Positions 1 to 64,000 of a stretch of DNA of 64,000 nucleotides are shown piece after piece. Position 1 is the first letter of the stretch; every line of letters starts with the position of its first letter. The stretch is taken from assembly GCA_021774735.1 (NCBI GenBank), contig JAJFIS010000021.1, positions 124,001-188,000 of the forward strand, given 5' to 3'. Origin of the DNA: Alphaproteobacteria bacterium. Lineage in GTDB: Bacteria > Pseudomonadota > Alphaproteobacteria > Sphingomonadales > Kordiimonadaceae. Below the pieces are notes generated by a model, which worked only from the letters and a program-made list of their open reading frames with translations, did not search any database and had not been told where the DNA came from. Both the position numbers and the translations under genes were made by a program.

Positions 1-2
1 TT

Positions 3-857
3 TTATCTATTGGGGCAGCTCTTGTTGCCTCAACAGGTTTTGGTATGCTGCAGTCAGCCTTTGTTATTAAAATAGCACCTTATTTTGTCCCTGACTTTGG
101 TGTAGCAGAAGGATTAAGCCTGCTTGGTAACCTCATGTTAGAAACTCTGACCCTGCTTGCTTGGTCGGGCCTTTATTTTGGCTATCAATTTTATGTAGAT
201 TTGCAGCGCGCGCGTGAACGCGTGCTTAAAGCTACGGCGATGGCGCATCAGGCCCAATTGAAGATGCTGCGCTATCAACTGAACCCTCACTTTTTGTTTA
301 ATACACTGAACGCTATATCCACTTTGGTGCTTGAGAAGGAAAGTGTAGATGCCAATAAAATGTTGACCAAACTCAGTAATTTTTTGCGCTATACGCTGGT
401 TAATCAACCGACGCAGCGGGTATCCTTAGAGCAGGAGCTTTATGCACTGGGTCTCTATTTAGACATTGAAGAAGTTCGTTTTGAAGATCGTTTGGATGTG
501 AGATATGAGATTGAAGATGACGCCCGCGAAGGCCTTATTCCGAGCTTAATCATGCAGCCGCTTGTGGAAAATGCGATCAAATATGCGGTGGCCCCATCGG
601 AGACTGGCGGCATGATTAGTTTCGCTGCGGCGGTTGATCACGCGCAGGGTCAGCTAATATTGAAGCTTAGTGATAATGGCCCGGGGATTGATGATATTGA
701 TAACCCTGTAGGGGCCAGTGTTTCAAGCGGGGTCGGTATTGCGAACACTCGGGACCGTCTCCAGCAAATATACGGCGATGATCATTCGATGGAGTTGAAG
801 AATACAGACCCGAAAGGGCTGGCTATTACGATTAAAATACCGTTTGAAAAAACGTAA
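3..857 (+). CDS. LytS/YehU-type sensor histidine kinase (5' end cut by window)
   Basis: The reading frame is open to the left edge, so the true start lies outside the window and the membrane-spanning N-terminus is partly missing. The visible part begins with a hydrophobic stretch, then a short coiled region, then the His_kinase box with the phospho-acceptor motif LNPHFLFNTLN, typical of the LytS/AlgZ class. An HATPase_c domain follows, with the N-box around QPLVENAIKYA and the G-box DNGPGID. The kinase would autophosphorylate and pass phosphate to the LytTR regulator that follows within 35 bases. The stimulus cannot be inferred. The family call is secure. Confidence 0.9.
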   Translation, partial: LSIGAALVASTGFGMLQSAFVIKIAPYFVPDFGVAEGLSLLGNLMLETLTLLAWSGLYFGYQFYVDLQRARERVLKATAMAHQAQLKMLRYQLNPHFLFNTLNAISTLVLEKESVDANKMLTKLSNFLRYTLVNQPTQRVSLEQELYALGLYLDIEEVRFEDRLDVRYEIEDDAREGLIPSLIMQPLVENAIKYAVAPSETGGMISFAAAVDHAQGQLILKLSDNGPGIDDIDNPVGASVSSGVGIANTRDRLQQIYGDDHSMELKNTDPKGLAITIKIPFEKT

Positions 858-891
858 CCTACAAGTAACCCTTAAAATTGACGGGCAGACC

Positions 892-1707
892 ATGCAGAAA
901 ATTAGAACCTTAATCGTTGATGATGAACCCCTAGCTGTTCGCGGCATGAAGCTGCGTCTTGCGGCATTTACTGATGTTGAAATTATTGGCACCTGTTCCA
1001 ATGGCCGCGAAGCTGTGAAGGTTATCAAGGAAAATAAACCCGACTTGGTGTTTCTTGACATTCAAATGCCAGGCTTTGATGGCTTTACGGTTATCCGCAG
1101 CTTGGTCGGCGAAGATGTGATGCCGCTGGTGGTTTTTGTGACTGCCTTTGACCAATATGCCTTAGATGCCTTTAATGCCCATGCGCTGGATTATTTATTG
1201 AAGCCGGTTGAGGATGACCGCTTGTTAGAAGCTATTATGCGGGTGCGTGATCATATTGCGCAATGTACGGCGGTTGATCAGACAGCGCAGATTGTTACGC
1301 TACTTGAGCAGCAGGCGGATGCGCCGGGGGAACTGATATCGGCGATTTTAGAAGAGAGTAAAAGCCCAGTTGAAGCCCATAGGTTTGACGCGCAACTTCG
1401 GATAAAAGACCGTGGGCATATCACCATTGTTGATATAAATAAAGTTAGTTATATTGATGCGGCGGGAGATTATATGTGCATCCACACGGCTGAAAAGACC
1501 CACATTCTGCGCGAAACGATGAAAACCATGATCCGACGCTTAAACCCTAAAATTTTCCAGCGGGTTCACCGCTCAACGATTGTCAATTTAGATATGGTGC
1601 AAGAGGTAAAGCCCCATTCAAACGGCGAATGTTTCCTTAAACTTGCCTGCGGCGCGGAGCTGAAGGTCAGCCGGTCTTATAAAGAGGTCGTTGGCCGCTT
1701 TATGTAA
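892..1707 (+). CDS. LytTR-family response regulator
   Basis: This 271-residue protein has an N-terminal receiver domain (IRTLIVDDEP, phospho-acceptor Asp in LVFLDIQMPG, conserved Lys in DYLLKPVED). The C-terminal LytTR DNA-binding domain runs from about residue 165, with IDAAGDYMCIHT and FQRVHRSTIVNL. It is the cognate partner of the LytS-type kinase just upstream. A TTG at 844 in the same frame would overlap the kinase gene, but the ATG at 892 places the receiver at its usual distance from the N-terminus and was chosen. No strong ribosome binding site is visible, which suggests translational coupling. Target genes are unknown. Confidence 0.9.
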   Translation: MQKIRTLIVDDEPLAVRGMKLRLAAFTDVEIIGTCSNGREAVKVIKENKPDLVFLDIQMPGFDGFTVIRSLVGEDVMPLVVFVTAFDQYALDAFNAHALDYLLKPVEDDRLLEAIMRVRDHIAQCTAVDQTAQIVTLLEQQADAPGELISAILEESKSPVEAHRFDAQLRIKDRGHITIVDINKVSYIDAAGDYMCIHTAEKTHILRETMKTMIRRLNPKIFQRVHRSTIVNLDMVQEVKPHSNGECFLKLACGAELKVSRSYKEVVGRFM

Positions 1708-1825
1708 TGGCTAAAAAAATATAGATTTCAAAATAGTTTACTGCTTGCAGTCTCAGTAGACATCAGTCTTAACTTTAGTATAACTATTATGCTAGTAGAT
1801 AGATTGAATCTTAACAGGAAAATAT

Positions 1826-2827
1826 GTGTTAAATTATAGCGATATCCATATTCAGCAAATACCTGATGGCTTTCAGCCTACCATGGTGATTATCGTTGAT
1901 ACGGAAGAAGAGTATGATTGGTTTGCAGATTTTTCGCGTGACTTTACATCAACAGATTCCATAGATGAGCAGTGGCGGGCACAAGATATCTTCAACCAAT
2001 ATGGGGTAAAGCCAACCTATGTGGTTGATTATTGCATGGCATCTCAGGGTCATCCTCGGGCTATTTTAAAATCATTTTATGATGAGGGTATATGCGACAT
2101 TGGCGTACATCTGCATCCGTGGATTAATCCGCCATTTGATGAAGATATCAATGATTATAATTCCTATCATGGCAATCTTCCCATTGATCTCGAGCGGGCT
2201 AAAATATCGGCCCTTGTTGAGAAAGTTACGGATTTACGCGGCTCCAGCCCCACTGTATTTAAAGCAGGTCGATATGGCGTTGGTGTCAACACAGCCGATT
2301 TGCTGACGGAATTTGGATTTCAGGTTGATTGTAGCGTCGTACCCCATACTGATATGGGTGAAGATGGCGGGCCAGATTTTCGTGGTTTGCCCGACAGACC
2401 CTATTGGTTTCAAAATAATAAAATTTTGGAAGTGCCCTTAACCAAAACATATTTTGGCAAATTACGTAAAGGCAACGACTTTCTTAAGAAATTCATAGAA
2501 TTTGATATTGTTAAAGCGCTAAAAATTAGGGCAACGCTTGGCCACTGCAATATTATAAATCAAGTATCACTGACTCCAGAAGGAATTCCGGATAGAGAGC
2601 TAAAAGCCATGCTTATTCAGCAGGTTGGTGACGGCAGGAAGATATTTAATATGGCATATCATAGCTCTTCATTGAGCATTGATGGTTCACCATATGTGAA
2701 ATCTGAAGCCGAGCGGAAAATATTACTAACCCGTATCGAAATGGTTTTGGATGTTTTTATCAACCAGCTAGGAGGCCGGGTTATCACGATGCAGGAACTG
2801 CATGATGAACTGAAATTGCTGTCCTGA
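1826..2827 (+). CDS. WalW-type polysaccharide deacetylase family protein
   Basis: This 333-residue soluble protein resembles the NodB-like polysaccharide deacetylases of the WalW type. The signature is IIVDTEEEYDW near the N-terminus, then a metal-site-like GVHLHPWINPP and FKAGRYGVG. Such proteins usually act on cell-surface or exopolysaccharide sugars. The GTG start at 1826 follows a purine-rich AACAGGAA, whereas the overlapping ATG at 1824 runs into a stop after two codons. The acetyltransferase gene 26 bases downstream suggests a small envelope-glycan modification operon. The substrate is unknown. Confidence 0.75.
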   Translation: MLNYSDIHIQQIPDGFQPTMVIIVDTEEEYDWFADFSRDFTSTDSIDEQWRAQDIFNQYGVKPTYVVDYCMASQGHPRAILKSFYDEGICDIGVHLHPWINPPFDEDINDYNSYHGNLPIDLERAKISALVEKVTDLRGSSPTVFKAGRYGVGVNTADLLTEFGFQVDCSVVPHTDMGEDGGPDFRGLPDRPYWFQNNKILEVPLTKTYFGKLRKGNDFLKKFIEFDIVKALKIRATLGHCNIINQVSLTPEGIPDRELKAMLIQQVGDGRKIFNMAYHSSSLSIDGSPYVKSEAERKILLTRIEMVLDVFINQLGGRVITMQELHDELKLLS

Positions 2828-2853
2828 GAAATATCTATGCTTGAAAGTAAATC

Positions 2854-3957
2854 ATGAATTTTGAGCTAACAATCACCCCAATCGATGAGCCCGATAGCCT
2901 AGAGCAAGAATGGCGACAGCTTGAAAAGCGGGCGGCATCTAATTTCATGCTTTCTTGGACTTGGATTGGGCCTTGGTTGAAGGCGGTGGATTGTCCAAGA
3001 TATTTGGTGCGTGGGGTGCAAGCCGGAGAAACGGTGTTATTGGTCATTTTATCCGCGAACCAAGAAGTGCGGAGCAAAGGACTTATCAAATCTAAGCAGC
3101 TTATCTTTCACCGAACAAAAGACGCCATCTCAGATTCCATGACGCCAGAATATAACGGAGTTCTGGTTGATATAGCGGTAGCCGAAGAAGCAATTGAAGC
3201 TTTAGGTAACTTCATCCAAACAGATCCGGAAATTGAGGCAACGTTCGGTCCGTGGGAAGAGCTATTGATGCTTTATGCATCCCCCAAGGCAGCTAAAGAG
3301 ATCAGTTTTAAAGGATTGACCCGCACAAAGCTTCAGCAGCACCCAACTTTTGGCGTAGATCTTGATGCGATTCGAGCAAAAGGTTTGTCGTATATTGAGA
3401 TATTATCAAAAAACACGCGTTCTCAAATTCGTAAAAGTCAAAGATTATATCAGGAATGGGGAGAGCTGAGTTTAAAGAGAGCTTCCAGTCTTGATGAAGC
3501 ATTAAGCTGGTGGCATGAAGCGGGAGACCTTCACAGGGCCCGCTGGGCGGATCATGATGGTTCAAATTATGACTTGCCCGTATTTGTTGATTTTCATGAA
3601 GCCCTTATAAAAGAAGCATGGCCCCGGGGTGAGGTCGAACTGGTGAATGTAACTGCAGGAGATACCCATATTGGCACTCTTTATAATTTTATCCTTGGGG
3701 GGGAGGTGCTTTTTTATTTGTCGGCACTTACCTTTGAAGATAATCCCAAATTGAAGCCGGGTCTCGTTACCCACGCGATGTGTATACAAAGCCATGTAGA
3801 CACGGGAAAAAGTCTTTATAACTTTTTGGCGGGTTATAACCGTTATAAGGCAAGTTTAGGCACAGAATTACCACCCCTGATTAGCTTGCGCTTTTCAAAG
3901 CCAAAGCTGAAGTTTAAGCTGGAGGCTCTTGCTAAGAAGTTGCTTCACATTGAATGA
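2854..3957 (+). CDS. CelD/FemAB-like GNAT acetyltransferase
   Basis: The 367-residue protein matches the general pattern of the acetyltransferase family linked to exopolysaccharide clusters (CelD/BcsL, Acetyltransf_6). It has an N-terminal region with SWTWIGPWL and a second GNAT-like half around KNTRSQIRKSQRLY, ending in a region with YNFLAGYNRYKASLG. FYLS in the core beta strand is also typical. It follows the deacetylase gene closely and probably shares its transcript. It ends immediately next to the convergent phosphoesterase gene with no spacer. Donor and acceptor are not predictable. Confidence 0.7.
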   Translation: MNFELTITPIDEPDSLEQEWRQLEKRAASNFMLSWTWIGPWLKAVDCPRYLVRGVQAGETVLLVILSANQEVRSKGLIKSKQLIFHRTKDAISDSMTPEYNGVLVDIAVAEEAIEALGNFIQTDPEIEATFGPWEELLMLYASPKAAKEISFKGLTRTKLQQHPTFGVDLDAIRAKGLSYIEILSKNTRSQIRKSQRLYQEWGELSLKRASSLDEALSWWHEAGDLHRARWADHDGSNYDLPVFVDFHEALIKEAWPRGEVELVNVTAGDTHIGTLYNFILGGEVLFYLSALTFEDNPKLKPGLVTHAMCIQSHVDTGKSLYNFLAGYNRYKASLGTELPPLISLRFSKPKLKFKLEALAKKLLHIE

Positions 3958-4773
3958 TTAAAGTTTAGGCTCTGTCTCAATCAATCGCGCACCTATGCGG
4001 ACCGGTTCAATGCGCAGTGCGTGGCCGCTTTTATTATCAGTTTCAACAAAAACCCCACACATGGTGCCGGGCCCTTTAGCGGGCTCATAACGCTTGCTGT
4101 TCATCTTAGTTGTGAAGCGGCGAATGGGCTCTTCCTTATCATTGCCGATAACACTGTTATAATCACCGCACATGCCGGCATCGGTTTGGTATCCCGTGCC
4201 GCCATCCAATATCTGTGCGTCGCCAGTTGGAATATGGCTGTGGCTGCCAACCACCAGCGAGGCTCGGCCATCGCAGAAATGCCCCATCGCCATCTTCTCT
4301 GACGTAGCTTCACCGTGTATGTCCACAATGACCGCATCAACAACACCGCCTAATCGGTTTTTAGCTAAAAATTCTTCCACGGTGTGAAAAGGGTTCGCCA
4401 AAGGGTTCATAAAAACTTGGCCGAGCAGATTAATAACAGCCACTTTCTTGCCGCGAACCGTTTGGTAAACATGGGACCCTCGCCCGGGTGTTCCTTGAGG
4501 ATAGTTGGCAGGGCGCAGGATGCGGGGCTCCCGGTCGATGACGGATTTTATTTCCTTCTGGTCGAAGCTATGGTTGCCGCCGGTCACAACATCAACACCA
4601 GCTTCAAAAAGTTGGTCGCAGATTTTTCCTGTCATGCCAAAACCGGCAGCGGTATTTTCACCGTTAGCAACAACAAAGTCCAATTTAAGCCGTGTTCGGA
4701 GGTCATTTAAATTATTTTGAATTGCATCCCGGCCAGAGCGCCCAACAATGTCGCCCAAATATAGAATACGCAT
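3958..4773 (-). CDS. TIGR00282-family metallophosphoesterase (YmdB-like)
   Basis: The 271-residue protein carries the metal-binding motifs of the YmdB family: LGDIVGRSGR at the N-terminus, ANGENTAAGFG, GGNHSFD and a histidine-rich VVGSHSHIPTGD. Characterised members are di-metal phosphodiesterases acting on 2',3'-cyclic nucleotides. An in-frame start at 4803 would overlap the upstream cyclo-ligase gene by 25 bases. The ATG at 4773 begins directly with MRILYLGD and has a GGAG upstream, so it was chosen. The gene sits 5 bases after the cyclo-ligase stop, an arrangement common in alphaproteobacteria. Confidence 0.88.
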   Translation of the reverse strand: MRILYLGDIVGRSGRDAIQNNLNDLRTRLKLDFVVANGENTAAGFGMTGKICDQLFEAGVDVVTGGNHSFDQKEIKSVIDREPRILRPANYPQGTPGRGSHVYQTVRGKKVAVINLLGQVFMNPLANPFHTVEEFLAKNRLGGVVDAVIVDIHGEATSEKMAMGHFCDGRASLVVGSHSHIPTGDAQILDGGTGYQTDAGMCGDYNSVIGNDKEEPIRRFTTKMNSKRYEPAKGPGTMCGVFVETDNKSGHALRIEPVRIGARLIETEPKL

Positions 4774-4778
4774 GAGAG

Positions 4779-5372
4779 TTAAGCTCCGGTTTGTTGGCAC
4801 CAATGGGTGCCGGTTTCGGTTATAATTGCGTCCATCGCTTTGTCATGATCGCCCATGGGTACATGATCCACCATTTGACCAGCGAAGGCAAAGCCAAAGG
4901 TTTGTGCGCTGGAATATAATGCCAGCGTACGGTCATAATATCCACCGCCCCAGCCCAGCCGGCCTCCAGCCTGGTCAAAGGCCAGCAAGGGCATAATGAT
5001 GATATCAGGGACCATTGTGGGCGCAGCACTTATTGGATGCTGTGTTCTAAGCGGTCCATCTTCTAAAGGATCACCACTTTCCCATGGGCGAAAAATCAAA
5101 GGGGCATCTTTCTCAATGACAACAGGTAACAAGCAAGTGTGGCCTCGCCGTGTCAGGTCCCGCATCAGGGGCCTTGGGTCCAATTCATCACCAATGGGTA
5201 AATAAGCGGCGATGTGGCTTCCTGGCGCTAAGTCCTTCAAAGCAAGCATGCCGTGGAGGGCGGCTTTTTCAGCAATCGTACCATCATACATATGGCTAAA
5301 TTGATGACGAAGTTTCACGGCTGTTTTGCGCAGGGCATTTTTCTGGCTAGCAATTTTGTCAGTCATGCGCAT
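4779..5372 (-). CDS. fau: 5-formyltetrahydrofolate cyclo-ligase
   Basis: This 197-residue enzyme would convert 5-formyl-THF to 5,10-methenyl-THF using ATP in one-carbon metabolism. It shows the hallmark LGWGGGYYDRTL near the C-terminus and the N-terminal basic helix ALRKTAVKLR. It lies immediately downstream of the 6S RNA gene, with which the family is co-transcribed in many proteobacteria. An ATG two codons later is an equally possible start. The same strand continues into the YmdB-like gene. Confidence 0.93.
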   Translation of the reverse strand: MRMTDKIASQKNALRKTAVKLRHQFSHMYDGTIAEKAALHGMLALKDLAPGSHIAAYLPIGDELDPRPLMRDLTRRGHTCLLPVVIEKDAPLIFRPWESGDPLEDGPLRTQHPISAAPTMVPDIIIMPLLAFDQAGGRLGWGGGYYDRTLALYSSAQTFGFAFAGQMVDHVPMGDHDKAMDAIITETGTHWCQQTGA

Positions 5373-5391
5373 CTTTCAAAAGCAGGTAAAG

Positions 5392-5555
5392 GTGCGGGAC
5401 CGCCTCTGCCGTGGGACGTTTGTATCCTCCGGAACCTGACAAGTCAGGTGGGTGCCGTATGAAAGGGACCACGGTCCAGCTCAGGGACAGCTCCCGGAAG
5501 TAAGTTAAGGCCCAAAGGTTTACTTTTGCCCACGCACAGCGCAGTACCCGCCGCG
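5392..5555 (-). ncRNA. ssrS: 6S RNA
   Basis: The gap between zapA and the cyclo-ligase gene is the classical place for 6S RNA, the global inhibitor of sigma70 RNA polymerase. Read on the minus strand, the ends close into a long stem: GCGGG(U)ACUGC at the 5' side (from 5551) pairs with GCGGUCCCGC at the 3' side (to 5394), and CGUGGG pairs with CCCACG further in. Inner helices such as CACCUGACUUGUCAGGU follow. The length of about 160 nt fits alphaproteobacterial 6S. The exact ends are inferred from the pairing. Confidence 0.85.
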
Positions 5556-5572
5556 TCTGTTTAAGGCTTCGC

Positions 5573-5893
5573 TTAAGCGCTGGCAAGCTTTGTTGCAATG
5601 CCGTCTACTTGTTCGCTAATACCATCAAGAATATCAACTACGTCTTGGTCCCGCAGTTGGCCGAGCAGATGTTCGCCCTTACTATCACCTGATAATACTT
5701 CTTGAAGCTCATCAGCAATAACAATAGCTGTCATTAATATGAGCTTAGTTTCAGTAACCTGTCCCAATTTCCCAACTAAATCCACAGCACGTTGGTCGAC
5801 AAAGGACGCAAGCGCTTTTAGGCGTTCTTCGTCACCATCCCGGCAAGCAAGTGAATGTCTATTGCCATTAATGTTAACTTCTATCGTCGCCAT
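5573..5893 (-). CDS. zapA: Cell division protein ZapA
   Basis: The 106-residue protein matches ZapA, which binds FtsZ at midcell and bundles its protofilaments. The N-terminal domain reads ATIEVNINGNRHSLACRDGD with the conserved EERLKALA, and the following helix TETKLILMTAIVIADELQE forms the coiled-coil dimer. The length is normal for the family. It lies between a coiled-coil gene upstream and 6S RNA downstream, the conserved alphaproteobacterial order. Confidence 0.92.
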   Translation of the reverse strand: MATIEVNINGNRHSLACRDGDEERLKALASFVDQRAVDLVGKLGQVTETKLILMTAIVIADELQEVLSGDSKGEHLLGQLRDQDVVDILDGISEQVDGIATKLASA

Positions 5894-5947
5894 ACAGGCA
5901 TCCTTTTCTCTCAGTTATCAGGTTCAGTGGCTATGGCTTAGGGCAGT

Positions 5948-6562
5948 TCAAGCCTCTAAAAGCTCTTCAACATAGGCGATCGTGCTGTCCAGTTTTTCTT
6001 GCATATCTGTTTTTGTACGCTCATCCGCATTGACAGTAGCTTTAAGGGTGCCAAGCGCACGTTCGAGTTCGCTATTTTTATTGCGCGCTTCCCTTAGCTC
6101 AGAGGTCTTTGATGTTATGTCTTGCTCTAATGCAGATATTTTAGCATCCGCATCGGCTAGTTTAACTACTATTTCGCCATCCCCAATGGGAGCACTGTTC
6201 AAGCCCAATGCCTCATTTTCTTCCTGCAGAATGCTATATTGCTCCTTAAGCAACATGAAATTTCGGTCAAGGTTAACATGGTCAGCTTTCATGCTTTCAA
6301 TCTTGCGCTCAAGCTCTAATTGTCCTGATTCTACTAGGTTGTCTACGCCAATTGCAAGGCTTGCAACTTGGTCATGCAGGCGGAGGTTTTCGGTTTCCAG
6401 TTCATTAACCCTGTCACTCAGCAGATGACGTTCTTCTGAAGCGGACTTGGCTAATTTTAACTCTTCGTTTTTGGTCCGAGCCACTTGCGCCAGCCGGGAA
6501 AGTGATTTTTCGATTCGGTTTCTAGAAGCTTCCAACAGGTCCCCACGTGCTTTGTTAGCCAT
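5948..6562 (-). CDS. Coiled-coil protein (DUF4164-like) upstream of zapA
   Basis: This 204-residue protein is almost entirely predicted alpha-helical coiled coil, with heptads rich in Leu, Glu, Lys and Asn. It has no membrane segment or signal peptide. In alphaproteobacteria a small coiled-coil protein of the DUF4164 type often precedes zapA. Position and composition match, but coiled coils are easy to mis-assign. A role in division or FtsZ-ring architecture is inferred from the neighbour only. The 285 bases between this gene and tkt hold the two divergent promoter regions and nothing else recognised. Confidence 0.65.
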   Translation of the reverse strand: MANKARGDLLEASRNRIEKSLSRLAQVARTKNEELKLAKSASEERHLLSDRVNELETENLRLHDQVASLAIGVDNLVESGQLELERKIESMKADHVNLDRNFMLLKEQYSILQEENEALGLNSAPIGDGEIVVKLADADAKISALEQDITSKTSELREARNKNSELERALGTLKATVNADERTKTDMQEKLDSTIAYVEELLEA

Positions 6563-6847
6563 TACTAAGTCCTCTCTACGCTAGCAATACTCACCAGCGT
6601 TTGCATCTATCAATGGTCCACCCAGTAGCTTGAAAAGGGCAGTAACGCTTGAAGATAGTAGTTGAGACATGCATGCGTCAATCATCTAGAGACCTACAGG
6701 ACGAGATCAAAGGGAAATAATTATCGACTAAAGTGATATATAAGGTTGACGAGAGCGGCGCGGGCAGTCAATTTTGCGCCAATTACTTGGTGTGTGCCAA
6801 GGCAATGAAACTGGATACAAATATGTCCAAAAACCAAGTGCGAGCAT

Positions 6848-8845
6848 ATGACTGACAGCCAATTCTCCGAGAACACCACCCAAATGACAAATATGGCCAA
6901 TGCGATTCGGGCGCTTTCAATGGATGCAATCCAGAAAGCCAACTCGGGTCACCCCGGTATGCCAATGGGCATGGCCGATGTAGCCACGGTCCTTTTTAAG
7001 GATCATTTGCGCTTTGACCCTAAGGCCCCTAATTGGCCTGACCGGGATCGTTTTGTCCTCAGTGCGGGCCATGGCTCTATGTTGCTTTATAGCCTGTTGA
7101 ACTTAACCGGCTATGCCGCGCCGACCATGGATGACATCAAAAATTTTCGCCAATTACACAGCCCAACCGCAGGGCACCCTGAATACGGTGAATGCCCCGG
7201 CATTGAAACCACCACTGGGCCTTTGGGCCAAGGTCTGGCAACGGCTGTTGGCATGGCGCTGGCGGAACGACTTGATAATGCCCGCATGGGAGATGATCTC
7301 GTCGGTCATAAAACATATGTTATTGCGGGTGATGGCTGCCTGATGGAGGGCCTTAGCCATGAGGCGATTTCCATGGCAGGTCACCTGAAGCTTGGGAATT
7401 TGATTGTGCTGTGGGATGACAACAGCATTTGTATTGATGGCAGCACCGATATGACGGTGTCGGATGATATGCAGGCGCGCTTTGATGCCAGTGGATGGCA
7501 TGTACAAAGCGTTGATGGTCATGATATGGAAGCCATTGATGCGGCCTTGACCCAAGCAAAAGACAGCGACCAGCCATCTATGATCGCCTGTCGCACTATT
7601 ATTGGTTTTGGTGCACCGACCAAGCAGGGCACTTCGGCCACCCACGGCGCCCCGCTGGGTGACGCTGAAATTGCCGGCGCACGGGAAATGCTCGGCTGGC
7701 CTCATGCATCTTTTGAAATTCCAGATGATGTGGCGCAGGACTGGGCCGCAGTGGGCGCAAAAGGCGCTGCGCTGTCAGCGGCATGGAACGCAAAGCTTGA
7801 AAAATTAGATGTAGACAGTCGCGCAGCATATGCAAGGCGTCTGTCTGGCGATATTCCGTCCGAATTGGACGCTGCCATCGAAGATTACAAAGCGGCATTG
7901 GCCGCAGAGCCGGTGAAGGTCGCAACCCGCAAAGCTAGCGAAATGGCGCTCGGCGTTATCAACCCTGTGCTGACAGAAACCATTGGCGGTTCGGCTGACT
8001 TGACGGGGTCTAATAATACCAAAACGCCAGACCAAGCCGTTATCACTGCGGATGATTTTGCAGGTCGCTATATGCATTACGGCGTTCGGGAGTTCGGCAT
8101 GTCGGCCTGTATGAATGGTTTGGCACTGCACGGCGGTTTCGTTCCTTACGGCGGCACATTCTTGGTCTTTACCGATTATGCCCGCTCGGCCATTCGTTTG
8201 TCGGCCTTAATGGGGCAGCGGGTTATTTATGTTATGACCCATGACAGCATTGGCCTTGGTGAAGACGGCCCCACCCACCAGCCCGTTGAACATATCGCCA
8301 GCCTGCGCGCCATGCCGGGCGTTACCGTTTACCGGCCTGCGGATGCGGTGGAAACTGCTGAATGCTGGCAACTAGCCATGCATGCCAGCGAGCCTTCTGT
8401 TTTGGCCCTCACGCGGCAAGGCTTAAAACAGCAACGCCTGACCCACAATACTGAAAACCTCTGCGCCAAGGGTGGTTATATCCTGCATGAGGCAGAGGGC
8501 GATGTGGCTGCGGTTATCATTGCCTCGGGCTCAGAAGTTGAAATTGCCGCTGAAGCGCGTGACGCGCTGCAAGCAGACGGCGTACCTACCCGGGTGGTCT
8601 CCATGGCGGCAACTGAATTATTTGATGCTCAAGATGAAGCCTACCGCAAAGCTGTGTTGCCCGCGAATACCGTAAAGGTATCCATCGAAGCGGGTACTAC
8701 CTTCGGCTGGCATAAATATGTCGGCGACGGCGGCAAGGTAATTGGCATTGATAGCTTCGGAGCTTCTGCCCCCGCGACCGATTTATACAAACATTTTGGC
8801 ATCACTGGCGATGCTATTGTTGCAGCGGTGAAAGCACGGCTGTAA
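6848..8845 (+). CDS. tkt: Transketolase
   Basis: This 665-residue, full-length transketolase moves two-carbon units in the pentose phosphate pathway. The thiamine diphosphate motif starts at GDGCLMEG and ends near WDDN. The substrate-binding SGHPGMPMGMAD lies near the N-terminus, and the catalytic region includes HDSIGLGEDGPTHQP. It leads a gene run with gap and pgk, a frequent alphaproteobacterial grouping that links carbon rearrangement with lower glycolysis and gluconeogenesis. There is a 62-base gap to the next gene. Confidence 0.97.
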   Translation: MTDSQFSENTTQMTNMANAIRALSMDAIQKANSGHPGMPMGMADVATVLFKDHLRFDPKAPNWPDRDRFVLSAGHGSMLLYSLLNLTGYAAPTMDDIKNFRQLHSPTAGHPEYGECPGIETTTGPLGQGLATAVGMALAERLDNARMGDDLVGHKTYVIAGDGCLMEGLSHEAISMAGHLKLGNLIVLWDDNSICIDGSTDMTVSDDMQARFDASGWHVQSVDGHDMEAIDAALTQAKDSDQPSMIACRTIIGFGAPTKQGTSATHGAPLGDAEIAGAREMLGWPHASFEIPDDVAQDWAAVGAKGAALSAAWNAKLEKLDVDSRAAYARRLSGDIPSELDAAIEDYKAALAAEPVKVATRKASEMALGVINPVLTETIGGSADLTGSNNTKTPDQAVITADDFAGRYMHYGVREFGMSACMNGLALHGGFVPYGGTFLVFTDYARSAIRLSALMGQRVIYVMTHDSIGLGEDGPTHQPVEHIASLRAMPGVTVYRPADAVETAECWQLAMHASEPSVLALTRQGLKQQRLTHNTENLCAKGGYILHEAEGDVAAVIIASGSEVEIAAEARDALQADGVPTRVVSMAATELFDAQDEAYRKAVLPANTVKVSIEAGTTFGWHKYVGDGGKVIGIDSFGASAPATDLYKHFGITGDAIVAAVKARL

Positions 8846-8907
8846 GACTATTGTTAACAAGCGATACTATCTTTTTTAAACCACCTAAGTGCTTCGGAGA
8901 TAATTAA

Positions 8908-9915
<1,008 letters not shown>

Positions 9916-9927
9916 AGAAAAAACAGT

Positions 9928-11091
9928 ATGGCTTTTAAATCTATTGTAGATTTTGGCGATTTAACCGGTAAGACTGCGCTTGTGCGGGTTGACCTGAACG
10001 TGCCAATGACGGACGGCAAGGTTAGTGATGACACACGTTTGCAAGCGGTTAAGCCGACTGTGGACGCGCTCACAGCTAAAGGCGCTCGTGTTGTCCTACT
10101 GGCTCATTTTGGCCGCCCTAAAGGCCAGGTGGTGCCTGCAATGTCCCTCAAGCCTGTTGTGCCCGCGCTAGCAGCCGTATTGGGCTGTGCTGTGGGTTTC
10201 GTCGAACTCGGGGATGACCTACCACCAAGCGACGTGGTGGTGATGGAAAATACGCGCTTTGAACCGGGAGAAAGCTCCAATGACATCGAGCTAGCCAAAC
10301 GCTATGCCGCTTACGGCGATATTTATGTCAATGATGCTTTCAGCTGTGCCCACCGCGCCCATGCCTCCACCGAAGCGCTGGCACATTTGCTGCCATCCGC
10401 CGCAGGGGAAACTATGGCCGCTGAACTAGTGGCGCTTGAAAAAGTGCTCGGGGACCCTGTGCGCCCTGTTTGTGCCGTGGTTGGCGGCGCGAAGGTATCC
10501 AGCAAGCTTGCTGTGCTGGAAAATCTAGTCGAAAAGGTTGATCATCTGATTATCGGCGGCGGCATGGCCAATACTTTTTTGGCGGCCAAAGGCTATCATG
10601 TTGGCGCCAGCCTGTGTGAGCACGAGCTCACTGGAACAGCTCTGGCCATTCTTACTAATGCTGAAAAGCATGGCTGCAAAGTTCATTTGCCCAGCGATGT
10701 GGTGGTGGCGAAAGACTTCAGGGCCCATGCAGATAATGAGGTCAAAACCGTCGATAATGTGGCGGAAGATGAAATGATATTGGACGCGGGCCCCAGCAGC
10801 GCTGAGGCTTTAGGCTATATCATTGAAGGCTGCAAGACGCTGGTGTGGAACGGCCCTATGGGCGCGTTTGAGATGGAACCTTTTGATATGGCAACTGTGG
10901 CGCTTGCTCGCACAGCGGCGAAGGCGACTATTGAGGGCACATTGTTGTCTGTGGCTGGCGGCGGTGATACCGTGGCAGCCCTTGCCCACGCGGGTGTTCG
11001 CGGTGACTTCACCCATATTTCCACCGCAGGGGGCGCTTTCCTAGAATGGATGGAAGGGCGCACTTTGCCCGGCGTCGCGGCACTGGGGTAG
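9928..11091 (+). CDS. pgk: Phosphoglycerate kinase
   Basis: The 387-residue enzyme interconverts 1,3-bisphosphoglycerate and 3-phosphoglycerate with ADP/ATP. The N-terminal substrate loop is [10 protein letters not shown], with [10 protein letters not shown] and the FEPGESSND region. The C-terminal nucleotide domain has [10 protein letters not shown] and [11 protein letters not shown]. It starts 12 bases after gap and is almost surely co-transcribed. It is the last gene before a REP-like repeat and the convergent terminator of the next gene. Confidence 0.97.
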
Positions 11092-11116
11092 GGGCACATA
11101 GGGAAAGTTCTTTTCT

Positions 11117-11299
11117 GTCACTCTGAACTTGTTTCAGAGTCTATGTTAGTCGTTGCACTCAATTGATTGATAGCCAGCTTAAGTGTTTTCCGTGGATGCT
11201 GCTTGTGGAGCAGACGTTTACGTCAAACAAGTTCAGCATGACGCTTATATAAAATGATAGATTCCTTTCCCTCAGGCTTCGCCTTCGCTGGGAATGACC
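11117..11299. repeat. REP-like palindromic intergenic element
   Basis: A non-coding block after pgk begins GTCACTCTGAACTTGTTTC and ends GGGAATGAC, so its tips are GTCA/TGAC. The left part folds as ACTCTGA(11120-11126)/TCAGAGT(11134-11140). CTGAACTTGTTT at 11123-11134 is repeated in inverse orientation as AAACAAGTTCAG at 11225-11236, a perfect 12-base arm. The right part has the GCTTCGCCTTCGC-type core. This resembles the dispersed CTGAACTTGTTTCAG repeats found between genes in many proteobacteria. Copy number elsewhere in the genome cannot be seen here. Confidence 0.7.
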
Positions 11300-11340
11300 A
11301 TTGAGGAAGTGCTGGAAATAATAAAAAATGTATAGCCAAA

Positions 11341-11372
11341 CAAAAACGCCGGGGTGTTGGCGGCCCCGGCGT
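11341..11372 (-). terminator. Rho-independent terminator of the Lys-rich exported protein gene
   Basis: ACGCCGGGG at 11346-11354 pairs perfectly with CCCCGGCGT at 11364-11372. On the minus strand the stem is followed by TTTTTG, the U-tract of an intrinsic terminator. It lies 29 bases beyond the stop codon of the gene at 11401-11814. Confidence 0.88.
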
Positions 11373-11400
11373 CCTAAAATTTTATAAAGTGCAGTATGAT

Positions 11401-11814
11401 TTAGTCGTCATGCTTCTCTTTATGCTCTTTATGCTTTTCTTTATATTCTTTGCGCTTCTCTTTATGCTTCATATGGCGTTCTTTTAGCTTTGCCATACAT
11501 TCGCCTTTCGCATCGCCTTCCATAGCTTCACATTTGGCTTTTTTCTTAGCCATTTTCTCTTTCATCTTGGCTTTATACGCGGCCTTCTTTTCAGCCATTT
11601 TCTTCTTGCAAGCGGCCATATCTTCGCCTTCCATGCCTTCGCAGTGCATTTTGTGCTTTTTCATCTTGTGCTTTTTCTTGTCTTTATCATCATCGAATAA
11701 GACAGGTGAAGCCAACGCAGCAGAAACTGAAATGGTTGTGTCTGCCTGCACCGCGCTAAAACCAAGTGTAGCGGCAGCGGCAATTGATAAGATTAGTGTT
11801 TTCCTGAGTAACAT
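11401..11814 (-). CDS. Exported Lys/His/Glu-rich protein with paired cysteine motifs
   Basis: No family is recognised. The 137-residue product starts with a Sec signal peptide (basic MLLRK, hydrophobic core, cleavage plausible after AVQA). The mature protein is extremely rich in Lys, Glu, His and Met. Two near-repeats stand out: CEGMEGEDMAAC and CEAMEGDAKGEC, each with cysteines 11 residues apart, separated by a Lys/Ala/Met helix. The C-terminus is a tract of KEKHKEHKEKHDD type. The pattern could bind metal or polyanions or form a periplasmic helical hairpin locked by disulfides, but this is inference. The gene is monocistronic, with its own terminator. Confidence 0.8.
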   Translation of the reverse strand: MLLRKTLILSIAAAATLGFSAVQADTTISVSAALASPVLFDDDKDKKKHKMKKHKMHCEGMEGEDMAACKKKMAEKKAAYKAKMKEKMAKKKAKCEAMEGDAKGECMAKLKERHMKHKEKRKEYKEKHKEHKEKHDD

Positions 11815-12200
11815 AGATATCTCCCATTAAAATTATTGTTAGACCCTAGCCTGCGCTTAGTTTGTCGAATAAAAAGGGAAATGTAAATATGTAACAATAT
11901 GTAACTTTAGCTTAATATTTTGGCAGAATTTTAGGGATGTTTGTAAGAGATTGATTTGTTACCGCTTTTATAGATTTTACTTTTAGTAGAGGTTTAAATA
12001 ATAATAATATTAGTGCCTTAATTGTCGTATAAATTTAGTTTTTAGGTCGAATTTAGGCTTAGAATTCTATAATAAGTGTTTTTTATAAAATATTTCCACC
12101 CATATTTTACCATACTAAGGGCAGCCAAATATATCGACCGCTTGCGCATTGGCAAAGCGCGGGGCATGGTGAAATAGATAAATTGCTTGAGGATAAATAG
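11815..12200. other. AT-rich intergenic region, divergent promoters
   Basis: These 386 bases separate two divergent genes and hold no convincing open frame. The sequence is strongly AT-rich, with long A/T runs between 11880 and 12110. A short GC-rich patch (CGCATTGGCAAAGCGCG) lies near 12145-12161. The region presumably carries the promoters of both flanking genes. No specific operator could be defined. Confidence 0.5.
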
Positions 12201-12743
12201 ATGTCAGACTTCTATACTGAAATAAGCGATAAAATTACCGCTTTTATCAAAGAGCAGTCGATATTTTTTGTTGCGACTGCGGCAGAATCTAGCCGGATTA
12301 ATCTAAGCCCAAAGGGCACGGATAGCTTTAGGGTGTTTGGTCCAAATTTGGTGGGCTATATGGATTTTACGGGTAGCGGCAATGAAACCAGCGCCCATAT
12401 CAAGCATGATGGCCGCGTGACGGTAATGTTAACCAGCTTTACCCGTAATCCATTGATCCTTCGGCTCTATGGTCAGGGTCGAGTGGCACGTCCTGGTTCT
12501 GCCGAATTCGAAGAGTATATTGGTGCCTTCCCTGAAGGAAAAGGCGTCCGACAAATTATCTTTATTGACGTAGAAACTGTGCAGACGAGCTGCGGATACG
12601 GCGTACCAGAGATGGATTTGGTCAAGGAACGCCCTACCATGCGGCGCTGGGCAGAAAAGAAAGGCGCAGACGCTATTTTGGAATATCAGCAGACAAAAAA
12701 TGCTGTCAGCATTGACGGCCTAGACAGTGGATTGAACGACTGA
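12201..12743 (+). CDS. Pyridoxamine 5'-phosphate oxidase-like flavin-binding protein
   Basis: The 180-residue protein looks like the PNPOx-like split-barrel family: ATAAESSRINLSPKG near the start, then GYMDFTGSGNETSAHI and VTVMLTSFTRNPLILRLYG. Members bind FMN or F420 and act as oxidoreductases, but many are uncharacterised. It lacks evidence for true PdxH function. The next gene begins two bases after its stop, so the two are co-transcribed. Confidence 0.8.
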   Translation: MSDFYTEISDKITAFIKEQSIFFVATAAESSRINLSPKGTDSFRVFGPNLVGYMDFTGSGNETSAHIKHDGRVTVMLTSFTRNPLILRLYGQGRVARPGSAEFEEYIGAFPEGKGVRQIIFIDVETVQTSCGYGVPEMDLVKERPTMRRWAEKKGADAILEYQQTKNAVSIDGLDSGLND

Positions 12744-12744
12744 A

Positions 12745-13281
12745 ATGGTTTGTGTGAATGCCTGTAATACGCCCGCTGGTCCTGATAGCTTAATCACTTT
12801 CAAGACTTGTTTGGATTTAGGCGAAGCGCATGTGCTGCGGTCGCTTCTCGATGCACATGGGATACCAGTTTATTTGGCTTCTGAGCATATGGCATCGGCC
12901 TATCCTTCGCTTGGTTATTTGGAAGCTATCCCTGTGCAAATCCGGGAGAGCGACCGAGCCCGAGCTGATGCTGTTATGGCGGATGTTGCGGTGATGCCCA
13001 ACCGGGCGGCTGAAGTTGCAGATGACCCTGATTTTTGCCCCAATTGTGGTAGCACCCATGTTTTCCGTTTCAGTGGAACAGTAAAGCGCTATTTTGGTCT
13101 CGCGGTTATGGAGCAGGAAATTGACAGCAAGTGGCGCTTATGTAAGCAGTGCGAACATAAATTCAGGCTGGGCGCTAGCCGTTTGGCGGCTAATCTTTGG
13201 CTCGCCTTCCTTTGGGGCGGAACATTGGCCGGCTTAACCCTCGGCCTATTGTTCGTCATTAATTGGCTAAAGTATCTTTAA
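12745..13281 (+). CDS. DUF2007-type protein with zinc ribbon and C-terminal membrane helix
   Basis: The 178-residue protein has an N-terminal DUF2007-like fold (LGEAHVLRSLLDAHGIPVYL). A four-cysteine zinc ribbon follows (CPNCGS ... CKQCEHKF, residues about 93-140), and a C-terminal hydrophobic helix ends the protein. DUF2007 proteins are annotated as putative signal-transducing proteins of unknown role. The ribbon and anchor suggest a membrane-tethered module. It follows the PNPOx-like gene with only one intervening base. Confidence 0.75.
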   Translation: MVCVNACNTPAGPDSLITFKTCLDLGEAHVLRSLLDAHGIPVYLASEHMASAYPSLGYLEAIPVQIRESDRARADAVMADVAVMPNRAAEVADDPDFCPNCGSTHVFRFSGTVKRYFGLAVMEQEIDSKWRLCKQCEHKFRLGASRLAANLWLAFLWGGTLAGLTLGLLFVINWLKYL

Positions 13282-13291
13282 AGGCACTCGC

Positions 13292-14656
13292 TTAGTAAGC
13301 AAATTCTTCAAACACTCGGCTGACATCGCCGCCCCACGGGCCGTTGAATTGCTTTAGCAATCTGTCCGCCGGGGTTTCACCTGTTTCAATGGTTTCATGC
13401 AGCGTATCTAAGAAGCCCTGTTCCGTTTCACCATTCGTGGAAAGCCGTGCCCGCGCTTTTAGGCCGGCGTCAGCAATGGTTAGAACCTCTCGCCCAATAT
13501 CCCGCAGGCTGCGGTCCCGGTGTTGGGTGATGAGGCCGAGCTTGGGCGCATCGTCGCGCATTTTCGATAGCTCTTCGATGTTCCAATCTTTAACCAAGTC
13601 CCACGCGGCTGCTTGGGAATCATTGTCATAAAGCAGGCCCGCCCAAAGCGCAGGCAGGGCGCAAAGTCGCGACCACGGCCCGCCATCAGCCCCGCGCATT
13701 TCCATATATGTCTTCACCCGCACTTCGGGGAACAGCGTCGTCATATGGTCGTTGAAATCGTCCATGGTTGGCAGTTCGCCGGGCAGGGCAGGCAGACGGC
13801 CATTCATAAAGTCGCGGAAACTTTGGCCCGATGTATCGATATACTCATTATTACGCTTAATAAAATACATGGGAACATCCAGCAGGTGATCCACCCAGCG
13901 CTCGAACCCCATACCGTCTTCAAAAACAAAGGGCAGCATGCCGCAGCGGTCTGGGTCCGTATCGGTCCAAACATGGCTGCGCAAACTCTGAAAACCATTG
14001 GGGCGGCCTTCTTTAAAGGGCGAATTGGCAAATAGGGCGGTGGCTAAAGGTTGCAGGGCGAGACCAATACGAAATTTTTTCACCATGTCGGCTTCACTAG
14101 CAAAGTCCAAATTAACTTGAACCGTGCAGGTGCGCAGCATCATATCCAGCCCCAAAGTGCCAACCTTGGGCATATAGGCACGCATGATGTCATAGCGTGA
14201 TTTGGGCATAATGGGCACTTCGTCACGTTTCAGCGTGGGGTGATAACCAAGGCCCAAGAAGCCAATGTCCAGTTCTTCGCCGATCGCTTTGGCTTGGCGC
14301 AAATGGCTTGATGTTTCGTCGCAGGCTTGGTGGATGGTCTCCAGCGGGGCGCCAGAAAGTTCAAACTGACCGCCGGGCTCAAGGGATATCGATGCGCCAT
14401 TTTGGGCTTCAGCGATGACATTTTCACCCTCATAAACTGGTGACCAGCCATAACGCTCATAGGCATTTAAAACGTCGCGTATTCCCGGCATTCCATTTTC
14501 CCCAAAATAGGAAAGCGGCGCGCCTGTAGAGCGGTGGAAAACAAATTTTTCATGCTCAGAGCCAATGCGCCAGTCATCTCGGTCCGGCGTGATCCCATTT
14601 TCGAGGTACCGGATAAGCTGTTCGCGTGATTCGACTAAAACTGGACCGTCAGACAT
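13292..14656 (-). CDS. gshA: Glutamate-cysteine ligase (plant/alphaproteobacterial type)
   Basis: The 454-residue protein matches the GCS2-like ligases of alphaproteobacteria and plants, which make gamma-glutamylcysteine from Glu, Cys and ATP, the first step of glutathione synthesis. Visible motifs include DDWRIGSEHEKF, ISLEPGGQFELSG, TCTVQVNLDF and TYMEMRGADGG. The length is normal. It is followed on the same strand, 130 bases upstream in transcription order, by a cysteine dioxygenase-like gene, so two cysteine-consuming enzymes lie together. Confidence 0.93.
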   Translation of the reverse strand: MSDGPVLVESREQLIRYLENGITPDRDDWRIGSEHEKFVFHRSTGAPLSYFGENGMPGIRDVLNAYERYGWSPVYEGENVIAEAQNGASISLEPGGQFELSGAPLETIHQACDETSSHLRQAKAIGEELDIGFLGLGYHPTLKRDEVPIMPKSRYDIMRAYMPKVGTLGLDMMLRTCTVQVNLDFASEADMVKKFRIGLALQPLATALFANSPFKEGRPNGFQSLRSHVWTDTDPDRCGMLPFVFEDGMGFERWVDHLLDVPMYFIKRNNEYIDTSGQSFRDFMNGRLPALPGELPTMDDFNDHMTTLFPEVRVKTYMEMRGADGGPWSRLCALPALWAGLLYDNDSQAAAWDLVKDWNIEELSKMRDDAPKLGLITQHRDRSLRDIGREVLTIADAGLKARARLSTNGETEQGFLDTLHETIETGETPADRLLKQFNGPWGGDVSRVFEEFAY

Positions 14657-14786
14657 ATGGTATACTCACTCTGCCACATTGTTTTTTGCAGGTTAAAGTG
14701 CAAGACACTATTTGGGCAAACAATCTTACCTAAAGTGACGCAATTGTTATGCTAATGATAAATCTATATATTGGCTCAAAAGTTGT

Positions 14787-15377
14787 TTAATGCTGGTAGG
14801 GCTCGGGACCATGCACGATATTGATCGCATATTGGTCTTGGCTTAAATCCATCCCATAAATATGGATGCTGACAGCGGCATCACCCGTGTGGTTATGCAG
14901 AGCGTGAATGCAGTCAGGGTCAGCGGACACGGCAACCACGGTGCCCGGCTTTGCGACGGTGATACAAGTGGGGGAAAGGGTTGTTGAGCCATCATCGTCG
15001 TGATTTTTGCAATAGCTGATATTGCTGATGCTGCCTGATTTTACCCCAACAACACCCCATGCGGCGTGCCCGTGAATGGGCGTGCAGGCACCCGGTGCCC
15101 AGATCAGGCAAAGAATGGTAAAGCGGCCTTCGGTATCGATATAAACAATACGGCGTTCATAGGCGCAATTGGGAACTTTGCTGGCAGTGCTTATGTGCTT
15201 AATTTCAGCTAGATGAGCTGATAAAAGAGCGCCAACATCATCCGGCGAGCTTTGCGCATCATGGTCAAGTTGATCTGAAATGGCTTCGCCTAGGTCCGAA
15301 AAGTCGGCCAAATCCAAAGCTGTTTGGTCATTAGATGAAACCTGATGCGGCGGTTGAACTGGTGTATGAATACCCAC
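14787..15377 (-). CDS. Cysteine dioxygenase-like thiol dioxygenase
   Basis: The 196-residue cupin has the iron-binding three-histidine arrangement of thiol dioxygenases: HGH in CTPIHGHAAWGVVGV and a later His in ALHNHTGDAAVSIHIYG. Such enzymes oxidise cysteine to cysteine sulfinate, or 3-mercaptopropionate in related members. Length and motifs fit, but substrate choice between the two cannot be settled by eye. It lies upstream of gshA on the same strand. A perfect AT-rich inverted repeat lies 75 bases before its start. Confidence 0.8.
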   Translation of the reverse strand: MGIHTPVQPPHQVSSNDQTALDLADFSDLGEAISDQLDHDAQSSPDDVGALLSAHLAEIKHISTASKVPNCAYERRIVYIDTEGRFTILCLIWAPGACTPIHGHAAWGVVGVKSGSISNISYCKNHDDDGSTTLSPTCITVAKPGTVVAVSADPDCIHALHNHTGDAAVSIHIYGMDLSQDQYAINIVHGPEPYQH

Positions 15378-15451
15378 TAAAACAATTCCTTAAATTTACT
15401 ATAGGGTGATTCTAGCAAATCACGCTTGGAATATGTTTTTTATTTTCACTG

Positions 15452-15484
15452 TCATAGAAATTATATTAGAATTAATTTCTATGA
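15452..15484. promoter_or_regulatory. Perfect 12-bp inverted repeat upstream of the thiol dioxygenase gene
   Basis: TCATAGAAATTA at 15452-15463 and TAATTTCTATGA at 15473-15484 are exact reverse complements, separated by nine bases. No U-tract follows on either strand, so an operator is more likely than a terminator. It lies between the stop of rsmE and the start of the dioxygenase gene, both on the minus strand. The binding protein is unknown. Confidence 0.6.
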
Positions 15485-15545
15485 TATTACTGTAAATTAG
15501 ATGATATAAATCACAATTTTGTTATTTGACGACATAAAATTACCT

Positions 15546-16292
15546 TTATGCCCAGTCGCCAAGAGTGCTTTGCCAAAGGCTGATAGCGGCAATGGCAGCG
15601 GTATCGGCGCGCAAAATACGCGGGCCAAGGGACACTGTCACACAGTTGGAAAGTCGTTTGATTTTTACGCGCTCTATATCTGAAAAGCCCCCTTCAGGGC
15701 CGATAAGGATAACCCACGGTTTCTTGCCAAATTTTGCTTCGGCCTTGATAAGGGCGCTTTGGGCACTGTGGCCGCTTAGGTCTTCATCGCAGAACATTAT
15801 TAAGCGGTTATCAGGCAGGCCTGCCAGAAACGCGTTTAGGCTCTCGGGGGCGCTGCATGCGGGCACATTTAAGCGACCACATTGCTCCGAAGCTTCCACC
15901 GCATTGGCTTTTAACCGCTCCAGTTTAACCCGGTCGGCGATGGTATATTCCGTCATGACGGGGGCCAAGTGGCAAACGCCAAGTTCGGTCGCTTTTTGGG
16001 CCATAAAGTCCAGCCGGGCTTTCTTGATAGGCGCAAAGGCGAGCCAAAGGTCTGGCGGGGAGGTTTGTGGCCGGTTTTGCTTAAGTAAAGTAAGCGACAC
16101 GGCTTTTCGGCTGATGGCCATGACTTCTGCGAGCCATTCACCGTCTCGGCCATTAAACAAAGCTAGAATAGTGCCCACCTTGACCCGCATGACTGTTGCT
16201 AGGTAATGGGTTTGGTCTTTGTCGAGGGTTATTGAAGTCCCAGCCAACAAGTCCGCATCGATGAAAAGTCTTATCTTCGCTGTATCTTTCAT
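15546..16292 (-). CDS. rsmE: 16S rRNA m3U1498 methyltransferase RsmE
   Basis: The 248-residue SPOUT-class enzyme methylates U1498 of 16S rRNA. The knotted SAM-binding motifs are present at the C-terminus: LIGPEGGFSDIE and VSLGPRILRADTA. The N-terminal PUA-like part begins RLFIDADLLAG. A longer in-frame start at 16442 would add 50 residues and overlap the divergent ubiA gene. The ATG at 16292 matches family starts and was used. Confidence 0.93.
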   Translation of the reverse strand: MKDTAKIRLFIDADLLAGTSITLDKDQTHYLATVMRVKVGTILALFNGRDGEWLAEVMAISRKAVSLTLLKQNRPQTSPPDLWLAFAPIKKARLDFMAQKATELGVCHLAPVMTEYTIADRVKLERLKANAVEASEQCGRLNVPACSAPESLNAFLAGLPDNRLIMFCDEDLSGHSAQSALIKAEAKFGKKPWVILIGPEGGFSDIERVKIKRLSNCVTVSLGPRILRADTAAIAAISLWQSTLGDWA

Positions 16293-16373
16293 CTCTGCTG
16301 AATGCCTATGTTTACGGGGGAATGTCAAGTCTGGCTTGACCCAGGTTGTTTTGCGCTTTAGCAGAACATAGGT

Positions 16374-17303
16374 ATGTGGAATAAAGAGAAAAATATTGTG
16401 CGCACCAAAGATGCGGTGGACGGCAGCTGGGTTTACCGGCATGCGCCGCTGCCTGTGCGGCCCTATTTGAAGCTGGCGCGGGTGGACCGGCCTGTGGGTA
16501 CATGGCTGTTGCTATGGCCGTGCTTGTGGTCCTTGTTGCTGGCTAGTGACGGTGTGGACTTTGATCTTGCACTTATCGCTCTTCTGTTTGCCATTGGGGC
16601 CTTGGTGATGCGCGGTGCGGGCTGCACTTATAATGATATTGTTGACCGCGATTTTGACGGCCAAGTGGACCGCACCAAAAGTAGGCCTATTCCGGCAGGG
16701 GAGGTATCCGTTCCCGGTGCTTGGCTTTTCATTGCATTTCAATGCCTGATTGGCCTCACCATTTTACTGCAATTTAATAAATTTGCGATTCTTGTGGGGT
16801 TTGGCTCGCTATTTTTGGTCGCGGTATACCCGTTCATGAAGCGCATCACCTATTGGCCGCAAGCATGGTTGGGGCTGACTTTTAATTGGGGGGCATTGCT
16901 CGGTTGGGCCGCTATTCGCGGCGAGCTAAGCCTAACGCCTATCCTGCTTTATTTTGGCGGGCTCTTTTGGACGCTTGGTTATGATACGATCTATGCCCAT
17001 CAAGACAAAGAAGATGATGCCCTCATTGGGGTGAAATCAACGGCCCTAGCACTGGGCTCACACACCAAGCATGCAGTGGCAGTTTTTTATGCATTTTTTG
17101 TCATTTCTCTTATTGCCATCGGAATGCTTGAAATGGCGGGCATTATCTATTACACGGGCGTGGCTGTGGCGGCTGGGCAGTTGACACATCAAATATTACG
17201 GGTGCGTATCGATGAGCCTGATAGCTGCTTAAATATTTTTCGCGCCAACATTGGTTTTGGCTGGATCCTGTTTATCACCCTGATAATTGATAAATGGTAT
17301 TAA
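16374..17303 (+). CDS. ubiA: 4-hydroxybenzoate polyprenyltransferase
   Basis: This 309-residue integral membrane enzyme attaches the polyprenyl tail to 4-hydroxybenzoate in ubiquinone synthesis. The first Asp-rich motif is NDIVDRDFDGQVDRT, with SRPIPAGE after it, and the second is YDTIYAHQDKEDD. Eight or nine hydrophobic helices fill the rest. It is divergent from rsmE with an 80-base shared promoter gap. The aerobic respiratory genes elsewhere in the window fit a quinone need. Confidence 0.93.
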   Translation: MWNKEKNIVRTKDAVDGSWVYRHAPLPVRPYLKLARVDRPVGTWLLLWPCLWSLLLASDGVDFDLALIALLFAIGALVMRGAGCTYNDIVDRDFDGQVDRTKSRPIPAGEVSVPGAWLFIAFQCLIGLTILLQFNKFAILVGFGSLFLVAVYPFMKRITYWPQAWLGLTFNWGALLGWAAIRGELSLTPILLYFGGLFWTLGYDTIYAHQDKEDDALIGVKSTALALGSHTKHAVAVFYAFFVISLIAIGMLEMAGIIYYTGVAVAAGQLTHQILRVRIDEPDSCLNIFRANIGFGWILFITLIIDKWY

Positions 17304-17343
17304 GCCCTAAATGGCGCAAGCTAGATAAATAAAGGACATAGGC

Positions 17344-17871
17344 ATGGACATTTCCAAAATACCCGTTGGGGAAAACCCGCCGTGGGATATTAATGTTATC
17401 GTCGAAGTGCCCGTTGGTACCGAGCCAGTAAAATATGAGCTCGATAAAGCGTCTGGTGCGCTGTTCGTTGATCGCATCATGCATACCAGCATGCGGTATC
17501 CGTGCAATTATGGCTTCATTCCCCACACATTGGCGGATGACGGTGACCCTGTGGACGTGCTGATTGCCAATAATACGCCCATTATGCCGGGTGCGGTGGT
17601 GCGCTGCCGCCCCATTGGGGTGTTGATCATGGAAGATGAAGCCGGGATGGACGAAAAGCTACTGATGGTGCCGGTTGACCAGCTAAACCCTTTTTACACC
17701 AAGGTTGAAACTTATACCGAATTACCAGAGGTTTACCTTGAGCGCATCAGCCACTTCTTTGCTCACTATAAAGACCTAGAGAAAAACAAATGGGTCAAGG
17801 TCATGGGCTGGGGCGACAAGCATAAAGCCGCTGAGCTCGTGCTTGCAGGCATGGAAGCCTATGTTGACTAA
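17344..17871 (+). CDS. ppa: Inorganic pyrophosphatase (family I)
   Basis: The 175-residue soluble enzyme hydrolyses pyrophosphate and drives biosynthetic reactions. The Mg-binding signature DDGDPVDVLI is present, as are the N-terminal VEVPVGTEPVKYE and the C-terminal KWVKVMGWG. The length is typical. A GGACATAGGC ribosome-binding region precedes the ATG. Its last bases overlap the stop of the convergent DUF418 fragment by four bases. Confidence 0.96.
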   Translation: MDISKIPVGENPPWDINVIVEVPVGTEPVKYELDKASGALFVDRIMHTSMRYPCNYGFIPHTLADDGDPVDVLIANNTPIMPGAVVRCRPIGVLIMEDEAGMDEKLLMVPVDQLNPFYTKVETYTELPEVYLERISHFFAHYKDLEKNKWVKVMGWGDKHKAAELVLAGMEAYVD

Positions 17872-18545
17872 CGTCGCATTGGCTGTTGCTGCATATAGGT
17901 TAAGCTGCGCCACAGCCATTCGAACGGGCCAAAGCGGTAATATTTAAGCCAGATGGGGCTCCAGATTAATTGCAAAGCCCAAATGCCGGCAACGACATAA
18001 AATATTTCATAGCCGAAAAGTGTGCCGTAAAGGCCAAAGCCGAAGCCATAGAATATGAACCCGCAGATGATGGATTGCATTAGGTAATTGGTCAGGGCCA
18101 TGCGTCCTGTTGCCGCCAAGGTGCTTTTTATGAAAGCACCAAAAGGGGCTTTGCAGAATAGCAAGATAAGCGCCAAATGCCCGAGCGCTAGGCTCAAGCG
18201 ACCTATGTCATAGGTGAAGGTGCCGCTGATTTGGGCCATGGCGCTGAAATCGGCTTGGTAAATAGTTAATGCTTCCCAATAATTGAGCGGAATGCCAATG
18301 CCGTAACCCAAAATGAGCATCCAAACATATTTGCGGGTCGGCACTTCCAGCGTCAAATATCCGGCGCGGAACATCAGGATGCCGATCAGCATCATGGCGA
18401 GAGCATCCCAGAATAATTGGAATATTGTAAATTTGGTTTGGAACATAAAGACCATGGGGGCGCTCTGATGCGCGCACGGGTGCAGGTTTAATACTATCTT
18501 CCATGGATGCCCCCCCAAGCTTTGAAAGGCGACCCTACCATCCAA
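17868..18545 (-). pseudogene. 5'-truncated DUF418 membrane protein
   Basis: The 225-codon frame contains the C-terminal DUF418 domain: AMMLIGILMFRAG, GRMALTNYLMQSI and GPFEWLWRSLTY. DUF418 proteins are normally about 400 residues, and the N-terminal membrane helices are missing. No matching N-terminal sequence was found in another frame upstream, because the PGPGW gene ends only 48 bases away. The frame is open back to that gene's TAA stop, in the same phase. The only starts are TTG at 18545 or ATG at 18455. A deletion remnant is the simplest reading; an expressed short protein cannot be excluded. Confidence 0.6.
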
Positions 18546-18593
18546 AGCAGAGCGCTGCCAATAGTATAGGTGAGCAAATGGAGTTGAGCTTAC

Positions 18594-18866
18594 TTAGGGA
18601 CGATCAAAATCTGTTGGTTCAGTTTCACGCAGAACGCGTTTATAGGGTGAAGGGGCCCGGCGGGTCATGCTGTCAAAGGCTTTATTGACCATGCGCGACT
18701 TTGTGCGCGTACGGCGCACCATGTTAGCAAAGCTTGGGGTCGTGGGGATCAAAAACAGCATTGCTATAAATATAAAAACAAGGCCAAAGGGTATGGGCGT
18801 CAATACGCCAATAAAACCAATCAATAGAAAAAAGAAGCCAAGAATGCGGCACAAAAATCGGGTCAT
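18594..18866 (-). CDS. PGPGW-type small membrane protein
   Basis: The 90-residue protein has an N-terminal hydrophobic hairpin with the motif GFIGVLTPIPFGLVFI, similar to the PGPGW family of putative transmembrane proteins. A basic C-terminal tail of about 45 residues follows. The function is unknown. The truncated DUF418 frame follows directly in the same reading phase. Confidence 0.7.
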   Translation of the reverse strand: MTRFLCRILGFFFLLIGFIGVLTPIPFGLVFIFIAMLFLIPTTPSFANMVRRTRTKSRMVNKAFDSMTRRAPSPYKRVLRETEPTDFDRP

Positions 18867-19066
18867 AGTTTTGTCTCATCGCTGTCAGACAGCATTATTG
18901 CTGCCGTTTATATATTGGTATGATATATAGACAGTGACTTTGGCAATTACAAGGCGTGGCAAATAAGTCACTATCTTTACAGTTTCTGTTGCACGGACAT
19001 CTATTCCCCAGTATGTCAAATATATGGTCACTTTCTAATGGAATTTGGTATTTCAGGGATGGTTCA

Positions 19067-19771
19067 ATGAACAAAATTTATGATGACGCAACAGCTGCGT
19101 TGAATGACTTACTGTTTAATGGAATGGAAATGATGGCGGGGGGCTTTGGCCTCTGCGGCATTCCTGAAAATTTGATCAAAGCGGTGCATGCATCCGGCGT
19201 GCAGGATATATCCATTGTATCAAATAACTGCGGCGTTGATGGCTTTGGTCTTGGCATTCTATTAGATGCTAAGCAGATCGCCAAAATGATCAGTAGCTAT
19301 GTAGGCGAAAATAAAGAGTTCGAGCGCCAATATTTAGCCGAAGAATTAGAGCTGGAATTTAACCCGCAGGGTACGCTAGCAGAGCGCATCCGCGCGGGCG
19401 GGGCGGGCATTCCGGGCTTTTACACCAAAACCGGCGTCGGCACCCTGATCGCAGAAGGCAAAGAGCATAAAGACTTCAATGGTGTTACTCATGTTATGGA
19501 GACGGGCCTGACGGCTGACCTTTCCCTTGTTAAAGCGTGGAAGGCCGACACGGAAGGCAATTTAATTTACCGCAAAACCGCGCGTAACTTTAACCCTATG
19601 ATGGCGACGGCGGGTAAGGTAACGGTGGCTGAAGTGGAGGAGATTGTGCCCGTGGGTACGCTCGACCCCGACCATATCCACACCCCCGGCATTTTTGTTC
19701 AGCGTATCATCAAGGGTGAGTTTGAAAAACGCATCGAGCAGCGCACCGTGCGCAAAAGAGGAGACGTCTGA
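19067..19771 (+). CDS. scoA: 3-oxoacid CoA-transferase subunit A
   Basis: The 234-residue alpha subunit carries the glycine-rich [11 protein letters not shown] and [16 protein letters not shown] segments of the family. The heteromer transfers CoA from succinyl-CoA to acetoacetate or related acids. A start 37 codons upstream in the same frame exists, but the ATG at 19067 follows CAGGGA and begins with the conserved MNKIYDDA, so it was chosen. The B subunit overlaps its stop by one base. Confidence 0.93.
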
Positions 19772-20397
19772 TGTGGGACCGCAAGCAGATGGCCGCGCGG
19801 GCGGCCCGCGAGCTTAAGGACGGATTTTATGTTAATCTAGGCATTGGCATCCCGACCCTTGTGGCGAATTATATTCCGGACGGTATGCATGTTACCCTGC
19901 AAAGCGAAAATGGTATGCTCGGCATGGGGCCATTTCCTTACGCAGATGAAGTTGACGCGGACCTTATAAACGCGGGCAAGCAAACCATTACAGAACTGGA
20001 CATGAGCAGTTATTTCTCCAGCGCTGATAGCTTTGCCATGATCCGCGGCAGCCATATTAACCTCAGTATTTTGGGTGCGATGGAAGTGGCGGAAAACGGC
20101 GATATCGCCAATTGGATGATCCCTGGAAAAATGGTTAAAGGCATGGGCGGCGCGATGGATTTGGTCGCCGGCGTCAAGCGCGTGGTGGTCGTTATGGACC
20201 ATACCAATAAAGCGGGTGCCAGTAAGCTATTAAAGGCTTGCACCTTGCCGCTAACCGGCAAAGGCTGCGTTGACCGCATCATCACTAACCTTGGTGTTTT
20301 TGATGTGGTGGAAGGCGGCCTTAAGGTGGCGGAGCTGGCAGACGGCGTCACCATGGCTGACGTGGAAGCCGCGACCGAGGCTAAGCTCGTTGCTTAA
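19771..20397 (+). CDS. scoB: 3-oxoacid CoA-transferase subunit B
   Basis: The 208-residue beta subunit contains the catalytic-glutamate motif SENGMLGMG that forms the CoA thioester intermediate. It begins with the family pattern [25 protein letters not shown]. The TGATG overlap with scoA implies translational coupling and equal expression. With HMG-CoA lyase at 49950 the cell could process acetoacetate from leucine or ketone-body degradation. Confidence 0.95.
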
Positions 20398-20402
20398 CAG
20401 TT

Positions 20403-21155
20403 TTAATATTCCACTATAAAGCTTGAAATGCTTTCAGGCAGGATTTCGAACTGATACGGAATGAATAACCGCATGTTAGTTAAGCCCGACCTGTGCCACA
20501 TAACGGGCTTGTCTAATCCATTAATATAGGCCCTGTAATCTCCATTCAGGCTTTTGACGACGAGATTAATCTCAGTAGTTATTTTCTGAATGAGGTTCAA
20601 TCTATATTGTGATGGTTGAAGGATACTCAGCTGGCTTTCACCCTCCCGTTCGATTGTGGCGCGGCCATTTCCTTTTATAGACGTTAAAAAGCTATCTATT
20701 TCTCGGATAATGGCAGGGCCATCAACAGATTTATCAGCTAGTGGCCGTCTAATAGATAGATATGTTTGGCTGGTATCTTTACGGTTTTCTCCATCGGAAA
20801 CTCTAACATTTGGGTTATTGATATCAATGGGGATTACTAGATTATCTCTGATCTCAACCAAGCTATAACCTTTAGATTTTTCTAACTGGGCAATGAGCTT
20901 TGAAACGGTGTCTTTGATTTCATTTTCTCTGATAGCCTTTTCGCGGGAATCGCTTAGAATGGAAATCTCTTGGATTATAAAATCAGCCCTCAAGCTCATG
21001 AATACCCCAGGTAGTTCATGGCCTTTTCCACGCTTAGATGCAGTTACAACAATTTCTTCAAGCTCGTCTTGTGCCCAAATTGCGGGCGTGAAGAAAACAC
21101 TTAAACCAATAATTGTGATGAAAATTTTTGTGGATATCCGATTGAATTTTAACAT
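20403..21155 (-). CDS. Exported protein with TonB-box-like N-terminus, unknown family
   Basis: No family is recognised. The 250-residue protein has a signal peptide ending around AIWA. The mature N-terminus then reads QDELEEIVVTASKRGKG, which is the TonB-box style seen at the start of many alphaproteobacterial TonB-dependent receptors. The rest is far too short for a receptor barrel. It contains helical segments plus beta-rich parts, with KGYSLVEIRDN and FLIPYQFEILP-like stretches. The ATG at 21155 follows a strong GGAGGG; a longer frame reaches 21209. It is convergent with scoB. Confidence 0.75.
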   Translation of the reverse strand: MLKFNRISTKIFITIIGLSVFFTPAIWAQDELEEIVVTASKRGKGHELPGVFMSLRADFIIQEISILSDSREKAIRENEIKDTVSKLIAQLEKSKGYSLVEIRDNLVIPIDINNPNVRVSDGENRKDTSQTYLSIRRPLADKSVDGPAIIREIDSFLTSIKGNGRATIEREGESQLSILQPSQYRLNLIQKITTEINLVVKSLNGDYRAYINGLDKPVMWHRSGLTNMRLFIPYQFEILPESISSFIVEY

Positions 21156-21333
21156 TATGACCCTCCATTTCATGTGACCAAAGATTGCATAGGGTGACCG
21201 TAGATACAATATCTAATTCAAAGCTCACTGATCGAGAATATTATGGAGGTTGCGATGAAACCTAAGGTCCTAGTTGACCTTGGTCGAATTGTGGGTAAGC
21301 TGCGGATCAATTATTTTAAAAGGTGATCTTGAT

Positions 21334-22233
21334 ATGAGCTTTCGGATGCGGATGCAGAATTTGATGTTGAAAACGGTGGTGCGGCCATGGCTGGCCCGTG
21401 AAAGCGACCCCCAAAAAATATATGACTATTCGTTGAAGTTCGACAAAAAACAAGATGCGTGGCCCCCCAAAGGCTGCACTGTGGATAAAATAGACCAAGG
21501 CAATTGGTCCGCTGATTGGGTCGTGTCGAAGGACGATGCCGGTGACCGAGTGATATTATATCTCCATGGCGGCGCGTTTATCGCCAAAACCCCACGAATT
21601 CACGGCGCTATGCTGGCTCGTTGGTGCAGAAAAACAAATGCCCGAGGTTTTATGGTCGATTACCGACTTGCCCCGACCCCGCCTTTACCTGCTGCGATGG
21701 AAGACTGCGAAGAAGCGTATCGCTATCTGCTCGACGCTGGCCATGACCCTGCAAAAATACTGATAGCAGGTGATTCTGCTGGTGGCGCATTAACACTGAC
21801 GACCTTATTGCGCATTAAGAAAGCGGGCTTGCCGATGCCAGCTGGCGCGGTGATGATGTCGCCCGTTACGGGTTTGAGGGAGGAAGACCGTCACAGTGCC
21901 ATCAGTAATGATGGTAAAGACCCGATGTTCCGTGCGGCTACGTTGCAAAATTTTGAAAATATGTTGGGTGTTGAGGACACAGAGGGCGACGACTTTCACG
22001 GCGTATATGCAGACCTTTCAGGCTTGCCGCCGATCCATATTGAGGTGGGTAGCACCGAGGTTTTATTGGATGACAGCCGTATTTTTGCGTCAAAGGCTAA
22101 AGCAGCGGGCGTGGATGTAACCAAGATCATCACCCCGGGTGCGCCCCATGTTTTCCCCGTGATGAAAATGCCAGAAGCCAATGCCGCCTTGACCCGCATT
22201 ATAGCTTTTACCGAGCGGGTTATGGCCCAATAA
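21334..22233 (+). CDS. Alpha/beta hydrolase (hormone-sensitive lipase-like)
   Basis: The 299-residue esterase-like protein has the HSL oxyanion motif YLHGGAF, the nucleophile elbow GDSAGGAL and VDYRLAPTPPLPA. The catalytic Asp and His are probably in the VLLDDSRIF and APHVFPVM segments. Substrates are likely short acyl esters. The ATG at 21334 follows AAAGGTGAT; a longer frame from 21274 is unsupported. It stands alone on this strand. Confidence 0.88.
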   Translation: MSFRMRMQNLMLKTVVRPWLARESDPQKIYDYSLKFDKKQDAWPPKGCTVDKIDQGNWSADWVVSKDDAGDRVILYLHGGAFIAKTPRIHGAMLARWCRKTNARGFMVDYRLAPTPPLPAAMEDCEEAYRYLLDAGHDPAKILIAGDSAGGALTLTTLLRIKKAGLPMPAGAVMMSPVTGLREEDRHSAISNDGKDPMFRAATLQNFENMLGVEDTEGDDFHGVYADLSGLPPIHIEVGSTEVLLDDSRIFASKAKAAGVDVTKIITPGAPHVFPVMKMPEANAALTRIIAFTERVMAQ

Positions 22234-22426
22234 AAAAGCGTTTTATTCTTGTAATAAGCCTCTGTTATTGAAGTATTTTATACAAATTTTCCGGTTGTAT
22301 AATTTCTACATGATTTTATAAACTTTTGTTATAAATGGTAAATTTCCGTTAAACTGCGACAATTTGTCACGGGAGAAAATGTCTGCTAAGCTGCGCTCGT
22401 CTTATAACCAATTAAGGGAGGGAAAA

Positions 22427-22813
22427 ATGGTTAATAAGTTACTTGGATGGGCCGTCGTCGGCGTCATGTTTATCGTTTACGGCTATGCTTATAATTATAT
22501 CGATACAGCTGTTATCACGGAGATGGATGCCACGCGTCCTGCACTCATGATGTTTATTTTGGTTGCCTATATTATGGGCCGCAGTGCAGTGCCAGAAGGC
22601 AATTTGGTCACTACCATCGTTGAAAGCATCAAAGATAACCTGATGAATATTCTTTGGTTAACCTTGGCTGTTGTGGTTTATCGCATCATTGCGACGCTCA
22701 TAGGGGGTGATTTCTCTGTAGATATGATTGTTAGTGCAGCGACCGTTGGTGTGCTGTCAACCACCGCTGCGGTGCTGGTTATGTCTGCTGTGAACGCAGC
22801 GATGAAAGACTAA
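22427..22813 (+). CDS. Small integral membrane protein, unknown function
   Basis: The 128-residue product has about four hydrophobic segments (WAVVGVMFIVYGYAY, ALMMFILVAYIMG, NILWLTLAVVVYRIIATLIG and a C-terminal helix) and short polar loops. No family is recognised. An excellent AAGGGAGGG precedes the ATG at 22427, which rules out the longer frame from 22364. A terminator hairpin lies 30 bases after the stop. Confidence 0.7.
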   Translation: MVNKLLGWAVVGVMFIVYGYAYNYIDTAVITEMDATRPALMMFILVAYIMGRSAVPEGNLVTTIVESIKDNLMNILWLTLAVVVYRIIATLIGGDFSVDMIVSAATVGVLSTTAAVLVMSAVNAAMKD

Positions 22814-22841
22814 GTCTTAACTCTAGAACATTTAGAATAGT

Positions 22842-22873
22842 AAAAGGCGTGGCTTATGGCCGCGTCTTTTTGA
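22842..22873 (+). terminator. Rho-independent terminator, copy 1
   Basis: AAAGGCGTGGC pairs with GCCGCGTCTTT (G-U pairs allowed) around a short loop and is followed by a T-tract. It lies just after the membrane protein stop. A near-copy occurs at 24274-24307, on the other side of the toxin-antitoxin genes. Confidence 0.8.
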
Positions 22874-23042
22874 TGTACGAAAACATAACGTACTAATTTT
22901 AGCTATAAATATGAACTTTAAGGCTGGCCCTTTCTGACTTTGGACGCATCAATTACTGTCTGTAAAATCATGTTTTATGGTTTCGTGAGTATTACTGAAC
23001 GAATTTGAGGCTTAGTGTGATCCCGTATTCTAATGCCCTAGC

Positions 23043-23735
23043 TCAATGCAATTCGACCCACTTGTCTGAAGAATAATCAAAGCATTTAATAATGCACCTA
23101 CCATCACTATGAAATTGTAAGTGTTTATTTTGAGTAGGTATAGCAACAACATCTGGCCAAAAAGCAACGATATTTGTGCCACCTTTTACACGAACACTTG
23201 GGTAAACTATGCCATCACCGCCACCATTTCTTATTTCGAGCGCTAATTGACGGGATTCGGTGTATTCATTAGGATGAAGTTCTGGTGCATTTATATCTTC
23301 AATAGTGTGCATGTTACCTTTAATACTGCCCAGATAAACACGCTGTTGCATATCATCAGGGGAATGCTCTGAGGCTAGTAGATGGTTGTTTAATATATGT
23401 ACTCGTTCAGCTATAGAGGTCTCAAGACTATCAGATGCGTAATAAGCTCCATAGTTGCCGTTAGTAAATCGATCGCCCTCTTTTTTGAAGTGCGTGAAGG
23501 CAGCCATTACAATTGATGCTCCTGGCCCGGTGATGCGCCTTGAAACGGGAACGAGAGATATATCCCCAACCTCTTGCTTGATACGTGGATTAGTTGCCAT
23601 TTCTAGCTCAATGAGAAATTCCCAATCCTCTACAGGCGCTATATCTTCAAATAAATCAATAGGAGGGTAGCATGAAGCAATGGTTCTAAAAGCAGGTGAA
23701 AACTTTGTAATTGACAAGATGTGTTGAATTGTCAC
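23043..23735 (-). CDS. RES-domain toxin
   Basis: The 230-residue protein shows the Arg-Glu-Ser pattern of RES toxins: FRTIAS near the N-terminus, YYASDSLETSIAE in the middle, and GGDGIVYPSVR towards the end. Characterised members cleave NAD+ (NAD+ phosphorylase or glycohydrolase activity) and stop growth. It follows its antitoxin gene by two bases on the same strand, the usual Xre-RES order. The local AT-rich composition and bracketing repeats suggest acquisition. Confidence 0.88.
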   Translation of the reverse strand: MTIQHILSITKFSPAFRTIASCYPPIDLFEDIAPVEDWEFLIELEMATNPRIKQEVGDISLVPVSRRITGPGASIVMAAFTHFKKEGDRFTNGNYGAYYASDSLETSIAERVHILNNHLLASEHSPDDMQQRVYLGSIKGNMHTIEDINAPELHPNEYTESRQLALEIRNGGGDGIVYPSVRVKGGTNIVAFWPDVVAIPTQNKHLQFHSDGRCIIKCFDYSSDKWVELH

Positions 23736-23737
23736 TT

Positions 23738-24151
23738 TTAGCCTCTAACTTGATCTAGATACTGTCGCACATAAGCCAGATCAGTTAGGTCGCCACTCAC
23801 CATACGGTCAATTGGGCTCTGTCCTCCGAATTTGTCATTGGCCTGATTAACCCAGCCATAGAGGTTGTCAGGGTTTTTATAGAGTATTCGGAGTGCCTTA
23901 TGGATACCTATCAAGTAACTGATGCGGCGCATCGTGTCAGTAGGTACATGACCCAAGGCCCCTTTGCGAAGCTTATAGTATTTGCCTTTCTCAATATCAC
24001 CGAGAAGGGACATGCCTTGAGATGGAGATAACTTCCATGCTTCGGCCAAATTAAAGAATGCACGAAAGCCTGCACCCTGGTGTTTTTTACTGCTCAGAAC
24101 ATCGCGAGGGACTTTAATCGCCATTTCAATGTCTTGCGTAGCCGTATTCAT
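23738..24151 (-). CDS. Xre/MbcA/ParS-family antitoxin
   Basis: The 137-residue protein has an N-terminal helix-turn-helix-like part (WKLSPSQGMSLLGDIEKG). The C-terminal toxin-binding domain (DUF2384) reads FGGQSPIDRMVSGDLTDLAYVRQYLDQV. It neutralises the RES toxin encoded directly after it and probably represses its own promoter. A good GGAG lies before the ATG at 24151. The upstream 120 bases are very AT-rich. Confidence 0.88.
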   Translation of the reverse strand: MNTATQDIEMAIKVPRDVLSSKKHQGAGFRAFFNLAEAWKLSPSQGMSLLGDIEKGKYYKLRKGALGHVPTDTMRRISYLIGIHKALRILYKNPDNLYGWVNQANDKFGGQSPIDRMVSGDLTDLAYVRQYLDQVRG

Positions 24152-24273
24152 ATCATTCTCCTTAATTTAATAAAAAGTATAAAATAAATAGTTCACAATG
24201 TAAACAAAAATTAATATTAATGTATAATGGAAACAGTAATTTTAAATATTCTTGCACTTTCGGTAATTCATGC

Positions 24274-24307
24274 CGAGGCGTGGCACAGGTAGCCGCGTCT
24301 TTTTTAA
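24274..24307 (+). terminator. Rho-independent terminator, copy 2 (orphan)
   Basis: AGGCGTGGC pairs with GCCGCGTCT and is followed by TTTTTT, so it would stop plus-strand transcripts. No plus-strand gene lies within 1.4 kb upstream. It closely matches the hairpin at 22842-22873, including the following AATGTA/GATGTA. It may be the original terminator of the membrane protein gene, displaced by insertion of the toxin-antitoxin pair. Confidence 0.7.
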
Positions 24308-24325
24308 TGTAATTTGGCAGCGGGG

Positions 24326-25759
24326 CTATCCGGCAGTGCCGCCTACCGTTAGGCCGTTTATGCGCATGGTTGGTTGACCAACACCAACAGGAACGCTCTG
24401 CCCGCCTTTGCCGCACATGCCAACGCCGCTATCCAGCTTAAGGTCATTACCGATCATGGAAACCCGCTTGAGCACATCAGGCCCGTTACCAATGAGGGTG
24501 GCACCCTTGACCGGTTCACAGACCTTGCCGCCGCGCAGGCGGTAAGCCTCCGTGCAGCTGAAGACAAATTTACCGCTGGTAATGTCAACTTGGCCTCCGC
24601 CGAAGTTCACCGCATAGATGCCGTCCTTAACGCTGGAGACAATTTCATTTGGATCATCTTTGCCGCCCAACATGAAGGTGTTGGTCATTCGCGGCATTGG
24701 GGCGTGTGCGAAACTTTGGCGGCGACCATTGCCAGTGGCTTCAACCCCCATCAAGCGAGCATTTAAGCGGTCCTGCATATAGCCTGTTAAAATGCCGTCT
24801 TCAATTAATACCGTGCGCTCTGTGGGTGTGCCTTCATCGTCAATGGTCAGCGAACCCCGGCGGTCATTAATGGTGCCATCATCGACCACGGTAACGCCGG
24901 GCGCGGCGACCCGTTCTCCCATCAAGCCAGCGAATGCGGATGTGCCCTTACGGTTAAAGTCACCTTCTAAGCCGTGGCCGATGGCTTCATGCAGCAGCAC
25001 ACCGGGCCAGCCGGGGCCAAGAACCACGGTCATTTCGCCCGCCGGTGCGGCAACAGAGTCTAAATTAACATCAGCTTGGCGCAAGGCTTCCCGCACTTGG
25101 CCTTGCCAGTGGTCAGCTTCAAACAAACTGTCATAGAGATAGCGACCACCACAGCCGTCAGAGCCAATTTCTTGCCGGTCCCCAACGCCCAACATTATTT
25201 GCACGTTCAGCCGGACGAGGGGTCTGATATCCCGCATACGCTCCCCGTCGGGCCTGATAACTTCAACCACTTTCCAACTACCAATTAGGGAGGCGGATAC
25301 TTGCCGAACGCGGGGATCTAAAGCCCGGGCAAAAGCGTCAATGTCTTCGAGCAGCTTCACTTTGCGGCCAAAGTCGATGCCGCCCAGCGGGTTCGTGTCG
25401 CTGTAGAGCTGTTTGTTGGACCGTGCCGGGGCTAGGGCTATTGAACCGGAGGTACCTGTGCGCACGGCTTGAACCGTGCTGGCTGCGCGCTTTATTGCCG
25501 CTTCGCTTAATTCATTAGAATGGGCGTAGCCGGTTGATAGTCCGGTAACTGCCCGAAGGCCAAAACCCTGCGTTTGATCAAAGCTGGCGGCTTTTAATAT
25601 GCCATCATCAAAACTGAAGGATTCTGACTGGGTTGATTCTAAATATAACTCGCCGTCATCCATTCCTGTAAGAGATTGCGACACCAAGCCATCGATTCGG
25701 CTTTCATCAAGGTCGCTGTTTTCAAAAAAGAAATTTAAAGCCTGCGGGTCACTGGGCAT
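24326..25759 (-). CDS. tldD: Metalloprotease TldD
   Basis: The 477-residue protein carries the TldD zinc motif in LLHEAIGHGLEGD. It also has the characteristic middle and C-terminal segments FGLRAVTG and GMCGKGGQSVPVGVGQP. TldD with TldE/PmbA forms a heterodimeric protease that trims unfolded peptides. The partner is not in this window. The ATG at 25759 is preceded by GAGGA; a slightly longer frame to 25792 lacks a ribosome binding site. Confidence 0.94.
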   Translation of the reverse strand: MPSDPQALNFFFENSDLDESRIDGLVSQSLTGMDDGELYLESTQSESFSFDDGILKAASFDQTQGFGLRAVTGLSTGYAHSNELSEAAIKRAASTVQAVRTGTSGSIALAPARSNKQLYSDTNPLGGIDFGRKVKLLEDIDAFARALDPRVRQVSASLIGSWKVVEVIRPDGERMRDIRPLVRLNVQIMLGVGDRQEIGSDGCGGRYLYDSLFEADHWQGQVREALRQADVNLDSVAAPAGEMTVVLGPGWPGVLLHEAIGHGLEGDFNRKGTSAFAGLMGERVAAPGVTVVDDGTINDRRGSLTIDDEGTPTERTVLIEDGILTGYMQDRLNARLMGVEATGNGRRQSFAHAPMPRMTNTFMLGGKDDPNEIVSSVKDGIYAVNFGGGQVDITSGKFVFSCTEAYRLRGGKVCEPVKGATLIGNGPDVLKRVSMIGNDLKLDSGVGMCGKGGQSVPVGVGQPTMRINGLTVGGTAG

Positions 25760-26140
25760 GGATGGGTCCTCGAAAATGAAATTATTCAGCATTTAAGTGC
25801 GCTATACCATGGGCTAGCACGATATTTACTTTCAGCAAAGAGGTAAGCGACCGACCTTTGTAATTAAAAGATAAGCCTGTGATTTAATAAAATATCAAAA
25901 AAATAACAAATATCGTGTCGATTTACTTGTTCCCTTAACATAGTTTGGTATAACGTGCGGCAATCAGGGGTTCCATGTCATGACACGCATGATATGGCAC
26001 TGCTTAGTAGAGTGTCCTTGAACGAAGTGATTGCCTAGGCGCGACAGACCTTCAGATTAAGATGTAGGACTGAATGGGTCATAAAATTGGGTTAAATCAT
26101 TCTTCGTTTGAAGGCATGGGGTAAAATAAGGAACGTAATT
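25760..26140. other. Divergent promoter region of tldD and the cox operon, with inverted repeat
   Basis: There is no gene in these 381 bases. CCATGTCATG at 25973-25982 and CATGATATGG at 25988-25997 form an inverted repeat with a single mismatch around ACACG. It lies about 145 bases before coxB and could be an operator for the oxidase operon. The flanks are AT-rich. The ribosome binding site AAGGAA lies just before the coxB ATG. Confidence 0.5.
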
Positions 26141-27082
26141 ATGACGTTGAAAAGGCTTACAGGCACAATCTTTGCCTCGTTCGCGGCCTTGGTTGCTTTT
26201 AGTGTAACCGCGCTCGCAAGCGGAAAGTACCACGGCCCAACACCAAAAGCGACAGAGATGCAGCCACCTGTGAATGAATTGGCGCGTCGGCTGCAAGATT
26301 TTCACTATGATTGGTTGATGCCAGTGATGATCATTATATCCGTCATCGTTTTTATCTTGATGGCTTATATTGTGCTCAAGTTCCGCGCGAAGGCAAGCCC
26401 AACGCCTTCTAAAACCACGCATAACACCTTGCTGGAAGTGATATGGACCGGAATTCCAATTTTAATATTGGCCTTGATTATCGTGCCATCATGGAAGTTG
26501 CTCTATTTCCAAGACACTATCCCTGAAACAGAATTTGCCGTTCGCATCATTGGTAACCAGTGGAACTGGACTTATGAATATCCGGACCACGACGGTGTTA
26601 ACTTCACAGCAGTTATGGTACCTGATAATGCTTTTGAAAATAACCCTGTGGGGGGTTTTGACCCGGCTGTGAAGGCTGAATATGAAACGGCATTGGCGGA
26701 TTTTCTCGGGAAGCCTGCAGTGTTGAACGCTCGTTTATTGGACACTGACCTGCGCATGGTTGTACCGGTTAATACCAAAATTAAAGTTTATTTAACCGCG
26801 TCGGACGTGATCCACGCTTGGACCATACCAGCCTTTGGCGTCAAGCTTGATGCGGTTCCAGGGCGTCAGAATGAGACATGGTTCGAAGCCGAAGAGCTTG
26901 GCACCTATTATGGTCAATGCTCAGAGCTTTGCGGAAAAGACCATGCCTATATGCCCATCGTGGTTGAAGTTGTCTCGAAGGCAGACTTTGCAGCGTGGGT
27001 AGAGCGCGCGAAACTTGAATTTGCTGATACCGGTGCTCAGCGCCAGTTTGCAGCCACCAGCGCTTCTGTCGCTGGTCATTAA
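26141..27082 (+). CDS. coxB: Cytochrome c oxidase subunit II
   Basis: The 313-residue protein has an N-terminal signal-like segment ending near VTALAS, two transmembrane helices and a periplasmic cupredoxin domain. The CuA site is visible in YYGQCSELCGKDHAYMP, with the upstream His in DVIHAWTIPAFG. It accepts electrons from cytochrome c. No fused cytochrome c domain follows. The ATG at 26141 follows AAGGAA. It is the first gene of a full aa3-type oxidase operon. Confidence 0.96.
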   Translation: MTLKRLTGTIFASFAALVAFSVTALASGKYHGPTPKATEMQPPVNELARRLQDFHYDWLMPVMIIISVIVFILMAYIVLKFRAKASPTPSKTTHNTLLEVIWTGIPILILALIIVPSWKLLYFQDTIPETEFAVRIIGNQWNWTYEYPDHDGVNFTAVMVPDNAFENNPVGGFDPAVKAEYETALADFLGKPAVLNARLLDTDLRMVVPVNTKIKVYLTASDVIHAWTIPAFGVKLDAVPGRQNETWFEAEELGTYYGQCSELCGKDHAYMPIVVEVVSKADFAAWVERAKLEFADTGAQRQFAATSASVAGH

Positions 27083-27089
27083 GGGTTAG

Positions 27090-28718
<1,629 letters not shown>

Positions 28719-28733
28719 TTGGAGCTGACGCCC

Positions 28734-29666
28734 ATGTCTGATATGGCAGAAGCATTAGAGGGAAATGACCCAATGACCGCTGCGTTTTCGGCGCAGCGGC
28801 AAGCGGATGCAGCAGATTTTATCGCGCTGCTGAAGCCCCGGGTTATGTCGCTTGTTATCTTTACAGCTTTTGTTGGGCTGATAGCGGCACCGGGCACTAT
28901 GAACCCCGTGCTTGCCTTTTCGGCGCTGTTGCTTATCGCCATAGGCGCGGGGGCCTCTGGTGCGCTTAATATGTGGTATGACGCTGATATTGACGCAGTG
29001 ATGAAACGCACCGCTGATCGCCCGGTCCCTGCAGGCCGAGTAAGTGCTGGTGATGCCCTAGGTTTTGGCATGACCTTGTCTGTGGGCTCGGTTCTATTAA
29101 CGGGCTTACTTGTTAATTTTACTGCGGCATTTCTTTTGGCGCTGACTATATTTTTCTATGTGGTTATTTACACTATGTGGCTTAAGCGTTTAACGCCGCA
29201 AAATATTGTCATTGGTGGTGCTGCGGGGGCTTTCCCGCCCATGATTGGCTGGGCTGCAGTTACCAATAGCGTGACGATAGAATCGCTGGTTTTATTTGGT
29301 ATTATTTTCCTTTGGACGCCGCCGCATTTTTGGTCACTGTCTTTGTTTATCGGTGAAGATTACCGCAAAGTTGGGGTGCCAATGTTACCCGTGGTGGCGG
29401 GCAAGGCAGTAACCCGCAATCAAATTATGCTCTATAGCCTTTTGGTGGCGCCCTTTGCTGTGTTGCCATGGTATATGGGGTTCGCAGGGCCAGTTTACGG
29501 TGCAACGGCGGCCCTTCTTGGAGCTATATTTTTAACCATGGCATTCCATGTGTGGCGGGGAAAGGAAAAAGCAGAACGTAAACTGTTTGCTTTTTCAATC
29601 GTCTATTTATTTGTGCTGTTTGCGACCTTGGCGTTTGAGCGTATTATTGTAGGAGCGATGGCATGA
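28734..29666 (+). CDS. ctaB: Protohaem IX farnesyltransferase
   Basis: The 310-residue UbiA-superfamily membrane enzyme makes haem O, the precursor of haem A for the oxidase. The first Asp-rich motif is [15 protein letters not shown], with RPVPAGRVS after it. [12 protein letters not shown] is the conserved segment in the middle. The ATG at 28734 follows GGAGCTGACG. The following small gene overlaps its stop through ATGA. Confidence 0.95.
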
Positions 29667-29812
29667 GCGAATTTCCCGAAACTTATGAAATGAGCGAGGA
29701 AGACAAGAAGCGCCTAAAGAAGCGCAATCGCGCGCTGGGTTTATCGCTTTTCGTCTTTGTCATACTGATTGGTGTTGTGAGCTATTATAAAGTTATGGTG
29801 GCGACGCCTTGA
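29663..29812 (+). CDS. Small single-helix membrane protein of the cox operon (CoxF-like)
   Basis: A 49-codon gene lies between ctaB and ctaG, overlapping both: ATGA with ctaB, and CTTGA with ctaG. The product has a charged N-terminal half ([14 protein letters not shown]) and one transmembrane helix ([18 protein letters not shown]). Short proteins of this layout occupy the same place in many alphaproteobacterial cox operons and are annotated as CoxF-type assembly factors. The position and gapless overlaps make it very likely real. Confidence 0.8.
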
Positions 29813-30393
29813 GTATTGCAGCGGTCATAAATTCAGCTGATAAGCAGCAAAACCAAAATAGAAAGCTTGCTATTGTCATGGGCCTTGTGGCGGCTGGCAT
29901 GGTGGGTATGGCCTTTGCAGCAGTTCCGCTTTACCAGCTCTTTTGCCAAGTTACCGGTTACGGCGGCACAACTCAGCAGGCCGAGGCAGCAAGTGACATT
30001 GTGCTTGACCGGGATATGAAGGTCCGGTTTCTGGCCAATACCCATCGGGATATGCCGTGGCAATTTAAGCCAGTACAAAATAGTCAGAAGTTAAAGATTG
30101 GCACACAAGCGATTGCCTATTTTGAGGCCTATAATCCAACGGATAAGCCGATCACTGGCACGGCAACATTTAATGTAACCCCCCATAAGGCGGGTGAATA
30201 TTTTGCCAAGATCGATTGTTTTTGCTTTACCGAGCAGACGTTGCAGGCCGGTGAACGGGTAAAAATGCCAGTAGTATATTTTATTGATCCTCTGATTAAT
30301 GAGGATATAAATTTAGATGAGGTCACAGAGATCGGGTTGTCATATACTTTTTTCGTGCTGAAAGAAGACGGCGACAAGATAACAGGACCGTGA
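29809..30393 (+). CDS. ctaG: Cytochrome c oxidase assembly protein CtaG/Cox11
   Basis: The 194-residue protein delivers copper to the CuB site. It has one N-terminal membrane helix followed by FCQVTGYGGT. The periplasmic domain bears the copper motif KIDCFCFTEQ. The best start is TTG at 29809, sharing bases with the stop of the 49-codon gene, so it is translationally coupled. An ATG at 29878 would remove part of the membrane anchor. Confidence 0.94.
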   Translation: MSIAAVINSADKQQNQNRKLAIVMGLVAAGMVGMAFAAVPLYQLFCQVTGYGGTTQQAEAASDIVLDRDMKVRFLANTHRDMPWQFKPVQNSQKLKIGTQAIAYFEAYNPTDKPITGTATFNVTPHKAGEYFAKIDCFCFTEQTLQAGERVKMPVVYFIDPLINEDINLDEVTEIGLSYTFFVLKEDGDKITGP

Positions 30394-30456
30394 ACAGTTT
30401 GTAACGGGAATAGGCCAAAAGGGATTATATCCTGAGGCCATTTGAGGAGAAGTTAT

Positions 30457-31308
30457 ATGGCGGGCGACGTCAAACACGATTATCACTTGGTAAACCCGAG
30501 CCCATGGCCGGCGGTGGCCTCTGTGGCGATTTTATTGGTGACATTTGGAGCAGTTTTCACCATGAAACCGGATGCCTCTTTATTCGGATTGAAGGGTGTC
30601 TCTTTTGGTAAATTTGCATTCTTTGGTGGGCTGTTGATGTTGTTTTACACCCTTTTTCAGTGGTGGAAAGATGTGGTGGTAGAAGCCCACGACGGTGATC
30701 ACACTCCTGTTGTGCAGATAGGCTTGCGCTATGGCATGATTTTGTTCATTGCTTCAGAGGTTATGTTCTTTGTGGCATGGTTCTGGGCTTTCTTTAACTC
30801 AGCGCTTTATCCCCATGCCTTTGTTGATAGCCCAGAGGCTTTGTGGCAAATTACATCAGCGGCCGCATGGCCCCCCGCTAGTATTCAAACATTTGATCCA
30901 TGGCATTTGCCCTTCATCAATACACTCATATTGTTGCTGTCTGGCACGACGGTAACATGGGCGCACCATGCCTTGATCGAAGGTGACCGTGAAGGTCTTA
31001 AAAAAGGGCTATTACTAACAGTACTCTTGGGCGCGCTGTTTACCACATTCCAAGTCTATGAATATGCCCATGCTGAATTTGGCATCGCTGGTAATGTATA
31101 TGGATCAACCTTCTATATGGCCACTGGCTTTCACGGCTTTCACGTCCTTGTAGGAACCATCTTCCTGCTTGTATGTTTGATCCGCTCCCATAAAGGTCAC
31201 TTTAAGCCAGAGCAACATTTTGGATTTGAATCTGCCGCTTGGTATTGGCACTTTGTCGATGTAGTTTGGATATTCCTCTTCTTCGTGATTTACATCTGGG
31301 GCAGTTGA
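30457..31308 (+). CDS. coxC: Cytochrome c oxidase subunit III
   Basis: The 283-residue protein has seven hydrophobic helices. Family segments are [12 protein letters not shown] at the N-terminus, [28 protein letters not shown] and the C-terminal [17 protein letters not shown]. It supports stability of subunit I. The ATG at 30457 follows TTTGAGGAGA. Its stop overlaps the next start (TGATG). Confidence 0.97.
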
Positions 31309-31739
31309 TGGGATTGAGCGAATCTGATCAAGAAACAAGCACCGATCCTGCAGCAATTGCAGGGTCGGTGTCGCCGTTTAAGGCCGGCGTTACATGTCGT
31401 TGCCCCACCTGCGGCAAGGGAGTTATCTATGATGGTTTGCTAACTTTGCGCACCAATTGTGACACATGCAATTTTGACCTCAGTAAAGCGGACCCGGGGG
31501 ATGGCCCAGCAGTATTTGTCATCTTCATTCTCGGCGCCATCGCTACTATACTAGCCTTGATTATAGATAATTTTTTCGCACCACCCTTGTGGGCTATGGC
31601 ACTTATCATGAGTGTCGTCATTTTTGGCGGGGCAATATGGTTGCTCAGGATGATGAAGGCTTTATTGATTGCCTTGCAATTCCGCCACGGTGCCCAAGAA
31701 ATACGATCTGATGATCAAATCAACCGTGAAGAAAATTGA
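31308..31739 (+). CDS. DUF983 zinc-ribbon membrane protein
   Basis: The 143-residue protein has an N-terminal four-cysteine zinc ribbon (CRCPTCGKG ... CDTCNFDL) and two C-terminal transmembrane helices. DUF983 genes regularly sit between coxC and surf1 in alphaproteobacteria, so a role in oxidase biogenesis is likely but unproven. The start at 31308 overlaps the coxC stop; a longer in-frame start would lie deep in coxC. Its stop overlaps the next start by one base. Confidence 0.85.
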   Translation: MGLSESDQETSTDPAAIAGSVSPFKAGVTCRCPTCGKGVIYDGLLTLRTNCDTCNFDLSKADPGDGPAVFVIFILGAIATILALIIDNFFAPPLWAMALIMSVVIFGGAIWLLRMMKALLIALQFRHGAQEIRSDDQINREEN

Positions 31740-32461
31740 TGCGAAATACGCACTTTCATGCCAGCGCTCTGCTGTGGTTTGTTTACCTGATAATGTTTGG
31801 CACGCTCCTCTATTTGGGGCAGTGGCAAGCGCGCAAAGTTGGCCCAAAGACGGAAATGTTGGCCCAAATTGAGCTGGGCATGGCCGCAGATCCCACTGAA
31901 TTACTCCCCCATCTTGATGACCCTCAAGCTATCGAATATCAGCGGGTATATTTCACGGGCATTTTAATGGACGTTGAGGCTATCCATGTTTTTGGCACCA
32001 ATCTGGCTGGAGCACCGGGCTTTTATATCTATGTTCCAGTTCAGCGACTGGTGGGCGATCCGGTAATTGTGAATTTTGGGTGGGTACCATATGACCATAC
32101 GGGACCTGTGTATCTGCCAAAGGGGGAGCCAGTGCAGATCAGTGGCATTATGCGCGCTAGTGGACGCTCAGGCTCCTTCACGCCTGCCAATGAACCGGAC
32201 AATAACATATGGTTCAATGCCGATGTCTATGCCATGGCGGCCCATTTCGGTTTAGATGAGTTTGAGCGCTACCGTATTTTTTATGACGGTGATCATGTGT
32301 CAGAGGATAATCAATTACCGGTGCCGCTTGGCGGGCAAACCATTGTTAACATCCCTAATAACCACCTGAGTTATGCCTTCACATGGTATGGCTTGGCTTT
32401 GTCTCTAACGGGTGTATTTGTTTTTTATGGTTTTAGCAGCCAGTCTAAGGGCCTAAAATAA
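31739..32461 (+). CDS. SURF1-family oxidase assembly protein
   Basis: The 240-residue protein has an N-terminal and a C-terminal membrane helix flanking a soluble domain, the SURF1 layout. Motifs are LYLGQWQARKVGPK near the start, VNFGWVPYDH in the middle and NNHLSYAFTWYGLA at the end. SURF1 helps insert haem a into subunit I. The ATG at 31739 overlaps the DUF983 stop (TGATG). It is the last gene of the cox operon. Confidence 0.93.
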   Translation: MRNTHFHASALLWFVYLIMFGTLLYLGQWQARKVGPKTEMLAQIELGMAADPTELLPHLDDPQAIEYQRVYFTGILMDVEAIHVFGTNLAGAPGFYIYVPVQRLVGDPVIVNFGWVPYDHTGPVYLPKGEPVQISGIMRASGRSGSFTPANEPDNNIWFNADVYAMAAHFGLDEFERYRIFYDGDHVSEDNQLPVPLGGQTIVNIPNNHLSYAFTWYGLALSLTGVFVFYGFSSQSKGLK

Positions 32462-32475
32462 TACGCCAAACGTTA

Positions 32476-32527
32476 AGAATCACCACGCTTGCATGGGGCA
32501 CTAAAGCACCCTAAAAGACGTGGTTCT
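32476..32527 (+). promoter_or_regulatory. Structured leader between SURF1 gene and thrC
   Basis: AGAA plus CCACG (with a three-base bulge) pairs with CGTGGTTCT at 32519-32527, enclosing a smaller GGGGC/GCACCC hairpin. No U-tract follows, so it is not a standard terminator. It could be an mRNA leader element of thrC or a processing site. Confidence 0.35.
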
Positions 32528-32554
32528 GAAAAGAAAAGAATTGGACTGCGAGCT

Positions 32555-33952
32555 GTGCATTATATTTCAACAAGGGGTAAAGCCCCTAAATTGAACTTTG
32601 AAGATGTTACGCTGACCGGCCTGGGCCGTGATGGTGGCTTGTATGTGCCCGAAGTATGGCCTGCATTCACCCAAGACGACATGGCTGCTATGGCATCGCT
32701 TAGCTATGTTGATTTAGCCCATAAAGTTCTAAAGCCTTTCATTGGTGATAGCTTGGAAGATGCCGAGCTGTTAGAAATGTTGCAAGCCACTTACAGCGCC
32801 CCTTTTCGCCATGATGCGGTTGCGCCGCTCACCCAGCTTGACACCAATGATTGGTTGCTTGAGCTATACCATGGGCCCACGCTGGCTTTTAAAGACTTTG
32901 CCCTACAATTGTTGGGGCGATTGTTCGACACATTCACCGCGCGCACGGGCAAGACTATCACTATTGTTGGTGCAACATCAGGTGATACGGGCTCAGCGGC
33001 CATAGAAGCGACCCGTGGGCGGGATAACGTCCGTATTTTTATGCTGCACCCTAAGGGGCGAGTGTCCGAAGTTCAGCGCCGTCAGATGACGACCATTATT
33101 GAAGATAATGTCACCAACATTGCTGTAGATGGCACCTTTGATGACTGCCAAAATATGGTCAAAGGCTTGTTTGGCGATCTGGACTTTCGGGACAATGTTG
33201 GCCTTACGGCGGTCAATAGTATCAATTGGGCGCGGATCATGGCGCAGGTGGTTTATTATTTTTACGCGGGCTTTCGGCTTGGGGCTCCTAGTCGCGAAAT
33301 TGCCTTTTCCGTGCCAACAGGCAACTTTGGTGATGTTTTCGCAGGCTATGTAGCGAAACAGATGGGGCTGCCGATTGCCAAAATGGTTATTGCAACAAAC
33401 CAGAATGATATCCTGGCACGGACCTTAGCCAGTGGGCGTTATGCAAGGGGTGATGTTTTCGCGACCCTTTCCCCCAGTATGGATATTCAGGCTGCCAGTA
33501 ATTTTGAACGAATTTTGTTTGACTTGGTTGACCGTGACAGTGACCAACTTCAAGCGATGATGGATGCTGTGGTTAATGATGGTGGTTTTGAGCTACCTAA
33601 AAAAGCACTGGCTGACTTAAGGCAAATGTTTGCCGCCCACCGCAGTGATGATAGTGCGACCAGCCAGATGATGGCGCAAACATTGGCTAATAGTGGCATA
33701 TTGGTTGATCCCCATACCGCCGTTGGGCTGGCCGGAGCTGAGGCATGCCTGTCAGGCTTTAATGGGCCAAAGGTTACGCTTGCCACGGCGCACCCAGCTA
33801 AATTTGGTCGCGCAGTTATTGAGGCAACGGGCAGGGACCCCCAATTACCAGACCATATGGCCGACCTTTTTTCACGGACAGAGGCGTGTGAAAACATCGC
33901 TTGTGACTTGAGCGTTTTGCGTGAAATGATTTTAAAAGGTAGCAGTGCATGA
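32555..33952 (+). CDS. thrC: Threonine synthase
   Basis: The 465-residue PLP enzyme converts O-phosphohomoserine to threonine. The PLP lysine lies in GPTLAFKDFALQLLG, and the phosphate loop is GATSGDTGSAAIEA. The start was placed at GTG 32555 because HYISTRGKAPKLNFED is the usual beginning of the family; an in-frame start 22 codons earlier adds an unrelated basic stretch. It overlaps the M16 peptidase start by four bases (ATGA). Confidence 0.95.
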   Translation: MHYISTRGKAPKLNFEDVTLTGLGRDGGLYVPEVWPAFTQDDMAAMASLSYVDLAHKVLKPFIGDSLEDAELLEMLQATYSAPFRHDAVAPLTQLDTNDWLLELYHGPTLAFKDFALQLLGRLFDTFTARTGKTITIVGATSGDTGSAAIEATRGRDNVRIFMLHPKGRVSEVQRRQMTTIIEDNVTNIAVDGTFDDCQNMVKGLFGDLDFRDNVGLTAVNSINWARIMAQVVYYFYAGFRLGAPSREIAFSVPTGNFGDVFAGYVAKQMGLPIAKMVIATNQNDILARTLASGRYARGDVFATLSPSMDIQAASNFERILFDLVDRDSDQLQAMMDAVVNDGGFELPKKALADLRQMFAAHRSDDSATSQMMAQTLANSGILVDPHTAVGLAGAEACLSGFNGPKVTLATAHPAKFGRAVIEATGRDPQLPDHMADLFSRTEACENIACDLSVLREMILKGSSA

Positions 33953-35211
33953 CGGTCCAAGTAACCACACTCGATAATGGCATGCGGGTTATTAGTGAGC
34001 ACCGCGCTAGCTTACAGACCGTATCGGTCGGCGTATGGGTCGATGTGGGGTCCCGGCATGAAAGTGAGCAAGAAAATGGAGTTTCACATTTTTTAGAGCA
34101 TATGGTCTTTAAGGGCACAGAGCGGCGCAGCGCCCGCGATATTGCCGAAGAAATTGAGAATGTCGGCGGCCATATAAATGCCTACACATCTCGTGATCAC
34201 ACTACTTTCTATGCTCGCGTACTAAAAGATGATTGGCCATTAGCGTTGGATGTACTGGCGGATATTTTGCAGCACAGTCAATTTGATGGCAGCGAAATGG
34301 AGCGGGAAAAGGACGTTATCCTTCAAGAAATTGGTCAAGCTCATGATACGCCAGATGATGTGGTTTTTGATCATCTGCAACAAGTTTCCTACCCAGATCA
34401 CCCGCTTGGCCGCACTATACTGGGCACCGCAGACACCGTACGAGCTCTGTCACCTGATCATTTACGCAACTACATGCAGCGCCATTACCAAACAGGTAAT
34501 ATCATAGTGGTAGCGGCTGGCAATATTGATCACGCTCAACTGGTGAAAGCTGTGGAGGGTGCTTTCAGTCATTTTGATCAGGGCACGGGTGGCAACTATC
34601 AAACCGGCAAGTATCAAGGAGGCAGCATTCATGACAGAAGGGAACTGGAGCAAAATCACGTAGCCCTTGGTTTTCCGGGCCTAGCCTTCGATCATGAAGA
34701 TTATTATGCCCTGCAAGTATATTCGACCGTTATGGGTGGCGGTATGTCGTCACGGCTATTCCAAGAAGTGCGGGAAAATCGTGGGCTTGCCTATTCGGTT
34801 TATAGTTTTGCGGCTTCCCACAAAGATACAGGCTTATTTGGTATATATGCGGGTACCGCACCAGAGCTTAGTGATCAGATGATGAAGGTGATTGCAGGCG
34901 AAATGCAGGCAGTTGCTGCGGGACCTGATGTGGCAGAAGTTGAGCGAGCGAAGGCGCAAATGAAAGCAGGCCTGATGATGCTGCTTGAGAGCACGAGTAA
35001 CCGTATTGAACAATTGGGCCGTCAAATGCTGCTGTTTGACCGCATAATTCCGACAGAAGAAACGCTGGATAAGGTCGCAGCTGTTGACTGCGCTGCTGTC
35101 GCGCGGGTAGGTGAACGTATATTAAACAGTGGTATGATCAGCATTACCAGCGTTGGTGAAGGCGATGGGATGAGTGAAGAGGCGCAAACTTGGTTTGGCA
35201 AAAGCGTCTAA
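33949..35211 (+). CDS. M16-family zinc peptidase (processing-peptidase-like)
   Basis: The 420-residue protein carries the inverted zinc motif HFLEHMVFKGT and a downstream metal-ligand Glu region (EEIENVGGHINAYTSRDHTTFYA). The C-terminal half has GGGMSSRLFQEVRENRGLAYSV. It resembles bacterial relatives of the mitochondrial processing peptidase, and the thrC-M16 order is frequent in alphaproteobacteria. Its native substrate is unknown. It ends close to the convergent yqgE gene. Confidence 0.93.
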   Translation: MTVQVTTLDNGMRVISEHRASLQTVSVGVWVDVGSRHESEQENGVSHFLEHMVFKGTERRSARDIAEEIENVGGHINAYTSRDHTTFYARVLKDDWPLALDVLADILQHSQFDGSEMEREKDVILQEIGQAHDTPDDVVFDHLQQVSYPDHPLGRTILGTADTVRALSPDHLRNYMQRHYQTGNIIVVAAGNIDHAQLVKAVEGAFSHFDQGTGGNYQTGKYQGGSIHDRRELEQNHVALGFPGLAFDHEDYYALQVYSTVMGGGMSSRLFQEVRENRGLAYSVYSFAASHKDTGLFGIYAGTAPELSDQMMKVIAGEMQAVAAGPDVAEVERAKAQMKAGLMMLLESTSNRIEQLGRQMLLFDRIIPTEETLDKVAAVDCAAVARVGERILNSGMISITSVGEGDGMSEEAQTWFGKSV

Positions 35212-35219
35212 AAACAAGC

Positions 35220-35837
35220 CTAAGCGTGGCCAGCCTCAGCTGATAATAATGATAGATCCACCCCGAGCATTTGCATGGCGCGCGCCCATTTGTCTTCAAG
35301 TTCCGTATGAAAAATAATTTCTTCTTCCGGATCAGCGTTTAGCCAACTGTTCGCTTGTATTTCAAATTCTAATTGCCCCGCGCCCCAGCCAGCATAGCCA
35401 AGTGCCACTAGATGATTGCTCGGCCCTTCACCTTTGGCGATAGCTTTTAAAATATCGACAGTGGCCGTAAGGGCTAATTTCTCATTGATGATGAGTGTAC
35501 TATTTTGGGCAAAGTCGGCAGAATGCAGCACAAACCCTCGCCCTGTTTCAACCGGGCCACCCGCATGGATTAGGGTGCCAGCCTTGGGTTCACTGCAATC
35601 AATATCTAATTCATTAAGCAGACTAGCAAAGTCTAAATTCTGGAGTTCTTCATTGATGACCAACCCCATGGCACCTTCAGCAGTGTGGGAGCACAAGAAA
35701 ATTACAGCGCGCTCGAAGCGAGTGTCTATCATGCCCGGCATTGCCAATAAAAGTTGGCCGTCCAGATAGGTACTGCCTTTCACGGTTGCTCCTTTAATTG
35801 AGATCAATTCCTCTATATAGTGTGATTTGTTTTTCAC
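35220..35837 (-). CDS. YqgE/AlgH family protein
   Basis: The 205-residue protein matches the YqgE fold: LDGQLLLAMPGMIDTRFERAVI, then AMGLVIN and HAGGPVETGRGFVLHS. The family is widespread and its biochemical role is not settled. It is convergent with the M16 gene and divergent from the DsbD-N-like gene, with a 100-base gap. In alphaproteobacteria this trio with a peroxiredoxin is a common arrangement. Confidence 0.9.
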   Translation of the reverse strand: MKNKSHYIEELISIKGATVKGSTYLDGQLLLAMPGMIDTRFERAVIFLCSHTAEGAMGLVINEELQNLDFASLLNELDIDCSEPKAGTLIHAGGPVETGRGFVLHSADFAQNSTLIINEKLALTATVDILKAIAKGEGPSNHLVALGYAGWGAGQLEFEIQANSWLNADPEEEIIFHTELEDKWARAMQMLGVDLSLLSAEAGHA

Positions 35838-35937
35838 ATTGGTGCAAGTCTATTCGCAGGGGTGATCACGGCCACCATGACGCGAATGTGATTTAATGCG
35901 ACTGGAAAACGGGCTGACCCCCTGATAGGACAAGAAA

Positions 35938-36801
35938 ATGATAAAGATTAAAGTGCAAAATTTTATACGCTTGTTAACCATATTTTTCGTGGCTGGGTCT
36001 ATTTTTCCCTTGTCAGCAATGGCAGGCGAAACACCTTGGCAAACCCACGGACAAGAAGTGCGGTCGCGTATCATTAGTGCGGTTGATGGCTTAATGGGTG
36101 CGGATGCAATTTTGCTTGGTCTTGAACTGGTTGTGGCTGATGGCTGGAAAACCTATTGGCGTTCGCCGGGAGAAGCGGGGTTACCGCCACATTTGACTCT
36201 ATTAGATGACAGTATGGACGGTATGGATATGCGCTTTCCTATGCCCAAAAGATTTGAACTCTTTGGCCTGCAAACCTATGGCTATAGCAAGCAAATTGTT
36301 TTTCCAGTTTATGTGGATAGTAGTAATTTCATAGACGGTAAAATTCAGTTAAAAGCTGACTTTATGGTCTGTAAGGATATCTGCATTCCCTACAGCAGTC
36401 AGTATGAATTATCACAAGGTTCTGGGGCTGTTAAGCCTTCGGTTCAAGCTGTTAAATTGAATGCTTATTTGAAGAAAGTGCCAGACACTGACGGCGATGC
36501 TGGCGCTGAGTTGAATATTGTTGAGGCGCACATTAGCGGCGCTGAGGGCAGTGAAAAACTGATTGTGAAAGTGTCTGCTAATGCATCTCTTGTTCACCCT
36601 GAGCTTTTACCGGAAAGCACAGCACCGGTAAAGTTTGGTAAGCCAGAAACCCGCCTTGACCGAGACGGTTCCAGCGTTTGGTTCGCTTTTCCTGTCATGA
36701 CAGGGCGCAGTAAGGTTTCGCTGAAAGGCAAAACCATTTGCCTAACATTTGATGATGGTCGCGGCCATGCGATTGAGCGCTGTTTCGGCCTACCTGCTTA
36801 A
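35938..36801 (+). CDS. Periplasmic DsbD N-terminal-domain protein
   Basis: The 287-residue exported protein has a signal peptide ending near AMAGE and a DsbD-alpha-like immunoglobulin fold. It has the motif ADGWKTYWRSPGEAGLPP and the cysteine pair FMVCKDICIP. Here the domain stands alone, without the membrane and thioredoxin parts of DsbD, as in many alphaproteobacteria. It probably takes part in periplasmic thiol-disulfide chemistry, and the adjacent peroxiredoxin gene supports a redox theme. Confidence 0.85.
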   Translation: MIKIKVQNFIRLLTIFFVAGSIFPLSAMAGETPWQTHGQEVRSRIISAVDGLMGADAILLGLELVVADGWKTYWRSPGEAGLPPHLTLLDDSMDGMDMRFPMPKRFELFGLQTYGYSKQIVFPVYVDSSNFIDGKIQLKADFMVCKDICIPYSSQYELSQGSGAVKPSVQAVKLNAYLKKVPDTDGDAGAELNIVEAHISGAEGSEKLIVKVSANASLVHPELLPESTAPVKFGKPETRLDRDGSSVWFAFPVMTGRSKVSLKGKTICLTFDDGRGHAIERCFGLPA

Positions 36802-36902
36802 TCGTGCTTCCTGCTTGTTCTAGGTGAAATTTTCTATAGTATTGATGATCCGTTCGCTAGTTAAGCGGGCTCAGGATCAATATATTACTAAAGGAAAATC
36901 AC

Positions 36903-37385
36903 ATGACAATTTCTGTTGGCGATAAAGTCCCTAGTGGCACACTTGTAACCATGACGGCGGATGGCCCTGCACCGGTTACTACGGATGACCTGTTCGGCGG
37001 TAAAAAAGTGGTACTCTTTGCGCTGCCGGGTGCTTTCACCCCAACTTGTTCGGCCAAGCATGTGCCGGGTTTTGTCGCCCATGCAGATGAAATCGCAGCC
37101 AAAGGTGTTGATACTATTGCCTGTCTTTCGGTTAATGATGCTTTCGTTATGGGCGCTTGGGGAAAGGACCAAGGTGCAGGTGACAAGGTGATGATGTTAG
37201 CCGACGGCAATGCTGCATTTTCAAGCGCCTTGGGGCTGACATTTGACGCTTCTGGCTTTGGCATGGGCACCCGTGCACAGCGTTTTGCCATGATAGTAGA
37301 TGACGGCACTGTTACGGCGCTAAACGTTGAAGAACCGGGGGCTTTTGAGGTTTCCAGCGCCGAATATGTGCTTGGTCAATTATAA
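36903..37385 (+). CDS. Peroxiredoxin (PRX5-like)
   Basis: The 160-residue protein reduces peroxides through the peroxidatic cysteine in PGAFTPTCSAKHVPGF. The rest follows the Prx5/AhpE-like pattern, with VNDAFVMGAWGK and RAQRFAMIVDDG. The resolving partner, possibly glutaredoxin, is not encoded nearby. The upstream leader contains a small hairpin around 36847-36877. Length and start are typical. Confidence 0.93.
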   Translation: MTISVGDKVPSGTLVTMTADGPAPVTTDDLFGGKKVVLFALPGAFTPTCSAKHVPGFVAHADEIAAKGVDTIACLSVNDAFVMGAWGKDQGAGDKVMMLADGNAAFSSALGLTFDASGFGMGTRAQRFAMIVDDGTVTALNVEEPGAFEVSSAEYVLGQL

Positions 37386-37444
37386 GCTTTGGGTCGATTT
37401 TTCACGCCTATAGCTTTAAATCTCTAAAAAAATAACTATATATG

Positions 37445-37470
37445 TGAGGAGGGACTGTCGTTCCTTCTCA
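37445..37470. terminator. Hairpin between peroxiredoxin and SPFH genes
   Basis: TGAGGAGGGAC at 37445-37455 pairs with GTTCCTTCTCA at 37460-37470 through eleven pairs, including two G-U. TAAAAATTT follows. It may be a weak terminator of the peroxiredoxin gene or a leader element of the SPFH gene, whose start lies 26 bases away. Confidence 0.45.
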
Positions 37471-37495
37471 TAAAAATTTACATAGGGAGAGGTAT

Positions 37496-38446
37496 ATGCT
37501 GGACGCATCATTCATTTTAACAGTTACATTATCAGTTTTAGTTCTAGCCTTTATTTATTCAGCCATTGTGGTTGTTAACCAAGGGTATAATTATACGATT
37601 GAACGCTTCGGTAAATATACGAAAACACTCAATCCTGGTATTACATTCATTATTCCCTTCATTGATCAAATTGGCCAAAAAGTGAATATGATGGAGCAGG
37701 TGCTCGACATTCCAACCCAAGAAGTTATCACTAAAGATAATGCCATGGTTGGGGCGGACGGCATTATCTTCTTTCAAGTCTTGGATGCTGCCATGTCAGC
37801 CTATGAGGTCTCTAACCTGAAGCATGCTATTTTAAACCTGACCATGACCAATCTTAGAACCGTGATGGGATCGATGGATTTGGACGAATTATTGTCTAAG
37901 CGTGATGAAATTAATGCACGGCTATTAAATGTTGTCGATGGTGCCACCCAGCCTTGGGGCGTGAAAGCAACCCGGATTGAAATTAAAGATATTGCACCGC
38001 CACGCGATATTGTTGATGCCATGGCGCGCCAAATGAAGGCCGAGCGGGAAAAGCGCGCGACCATTCTGGAGGCTGAAGGCCAGCGTAATTCTGAAATTTT
38101 AATGGCGGAAGGTGAAAAACGAGCAGCGGTGCTGGAAGCAGAAGGCCGCAAGGAAGCTGCTTACCGTGACGCTGAGGCGCGGGAACGTCAAGCTGAAGCA
38201 GAAGCCAAAGCAACCGAAATGGTGTCGGATGCTATTGCCAACGGTGACCCACAGGCGATCAATTACTTTGTTGCCCAAAAATATGTCGAAGCCCTGCACG
38301 GCTTTGCCAAGTCACCCAATGAAAAACTGGTCTTCATGCCACTAGAATCGTCTGGTATCATTGGTGCCCTTGGCGGCGTAGCGGAGCTATTTAATAAAGA
38401 TAAGCCCAAGTCTTCGTCCACATCTGGCCGTGTCCCTCGGTCGTAA
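37496..38446 (+). CDS. SPFH/band-7 membrane protein (stomatin/QmcA-like)
   Basis: The 316-residue protein has an N-terminal membrane helix and an SPFH domain with [14 protein letters not shown] and [18 protein letters not shown] long Ala/Glu-rich coiled coil follows (residues about 170-240). It forms membrane scaffolds that organise lipid domains or proteases. The NfeD gene follows within 14 bases, the standard partner. A GGGAGAGG ribosome binding site precedes the ATG. Confidence 0.93.
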
Positions 38447-38459
38447 CTAGGAGGAATAT

Positions 38460-38915
38460 ATGTTAGAATGGATTAGTGGAAATACAACATGGTTCTGGCT
38501 TATTGCCGGAACCGTCTTGCTCATAGGCGAAATTCTTTTGCCGGGCGTTTATCTTCTCTGGATTGGTGCTGCTGCATTTGTAACGGCATTGGTAGTTTGG
38601 CTTGTACCGGATATGATGCTTCTTGTTCAAACAATTATTTTCTCCTTTGTCGCAATTGCTTCGATCGTTGCCACACGGCGCTATTTGAAAAACAATCCGA
38701 TGGTAGAGGAGCGACCAAACCTTGGCAAACGCGGTATGCAGCAAATAGGCAAGGTTTATACACTTGCAGATGCGATTGTGGACGGTACGGGCCGCGTAAA
38801 AATTGGTGATAGTTTATGGACTGTGAGCGGTCCGGACTTGCCAGAAGGCGACAGGGTGCGCATAGTAAGCGTTGAAGGTGCAGCGCTGACGGTGGAAGCC
38901 GCACCTGCGGCATGA
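38460..38915 (+). CDS. NfeD-family membrane protein
   Basis: The 151-residue protein has three hydrophobic helices at the N-terminus (FWLIAGTVLLIGEILLPGVY and onwards) and a C-terminal OB-fold with VDGTGRVKIGDSLWTVSG. This is the short NfeD form that partners SPFH proteins. It would work with the upstream SPFH protein in membrane quality control or microdomains. No protease domain is present. Confidence 0.9.
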   Translation: MLEWISGNTTWFWLIAGTVLLIGEILLPGVYLLWIGAAAFVTALVVWLVPDMMLLVQTIIFSFVAIASIVATRRYLKNNPMVEERPNLGKRGMQQIGKVYTLADAIVDGTGRVKIGDSLWTVSGPDLPEGDRVRIVSVEGAALTVEAAPAA

Positions 38916-38941
38916 GGTAACCACCGTTCAGGGGTAAGTTG

Positions 38942-40237
38942 ATGAGTTTTAAGACGGCGCTCAAGTCGCGCATCGCACAAATGATTTTGAGCGATAGTAG
39001 ACGTAGTTTCTTGCGTCATATCAAGGAAGCCAAGCGACTGGTCGACCGGCGAGGTCATGAGGTCTATTATTTTCACCGTGCCGATGATCCTTACTGTCAG
39101 CTTATGGTTCAAATATTGCCTGAGCTTGCGTCGCGCTTTAATATTGAATTGCGCCCTCGGGTGGTCGAGCGTTTACCCTCCATCATGTATCCTGAGCCTC
39201 AGCGCTATGAGGCTTACAGCATTATCGACAGCGTACGCCTAGCCCGGCAATATGGTCTTGGTTTCCCGAGGGAGGCTGTAGTGCCAGACCCGCTGAGCGT
39301 TGGCATGATCAACCGGCACCTTATAACGCTTGAAGGCAGCCCTGATTTTTTCACCTGTGCTGAAGAGCTTGGTGAAGCGCTATGGAGGCGAGACCTTGGC
39401 GTAATTCAACGGGAATGCAAGGTCGCGCAAGTGGTGGATGATCGGCTGCGGAGTAACGAAGATTTGCTGCAAAAACTCGGCCATTATGCCAGTGCATCGC
39501 TTTATTATGAGGGGGAGTTTTACCTTGGCCTTGACCGGCTTGACCATTTAGAGCGCCGCTTGAACAGCTTGGGGGCCGGGGACGGTGATGTGCATTATGC
39601 CCTTGGTAAACACTGGGTTGAGGCTGTCCGCGATGCCCCTTTTGATGCCTCAGGTCAGATAGTGGAAATGTTTTTCTCGGTCCGTAGTCCCTATAGCGCT
39701 CTGGCTATCGAGCAAATGGCGATGTTGCAGGAACTAACCGGTGTGAAAGTTCATTTAAAACCAGTTTTGCCGATGGTGACACGCGGTCTTCCGGTGCCAA
39801 AACGCAAGCGCATGTATATTCCGTGGGACACGAAACGGGAAGCGGCCTTGTATGACATTAACTTTGGACATATTAGTGACCCGCTAGGTGACGGTGTGTT
39901 TCGTACGCTTGCCATTGGCTGTGCGCTTAAGGAGAGCGGTTTGGATATGGACTTTTTCCGTGCGGCCATGAAAGCTATTTGGTCAGAAGGGCAAGCAATG
40001 GCGGACCCTAAGCTGCTACAGGGAGTGACGGATGGCCTTGGTATCAGCTGGCAAAAAGCGCTCGAATATCAATCAGGCGATGCCTGGAAAAAACAGGCGG
40101 AGGCAAATAGGGTTGAGATGCAGTCGCTTGGGTGTTGGGGTGTGCCAACCTTTAAAATAGGCAACAAGATTGTCTGGGGACAGGACCGCTTTTGGTGGGT
40201 GGCTGAAACACTGCGAGCAAATGCCGCTGGAAAATGA
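38942..40237 (+). CDS. Tandem DsbA-like / HCCA-isomerase-like thioredoxin-fold protein
   Basis: The 431-residue protein appears to hold two copies of the DsbA/2-hydroxychromene-2-carboxylate isomerase fold. The first begins VYYFHRADDPYCQLMVQ (about residue 40). The second begins EMFFSVRSPYSALAIEQM (about residue 240) and carries LPMVTRGLPVPKRKR and GCWGVPTFKIG. The second half is closest to HCCA isomerases, with Ser in the active position. The first has PYC but is divergent. No signal peptide is seen, so it is probably cytosolic and glutathione-linked. The start at ATG 38942 was preferred over the TTG one codon before. Confidence 0.75.
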   Translation: MSFKTALKSRIAQMILSDSRRSFLRHIKEAKRLVDRRGHEVYYFHRADDPYCQLMVQILPELASRFNIELRPRVVERLPSIMYPEPQRYEAYSIIDSVRLARQYGLGFPREAVVPDPLSVGMINRHLITLEGSPDFFTCAEELGEALWRRDLGVIQRECKVAQVVDDRLRSNEDLLQKLGHYASASLYYEGEFYLGLDRLDHLERRLNSLGAGDGDVHYALGKHWVEAVRDAPFDASGQIVEMFFSVRSPYSALAIEQMAMLQELTGVKVHLKPVLPMVTRGLPVPKRKRMYIPWDTKREAALYDINFGHISDPLGDGVFRTLAIGCALKESGLDMDFFRAAMKAIWSEGQAMADPKLLQGVTDGLGISWQKALEYQSGDAWKKQAEANRVEMQSLGCWGVPTFKIGNKIVWGQDRFWWVAETLRANAAGK

Positions 40238-40392
40238 GTGCCGTTACAGCCCCGCCTTAATAGCGATAAGGCTCAATTAATATCATTTATGGCACCGTTC
40301 ACCGCGTGATGGCTTGATCTTGCCTAGTAATCATGACAGCTGTAGAGTTGAAAAATAGTGAAATATTCTTAAAAGAAATATGGAGTTTCCAA

Positions 40393-42090
40393 ATGGGTTC
40401 TGGCTTTTTAAATAGATTTTCGGCAGTTAGCTATCGCAGTATCGCGGCAATGGTGGCAGGGAGCTTGTTTATGGCAGCCTGCGCCCATGATGGTCCACCG
40501 CTTTCATCTAGTGGCGATAGTGATGAGATGGCGCTCATAAATGCGGAGCGGATCAAAAATGACATGACGTTTCTTGCCGATGACGCCATGAAAGGTCGCG
40601 ATACGGGCAGTGCGGAATATCAGATTGCAGCCAATTATATGGCGTCGCAATTTGCGCATTTGGGCTTGGTCCCTGCTGGGGATGGGGGTGGATATTTCCA
40701 AAATGTTTCTTTCGCCAAAGGGCGCTTGGTTGGCGATTCCGCAAGCGCGACCCTTACAGTGGACGGCGAAGATCTATCGCTTGAATGGGGTAAAGATTTT
40801 TTAATTGGCTCAACTACTGACCGACAAGAGCGCAGTATGTCTGGCGAACTAGTTTTCGTCGGCTACGGCATTTCTGCGCCTTCCATCGGCCATGATGATT
40901 ATGCGGGCATCGATGTTGAAGGCAAGATCGTTGTGGCGCTTTCAGGCGCACCTAAAAGTTTTGACAGTGAGGTCTCTGCTGCGTTTGGTTCGGGTAATAC
41001 AAAGCGGAAAATGGCCGATGACAAAGGCGCAATTGGTTACCTTGCGGTTATGTCAGCGTCTCTTGCCAAACGCTTTACTATGGAGCGTATGCAACGTTTC
41101 TATAGCGGTTGGGACCTAGAATGGCAGACGCCTGAAGGTGTTGGCTTCTCAGCTGCACCGGGCATTGGCGCTTCAGCTTTGATTAGCAATGAAATTGCCG
41201 ACAAATTATTCCAAACGGCGGGTTCATCCTTGGAAGCTGTTCTAAATGCAGCATCAAAAGGCGAAAAGTTAGAAAGCTTTGCCATTGATGCTTCTATGGT
41301 TATGAGTAGCAAAAATGAAATTGGCGAGCGCTTCACTAGCCCAAATGTTGCAGCTATCTTGCCGGGCTCAGACCCTAAATTGGCTGATGAATATGTGGTT
41401 ATCAGTGCCCATCTTGACCATATTGGCGTACATGAAAGCGCCAAAGGCGATGACAAGATTAACAATGGTGCGATGGATAATGCATCGGGCACTTCGGTTA
41501 TGCTCGAAGTGGCACGGGCCTTTGTGAGCAGCGGACAAGCGCCGCGCCGTTCCGTGATTTTTCTGTCTGTCACCGGGGAAGAAAAAGGCTTAATGGGGGC
41601 TGATTTTTTTGCGCGTTATCCAACGGTGCCACAGGATAAAATTGTGGCTAATGTCAATTTAGATATGCCCATTTTGCTCTATGACTTTGCCGATGTGATC
41701 GCCTTTGGCGCTGAACATAGTTCGCTGAAAGGCACTGTTGAGCGGGCCATTTCAAAGTTTGATGTGATCCTATCGCCGGACCCAATCCCGGAACAAGGTT
41801 TGTTCACGCGCAGTGACCATTTCCGCTTTGTGCAGCAGGGTATCCCTTCGGTATTTCTAGAAGTTGGTTTTTCGGCAGTGGACCCTGATGTGAACGGGGA
41901 AGAGCTATGGATGGGCTTCTTGAAGAATAATTACCATAAGCCCAATGATGATATGAACTTACCCATTAGCTGGAAGGCAGCGGAAAAATTTGCTTTGATG
42001 AATTATCTCATTATCCGCGAAATTGCCAATGCTGATGCACGCCCCACTTGGAATGAGGGTGATCCATTTAAGGCGCTTTACGCTAAGTAA
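40393..42090 (+). CDS. M28-family zinc aminopeptidase, predicted lipoprotein
   Basis: The 565-residue protein begins with a lipoprotein signal whose lipobox is LFMAAC. A PA-type insert follows (VFVGYGISAPSIGHDDYAGI), then the M28 catalytic domain. Zinc ligands are visible in SAHLDHIG, NGAMDNASGT, TGEEKGLMG and FTRSDHFRF. It would trim peptides in the periplasm or outer-membrane periphery. The ATG at 40393 follows TGGAG and gives a clean lipoprotein signal; the frame opens 60 bases earlier. Confidence 0.92.
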   Translation: MGSGFLNRFSAVSYRSIAAMVAGSLFMAACAHDGPPLSSSGDSDEMALINAERIKNDMTFLADDAMKGRDTGSAEYQIAANYMASQFAHLGLVPAGDGGGYFQNVSFAKGRLVGDSASATLTVDGEDLSLEWGKDFLIGSTTDRQERSMSGELVFVGYGISAPSIGHDDYAGIDVEGKIVVALSGAPKSFDSEVSAAFGSGNTKRKMADDKGAIGYLAVMSASLAKRFTMERMQRFYSGWDLEWQTPEGVGFSAAPGIGASALISNEIADKLFQTAGSSLEAVLNAASKGEKLESFAIDASMVMSSKNEIGERFTSPNVAAILPGSDPKLADEYVVISAHLDHIGVHESAKGDDKINNGAMDNASGTSVMLEVARAFVSSGQAPRRSVIFLSVTGEEKGLMGADFFARYPTVPQDKIVANVNLDMPILLYDFADVIAFGAEHSSLKGTVERAISKFDVILSPDPIPEQGLFTRSDHFRFVQQGIPSVFLEVGFSAVDPDVNGEELWMGFLKNNYHKPNDDMNLPISWKAAEKFALMNYLIIREIANADARPTWNEGDPFKALYAK

Positions 42091-42118
42091 TTATCATAAT
42101 TGATGATGAAGTTTCTTT

Positions 42119-42153
42119 AAAGCCGGGGTGTTATTTCATCTCGGCTTTATTTT
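42119..42153 (+). terminator. Rho-independent terminator of the M28 peptidase gene
   Basis: AAAGCCG pairs with CGGCTTT across an inner partly paired region, followed by ATTTTT on the plus strand. The 3' part of the hairpin lies inside the last codons of the convergent ankyrin gene, so the two genes share this end. Confidence 0.75.
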
Positions 42154-42807
42154 TACCAACATCGACATTGCGGCCTTCTGCTCTGCCTTTTCGGCGAAGT
42201 CATAAGCTGTTTCGCCGTTATCAGCAGCGCGGTCAGGCTCAGCGCCCGCAGACAATAAAGCAGTGATAATATCAGTCCGACCATGCATTGCCGCACTGTG
42301 CAGGGCCGTATAGCCACCAGTTTGCTGTAGATTGGGGTCTGCGCCGGCGGATAACAATTTTGCTATAATCTCAAAGGTCCCTGCCGCAGTGGCTGAATGT
42401 AGCGCATAGACCCCACCCGCATCCGGGCTCGCAGGTTTGTTGACCTCTGCTCCTGCGTCTATCAGCCAAAAGGCAACGTCAGTTTGGCCAAAAAAACAAG
42501 CAAGATGCAATGGTGTGAAGCCGACATCATCTAAGTCATTGATGGCTTCTGGGGTTGGCTCCAATATATTCTTTAGCATAGTAAGCCAGCCTAGGGCAGC
42601 GGCTTCATGGGCTGAAACATCACCGCAGTGCTCGCCAATTTTAAGGGCCGTTTCCCTTTGACCGTGATATAGCGCCAGCAATATTATCGACGGGGCGCCG
42701 ATTGGTGTAATAGCGCTTAAGGAGGGATCCTTTTGGAGCATGCCTATTACAGCTAAACTGTCTCCAGATTTTATTGCATCAGTAAATAAGGGTATTTGAT
42801 CTGTCAT
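42136..42807 (-). CDS. Ankyrin-repeat protein
   Basis: The 223-residue protein contains about four ankyrin repeats, with clear units GFTPLHLACFFGQTDVAFWL, GGVYALHSATAAGTFEIIAK and GYTALHSAAMHGRTDIITAL. The first 70 residues are a more divergent repeat-like cap. There is no signal peptide or membrane segment. Such proteins mediate protein-protein contacts; the partner is unknown. It is convergent with the M28 gene. Confidence 0.9.
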   Translation of the reverse strand: MTDQIPLFTDAIKSGDSLAVIGMLQKDPSLSAITPIGAPSIILLALYHGQRETALKIGEHCGDVSAHEAAALGWLTMLKNILEPTPEAINDLDDVGFTPLHLACFFGQTDVAFWLIDAGAEVNKPASPDAGGVYALHSATAAGTFEIIAKLLSAGADPNLQQTGGYTALHSAAMHGRTDIITALLSAGAEPDRAADNGETAYDFAEKAEQKAAMSMLVKIKPR

Positions 42808-42961
42808 TTTTCAGCCTGTTCTTGAAGCATTTCCTAGAAGGTCATCCTGCTATTATAGGCAAAAAGGACATAAGTAGGCAGCTCTTAGTTTTAAGCCCAA
42901 CAATAGATGCAAGAGAAGCATATAATAAGCAGATAATACGTATTTTAAAAGCTCCTTATCC

Positions 42962-43006
42962 TTGACATTTTACATATTTATGAATATGAATTCATGTTCA
43001 TATTCA
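42962..43006 (+). promoter_or_regulatory. TetR gene promoter with overlapping operator
   Basis: A perfect -35 box TTGACA is at 42962-42967. After 17 bases there is a -10-like TATGAA at 42985-42990. Overlapping the -10 and start site is an exact inverted repeat, TGAATATGAA (42981-42990) and TTCATATTCA (42997-43006), separated by six bases. The layout is that of an autorepressing TetR operator and excludes translation starts upstream of about 43010. Confidence 0.75.
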
Positions 43007-43024
43007 CATAAGAAAGATGCTGAA

Positions 43025-43768
43025 ATGTCTGGCGATAAAATGGTGGTTGAGATCGATGCCTATTCACCAGAGCAATCACAATATTCTGGGGCAGATAAAC
43101 AGGTTAATTTGACGTTGTTAGATTCTAGTAAACAATTGATAACATCGCGGCATTTACGCGGCCCAAGCCAACAACGCAGTCAGGAAAAATTAAGTAGGTT
43201 GGTGGCGGCTGTGCGCAAGTTGGTTAATGGGCAAGAGCTTGAAAGCATTCGCATTGTTGATATTGCATCAGAGGCAGGGGTGGCAACGGGCACCGTTTAC
43301 CAGCGCTTCCGCGATAAAGAAGATTTGCTCGGGGCGGTGTTGGATCAATATTCTGGCGAAATGCTTGCGCGCATATGTGGCGCTCTGAAAGAGGGGGCCA
43401 CCCAAGGCGAGCCGCAGGCTATCGTGGCGGCCCTATCGGCTTCACTGGTCGCTGAGTATAGGGAAAATAGGGGCTTGATGAAAGCTGCCACTCGCTTTTG
43501 GGGTGCCGAGCATCAAGTGGGAGGCCCGATGAAGTCGATGGCCGTAGCCATTGGGGTCGAACTGTTACATCGCCTTGAACCCCATATGGAGAAATTACGG
43601 GTGGATCACCCGCAAAGAATGATCTCGCAAGCACTGCATTTTATGTTTGGCATTCTCATGTTCGAGGCCGCCACTGATGCAGGGCCATTGCGGTTAAGCG
43701 AAGACTATATTGAGCAGGAGCTCACAGATATGTTTTGCCGTTATACAAGGCTCGAAAGTGCCCTTTAA
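43025..43768 (+). CDS. TetR-family transcriptional regulator
   Basis: The 247-residue protein has an unusual 45-residue N-terminal extension before the TetR helix-turn-helix IVDIASEAGVATGTVYQRFR (about residues 77-96). A larger ligand-binding domain follows. It likely represses its own promoter through the inverted repeat at 42981-43006 and probably controls the acyl-CoA dehydrogenase gene that starts 62 bases after it. The frame is open further upstream, but the promoter elements occupy that stretch, so ATG 43025 was chosen. Confidence 0.85.
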   Translation: MSGDKMVVEIDAYSPEQSQYSGADKQVNLTLLDSSKQLITSRHLRGPSQQRSQEKLSRLVAAVRKLVNGQELESIRIVDIASEAGVATGTVYQRFRDKEDLLGAVLDQYSGEMLARICGALKEGATQGEPQAIVAALSASLVAEYRENRGLMKAATRFWGAEHQVGGPMKSMAVAIGVELLHRLEPHMEKLRVDHPQRMISQALHFMFGILMFEAATDAGPLRLSEDYIEQELTDMFCRYTRLESAL

Positions 43769-43830
43769 CACAGGCCAAATTCATCACATAGATGCGTATT
43801 TTATTAAGCAGATTTTAAACAGGAAGTGAC

Positions 43831-45615
43831 ATGACCGATTATCAAGCACCACAGCAAGATTTTGCTTTCTTAATGCAAGATGTTTTTGATCTGCCAACTC
43901 TTTGGGCTTCAATGCCGGAATTTAGCGAGGTAGACGGCGATTTGGCAGCGGCTGTATTAGAAGAAGGCAGTAAAATGCTGTCGGGAACCGTTGCTCCTCT
44001 GCGCCGCCTAGGGGACAGTGAAGGCGCTGTGCACACCACTGGCGGCGTCACCTTACCAGCAGCATATAAGGAAGCTTTCGCGCAGTTCACCGAAGGTGGG
44101 TGGACTTCGTTAACCAGTGATCCAACGTATGGCGGGCAAGGAATGCCGCGTAGCTTAAGCATTATGTTTGAAGAAATGATGTGGTCTTCTGATCCCTCTT
44201 TTACGCTGGTGACGGCACTTTCCACGGGTTCGATAAAAATGTTTAGCCTGCATGGTAGTGATGCTCTCAAGGAAAAATACTTGCCTGATTTGATCGCTGG
44301 TAACTGGACGGGCACCATGTGTTTGACCGAACCTCATTCAGGGTCAGACCTTGGTATCATTAGTACCAAGGCGACTGAAGGTGAAGATGGCTCATATGAA
44401 ATCAGCGGCACGAAAATGTTCATAACCGCCGGTGACCATGACCTGACCGAGAATATTATACATTTTGTTCTGGCAAAATTGCCAGGTGCCGACAAAGGCA
44501 CTCGAGGTATATCGCTGTTTTTGGTGCCGAAGTTTTTTGTGGGGGATGATGGCAGCATCGGCGAAGCCAACGGCGTTACCTGCGGCAGTATCGAGCATAA
44601 AATGGGTATTCATGCCAGTGCTACCTGTGTGATGAATTTTGACAGCGCTAAGGGCTGGATGGTCGGCGCGCCCGGTCACGGGCTTAAATGCATGTTCGCG
44701 ATGATGAATGATGAACGCCTCGGCATTGGCTTGCAGGGCCAAGCGGCGATGGCGGCGGCATACCAATCAGCGGCGGCCTACGCCAAGGACAGGCTGCAAG
44801 GCCGTGCGCCAACGGGCGCGGTTAACCCAGACGGCAAAGCCGACCCGATTATAGTCCACCCAGAAGTGCGGCGCATGTTGATGGAGCTTAAGGTGGCATC
44901 AGAAGCTGGGCGGGCTTTGGTGATTTACGCAGCAACCTGGCTCGACCGCGCCAAGGGTTTGCAGGACGAAGAGGCTCGCGCCCATGCGCAGGGCATGGCG
45001 GATCTGTTGACGCCGCTTTGTAAAGCTTACCTGTCTGACCAAGGCTTTGACGGCACGGTAACTGCTCAGCAAATTTTTGGTGGTCATGGTTATGTGGCGG
45101 AATGGGGCATGGAACAATGGGTGCGTGATACGCGGATTGCCCAAATCTATGAGGGTTCCAACGGTATTATTTCTATGGACCTGCTGGGCCGCAAAACTAT
45201 TGGCACTGGTGGTGCGTTGATCCGGCAATTGGGTGAGGAGATAGCGACAGAAATATCAGCCAGTACCCATGCTGAAGTCATGCCAATGGCCAAAGCCCTG
45301 CAAGGGGCGCTTGATGAAGTTTTGGCAGTGACAGCTTGGGCAGTTGAAACGGCCAAGGCAGACAAAAATTTAGTCAGCGCGTCGGCGGTATCTTACCAGC
45401 GCATGCTCGGCAGCCTCACCTTTGGCTTCATGTGGTTGAAAGCCGCGAACGTGGCAGCGGCTGGTTCTTCTCAAGCGGCTGAATTTGATGCGGCAAAGCT
45501 GGTATGCGCCAATTATTACTTTGCCCGGTCTTTGCCTCAAGTTGCGTCTTTTGCGGCGCAGGTTAGGCTTTCTGCCAGTGGGATGATGGATTTGAACCTA
45601 GAAGATTTCGGCTAA
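43831..45615 (+). CDS. Acyl-CoA dehydrogenase (long, DmdC-like architecture)
   Basis: The 594-residue flavoenzyme has the N-terminal, middle and C-terminal acyl-CoA dehydrogenase domains plus an extra C-terminal domain, giving a length like DmdC and related enzymes. The middle-domain motif MCLTEPHSGSDLG is clear, and the catalytic Glu is probably in IAQIYEGSNGII. It oxidises an acyl-CoA to the enoyl-CoA with transfer to electron-transfer flavoprotein. The substrate is not predictable; DMSP-derived and fatty acyl-CoAs are both possible. It follows the TetR gene. Confidence 0.9.
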   Translation: MTDYQAPQQDFAFLMQDVFDLPTLWASMPEFSEVDGDLAAAVLEEGSKMLSGTVAPLRRLGDSEGAVHTTGGVTLPAAYKEAFAQFTEGGWTSLTSDPTYGGQGMPRSLSIMFEEMMWSSDPSFTLVTALSTGSIKMFSLHGSDALKEKYLPDLIAGNWTGTMCLTEPHSGSDLGIISTKATEGEDGSYEISGTKMFITAGDHDLTENIIHFVLAKLPGADKGTRGISLFLVPKFFVGDDGSIGEANGVTCGSIEHKMGIHASATCVMNFDSAKGWMVGAPGHGLKCMFAMMNDERLGIGLQGQAAMAAAYQSAAAYAKDRLQGRAPTGAVNPDGKADPIIVHPEVRRMLMELKVASEAGRALVIYAATWLDRAKGLQDEEARAHAQGMADLLTPLCKAYLSDQGFDGTVTAQQIFGGHGYVAEWGMEQWVRDTRIAQIYEGSNGIISMDLLGRKTIGTGGALIRQLGEEIATEISASTHAEVMPMAKALQGALDEVLAVTAWAVETAKADKNLVSASAVSYQRMLGSLTFGFMWLKAANVAAAGSSQAAEFDAAKLVCANYYFARSLPQVASFAAQVRLSASGMMDLNLEDFG

Positions 45616-45662
45616 GTCATCTTGGTGGTTGACCCAGAGACTTTCTTGGCCATGATGTAGGC

Positions 45663-46907
45663 ATGGCTGAGGGACAAATATCATATGAGTTTATATTTCT
45701 TGCGGGGCTACTGATTGTAGTCGCGCTCCTCATTATATTTAAATTGCGCGGCGGTAGCGGTAGTGGCGGCGATGGCGCTGATATTAGAGCTGAATTTGCC
45801 CGCAACCGCCAGGAGGCAGACCAGAAAGCCCTTGCTGACCGCCGCGAATTAACCGAACAGCTCACCGCCCTGAACGAAGCCCAAGAGCTTCGCCTAAACA
45901 GGGTAAGTGATTTAGTGCGTAAGATGGGGGCTGAAAATACAGAGCAGCAAACGCGCTTTCGCGATATGTTTGATAAAAAGATGAATGAGTTAAGGGTAGA
46001 AAATGCCCAAAAGCTTGACGAGATGCGCAAAACTGTTGACGAGCAGCTTCAAACCACATTGGAAAAACGCCTGTCAGAAAGCTTCAAGACCGTTTCTGAG
46101 CGTCTTGAGGCCGTTCATAAAGGCCTTGGTGACATGCAGAACCTCGCCACCGGTGTTGGTGACCTGAAACGGGTGCTGACAAACGTTAAAAGTCGTGGAT
46201 CGTTCGGCGAGGTGCAATTGAAACTGCTCATTGAAGACTTTCTCACGCCCGACCAATATGCAGAGCATTACGACTGCGGTAAGCGGGGGAGCCAAGAACG
46301 GGTGGAATTTGGTATTTCAATTCCGGGATCAGAGCGCCCTGTTTATTTACCCATCGATAGTAAATTCCCCACCGAAGACTATGAACGCTTGTTGGCCGCT
46401 GTTGAGATGGGGGATAAAGACGGTGTCGATAGTGCAAGCAAGGCTATCGAGCGCACCATCAAGCGTTTTGCCAAGGATGTATCGGCGAAATATATCAACC
46501 CACCCCATACCACGGATTGGGCGATCTTATTTTTACCGACAGAGGGATTATACGCCGAAGTATTGCGTTGCCCCGGGCTTTTTGAAACACTGCAGCGGGA
46601 CTATAAAATTACCGTTGCGGGGCCGACCAACTTCCAAGTTTTAATGAGCACCTTCCGCATGGGTTTCCGGCAAATGGCGTTGGCGGAACGCGCCCATGAT
46701 GTTTGGGATGTGCTCGGCGCAGTGAAAAGCGAATTTGTTAGTTTCGGCGATCAATTAAGCAAGATGGCAAAAAGCTTGGATGCGGCCTCGAACCACGTGG
46801 AAAAACTTGAAACCCGCAAGCGCGGTATGTTGAGAGCCCTAAAAGACGTTGAAGCGTTGCCCGACCGTGATAGTGCGAAATTTTTAGGCTTCGACGACGA
46901 AAATTGA
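45663..46907 (+). CDS. rmuC: DNA recombination protein RmuC
   Basis: The 414-residue protein has an N-terminal membrane helix (FIFLAGLLIVVALLIIF), a coiled coil to about residue 150, and the RmuC nuclease-like domain with SRGSFGEVQL, IDSKFPTEDYERL and FLPTEGLYAEVL. RmuC limits inversions and rearrangements at repeats. It is followed by an AT-rich accessory patch whose left repeat (ACGACGAAAATT) overlaps its last codons. Confidence 0.93.
   Translation: MAEGQISYEFIFLAGLLIVVALLIIFKLRGGSGSGGDGADIRAEFARNRQEADQKALADRRELTEQLTALNEAQELRLNRVSDLVRKMGAENTEQQTRFRDMFDKKMNELRVENAQKLDEMRKTVDEQLQTTLEKRLSESFKTVSERLEAVHKGLGDMQNLATGVGDLKRVLTNVKSRGSFGEVQLKLLIEDFLTPDQYAEHYDCGKRGSQERVEFGISIPGSERPVYLPIDSKFPTEDYERLLAAVEMGDKDGVDSASKAIERTIKRFAKDVSAKYINPPHTTDWAILFLPTEGLYAEVLRCPGLFETLQRDYKITVAGPTNFQVLMSTFRMGFRQMALAERAHDVWDVLGAVKSEFVSFGDQLSKMAKSLDAASNHVEKLETRKRGMLRALKDVEALPDRDSAKFLGFDDEN
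46894..46905 (+). repeat. 12-bp direct repeat flanking the DUF4143 gene (left copy)
   Basis: ACGACGAAAATT occurs here at the end of rmuC and again, identically, at 48530-48541 after the DUF4143 gene. In both places a run of eight or nine T follows within 20 bases. The pair brackets the DUF4143 gene like a target duplication. Confidence 0.55.
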
Positions 46908-47167
46908 TTTTTTTTTGACATTTATGCGGCTTTAAATGATTAATGTATTTATGGCATAGCGCTTTATATTAAAAACACCGCATTGAACAAAATACAGTAT
47001 ATATTACTATTGGTTAGCTAGCGTCTATTGACAAGCTAGCAACTTTAAGGGCTTTGTTTTTCCCTTACTTATGACGATAGTGATTCAATTTTTACCCATA
47101 CTTTCACGAAAAATACTTGTTTTTTACCATGACTTTCTACATATTATAAAAAATTGAGAGAGTTAGC

Positions 47168-48520
47168 ATGAAGCGTCAACAACTGAATTATATCAAAGAA
47201 TGGGCTGATAGAAAAAGCAGGAAGCCGCTTATTATCCGGGGTGCTAGGCAAGTTGGTAAGACAACTCTAGTGAAGTTGGCCTGTGAGGAAATGGGGCTTG
47301 AACTAGTTGAAATCAACATGGAAGACCCACAAGAGTTTACGCCACTATTGCCTCAAAATGATCCCCATAAAGTGTTTCAGACCATTGCGCTGAGTAAACA
47401 GCTTCGTGAGATTAATCCTGCCAAACAACTTTTTTTCTTTGATGAAGCGCAAGCCTGCCCGGCTCTTATTCCCTTTCTACGCTATTGTTTTGAACGGGCG
47501 CCACAATATCGGGTTATTCTGACGGGCTCTCTTTTGGAATTTGTACTGGCAGCAGATAACTATTCTTTTCCGGTTGGGCGCGTGGAATTTCTTTATCTTG
47601 GCCCGATGACATTTGAAGAATATTTAAGCGGTACAAATAATGAGGCCGCAATAGAACAGTTGCAACAGGTTACAGTGGAGGAGCCGTTTAATGAGGCCGT
47701 GCACAAGGTATTTTTGAAATACCTGCGTAACTATTTAATCATTGGCGGCATGCCTGAGGCCATAAATGTATATAGGGAAACTCGATCCTATCTAGAGGTT
47801 GAGAGAGTGAAACAAAGTATAATCACCACCTATCAAGCTGACTTTCATAAATATAGCCCTAAAGCCGATATCGACCTGTTGAACCGTATATTGACGGCTA
47901 TTCCCGCTCAATTGGGGCAAAAGATCATATATACGCGTCTTTCAGAGGGTACGCGAAGTGATAAGATAAAGCATGTGCTGGAATTATTGGAACTGGCAAA
48001 GATTATACAGCGTTGTTTTCACAGCCACGGTGATGGCCTACCTTTAGCAGCCCAGCAAAAAACCAACTACTTTAAATTAGTATTTTTGGATGTGGGATTG
48101 GTCCAGTCCATGTTGGGCATTTCACTGGCGGCTGTTGAAACCACACAAGAAATTAATGAAATTGCAAAAGGTGCCTTAGCAGAACAATTTGTTGGCCAGC
48201 ATCTAATGTATGATCGTCCCATGTTTGAAGCGGCCTCCATCCATTACTGGGAAAGGCAGGTTAAACAAAGCACCGCTGAGGTTGATTATTTGGTTCCTTG
48301 GGATCAACGTGTGTTGCCTGTGGAGGTAAAAAGTGGACACAAAGGGCATATGAAATCCCTGCAACGCTTTCTGCAAGAAAAGAAAGGTGATCGGGCTCTA
48401 CGGTTTTCGTCTGGGCCATTACTTTTAAAAGATTACGCACACGGGGATACCGCATATCGCTTTTTGAATGTTCCCCACTATCTAATAGGTCAGTGGCAAC
48501 GCCTTGCAGAAGCCTTTTAG
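47168..48520 (+). CDS. AAA ATPase with DUF4143 domain
   Basis: The 450-residue protein has a Walker A motif in RGARQVGKTTLV and a Walker B in QLFFFDEAQACP. It also has the sensor GSLLEFVLA and a C-terminal DUF4143 domain with AEVDYLVPWDQRVLPVEVKSG, which resembles a nuclease-like fold. These ATPases are common, sporadic cargo genes of unknown role. It stands alone in an AT-rich stretch between rmuC and the HMG-CoA lyase gene and is bracketed by a 12-bp direct repeat, which fits horizontal gain. The upstream 260 bases hold a TTGACA at 46915-46920 but no clear promoter. Confidence 0.88.
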   Translation: MKRQQLNYIKEWADRKSRKPLIIRGARQVGKTTLVKLACEEMGLELVEINMEDPQEFTPLLPQNDPHKVFQTIALSKQLREINPAKQLFFFDEAQACPALIPFLRYCFERAPQYRVILTGSLLEFVLAADNYSFPVGRVEFLYLGPMTFEEYLSGTNNEAAIEQLQQVTVEEPFNEAVHKVFLKYLRNYLIIGGMPEAINVYRETRSYLEVERVKQSIITTYQADFHKYSPKADIDLLNRILTAIPAQLGQKIIYTRLSEGTRSDKIKHVLELLELAKIIQRCFHSHGDGLPLAAQQKTNYFKLVFLDVGLVQSMLGISLAAVETTQEINEIAKGALAEQFVGQHLMYDRPMFEAASIHYWERQVKQSTAEVDYLVPWDQRVLPVEVKSGHKGHMKSLQRFLQEKKGDRALRFSSGPLLLKDYAHGDTAYRFLNVPHYLIGQWQRLAEAF

Positions 48521-48529
48521 TTTTTTCCA

Positions 48530-48541
48530 ACGACGAAAATT
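48530..48541 (+). repeat. 12-bp direct repeat flanking the DUF4143 gene (right copy)
   Basis: This is the second copy of ACGACGAAAATT, ten bases after the DUF4143 stop codon. It is identical to 46894-46905. Confidence 0.55.
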
Positions 48542-48550
48542 AAGCAGTTT

Positions 48551-48605
48551 ATCTTTTTTTTGCATTTTATTTTCTGTTTATAAATGGCAGTATTCTACGA
48601 TTTTT
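48551..48605 (+). repeat. Imperfect 55-bp direct repeat, copy A
   Basis: This segment aligns without gaps to 49329-49383, with about 44 of 55 identical positions by hand count. It includes the shared non-A/T features GGC, TTCT and CGATTT. The two copies bracket the orphan gene at 48744-49064. Part of the similarity is due to T-rich composition. Confidence 0.45.
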
Positions 48606-48743
48606 GATGTCATTTGACTCTACTTAAGACGGAAATACTTTCTCTGTTCTTTTGATGGTAGGAAACTGTTAAGTGGGAAAGTGCCACCCAGTTTGTTTTT
48701 GGCTCTTTTGAGCGGTTTAGTGGAAATTAAGTGGGAACAGTTT

Positions 48744-49064
48744 TTATCGGACTTCTAGTACCTCCCAGTTATCTTCATTCTCCTTGTCGCCGCCGTTATA
48801 GCGAAGTTTGCAGCGTGTCCGAAAATCTGCTAACGGACCACCATTCTCTCGCACCTCAAAATACATAACCATGATACCAAGGTCATTAAGTGGTGACGAA
48901 ACTTCCATATTGGAGAAAATTAGCTCTTGAAATGAAAGGCTTTGAATATGCCCTTTGCATTTTTGGTATGCGATACTGTCGCCGGAGGTAAGCCATATAA
49001 CAATCAGCAAAACTAAGATGACAATTGTACATCCTGCGCGTCCTTTTTCGCCGTTGGAAGTCAT
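48744..49064 (-). CDS. Hypothetical membrane-anchored protein
   Basis: No family is recognised. The 106-residue product has one N-terminal membrane helix (CTIVILVLLIVIWLTSG) and a soluble domain of about 75 residues with two cysteines. The domain has beta-strand-like segments (GIMVMYFEVRENGG, RTRCKLRYNG). It is probably anchored with the domain in the periplasm. It lies alone in AT-rich DNA, flanked by repeats, with a TTAAGTGGGAA direct repeat just beyond its 3' end. Confidence 0.6.
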   Translation of the reverse strand: MTSNGEKGRAGCTIVILVLLIVIWLTSGDSIAYQKCKGHIQSLSFQELIFSNMEVSSPLNDLGIMVMYFEVRENGGPLADFRTRCKLRYNGGDKENEDNWEVLEVR

Positions 49065-49590
49065 GATCTACTATCCATAATTAACTGGCAGCCGCAGTCA
49101 CAATTGACTTGTAGCGCAGGAAGTCTACAACACTCGGATATTTGCTCTATTTTTAAGTATAAATTTCTATCAATGCATTAATTATTACTACTTACCTATT
49201 CCCATATTGGCTGACAAGCTCTCTTTTTCCATAAATGATTCCAATGTCAGTGTGAGCTTAAAAAGTATGTAGAAATAAATTCTAATAACCCTCTTTAAAA
49301 CCTCTTAATAGACAAATAAATATTACTTATCTTTTTTATTTATTTTATTTTCCATGTATAAAGGGCTGTTTTCTGCGATTTATTGCATAATTTTTCTCTT
49401 TTTGCGGTGAACTGTGCATTTTTTGCGGTGAGGGGGTGTTGTATTTAGCTAACACACCACCTATATTGAGGATGTAAGCGGAAACGAGCGCCATAAAAAT
49501 AAAGCGCCAAAAATAATCCGCACACGACGACAGAAACAATAACAGGTAAAAAGCCACAAAAGGCAGCCTGATAAAAACGAGGATACTAAA
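49065..49590. other. AT-rich region with repeats, no convincing gene
   Basis: These 526 bases contain copy B of the imperfect repeat (49329-49383) and a short tandem TTTTTGCGGTGA at about 49400-49411 and 49421-49432. A 70-codon minus-strand frame at 49345-49557 lacks a good ribosome binding site and coding character. The right end presumably holds the promoter of the 45-codon gene at 49591. Confidence 0.5.
49329..49383 (+). repeat. Imperfect 55-bp direct repeat, copy B
   Basis: This is the partner of 48551-48605, 778 bases away. It shares ATCTTTTTT, the ATTTTATTTTC core, TATAAA and CGATTT in the same spacing. The two copies may mark the borders of an inserted segment that carries the orphan membrane protein gene. 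Confidence 0.45.
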
Positions 49591-49728
49591 ATGACTAACT
49601 TTACTGATATGGTTCGCGGCACAAGCCGTCAGACACGCACTCCTGCACCAGCTTATAGTGAAACCCGCAGTTGGCGCCGTAACCGCCGTGGTCGGAAATT
49701 AGCAGCACTAGCTTCTATCACTGCCTAA
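49591..49728 (+). CDS. 45-residue basic small protein
   Basis: This 45-codon gene is too short for routine gene finders. ATG is preceded by AACGAGGATACTAAA, a good ribosome binding site. The product is Arg-rich, with TSRQTRTPAPAYSETR followed by SWRRNRRGRKLAALA, and has no membrane helix. A strong terminator follows at 49836. No family is recognised. Codon use looks balanced and unlike the AT-rich DNA before it, which supports a real gene. A regulatory RNA with a coding part is also possible. Confidence 0.6.
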   Translation: MTNFTDMVRGTSRQTRTPAPAYSETRSWRRNRRGRKLAALASITA

Positions 49729-49835
49729 TAATAACAGAATTTAGGCGTATGGCCCCGCCCCCTCTCCCCTTCCCCTAAACTATGGGGCCTGTGATCGAAG
49801 ACATAGACACTCTGCGACCCGCCTAATAAACCGAG

Positions 49836-49869
49836 CGGAGCCCGTTACCCCCGGGCTCCGTTTCTTTTT
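49836..49869 (+). terminator. Rho-independent terminator after the 45-codon gene
   Basis: CGGAGCCCG at 49836-49844 pairs perfectly with CGGGCTCCG at 49852-49860, followed by TTTCTTTTT. It ends the plus-strand transcript of the small basic protein. The 108 bases between stop and stem are C-rich (CCCCGCCCCCTCTCCCC) and look like a structured 3' UTR. Confidence 0.88.
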
Positions 49870-49949
49870 AAGAAGTTATCATCTGAACTTGCCAGTGAGC
49901 TTTAGCCCTCTATATAGTGACCCTAATGATCAACATTGGGATTTAGCGA

Positions 49950-50891
49950 ATGCCTGAGACTGTCGAAATCGTTGAGGTTGGTGCCCGTGATGGGTTGCAA
50001 AATGAAAAAACATCATTTTCCGCAACAGACAAAGTAAAACTTATCAACGGCGCAATTGCTGCTGGGGTTAAAAGGTTAGAAGTTGCCAGCTTCGTTCATC
50101 CTAAATTAGTCCCTCAAATGGCCGATGCAGAAGCGGTAGTGGCGGCCCTGGCAGATAATCCCGATTTAACATATATTGGCCTAGTTTTAAATAAACGTGG
50201 ATTTCTGCGGGCGCTTGCAACGCGGGAAGGCAACAAGCGCGGGGTGGATGAAATTGGCTGTGTCGCGGTGGCCTCCGATGGTTTTGGATTGAAGAACCAG
50301 GCACAAAGTGCTGCGCAATCGGTGGATGTTTGCCGTGAGATGATTTGCATGGCAAAAGACGCGGGCATGAGCGCTCAAGTGACTATTTCGGTGGCTTTTG
50401 GTTGCCCCTTTGATGGCCGAATTGACCCTGAGAGGGTAATTGATATGGCTTGTGCATTAGCGGAGGCGGGTCCACGGGAAATTGCAATAGCAGATACCAT
50501 TGGCGTGGCGGTGCCGGAGCAAGTGACAGCGATGGTTTCAGCCTTAAGGAAGCGCCTGCCAGATATGCCTATTCGTGCCCACTTTCATAACACTCGTAAC
50601 ACCGGTATTGCCAATGCATGGGCGGCTTATACGGCAGGGGCCGCAATCCTTGATGCATCAATAGGCGGTTTGGGTGGTTGTCCCTTTGCGCCTAAGGCCA
50701 CCGGCAATATTGCTACAGAAGATTTGCAATATTTACTGAGCGAATCATCCGTGGAAACAGGTTTGCAGCTAAACCGTTTGATAACATTATCACATTGGGT
50801 CGAAAAAACCCTTGGCCGGGTTCCGCCGTCCATGGTGGCACAAGCTGGTGGTTTTCCAATAATTGAGGATGGACATAGTGACCGAACTTGA
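49950..50891 (+). CDS. Hydroxymethylglutaryl-CoA lyase
   Basis: The 313-residue TIM-barrel enzyme splits HMG-CoA into acetyl-CoA and acetoacetate, the last step of leucine catabolism. The N-terminal VEVGARDGLQNE binds the metal and substrate. The catalytic cysteine loop is GGLGGCPFAPKATGN, and the metal-binding HFHNTRNTG is present. Acetoacetate could be activated by the CoA-transferase at 19067-20397. The cupin gene overlaps its 3' end. Confidence 0.94.
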   Translation: MPETVEIVEVGARDGLQNEKTSFSATDKVKLINGAIAAGVKRLEVASFVHPKLVPQMADAEAVVAALADNPDLTYIGLVLNKRGFLRALATREGNKRGVDEIGCVAVASDGFGLKNQAQSAAQSVDVCREMICMAKDAGMSAQVTISVAFGCPFDGRIDPERVIDMACALAEAGPREIAIADTIGVAVPEQVTAMVSALRKRLPDMPIRAHFHNTRNTGIANAWAAYTAGAAILDASIGGLGGCPFAPKATGNIATEDLQYLLSESSVETGLQLNRLITLSHWVEKTLGRVPPSMVAQAGGFPIIEDGHSDRT

Positions 50892-51321
50892 AACAATCAT
50901 AGAAAAACTGGGCCTGAGCCCTCACCCTGAGGGGGGCTATTACCGCCGTACTTATTGCAATGAGGTGAGGCATGATGGGCGCGGGGCCGCATCCGCAATT
51001 TATTTTCTGCTGGAAGGCGGCACCCCGTCCTTGTGGCACCGGACGGACGGCGATGAGCTTTGGTTCTGGCATATGGGGGCAGCTTTAAAGCTAGACATGT
51101 GCGAGGACGGAAGCCGTAATGTGGCAACAACTATCCTTGGGCCAAGCATGGTTGAGGGCCATATATTTCAAACTTATGTGCCCGCAAACCAGTGGCAACG
51201 GGCTGAAAGTGTGGGGGAATGGACGCTGGTTAGCTGTGCGGTTAGCCCAGAGTTCCTCTTTGATAGTTATGAACTTATCCAGGATGCTAGTTGGATGCCA
51301 GGCGACCCTGTTCCTAGCTAG
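50878..51321 (+). CDS. DUF985-type cupin protein
   Basis: The 147-residue single-domain cupin has the DUF985 opening LGLSPHPEGGYYRRTY and the motifs IYFLLEGGTPSLWHR and DELWFWHMGAALKL. Its function is not established; the fold suggests sugar or small-molecule binding. GTG 50878 lies eight bases after GAGGA and overlaps the lyase stop; ATG 50869 is an alternative. It overlaps the convergent cysQ stop by eight bases. Confidence 0.85.
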   Translation: MTELETIIEKLGLSPHPEGGYYRRTYCNEVRHDGRGAASAIYFLLEGGTPSLWHRTDGDELWFWHMGAALKLDMCEDGSRNVATTILGPSMVEGHIFQTYVPANQWQRAESVGEWTLVSCAVSPEFLFDSYELIQDASWMPGDPVPS

Positions 51322-52129
51322 CAATTGTTGGCGGCGAATAATTAACATCTGCCACACAAATGAACCATGGGTTTAAAAAGGTCGTAGTGTCTTTGGCATA
51401 ACTAAGTGGTGTGCCATCGGTGTTGAGCACATTACCGCCCGCTGCCATTAATACGGCATGAGCAGCAGCCGTATCCCATTCGCATGTGGGGCCTAGCCGT
51501 GGGTAAAGGTCTGCTTCACCTGTTGCCAGTAAGCAGAATTTTAAGCTGCTGCCAATGGAGATATTTTTTGATCCCGGAAAATGCTCCAAATAGCTCTCAA
51601 GTTCAGGTGAACGATGGGATTTAGACGCAACAATGGTCATCTGTGTGCTATTCACCGGGCGGGTTTTAATTCCACGCTGGTTTAACAAAAGGCCATCAGC
51701 CACTTCTGCTTGCCATGCCCCTTCACCGACAATACCCCAGAAAATGCGGCCAACCGCAGGGGCGTAAACAACACCAGCTTTTGGTGTTCTATTTTCTATA
51801 AGGCCAATATTTACCGTAAAATCACCGCCGCGTTTAACAAATTCCTTGGTGCCGTCAAGGGGGTCAACGAGCCAAAATAACCCCGCCGATATGTCTGGTA
51901 TATTGCCGCCTGATGCTGCCTCTTCACCGACCATTGGAATATGCGGTGCAATGCGGTCAAGTGCGGCCTCTATGATCTCTTCACCTCGACGATCAGCTTC
52001 GGTCACAGGGGATGCATCAGATTTTTCATAGACTGAAAAATCAGTATCATAGATCGTCATAATATCTTTGCCAGCATCAAGAACTGCCTGAATAAGGCCC
52101 TGCATCATATGGGATATTTCGTGTGGCAT
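51314..52129 (-). CDS. cysQ: 3'(2'),5'-bisphosphate nucleotidase CysQ
   Basis: The 271-residue inositol-monophosphatase-fold enzyme recycles PAP formed during sulfate assimilation. Metal-site motifs are MVGEEAASGG, FWLVDPLDGTKEF and the C-terminal CEWDTAAAHAVLMAAGG. It is divergent from chpT with a 200-base gap. The substrate assignment follows from the CysQ-like WLVDPLDGTKEF pattern and is likely but not certain. Confidence 0.9.
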   Translation of the reverse strand: MPHEISHMMQGLIQAVLDAGKDIMTIYDTDFSVYEKSDASPVTEADRRGEEIIEAALDRIAPHIPMVGEEAASGGNIPDISAGLFWLVDPLDGTKEFVKRGGDFTVNIGLIENRTPKAGVVYAPAVGRIFWGIVGEGAWQAEVADGLLLNQRGIKTRPVNSTQMTIVASKSHRSPELESYLEHFPGSKNISIGSSLKFCLLATGEADLYPRLGPTCEWDTAAAHAVLMAAGGNVLNTDGTPLSYAKDTTTFLNPWFICVADVNYSPPTIAS

Positions 52130-52332
52130 GATGATATAAACCTTTTATTTTTTTGATCGATCTGGGTAAGTAAAAATATGTGTTTGGTGAAATTTCATTA
52201 AAATGGTCTAGGCAGTTTGTTCCTGACAGGCTATGTTTGCTACTCAAAAGGGTTGGGTGCAAGTATTTTCTTTGTAAATGCGGCATTCTTAAATTTAGTA
52301 TTTCTAACGTATATTACTCATGGGAAATATAA

Positions 52333-52968
52333 ATGACTGATATCGATTTTGCCGCCGTGCTTTGCTCTCGTCTATGTCACGATTTGGTTAGTCCGGTTGG
52401 GGCCATGTCTAATGGTTTGGAAATATTAAATGAGGAAACAGATGCCTCAATGCAGGAACAGGTTATGGACCTGTTGCAGAAGTCAACGCGCCAAACAACC
52501 AATAAACTACAGTTCTTTCGCTTAGCCTTTGGGGCAGGGGGCGGCTTTTCGAGCCAACTTGATATGCGAGAAGCTGAAAAGGCGCTTTTTGCTTATTTTG
52601 AAGGTAGCAGGGTTAATTTGATTTGGAATGTGCCCTTGCCGCATGTGTCAAAACAAATGGTAAAGTTTCTGTTGAATACGGCTATGGTTTCGGGTGAAAG
52701 TATGATCAGAGGTGGTGATTTAAACGTTAATATGTCTGAAAAAGACAATAAAATTCACCTATTTATCACGGCGCAAACCCCTCGTTTTCTGATGGCAGAC
52801 ACAATCCGAGATGCTTTAATGGGGGATATGGAAGAATCTTTATTGGACCCCCGCACGGCACCAGCCTATTTGGCAGGACAAGTTGCCCGGGAGCTAAATG
52901 GTACAATAAGCGTTCTAAAAGTTACGGAGGAGGAAACGCATATTCAGGCTATTCTCGATAAAGAATGA
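52333..52968 (+). CDS. chpT: Histidine phosphotransferase ChpT
   Basis: The 211-residue protein matches ChpT, which relays phosphate from the kinase CckA to CtrA and CpdR. The helix with the phospho-accepting His is in LCSRLCHDLVSPVGAMSNGLE, and the C-terminal half is an inactive HATPase-like fold. Its gene is placed directly before the chemotaxis operon and 6 kb from ctrA. CckA itself is not in this window. The ATG at 52333 is the natural start. Confidence 0.88.
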   Translation: MTDIDFAAVLCSRLCHDLVSPVGAMSNGLEILNEETDASMQEQVMDLLQKSTRQTTNKLQFFRLAFGAGGGFSSQLDMREAEKALFAYFEGSRVNLIWNVPLPHVSKQMVKFLLNTAMVSGESMIRGGDLNVNMSEKDNKIHLFITAQTPRFLMADTIRDALMGDMEESLLDPRTAPAYLAGQVARELNGTISVLKVTEEETHIQAILDKE

Positions 52969-53156
52969 AAATAAGCCCAACTTCTTGCCGTGATATTTTC
53001 TCAAAGTAATATTTTATCGCATTATCAGATTGATTTGTTGCTAAACTTTACATCATTTTAACCCTTTACCTAGATTGTCTGACTATGGGCAGTTAGTCAT
53101 GACCAATTAGAGCACATGGTGGATACCATTTGTTTTTGCAGTAAAGGCGATTGAAT

Positions 53157-56100
53157 ATGGATGATCTTTTAAATGAATTCTTGACCGAGACAGGCGAGAG
53201 TATTGATGTTGTTGATGTGGAAATTGTCAAACTTGAACAGGACCCCAGCAACAAGCCGGTAATTGATAATATCTTCCGGCTCGTTCACACCATTAAGGGC
53301 ACATGTGGGTTTTTAGGCTTGCCTCGATTAGAATCGGTCGCCCATTCAGCAGAAAATGTACTGAGTAAATTCCGAGATGGTGAACTTGAAGTAACGCAGG
53401 ATAGTGTCACCATCATATTGGAAAGCTTGGACTGTATTAAAGAAATTCTCGCTGCCATTGAAGCTACAGAGGAAGAACCTGAGGGTGATGACAGTGATCT
53501 CATTGGCCGATTAGATGCTATTGCCGCAGGTGAAACATCTGGTGCTTCTGCGCCGCCTGAGCCTTCTGAACCCGATACGGTTGAAGGCGAAATTGTTGAT
53601 GTTGACTCAGGCCGAAGTTTGAAACCTGGTGAAGTTTCCCTTGAAGAGCTGGAAGCAGCATTTGCTTCTGCACCGGGTCCAGAAGAAAGCGAAGTGGCTG
53701 AAACACCCGCCGCATCTGATGAAGCAACATCAGGTAGTTTGTATGACCGGATTGGTGGGGAAGATACGCTGGCCGTTGTTGCGCATATTATTTCTAATAA
53801 ATTGATAAATCATTCAACATTATCAGCCTTTTTTGGCGGGCAGGATGCAGAGGCTTTAAAATCCATGTTTATGGGACTTCTTGCCGCATTATACCAAGAC
53901 CAAGCGGATGTGGCTGAGAGTGTAGGGGGGCATCTGACAAATGATGCGAGCTTTGGTGACATGCAATTTGATGCCCTTACTGCGGTGGTATCAGAGGCCA
54001 TGAAGGAATGCCAGGTTGCCGCAGACTTCTGTGATGAAGCTACGATGGCGATGGAGCTCGTTCGCGATGTTGCCACCTCGGCAGCGCAGGCGGAAGTGGC
54101 TAAGAAAGCCAAGGCGGAGAAATCCAAAGCTTCCGCACCCGCAGCTGGTGGGGATGGCCGCAAAATAACCCAGTCCATCAGGGTTAGTGTTGACCTGTTA
54201 GAAGACTTAATGAATATGGTTTCAGAGCTAGTGCTGACCCGCAATCAGCTAATGCAAATATGCCGTAATCAAGAAGATAATGAGCTGCTAGTTCCCTTGC
54301 AACGCTTAAGCCAATGCACCACGGAGCTACAAGAGGGGGTAATGAAGACGCGCATGCAGCCGATTGGCAATGCCTGGGCGAAATTGCCGCGTATAGTTAG
54401 AGATTTAACAGTAGAACTAGATAAGAAAATTGACCTGCAAATGTTGGGTGCGGATACTGAATTAGACCGTCAAGTGCTGGAATTAATTAAAGATCCACTT
54501 ACACATATGGTACGAAATTCAGCGGATCATGGCATTGAGATGCCCAATGAGCGCTTAGCCCTTGGTAAAAAAGAAACCGGGACTATTCGCTTAAATGCTT
54601 ATCATGAAGGTGGCCACATTATCATTGAGATAACTGATGATGGTCGCGGTTTGAGCGCTAGTAAATTAATACCTAAAATTCTGGAAAAAGGTTTAGCTAC
54701 ACAGGCTGAGCTTGATGAAATGTCAGAAGCTCAAATTCAGAGATTTATTTTTCACGCAGGGTTTTCAATGGCGGCCAAAGTTACCAGCGTATCGGGTCGT
54801 GGGGTTGGAATGGATGTTGTAAGGTCCAATATTGAGAAAATTGGCGGTACCATTGATATGTCCTCAACAGAGGGCAAAGGCACAACCTTCCTCATTAAAA
54901 TTCCTCTGACCTTGGCCATTGTTTCAGCTCTTATTGTTCAGGCCCAGGGTAATCGTTTTGCTATCCCACAGATCAGTGTTCTCGAACTAGTGCGGGCCGC
55001 TGAAGGCAGCGAGTATGAAATAGAAAATATTAATGATGCACCGGTTGTGAGGCTGCGTAATCGCTTGTTACCACTTGTGTATTTAAATGATGTTTTGGGA
55101 CTTAAGCGTGATGATCAAAGCGCAGATTCAGAAGAAGATAAAAAAGATGATGGTACTACTGATGAGGACTTTATTGTTGTCGCTCAGGTAGGGTCTTATA
55201 TCTTTGGTATTGTGGTTGACCAAGTATTTGACACCGAAGAAATTGTCGTCAAGCCTGTGGCACCCATTTTGAAAGATCTACCAATTTATTCCGGAAATAC
55301 GATTTTGGGTGACGGTAGCGTTATCATGATCATTGATACAAATGGGGTTGCCTATGCATCCAATGCAGGCGCTACAGAGCAAGAAAGCGAAGACCAGCAA
55401 GAAGATGATGTGACTGAAAAAGCAATGGATGACACCGATAGCTTATTATTGTTCAGGGCTGGGAACGGAAATCCAAAAGCTGTTATGCTTTCGCTGGTTG
55501 CGCGCTTAGAAGATTTTCCTGTTGAGGACTTTGAAGATTCTAATGGTCGTTATGTGGTCCAATACCGCGGATCTCTAATGCCGATTGTGATGGCAGACCC
55601 TTCTATGACATTAACTGATAAGACCCGGCAGCCAGTTCTTGTATTCTCAGACGGGGAATATACCATGGGCTTAGCAGTTGAAAAAATATTAGACATTGTG
55701 GAAGCAGAACTTAACCTTAATCTTGGCTCTGCAACCCCAGGCATTGTTGGTTCAGCCATAATCGAAGATAAAGCAACAGAGGTCATTGATGTTACCTACT
55801 TCCTGTCTCAGGCCTTTGCCAATTGGCTCGAAAAGCGAGATGCAATAGACGAGAGTTCAACAATTCAAAAGCCTCGTATTTTACTTATTGACGATAGTGA
55901 CTTCTTCCGCAATATGTTGAAACCATTGCTGTCAGTTGCGGGTTATCAAGTGAGCGCTGTTTCATCTGCTCAAGCCGCGCTTGATATGCGCGAAGCCGGA
56001 GTGATGTTTGATATGATCGTCTCAGATATCGAAATGCCAGAGATTAGTGGCTTTGATTTTGCCAAGTCGGTTAAATCAGACCCCCGTTGGTCGTCAGTAC

Positions 56101-56249
56101 CGCTTGTTGCCTTGTCAGCCTTGACAAGTGAGCGTGATCTTGAGCGTGGCAGAGCAGTTGGCTTTGATGACTATGTCGCTAAGTTCGATAAAGAAACCTT
56201 ACTGCAAGCTTTATCAATGCAGTTGAAAATTCAAGGAGATGCAGCATGA
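53157..56249 (+). CDS. cheA: Hybrid chemotaxis kinase CheA with globin-like insert and C-terminal receiver
   Basis: This protein is 1030 residues, much longer than usual CheA. Domains in order: Hpt (1-105, His44 in LVHTIKGTCGF); acidic linker; a segment resembling group-I truncated globins (about 194-308, SLYDRIGGEDTLAVV ... STLSAFFGG ... MQFDALTAVV); dimerisation helices (about 336-400); HATPase (about 440-590, HMVRNSADHGIE, DDGRGL, GRGVGMDVV); CheW domain (to about 735); a second divergent CheW-like domain (about 760-895); and a receiver (about 905-1028, Asp in VSDIEMP). No P2 domain is recognised, and the globin-like part occupies its place. The ATG at 53157 follows AAAGGCGA. The stop overlaps cheW by four bases. 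Confidence 0.95.
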   Translation: MDDLLNEFLTETGESIDVVDVEIVKLEQDPSNKPVIDNIFRLVHTIKGTCGFLGLPRLESVAHSAENVLSKFRDGELEVTQDSVTIILESLDCIKEILAAIEATEEEPEGDDSDLIGRLDAIAAGETSGASAPPEPSEPDTVEGEIVDVDSGRSLKPGEVSLEELEAAFASAPGPEESEVAETPAASDEATSGSLYDRIGGEDTLAVVAHIISNKLINHSTLSAFFGGQDAEALKSMFMGLLAALYQDQADVAESVGGHLTNDASFGDMQFDALTAVVSEAMKECQVAADFCDEATMAMELVRDVATSAAQAEVAKKAKAEKSKASAPAAGGDGRKITQSIRVSVDLLEDLMNMVSELVLTRNQLMQICRNQEDNELLVPLQRLSQCTTELQEGVMKTRMQPIGNAWAKLPRIVRDLTVELDKKIDLQMLGADTELDRQVLELIKDPLTHMVRNSADHGIEMPNERLALGKKETGTIRLNAYHEGGHIIIEITDDGRGLSASKLIPKILEKGLATQAELDEMSEAQIQRFIFHAGFSMAAKVTSVSGRGVGMDVVRSNIEKIGGTIDMSSTEGKGTTFLIKIPLTLAIVSALIVQAQGNRFAIPQISVLELVRAAEGSEYEIENINDAPVVRLRNRLLPLVYLNDVLGLKRDDQSADSEEDKKDDGTTDEDFIVVAQVGSYIFGIVVDQVFDTEEIVVKPVAPILKDLPIYSGNTILGDGSVIMIIDTNGVAYASNAGATEQESEDQQEDDVTEKAMDDTDSLLLFRAGNGNPKAVMLSLVARLEDFPVEDFEDSNGRYVVQYRGSLMPIVMADPSMTLTDKTRQPVLVFSDGEYTMGLAVEKILDIVEAELNLNLGSATPGIVGSAIIEDKATEVIDVTYFLSQAFANWLEKRDAIDESSTIQKPRILLIDDSDFFRNMLKPLLSVAGYQVSAVSSAQAALDMREAGVMFDMIVSDIEMPEISGFDFAKSVKSDPRWSSVPLVALSALTSERDLERGRAVGFDDYVAKFDKETLLQALSMQLKIQGDAA
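53730..54074 (+). other. Truncated-globin-like region inside cheA
   Basis: This region encodes about residues 194-308 of the CheA above. It reads like the A-B-E-F-G-H helices of trHbN proteins: SLYDRIGG, then LAVVAHIISNKL, FFGG, LLAALY and FDALTAVVSEAM. The B10 tyrosine position is Ile. A histidine (GGHLTND) lies two residues from the usual proximal-His spacing. Haem binding is therefore uncertain, and the segment may be a haem-free globin fold. Confidence 0.6.
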
Positions 56250-56728
56250 ATGACCTTGTAGTACGGGATGATTTGAGTGTTGTTGCTAATGGAAAGCAAG
56301 ATTTTGTAACTATTTATTTAGCAGGCCAGTTGCTAGGCATTCCGGTTTTAGCAGTTCATGACGTTCTGAATGCCCAGAAAATTACACCAATACCTTTGGC
56401 CCCCGATTGGGTGGCAGGTGTCTTAAACTTGCGAGGTAAGATTGTTACTGCCATCAGCTTGAGAAGGCGGTTAAATTTACCGGCAAGAAAGCCTGATGAG
56501 AAGAGCATGTCAGTGGTGATAGAACATAATGACGAGCCCTACAGCCTTCAAATTGATAAAGTTGGTGAAGTCTTATCCTTGGATGATAGTTTGTTCGAGA
56601 AGAATCCAAACACGCTTGATGCATGTTGGAGAGAGGTTAGTCGGGGTATTTACCGACTTGAAGATACACTGATGGCTGTTTTAGATGTTGATAAATTACT
56701 CGAAACAACCAATGCTGTTGCTGCATAG
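56246..56728 (+). CDS. cheW: Chemotaxis coupling protein CheW
   Basis: The 160-residue single-domain CheW links receptors to CheA. Conserved segments are LAGQLLGIPVLAVHDVL, WVAGVLNLRGKIVTAISLR and DEPYSLQIDKVGEVL. The start overlaps the cheA stop by four bases (ATGA), so both are made together. No receptor gene is in the window, so signals must come from receptors encoded elsewhere. Confidence 0.95.
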   Translation: MNDLVVRDDLSVVANGKQDFVTIYLAGQLLGIPVLAVHDVLNAQKITPIPLAPDWVAGVLNLRGKIVTAISLRRRLNLPARKPDEKSMSVVIEHNDEPYSLQIDKVGEVLSLDDSLFEKNPNTLDACWREVSRGIYRLEDTLMAVLDVDKLLETTNAVAA

Positions 56729-56770
56729 TAAATGCATATAGGAAGTACGATTAAAAAGGGTGACCACTAG

Positions 56771-57136
56771 ATGAAACAATGTCTTGTTGTAGACGATTCT
56801 AAAGTAATTCGCCGAGTCGCTCGGCGCATTTTAGAGGAGCTTAATTTTGAGGTTGAAGAAGCTGTTGACGGTAAGGACGCGCTTGAAAAATCTTTGAGCA
56901 ATACACCGGCTGTAGTTTTATTAGACTGGAACATGCCAGTTATGGATGGATTGGAATATTTAAAAGCAATGCGGGCAAGTCCTAATATTGCCCAGCCCAT
57001 TGTTGTATTTTGTACCACTGAAAATGACATGTCGCATATTAGGGCTGCAATTGAAGCCGGCGCAAATGAATATATTATGAAACCCTTTGATCGTGAAATT
57101 ATTGAAGCAAAATTTTCCCAATGTGGTTTGCTCTAA
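56771..57136 (+). CDS. cheY: Single-domain response regulator CheY
   Basis: The 121-residue receiver has the acidic pocket VVDDSK, phospho-acceptor Asp in VVLLDWNMP and Lys in YIMKPFD. It would carry the signal from CheA to the flagellar motor. It follows cheW with a 42-base gap and precedes cheB by 12 bases. Another CheY-like partner of the hybrid kinase is possible elsewhere. Confidence 0.95.
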   Translation: MKQCLVVDDSKVIRRVARRILEELNFEVEEAVDGKDALEKSLSNTPAVVLLDWNMPVMDGLEYLKAMRASPNIAQPIVVFCTTENDMSHIRAAIEAGANEYIMKPFDREIIEAKFSQCGLL

Positions 57137-57148
57137 AAGGTTTGACAC

Positions 57149-58360
57149 TTGAATTCTATTTTAAAAAAACAACATGCTATAAAAGACAGCGGCACCCCCT
57201 TTCGAGTAATGGTGGTTGATGATAGCGCGGTTATTCGCGGTTTTATCAAACGGTATCTTATGGATGACCCAATGATTGATGTTGTCGCGACGGCAAGTGA
57301 TGGCCTCATGGCACTCACGCTCATGAAAAGCCAAGACATTGAAGCGATAGTGTTAGACATCGAAATGCCGCGTATGGATGGATTAACAGCGCTACCAAAA
57401 TTAATTGAGATGAATCCTGATGTTGCGATTGTCATGGCATCCACATTGACCTTGAAAAGTGCTGAAGTTAGTTTGACAGCCTTGCAAAAAGGGGCCGTGG
57501 ATTATGTCCCTAAGCCTGAATCTGCCCGTAATATGCATGCGAGCAATGAATTTCGAACTGAGCTCCTAAGCAAAGTGAAGGCCTGGGCGACACGTCGGCG
57601 CAAGAAAAGGGGTGTTCCCTTACCCAGTGGCATTGGTGCAGAAAGTCGCTCAGGAATTACTAAACCAGCAAAACCGGCTGGCAATGCTGCAGCAGAGCCA
57701 GACCGGGCACCTGTTAAAAAACGGTCACCGGTGATAATTTCGTCTGATGCAATTAAATTTAAGCCGCTCAAAATAGTGAAGCCAAAAATTTTGGCAATTG
57801 CTTCTTCCACGGGTGGACCACAAGCCCTGTTGAAATTTTTTACCGAATTTAAACAACGGCCCAAAGTGCCAATTGTTATTACCCAGCATATGCCTGCGCA
57901 TTTCACGGCTATTCTTGCGCAGCACATCAACCAGCATACGGGGTGGGACGCTAGCGAGGCAGCCGATGGCATGGTTTTGGAAAGCGGTAAGGTTTATGTG
58001 GCACCAGGTGACTATCATTTAACTTTTGAAAAAGATGGCCAGAAGATAATATGTCGGCTCGATCAGAACCCGCCTGAAAACTTTTGTCGACCATCCGCTG
58101 ACCCCATGTTCCGCAGCTTAGGAAAATTATTTTCTGATAAGGTTCTTTGTGTCATTTTGACAGGGATGGGCTATGATGGCCTTGAGGGGGCGCGAGATTT
58201 AAGTGCTATGGGGGCTAATGTTATGGCACAAGATGAAGCAACTAGTGTGGTTTGGGGCATGCCTGGTGCAGTTGCCTCGGCCGGAATATGTGCAAAGGTA
58301 TTACCATTGAGTGAATTGGGCGATGTGACCTTCCAGCAGCAAAGTGGAGGTGCCTTCTAA
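57149..58360 (+). CDS. cheB: Chemoreceptor methylesterase/deamidase CheB
   Basis: The 403-residue protein has an N-terminal receiver (VMVVDDSAVIRG, Asp in AIVLDIEMPRMDG). A Pro/Lys-rich linker of about 60 residues follows, then the methylesterase domain. The catalytic triad is in SSTGGPQALLKF, ITQHMPAHFTAIL and TGMGYDGLEGARD. The TTG start at 57149 lies after AAAGG and gives the receiver its first strand; no ATG serves as well. Its stop overlaps the cheR start. Confidence 0.95.
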   Translation: MNSILKKQHAIKDSGTPFRVMVVDDSAVIRGFIKRYLMDDPMIDVVATASDGLMALTLMKSQDIEAIVLDIEMPRMDGLTALPKLIEMNPDVAIVMASTLTLKSAEVSLTALQKGAVDYVPKPESARNMHASNEFRTELLSKVKAWATRRRKKRGVPLPSGIGAESRSGITKPAKPAGNAAAEPDRAPVKKRSPVIISSDAIKFKPLKIVKPKILAIASSTGGPQALLKFFTEFKQRPKVPIVITQHMPAHFTAILAQHINQHTGWDASEAADGMVLESGKVYVAPGDYHLTFEKDGQKIICRLDQNPPENFCRPSADPMFRSLGKLFSDKVLCVILTGMGYDGLEGARDLSAMGANVMAQDEATSVVWGMPGAVASAGICAKVLPLSELGDVTFQQQSGGAF

Positions 58361-59190
58361 TGCGTACAGAAGACTTTGATTTTCTTGCAAAATTACTAAA
58401 GCAGCGTTCCGGCCTTATGCTAACCCAGGATAAGGTATATCTTCTTGAGAGCCGTTTAACACCTATTGCACGCGAAAGGGGTTTGGCAGGTCTTGATGAA
58501 CTTATTTCCAAATTGCGCTCGAGCCGGGATGAAGGCTTGATGAATGATGTTACAGAGGCCATGACAACGAACGAATCCTTCTTCTTTAGGGACAACACGC
58601 CCTTTGACCTGTTTCGTGATCATGTTTTACCAATGCTTGAGAAGCGCCGTACGAATAAGAAAATTCGCATTTGGTGTGCAGCAGCCTCCACAGGCCAAGA
58701 GCCATATTCCCTTGCAATGATATTGAAGGAAAATTGGCATAAATGGCAATCGTGGAATATTGAGATCATCGCAACTGATATTTCAGCGCAAGTTTTGGAT
58801 AAAGCCAAACGAGGGCATTATAGCCAGTTTGAGGTTCAGCGCGGGTTACCTATTCAAATGCTCATTAAATATTTCAAGCAGGATGGCGAAGTCTGGAAGA
58901 TTAGTGACGAGATTCGCCGGATGGTAAATTACCGTGAGTTTAATCTGCTCGATAATTTTGCGAGTTTAGGCCAGTGCGATATTCTTTTTTGCCGTAATGT
59001 TTTGATCTATTTTGATCAGCCAACAAAAAGTGATGTACTTGGTCGTATGTCACAATTGCTCGCAGCTGATGGTGCATTATTTTTAGGTTCAGCTGAAACG
59101 GTGTTGGGTATAACCGATAAATTCCGCCCCGTGCGCAGCAGACGCGGCCTATATGTTCAATCTGCAGCACCAGATGATTTAATCACATAA
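58360..59190 (+). CDS. cheR: Chemoreceptor methyltransferase CheR
   Basis: The 276-residue SAM-dependent enzyme methylates receptor glutamates and opposes CheB. It has the N-terminal helical domain (MLTQDKVYLLESRL) and the SAM domain with TTNESFFFRD, WCAAASTGQEPYSLAM and ILFCRNVLIYFD. Its start overlaps the cheB stop (TAATG). A strong bidirectional terminator follows directly. Confidence 0.96.
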   Translation: MRTEDFDFLAKLLKQRSGLMLTQDKVYLLESRLTPIARERGLAGLDELISKLRSSRDEGLMNDVTEAMTTNESFFFRDNTPFDLFRDHVLPMLEKRRTNKKIRIWCAAASTGQEPYSLAMILKENWHKWQSWNIEIIATDISAQVLDKAKRGHYSQFEVQRGLPIQMLIKYFKQDGEVWKISDEIRRMVNYREFNLLDNFASLGQCDILFCRNVLIYFDQPTKSDVLGRMSQLLAADGALFLGSAETVLGITDKFRPVRSRRGLYVQSAAPDDLIT

Positions 59191-59216
59191 AAAAACCGAC
59201 TGAAAAGTCGGTTTTT
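59191..59216. terminator. Bidirectional terminator between cheR and ctrA
   Basis: AAAAACCGACT and AGTCGGTTTTT form an 11-bp perfect stem around GAAA. A-tract and T-tract on the two sides allow it to end both the che operon and the convergent ctrA transcript. Confidence 0.92.
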
Positions 59217-59248
59217 ATAAAGTTTAATCGTAATCTAACTAAGCGGCG

Positions 59249-59947
59249 TTAGGCTGCTTCGTCTTCGCTCGTTTCTGGGTTGCGTAAAACATAACCCCGT
59301 CCCCAAACCGTCTCGATGTAATTATTGCCCCCTGTGGCAACAGAGAGTTTTTTGCGTAACTTGCAGATAAAGACATCGATGATTTTCAGTTCAGGCTCGT
59401 CAATACCGCCGTAAAGATGGTTCAAAAACATTTCTTTGGTTAGCGTTGTGCCTTTCCGCAAAGACAGAAGCTCAAGCATAGCATATTCTTTACCCGTCAA
59501 ATGAACCCGCTGTTTATCGGCTTCAACCGTTTTGGTGTCCAAATTAACAGCCAATTTACCGGTGCTAATAATGGATTGGCTATGGCCCTTAGAGCGGCGT
59601 ACAATTGCATGAATGCGGGCAACCATTTCTTCCTTGTGAAAAGGTTTGGTCATATAGTCATCGGCACCAAAGCCAAGGCCCTTAACTTTATTTTCCATTT
59701 CAGTCAGGCCAGATAGGATCAAAATGGGGGTGTTTATCTTTGAAACACGTAATTTCTTTAAAACATCATAACCATGCATATCAGGCAAATTCAGGTCAAG
59801 CAGGATGATGTCATAATCGTATAGTTTTCCCAAATCTAAGCCTTCTTCACCAAGGTCGGTACTATATACATTAAACCCTTCTGAGGTCAGCATTAACTCA
59901 ATGCTTCGGGTCAGGGTTGGGTCGTCTTCAATAAGTAAAACGCGCAT
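59249..59947 (-). CDS. ctrA: Cell-cycle master regulator CtrA
   Basis: The 232-residue OmpR-type regulator has its phospho-acceptor at Asp51 in [10 protein letters not shown], exactly as in Caulobacter CtrA. The winged helix contains [17 protein letters not shown] and [13 protein letters not shown]. The protein ends in two alanines (EDEAA), matching the C-terminal degradation signal read by ClpXP in Caulobacter. It is fed by ChpT, encoded 6 kb away, and in many alphaproteobacteria controls flagellar and chemotaxis genes. It is divergent from fliI. Confidence 0.97.
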
Positions 59948-60319
59948 GAATTTTTATCCCTCCTATAACTGTGGTGATGCTGAATGCTAAGTCAATTCCC
60001 TCCCAGCTATCACCGATACTGCCGCATACTGAGTGTATTTTCAGTGGCATAGCAAACAGATCATTCAATATATTAACCAAGGTTAACGACAACTTGCAAG
60101 AAATTCAAAATTTTACCAGACTTTTAACTATATCATGTGCCTTGATATAGATTTTGCACAGCAATTAAAGGCATTTTACCTCTTTTTAAGTCGTAGGTGA
60201 TAAAGTTCTTTTAGGGTGATTCTTTGTTAATTAACCTATTTTAACCAGTGCTTATTCTGGTAAGCTATTATAATTCAGATAGTGTCGAGGCAAGCGACAA
60301 AATAATCTCAGGGGTCCAA
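59948..60319. promoter_or_regulatory. ctrA / fliI divergent promoter region with TTAA motifs and inverted repeat
   Basis: There is no gene in this 372-base stretch. TTAACCAAGGTTAA is a palindrome at 60073-60086. CTATATCA (60128-60135) and TGATATAG (60143-60150) are an exact inverted repeat. TTAA-N7-TTAC lies at 60165-60179, one base from the CtrA consensus TTAA-N7-TTAA. TTAACC is repeated ten bases apart at 60231 and 60241. One GANTC (CcrM-type) site is at 60218-60222. Together these suggest CtrA autoregulation and control of fliI. Confidence 0.55.
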
Positions 60320-61672
60320 GTGTTAAGTCTAATTCAGGAAATTGACCGTCTACATACAGAAAAGCGCTTTGGGCGTATCGCAGGTGTTCAGGGTCTGTTG
60401 GTGGAAATTGCTGGTGCGCAGCAACAGCTGTCAATTGGGTCACGGGTTCATGTGGAAACCCGCACAGGCCGAAAGGTATCCTGCGAGGTAGTTGGTTTCC
60501 GTGCTGATCATGCGCTTGCCATGCCCTATGAAACACTGGAAGGAGTAGGTGTTGGCTGCAAGGCTTATTTGGCGCAAAGCGAAGCAGTAGTTTATCCAAG
60601 TGAAGCTTGGTTGGGCCGAGTTGTTAATGCTTTTGGTGAGCCGATAGACGGCAAAGGACCTATCCAAAAAGGGGGCCAGCCCTGCGCGCTTAGGGCAAGC
60701 CCACCACCTGCGCATGAACGCCGCCGGGTTGGCACTAAAGTTGATCTTGGAGTGCGGGCGCTAAATGCTTTTGCTAGTTGTTGCATTGGCCAGCGAATGG
60801 GTATTTTTGCGGGCTCTGGTGTTGGTAAATCTGTGCTGCTTTCCATGCTCGCCCGCTACACTAGTTCAGATGTTGCGGTCATTGGCCTTATCGGCGAACG
60901 CGGCAGGGAAGTTCAAGAATTTCTCGAAGATGATCTCGGTGAAGAAGGTTTGGCTCGGTCGGTGGTTGTGGTGGCGACATCGGACGAATCCGCTTTGATG
61001 CGCCGACAAGCAGCCTATTTAACCATGACTATAGCCGAATTCTTCAGGGACCATCAGTCGGAAGTTCTATGTTTGATGGACAGCGTTACGCGTTTTGCCA
61101 TGGCGCAGCGGGAGATTGGTTTGGCGGGTGGCGAGCCACCGGCCAGCAAGGGCTATACACCGACCGTATTTACCGAACTGCCGCGCTTGTTGGAGCGTGC
61201 AGGGCCGGGAGCGGTAGGGTCAGGCAATATTACAGGACTGTTCACCGTGCTCGTTGAAGGGGATGACCATAATGAACCAGTGTCAGATGCAGTGCGTGGA
61301 ATTTTAGACGGTCATATCGTGATGGAACGTGCAATCGCTGAGCGGGGAAGATATCCGGCAATTAATGTTTTAAAGTCGGTATCACGGACAATGCCACAGT
61401 GTAATGAACCTTTTGAAAATAAACTGGTTCAGGAAGGACGTAAATATCTAGCAGCTTTCGCTGATATGGAAGAGATGATCCGCTTAGGAGCTTACAGGCC
61501 TGGTAGCAATGAAGAGGTCGATGCAGCGATACAATATAACCCTCAATTGGAAGCTTTCTTGGCCCAGGATAAAGATGAACGTTCCAGCCTAAGCGATGGG
61601 TATGATTATCTGCGTCAAATTTTAGAAGCGGGCCCGGCGGCGACAGGCCTTAATGCTGAACAAGATGGTTGA
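60320..61672 (+). CDS. fliI: Flagellar export ATPase FliI
   Basis: The 450-residue protein powers flagellar type III export. It has the Walker A motif [12 protein letters not shown], the [10 protein letters not shown] and [17 protein letters not shown] motifs, and [17 protein letters not shown]. The GTG at 60320 follows CAGGGG and gives the usual N-terminus [17 protein letters not shown]; a GTG at 60248 would add 24 residues in AT-rich promoter DNA. It is followed by fliJ after six bases. Confidence 0.96.
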
Positions 61673-61678
61673 TAGACC

Positions 61679-62089
61679 ATGAGCCGCCTCGATAGCGTGA
61701 TAAGATTGCGGAAATGGGAACTCGATGAGGTGCGGCTAGTTCTAACCACGATTGAAGCTGAGCGCGACGAGATATTAACTGCGATGGACCGTTTGGAGCA
61801 AGAGTACCAAATAGAATGCACGGGTAAATCCAGCGCTGAAGCGGCGGTGACGTTAGGCGCTTATATGCAAGCAGTTAAGCAAAAACGTACAGAATTTCAG
61901 GAAATGTTAGAAGCAAAAATGCTTGAAGTGACTGAAAAACAGGATGAACTTAACCTTGCTTATAATGAACTGAAAAAATTTGAAGTTGCTCGTGAACGCC
62001 AAGTGGCAGAAGAAGCGGCTGAATTAGGCCGTAAAGAACAAGCCGAAGCGGATGAGATTGGCCGTCAAAAATTTTTCAGGAAAAACTAA
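61679..62089 (+). CDS. fliJ: Flagellar export stalk protein FliJ
   Basis: The 136-residue protein is a long alpha-helical hairpin with heptad patterns, as in FliJ, the stalk that rotates in the FliI hexamer and escorts chaperones. Conserved opening features are SRLDSVIRLRKWELDEVR. Sequence identity in this family is low, so the call leans on length, coiled-coil character and its position six bases after fliI. Confidence 0.85.
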   Translation: MSRLDSVIRLRKWELDEVRLVLTTIEAERDEILTAMDRLEQEYQIECTGKSSAEAAVTLGAYMQAVKQKRTEFQEMLEAKMLEVTEKQDELNLAYNELKKFEVARERQVAEEAAELGRKEQAEADEIGRQKFFRKN

Positions 62090-62189
62090 ATAAGCCTCCC
62101 TGTAACGCCTAATATATTGAACCATTTGCGCAACGGCTTTGTCCTGTGTAGGTTGCTTATATGCAGTAGCAATAATCAGGCAGGGCGAA

Positions 62190-63584
62190 ATGAGCGATAA
62201 TATACAAGACTTCTCTGATTTAGCAGCTTTGCAAGAAGCCGACCGCCGCCACCATCTTCACCCCTTTACTGACCCACAAGCGCTGGTCTCGGCACCGCCG
62301 TTCATTGTCGATAATGCCAAAGGGGTCTTTATTGAAGGGCAAAATATTCGCGTGCTTGATGCCATGGCAGGGCTTGGCTGCGTTAATATCGGTTATGGTC
62401 GCAAGGAAATGGCTGATGTGGCCTCTGCCATGATGCAGAAGTTAAGCTACTATCATAGCTTTGCAGCTGTATCTAACCCACCCGCTGCGGCTTTATGCGA
62501 AAAGCTAGCGAGCTTAGCTCCGGGAGATTTGAACAAAGTCTTTTTCGCTAATTCGGGTTCAGAAGCTAACGAGAGCGTCATTAAATTGGTACATATGTAT
62601 TGGCAACTGAAAGGCCAAGCGGATAAGCGGATATTTATCAGCCGCGATTTCGCCTATCACGGTAGTACCATCGCCGCGTCTGCGCTCAACGGTTTAACGG
62701 CCATGCACTCGCCCTTTGGCATAGAAACCTCTGGCAGTGTTGAGCATGTCACGGCTCCCTTTTGGTATCGTTTCGGCGGCGAATTAAGCCCTAATGACTT
62801 TGGTATTCAAGCGGCTAAGTCCATTGAAGATAAAATATTAGAGCTGGGACCCGATAATGTGGCTGCTTTCATAGGTGAGCCAATTCAGGGCACGCTTGGT
62901 GCCATCATTCCCCCTGATAGTTATTGGCCAGAGGTTGAGCGTATCTGCCGCAAATATAATGTGTTGCTGGTGGCGGATGAGGTGGTTACGGGCTTTGGCA
63001 GAACGGGCACTTGGTTTGCCCAGGAAAAATTTGGTTTTCAAGCGGACATCATGACCTTGGCCAAGGGGCTTTCGTCTGGTTACCAGCCGATTTCAGCGGT
63101 TATTATTAACGATGATATCGCGAGCGTTGTTACCGAAAAGCCTGAAGTTCTGCAGCATGGCTTTACCACAAGTGCCCATCCGGTTGCGGCGGCTGTGGCT
63201 CTAAAAAATATTGAAATTATTGAGCGCGAAGGCTTGGTTGAGCGCGTAGCTGGTGAAATTGGTACCTATTTTGCTGAAATTATCGGTGCGCTAAGTGATC
63301 ACCCGCTGGTTGGTGAAGTGAGGATTTGCGGGCTTTGTTGCGGTATTGAGCTGGCGAAGAACAAAGCCACCCGCGAACAATATCCTTATGAATTTAGTCT
63401 ATGCAATCATGTGTCTCAAGCGGCTATCGGGCAACGTATTATTGTGCGCCCGGGCGGAAATGTGGTGATGATGTTCCCACCGCTAATCATTGAAAAAAGT
63501 GAAATTGATATGCTGGCCAAGGGGTTACGTATAGCCCTTGACCATGTTTATGGAATGTTAGTGGCCGAGGGTATGGCTGGCTAA
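62190..63584 (+). CDS. Class-III omega-aminotransferase
   Basis: The 464-residue PLP enzyme has the lysine in MTLAKGLSSGYQPISAV, the aspartate pair LVADEVVTGFGRTG and FANSGSEANESVIKL. It belongs to the omega-aminotransferase group that includes beta-alanine- and putrescine-pyruvate transaminases. The amine substrate cannot be fixed. The ATG at 62190 follows CAGGGCG; a longer frame from 62139 is unsupported. It is unrelated to the flagellar genes before it. Confidence 0.9.
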   Translation: MSDNIQDFSDLAALQEADRRHHLHPFTDPQALVSAPPFIVDNAKGVFIEGQNIRVLDAMAGLGCVNIGYGRKEMADVASAMMQKLSYYHSFAAVSNPPAAALCEKLASLAPGDLNKVFFANSGSEANESVIKLVHMYWQLKGQADKRIFISRDFAYHGSTIAASALNGLTAMHSPFGIETSGSVEHVTAPFWYRFGGELSPNDFGIQAAKSIEDKILELGPDNVAAFIGEPIQGTLGAIIPPDSYWPEVERICRKYNVLLVADEVVTGFGRTGTWFAQEKFGFQADIMTLAKGLSSGYQPISAVIINDDIASVVTEKPEVLQHGFTTSAHPVAAAVALKNIEIIEREGLVERVAGEIGTYFAEIIGALSDHPLVGEVRICGLCCGIELAKNKATREQYPYEFSLCNHVSQAAIGQRIIVRPGGNVVMMFPPLIIEKSEIDMLAKGLRIALDHVYGMLVAEGMAG

Positions 63585-64000
63585 TTAGGCAGTTTTTGCT
63601 TGTCGTTTCAGCATAATAAATACGATGCCACTAAGGGTCATGGCCAATCCAATCGTTGACGGCAGTGTCCATATATAATCTTCAACAAAGGTTGAAATGG
63701 TGAGCGCCACCAAGGGCACCAGCACCGAGATATAACCTGACCGGCCAACCCCGATTTTTCCGATCATCCAGAGCAGCGCCGTGAAAGCGACAATGGTGCC
63801 TAGGAAGGACAGATGTACCAGCGATAGATAATAGCTGATGCGGTCGTCAAATGTTGGCATCGTACCTTGGGCGAGGGCAAAAAAAGCGATCAAAGCAGTA
63901 CCATATGCCATGCTCCATGCATTGGCAGGAAGGATTGGCATAGTCTTAAAGGTTTTGCTGCCCACCACTGTATTGCCGGCACTGGCGATGATGGTTGCGC
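63585..64000 (-). CDS. EamA/DMT-family transporter (5' end cut by window)
   Basis: The frame is open to the right edge, so only the C-terminal part is visible. It shows four hydrophobic helices typical of the second EamA repeat, including SLVHLSFLGTIVAFTALLW and GYISVLVPLVALTISTF. It would export a metabolite; the substrate is unknown. It starts at the base after the aminotransferase stop, convergent. Confidence 0.85.
   Translation of the reverse strand, partial: ATIIASAGNTVVGSKTFKTMPILPANAWSMAYGTALIAFFALAQGTMPTFDDRISYYLSLVHLSFLGTIVAFTALLWMIGKIGVGRSGYISVLVPLVALTISTFVEDYIWTLPSTIGLAMTLSGIVFIMLKRQAKTA

Follow-up and report, generated by a model that had tools for sequence, protein, structure and literature searches.

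A Lys-rich exported orphan protein with two C-x10-C motifs at predicted helical turns

In the stretch of 64,000 nucleotides analysed here (the window), positions 11401-11814 of the minus strand encode a protein of 137 amino acids that is plausibly an orphan carrying a recurrent, uncatalogued cysteine-stapled turn, with no close relatives detectable. The reading that we favour, with a confidence falling somewhat short of even, is that of a small Sec-exported, strongly basic helical protein held by disulfide staples, whose Lys-rich surface would bind or shield polyanions of the envelope or buffer charge; the role is our guess. The gene, its flanks and the parts of its product are as follows.

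11401-11814, minus strand: coding sequence of the exported Lys-rich protein with two C-x10-C motifs, 137 aa (ORF, codon usage)
11743-11814, minus strand: probable Sec signal peptide MLLRKTLILSIAAAATLGFSAVQA, residues 1-24, read by eye from the sequence
11608-11643, minus strand: motif 1, CEGMEGEDMAAC, residues 58-69, from the sequence
11497-11532, minus strand: motif 2, CEAMEGDAKGEC, residues 95-106, from the sequence
11638-11694, minus strand: predicted helix 1, residues 41-59 (AlphaFold2)
11527-11625, minus strand: predicted helix 2, residues 64-96 (AlphaFold2)
11410-11514, minus strand: predicted helix 3 with the His/Lys/Glu tail, residues 101-135 (AlphaFold2)
11821-11825, minus strand: GGGAG, Shine-Dalgarno-like, read from the sequence and ending 6 nt before the ATG
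11342-11371, minus strand: intrinsic terminator read from the sequence, with an 8-bp all-GC stem (CGCCGGGG/CCCCGGCG), a 9-nt loop and a TTTTTG tail
9928-11091, plus strand: pgk, on one flank of the gene
12201-12743, plus strand: PNPOx-like gene, on the other flank

The ORF at 11401-11814 is a real gene. The initial annotation had its coordinates right, and the strand is here corrected to minus: the ORF starts with ATG on that strand, while the plus-strand translation of the same span contains 8 stops. Its codon score of 0.039 lies within the range of the other ORFs in the window (n = 14; −0.003 to 0.114). These 14 ORFs, taken as genes, served as the reference for codon bias, and only 2 of 2000 random synonymous recodings fitted that bias equally well, which supports a real gene. 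A plus-strand ORF at 11450-11830 was rejected, being antisense to the gene and having a codon score below 0. The terminator begins 30 nt beyond the stop codon; as the terminator scan allows loops of 3-8 nt, it missed this minus-strand stem with its 9-nt loop, and it lists a plus-strand stem at 11351-11375. As read from the sequence, the gene may be taken as a single-gene transcription unit. It lies between tkt-gap-pgk on one side and, on the other, the PNPOx-like gene, one for a DUF2007 protein and one whose sequence reads as gshA; these neighbours give no hint of function, which was counted against the explanation favoured here.

Several other elements were noted in the surroundings. The upstream side of the gene is a long AT-rich intergenic stretch (11830-12200) with promoter-like matches on both strands, and six such matches were observed in 11091-12300 where 3.1 are expected. 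A direct AATATGTAAC pair is found upstream at 11886-11905. Beside the terminator, inverted arms (11117-11134 and 11225-11242) surround GAACTTGTTT, and CTGAACTTGTTTCAG occurs four times in the genome as an exact copy, against 0 for the reversed control; the GAACTTGTTT/CTGAACTTGTTTCAG element is probably an interspersed intergenic element. Further away, the minus-strand gene at 14787-15377 has a product resembling cysteine dioxygenase (PF05995, 23.9 bits, where the cut-off is 23); close to it, 13292-14656 reads by sequence as a glutamate-cysteine ligase. A RES-domain protein (PF08808) at 23043-24151 on the minus strand adjoins an antitoxin of the Xre/MbcA/ParS type (PF09722), and the two form a RES-Xre toxin-antitoxin pair.

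The protein has exactly four cysteines, at residues 58, 69, 95 and 106, and these make up the two C-x10-C motifs, which lie 37 residues apart and are identical at 6 of 12 positions. All four glycines of the mature part also fall within the motifs. A Lys/Met helix links motif 1 to motif 2, and a His-Lys-Glu tail closes the C-terminus. From residue 41 to 137 the chain is 34% Lys with a pI of 9.53, and its only large hydrophobic residues besides Met (and Ala) are Tyr80, Leu110 and Tyr124. The near-repeats, the linking helix and the tail had all been described in the initial annotation and are present in the sequence, as is, by eye, the signal-peptide-like N-terminus that its proposal of export calls for. 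With spacing and content combined, the internal repeat is clearly above chance, but only moderately so. Residues 26-137 were shuffled 200,000 times, and equal spacing of both Cys pairs arose in 1.8% of the shuffles. With the cysteines held, the similarity of the motif interiors (BLOSUM62) was matched in 0.9% of full and 3.0% of within-motif shuffles; identity, a weaker measure, was matched in 4.0% and 12.1%, respectively.

A structure was predicted with AlphaFold2 from the single sequence with no alignment (mean pLDDT 73.5, pTM 0.50). The model consists of three helices, with blocks at pLDDT 72-89 from residue 41 onward, and both predicted turns, at 60-63 and 97-100, fall within a C-x10-C. The x-M-E-G-[DE] at the predicted breaks looks like a Gly that caps the C-terminus of one helix and an acidic residue that caps the N-terminus of the next, and together with the position of the turns it fits a disulfide closing each turn. 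DsbB is present in the source genome (E 4.6e-32). The best anatomy is thus probably that of two disulfide-stapled helical hairpins, the helices being predicted and the disulfides deduced, although single-sequence AlphaFold2 over-calls helix in Lys/Glu-rich chains, so that a single long helix, or a disordered chain, could stand in place of the hairpins. A disulfide-stapled helical protein had been proposed at the outset, with structure prediction as a check, and the proposal is supported by the predicted helix-turn-helix, by the turns inside the motifs, by DsbB and by the presence of the motif in other exported helical proteins (see below). Foldseek, run against the PDB, returned 35 matches, all of them at E 1 or above. 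Skp, with a Foldseek E of 6.8, was the top row of VIA-align (Z 8.4, rmsd 2.5 over 66 residues, 33-98), a range that is common for helical models.

The search for relatives returned no orthologue. The gene is single-copy in its own genome, and at E ≤ 0.001 none of the 58 other relatives (59 genomes with its own) contained one. When the threshold was relaxed to E ≤ 10, weak matches appeared in 12 of 57 other relatives, the best at 0.009, and no Lys-rich exported protein was found at these loci among the frames below 250 codons with a C-x10-C. No orthologue was confirmed in genome contigs, and none was found in plasmids. The motif pattern matched in 7 of 146 other genomes of relatives, with no exported twin-motif protein among the frames read. 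Gene order gave the same result: pgk was found in 27 of 29 genomes of the family, and in 20 of these 27 no counterpart was found downstream of it when filtering for small Lys/His-rich or signal-like ORFs. When 385 genomes of the class were searched with a unit profile that includes the window repeats, 29 others had a match at E ≤ 1, with 0.024 as the best value, and none of these 29 loci, one per genome, had a relative-like protein with a C-x10-C near the match. Since the source genus is represented by one genome in the set searched, close relatives may simply be unsampled. The statement that no known family comes to mind holds as well: no Pfam family was found at E ≤ 1, nothing in NCBIfam came near its cut-off (the best was Asr, NF033636, with 18 bits and E 0.0038 against a cut-off of 50), and a sequence search of solved structures gave no match. 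In the open-access library searched, and for the terms used, no paper was found on the window protein or on bacterial C-x10-C hairpins.

The motif itself recurs elsewhere. Exported proteins with CDALAGNAKDVC repeats exist, which prompted a search for C-x10-C patterns. The pattern C[DE]x[LM]xG[ND]AKxxC, derived from the query, was searched at the DNA level in 396 genomes of the phylum and matched in 10 (its own and nine others), with 0 matches for the reversed control. The 14 places outside the window correspond to 10 proteins in 9 of the 395 other genomes. All 10 have an export signal (by eye), are rich in lysine, have a helical composition and carry two or three C-x10-C copies; a single motif sufficed for detection, and export, Lys content and further copies were not used for selection. 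The consensus is CDxLxGNAKDVC. Among the 29 units in these proteins, 16 match the search pattern; the 13 units that do not have G at position 6 in 9, N at position 7 in 12, and K at position 9 and D at position 10 in every case. None of the five proteins scanned contains a Pfam or NCBIfam family over its cut-off, and no shared gene was noticed around the ten among the largest flanking frames listed. A tblastn search of plasmid records with one of the proteins matched Cupriavidus (4) and Variovorax (2), which places the set, by sequence comparison, probably in the Burkholderiales. The copy in Variovorax paradoxus (CP063167.1) is annotated as a hypothetical protein. Further C-x10-C units were seen in Cupriavidus metallidurans CH34 and Variovorax paradoxus, in a hypothetical protein or unannotated. 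The refuting condition given in the initial annotation, a lack of homologues with conserved cysteines, gave a divided result: no orthologue was found, but exported proteins of another group keep the cysteine motif well conserved.

The window protein resembles the Burkholderiales proteins in being exported (by eye), Lys-rich and predicted-helical with at least two C-x10-C motifs, and the motifs share [DE] at position 2, [LM] at 4, G at 6 and [ND] at 7. However, the Burkholderiales proteins are Ala/Asp-rich, with a strict K at position 9 and mostly D at position 10, whereas the window protein is Lys/Met/His-rich and its repeat 1 lacks the K at position 9. A Tyr upstream of the motif in the Burkholderiales proteins is also missing there in the window protein. 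An HMM of the family units gave 7.2 bits to repeat 2 and −7.3 bits to repeat 1; a score as high as that of the better repeat was reached by four full and 23 Cys-fixed shuffles, out of 2000 of each kind. Against a profile of the units outside the pattern, 20,000 full and 20,000 local shuffles were scored; 227 and 96 of them, respectively, equalled repeat 2, and 4845 and 2656 equalled repeat 1. The profile of all units, which is biased by the selecting pattern, was equalled for repeat 2 by 19 and 12 of 20,000 shuffles. Seven of 236 other C-x10-C stretches scored at least as high as repeat 2, five of them in the family's own Cupriavidus/Variovorax loci. The motif interior thus fits the Burkholderiales profile weakly in repeat 2 and not at all in repeat 1, and although the window protein works like the Burkholderiales proteins, the sequence tests do not establish that it is homologous to them.

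A second approach, suggested in the initial annotation, was to search for homologues by CE.MEG. As a DNA pattern it gave 43 stretches in genome contigs, one per locus, and all were translated. One of them, in Fluviicola, resembles the design:

L119:6856-7119, minus strand: Fluviicola lipoprotein with CDSMEGDERREC, 87 aa, the only CE.MEG match resembling the design

The other stretches, among them a Streptomyces frame that recurs and Saccharibacteria proteins resembling FtsH, seem by eye to be chance matches, so the suggested search yielded this one protein. It has a lipoprotein-type N-terminus and is acidic, whereas the window protein is basic, and it carries one motif and two other cysteines (C33, C35, C46 and C84 in all, with 33 and 84 outside the motif). 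Its predicted structure has blocks at pLDDT 89-96 after residue 20 and helices at 21-36, 40-64 and 68-86, and the first break lies inside the CDSMEGDERREC motif. As in the window protein, a helical turn is predicted inside the C-x10-C motif, so that the turn reading holds in a second, unrelated-looking protein. It is possible, although we hold it with some doubt, that C-[DE]-x-[LM]-x-G-[DNE]-x4-C describes a disulfide-stapled helical turn that no catalogue lists, that recurs time and again among small exported proteins of two phyla, Pseudomonadota and Bacteroidota, and that had more than one origin. The bacterial envelope would then have its counterpart to the CHCH hairpin of mitochondria, and the window protein would be a Lys/Met/His-rich instance that arose independently.

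The window protein was also compared with known systems. The disulfide bridges of CHCH proteins run between motifs. The twin CX9C (CHCH) proteins of mitochondria are described as small helical hairpins with two disulfides and one CX9C pair on each helix, some members having CX10C (PMC12114033). By that description each CHCH helix bears a CX9C pair (PMC12114033), whereas each C-x10-C of the window protein straddles a predicted turn. No CX9C occurs in the window protein. Asr (NF033636), like the window protein, is exported, small, basic and repetitive, although the match is 18 bits against a cut-off of 50, and Asr is not known to have such cysteine motifs. The LTxxQ motif of Spy/CpxP is absent from the window protein, which has no Pfam match. 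PsiF repeat proteins, considered as a lead, were rejected: 0 Pfam families were found at E ≤ 1, and no Cys pair has 16-19 residues between.

If the favoured reading is right, each C-x10-C would close in the oxidising periplasm as a disulfide across a tight helix-turn-helix. In the turn, Cys, two residues, Met, Glu and Gly would form the helix end, Asp/Glu would start the next helix, and five residues would lead to the second Cys. The two staples would let three charged helices (predicted net charges +3, +8 and +6) fold back on one another, and they would matter because the helices are almost without a hydrophobic core. The basic charge and the missing core lead us to favour a surface role: the exposed Lys-rich face would most likely bind or shield envelope polyanions or buffer charge, in a stress or housekeeping capacity broadly like that of other small basic periplasmic proteins, all of which is a guess.

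The binding of metal or polyanions suggested in the initial annotation finds its support in the composition, which also allows other roles. The protein could be a periplasmic sponge for soft metals (Cu(I)/Ag(I)/Zn), functionally SilE-like, with Met, His and possibly reduced Cys as ligands. Of the 112 residues from 26 to 137, 10 are Met and 8 are His, and they form clusters: HxM at 49 and 54, MxxH at 51, HxxH at 54, 114 and 128 and HxxxH at 131, and candidate ligands are H49, M51, H54, M56, H57, C58, M61 and the H114-H135 tail. SilE binds Ag+ through His/Met motifs (PMC5008109) and is, like the window protein, small, exported and His/Met-containing, but both of the motifs given there, MxxHx5HxxM and HxxMx3HxxM, are absent from the window protein. 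The net positive charge is unfavourable to cation binding, none of the neighbours was recognised as a metal gene, and by eye the other C-x10-C proteins are Ala/Lys/Asp-rich without comparable His/Met content, which makes such a sponge unlikely. It is equally improbable in our estimate that the protein is a lineage-specific orphan of low complexity, unfolded and of little function, whose repeats stem from a local duplication, of recent date, in a tract of Lys codons that is A/G-rich on the coding strand. The lack of an orthologue, the four copies of a 31-nt unit (at least 66%) in the DNA of the tail and the only moderate excess of motif similarity over shuffles would all agree with it. However, drift would not confine Cys and Gly to two motifs, the gene has kept its signal peptide, terminator, codon usage and Shine-Dalgarno-like site intact, and the motif recurs in other exported proteins.

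There is also a slighter chance, small enough that we do not lean on it, that the window protein is a true distant member of the Burkholderiales family, either too diverged to be recognised or gained by transfer. It shares the plan of export and repeats with that family, and repeat 2 fits the profile of the units outside the pattern better than most shuffles do. Against this stand the misfit of repeat 1 (−7.3 bits), a distance of 37 residues between the motifs where the first two units are 56 apart in the Burkholderiales proteins, and the failure to find an intermediate among 385 genomes of the class.

Taken alone, the window protein is one more orphan among small exported proteins. If the stapled turn is indeed recurrent, annotators could use the short motif to pick out small exported helical proteins of one class, now called 'hypothetical', and these proteins, as simple substrates, would allow tests of how oxidation in the periplasm brings about the folding of chains without a hydrophobic core.

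Follow-up and report, generated by a model that had tools for sequence, protein, structure and literature searches.

The hybrid CheA kinase encoded in the window, by which we mean the whole 64,000-nucleotide stretch of DNA analysed here, carries between its Hpt and dimerisation domains a domain that is homologous to group 1 truncated haemoglobins (trHbs), an ancestry that we regard as settled. In the order to which the window belongs, this globin appears to have lost its haem, and it probably serves, without haem, as a module for regulation or interaction. We found no description of a truncated globin in CheA in the open-access literature. The auxiliary domains named in a survey of CheA proteins are P2, receiver and CheC/CheX, the word "globin" being absent from its text (PMC10782961), and the passages on globin-coupled receptors in a 2026 aerotaxis review mention no globin in CheA (PMC13401364).

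The hybrid CheA and its globin domain

The window CheA is the sole CheA found in the genome, in which the chemoreceptor signalling domain has eight above-cut-off matches and PF01152 finds no truncated globin at E ≤ 0.001. Pfam recognises the Hpt, H-kinase_dim, HATPase_c and CheW domains that identify a CheA histidine kinase and, taken together with the globin analysis, gives the order Hpt, linker, globin, linker, H-kinase_dim, HATPase_c, two CheW stretches and receiver. The genes and domains of the locus are as follows.

52333–52968 (+): ChpT-like histidine phosphotransferase gene, upstream of cheA (Pfam HPTransfase, 95 bits)
53151–56249 (+): hybrid CheA, 1032 aa (ORF with TTG start; ATG at 53157)
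53163–53462 (+): Hpt (P1), residues 5–104 (Pfam E = 1e-14), in which the HTIKG phosphorylation-site motif was located
53730–54074 (+): truncated-globin-like domain, residues 194–308 (profile homology, AlphaFold model, Foldseek, VIA)
54171–54350 (+): dimerisation domain P3 (H-kinase_dim), residues 341–400 (Pfam E = 3.7e-15)
54492–54911 (+): kinase ATPase domain P4 (HATPase_c), residues 448–587 (Pfam E = 6.8e-17)
54927–55349 (+): CheW domain, top-scoring of the two CheW stretches, residues 593–733 (Pfam)
55878–56213 (+): C-terminal receiver domain, residues 910–1021 (Pfam E = 1.3e-17)
56246–59190 (+): cheW, cheY, cheB and cheR, downstream of cheA (Pfam)
59249–59947 (−): OmpR-type response regulator, CtrA-like by context (Pfam Response_reg and Trans_reg_C)

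The OmpR-type (CtrA-like) regulator is 82–92% identical among the Kordiimonadaceae loci that reach that far. An association of the globin with chpT was tested and rejected: an upstream chpT is also common beside globin-less cheA genes, being present in 12 of 17 loci with the globin and 55 of 77 without it (one globin locus, L133, was tallied as "without" owing to a second frame). Alphaproteobacterial hybrid CheAs with two CheW domains form class F5 (PMC10782961). By domain content alone, the window CheA has the features of this class, namely Hpt, H-kinase_dim, HATPase_c, a duplicated CheW, a C-terminal receiver and no P2 match in Pfam, and differs from it by the extra globin domain.

A Pfam scan of the whole CheA protein calls no domain in the Hpt–P3 linker at the globin site. 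Searched singly, the window sequence matches Pfam Bac_globin (PF01152) at E = 0.01 with 16.5 bits, under the 21-bit cut-off, and mycobacterial trHbN in the PDB at E = 0.0034. Single-sequence Pfam and NCBIfam scans are not enough, and we regard the homology as settled because of a profile built from 33 orthologous CheA inserts, of which 17 individually match PF01152 at E ≤ 1. The best PDB match of this profile reaches 2e-11 over nearly the full length, and the 20 different solved sequences that it finds at E < 0.001 are truncated globins without exception. An AlphaFold2 model based on an alignment of 25 sequences is all-helical (pLDDT 86.1, pTM 0.78), its final globin helix extending to about residue 321. 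Foldseek with this model returned globins throughout the top 50, truncated globins first (probability 1.00, best E 1.2e-3), and VIA matched it to Chlamydomonas haemoglobin 1dly with a Z of 14.6 and 2.3 Å over 114 residues. In VIA, most group 1 trHbs scored Z of about 13 to 14.6, values near 13 being possible non-specifically among helical bundles, as against 9.7–9.8 for the globin-coupled sensor DosC. Despite that caveat, we accept the globin ancestry because the sequence and fold searches converge on one subfamily. The preliminary description had read a truncated-globin helix pattern in about these residues and proposed profile, PDB and AlphaFold/Foldseek searches as its checks; the translation confirms the coordinates, and all of these searches led to truncated globins.

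The CheA globin thus resembles group 1 trHbs (trHbN, THB1, cyanoglobin; PF01152) in sequence profile, in the 2-on-2 arrangement of its helices, in a GG motif close to the A/B corner and, usually, in CD1 Phe; it differs from them in being embedded in a kinase, in lacking the proximal His and B10 Tyr and in having the order-specific His212 and Lys237. With globin-coupled sensors such as HemAT and the globin-coupled kinases and cyclases it shares the placement of a globin on a signalling output, here chemotaxis. Those sensors, however, carry an N-terminal 3-on-3 haem globin of the sensor family on receptors, kinases or cyclases, whereas the window globin is truncated, scores higher with group 1 trHbs, lies internally after the Hpt within CheA itself and is probably haem-free.

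Haem residues and selection

Four sites bear on whether the domain holds haem. Their helix positions follow what we take to be the trHbN and THB1 numbering, B10 corresponding to Tyr33 of trHbN.

53784–53786 (+): His212, position B7, 98% conserved in the window's order (alignment)
53793–53795 (+): Ser215 at B10, a Tyr in haem-type trHbs (trHbN alignment)
53859–53861 (+): Lys237, position E8, 98% conserved in the window's order (alignment)
53928–53933 (+): Gly260 at F8, where the proximal His is lost, and the adjacent His261 (alignment)

The alignment has neither an F8 His nor a B10 Tyr in any of the 47 CheA globin domains of the window's order (0/47 for each). The GGP pattern of haem-type sequences is absent from the loop before F. 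The alignment also has 38 rows with the label stand-alone, L027 among them being in fact a cut CheA fragment; F8 His occurs in 37 of these rows and B10 Tyr in 36. CD1 Phe is retained in 38 of the 47 CheA globins. These counts agree with the haem-free domain that the preliminary description had preferred, and its residue assignments shift slightly. It had B10 Tyr replaced by Ile; the Tyr is indeed missing, but the residue at B10 is Ser215, Ile214 being B9. It had the candidate proximal His offset by two residues; the F8 His is absent, but His261 stands one position beyond F8 in our alignment, and it is not common to orthologues of the window CheA.

The positions of His212 and Lys237 are occupied differently elsewhere: haem-type sequences mostly have Asp or Glu at B7, and Gln or Arg stands at E8 outside the window's order. 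The globin is under purifying selection, with dN/dS of about 0.04–0.13 in those eight pairs that gave usable values (simple NG86 over 115 codons, dS being near saturation in some pairs). This selection, the loss of the F8 and B10 residues and the new His212 and Lys237 together point to a domain that has probably lost haem and works as a regulatory or interaction module.

Distribution and history of the CheA globins

Within the window's order, a match to the insert was found in 58 of 298 genomes, some of the matches being stand-alone globins, and orthologous globins sit at the same CheA position in CheA-length ORFs. In an independent collection, most of the named members belong to Kordiimonas or its relatives. 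The search of CheA homologues that had been suggested at the outset therefore has a positive answer, the globin not being unique to the window CheA, and a class-wide search with ORF reading and Pfam located the same insertion in CheAs from roughly ten further families of Alphaproteobacteria. In the CheA of L130, for instance, Bac_globin scores 68.6 bits in Pfam, against a cut-off of 21, and is called together with Hpt, H-kinase_dim, HATPase_c, two CheW stretches and a receiver; since Pfam recognises this haem-type architecture, it is presumably already listed automatically in domain databases. A plasmid search for named relatives matched truncated haemoglobins, none of which is listed as part of a CheA.

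The haem residues vary among these proteins. Both F8 His and B10 Tyr are kept in L128, L081/L141, L130, L134, L135, L131 and L196; Phe stands at F8 in L136, L137 and L116/L117 (the same proteins as L133/L132), and Pro in L138, L139 and L161. One and the same site in these related proteins thus holds haem-type and haem-less versions, and the F8 His is missing from several separate family groups. The gas sensor that had been offered as the other reading of the window domain, which lacks both residues, is a serious one for the relatives in which they are intact, and we consider these CheAs candidate kinase-borne gas sensors. L128 and L129 have, in addition, a second truncated globin, haem ligands included, that lies close to the CheW domains or between them (residues 709–830 and 655–776, respectively).

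Within the class, the insertion is a minority trait, present in about 17 of about 93 sampled hybrid CheAs, the former comprising 13 first found by the globin search and 4 of the 80 that were fetched irrespective of a globin. The gap between Hpt and P3 is mostly 70–150 residues without the globin and about 175–256 with it. With a profile from known members, no globin is detectable in the linker of most hybrid CheAs of the class; because of this origin of the profile, strongly degenerate copies could escape detection, L162 with its gap of 191 being a possible case.

In a P3–P4 tree that excludes the globin, the 23 CheAs of the window's order, all with the globin, form one group (SH-aLRT 99). Over the class, this tree requires at least ten changes of the globin label, its deep forks being weak. 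The globin-only tree has few columns and long branches; its resolution is poor, and a single clade of all CheA globins is not rejected (p-AU 0.81). Both a single insertion with many losses and several insertions may explain these trees.

Linker and possible roles of the globin

The linker that precedes the globin holds a second conserved element.

53622–53681 (+): conserved linear motif KPGEVSLEELEAAFASAPGP, residues 158–177, before the globin (linker comparison)

This motif occurs in 37 of 39 linkers of the window's order, in 23 of 75 globin-less linkers of the class and in 0 of 18 other globin CheAs; composition-shuffled linkers gave zero matches, the pattern was set after viewing the sequences, and the counts ignore kinship. 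It is modelled as a short helix flanked by low-confidence stretches. Of a 598-residue CheA model we used only local features because its mean pLDDT is 65. The globin is well predicted in it, with ten-residue blocks mostly at 81–92, and is flanked by low-confidence stretches at positions 172–191 and 316–348 of the modelled fragment, whose first residue is residue 3 of the CheA. A tethered domain within a flexible linker would be expected to look like this. Many globin-less alphaproteobacterial Hpt–P3 linkers, among them those of L147, L174, L182, L209 and L212, have the motif in the form (x)PGEVSL[DE][DE]LE(A/R)(A/V)F....PGP, sometimes in two copies, and other repeated linker motifs are DEHGFVPVPA in L223 and EGFPVA in L158 and L160.

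The explanation that we favour, and hold to be moderately probable, is that a group 1 trHb was inserted in the flexible Hpt-to-dimerisation-domain linker of an alphaproteobacterial hybrid CheA, lost haem in the window's order and now binds a putative partner or ligand that would tune Hpt or kinase access. Building on the computed homology, fold, position, loss of the F8 and B10 residues and purifying selection, we infer that the haem-free globin on its two tethers would bind either another protein or some small ligand that is not a haem-bound gas, and that binding would alter the freedom of the Hpt to approach the kinase or the response regulators. The likeliest functional residues would be His212 (B7) and Lys237 (E8), which are specific to the order and lie close to where the B and E helices cross. 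Such a globin could give CheA an input or docking point independent of chemoreceptors; according to the CheA survey, the kinase lacks a sensor domain of its own and depends on chemoreceptors (PMC10782961).

Compared by description only, RsbR differs in its output (STAS), in the N-terminal position of its globin and, we presume, in the globin family. The non-haem globin domains of the RsbR stressosome are a precedent for a haem-free globin fold in signalling (PMC9237108). Against our explanation stands the linear motif, which is shared with globin-less CheAs and possibly is a response-regulator docking motif; if it is the real docking site, the globin would be otherwise employed. The absence of haem, moreover, is read from sequence, and a few haem proteins rely on other ligands.

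An unlikely alternative, though the best placed of those considered, is that the globin acts purely as a spacer: with neither ligand nor partner, this folded bead would set the reach of the Hpt or the spacing in receptor arrays. The modelled tethers at both ends of the globin, the lack of a detectable one in most hybrid CheAs of the class and its faster change (42–50% identity of the window globin to most same-family globin domains, up to 83% for P3–P4) would all suit a spacer, but certain polar residues hardly vary among several families, and a plain spacer would not require this.

It is distinctly unlikely that the globin has taken the place of a lost P2 domain in binding CheY. The preliminary description had set the globin in the place of P2, and it does stand between Hpt and P3, where E. 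coli has P2, in a CheA without a P2 match; however, in the majority of hybrid CheAs of the class this stretch is just a short linker without a globin, so that probably no P2 was replaced, and the conserved linear motif offers another docking site. Least probable, to the point of being very doubtful, is continued haem binding through a non-canonical ligand (His212, His261 or others) for sensing O2, NO or redox in the kinase, since the frequent CD1 Phe, the full haem ligands of relatives at the same site and the conservation of His212 are outweighed by the loss of F8 His and B10 Tyr in 47 of 47 domains, the restricted occurrence of His261, the missing GGP pattern and the position of B7, which on our own reading of the fold does not line the pocket in trHbN.

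Over the class as a whole, we tentatively suggest that a gas sensor was built into an alphaproteobacterial CheA and then, in several lineages including that of the window, made haem-free, with a new ligand or partner site at His212/Lys237 acting as a receptor-independent input, while haem-type versions persist. The CheA globins of some species are haem-competent judged by sequence, those of others haem-less, and together they form a natural series that can test both gas sensing by CheA and how a haem sensor turns into a haem-free regulatory domain. The family could thus show how a gas sensor came to be built into a kinase and was later repurposed.

Other arrangements of truncated globins were also seen. 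Two open frames, L142:1965-4829 and L144:1983-3032, combine a group 1 truncated globin with PAS, the former also having an MCP signalling domain and so being a truncated-globin-coupled chemoreceptor. The 597-residue open frame L143:1977-3767 has a C-terminal truncated globin and no further Pfam match, and the rest of it may be a non-coding frame. Finally, L077:2267-3109, from a gammaproteobacterial MAG, holds two tandem truncated globins in one ORF.
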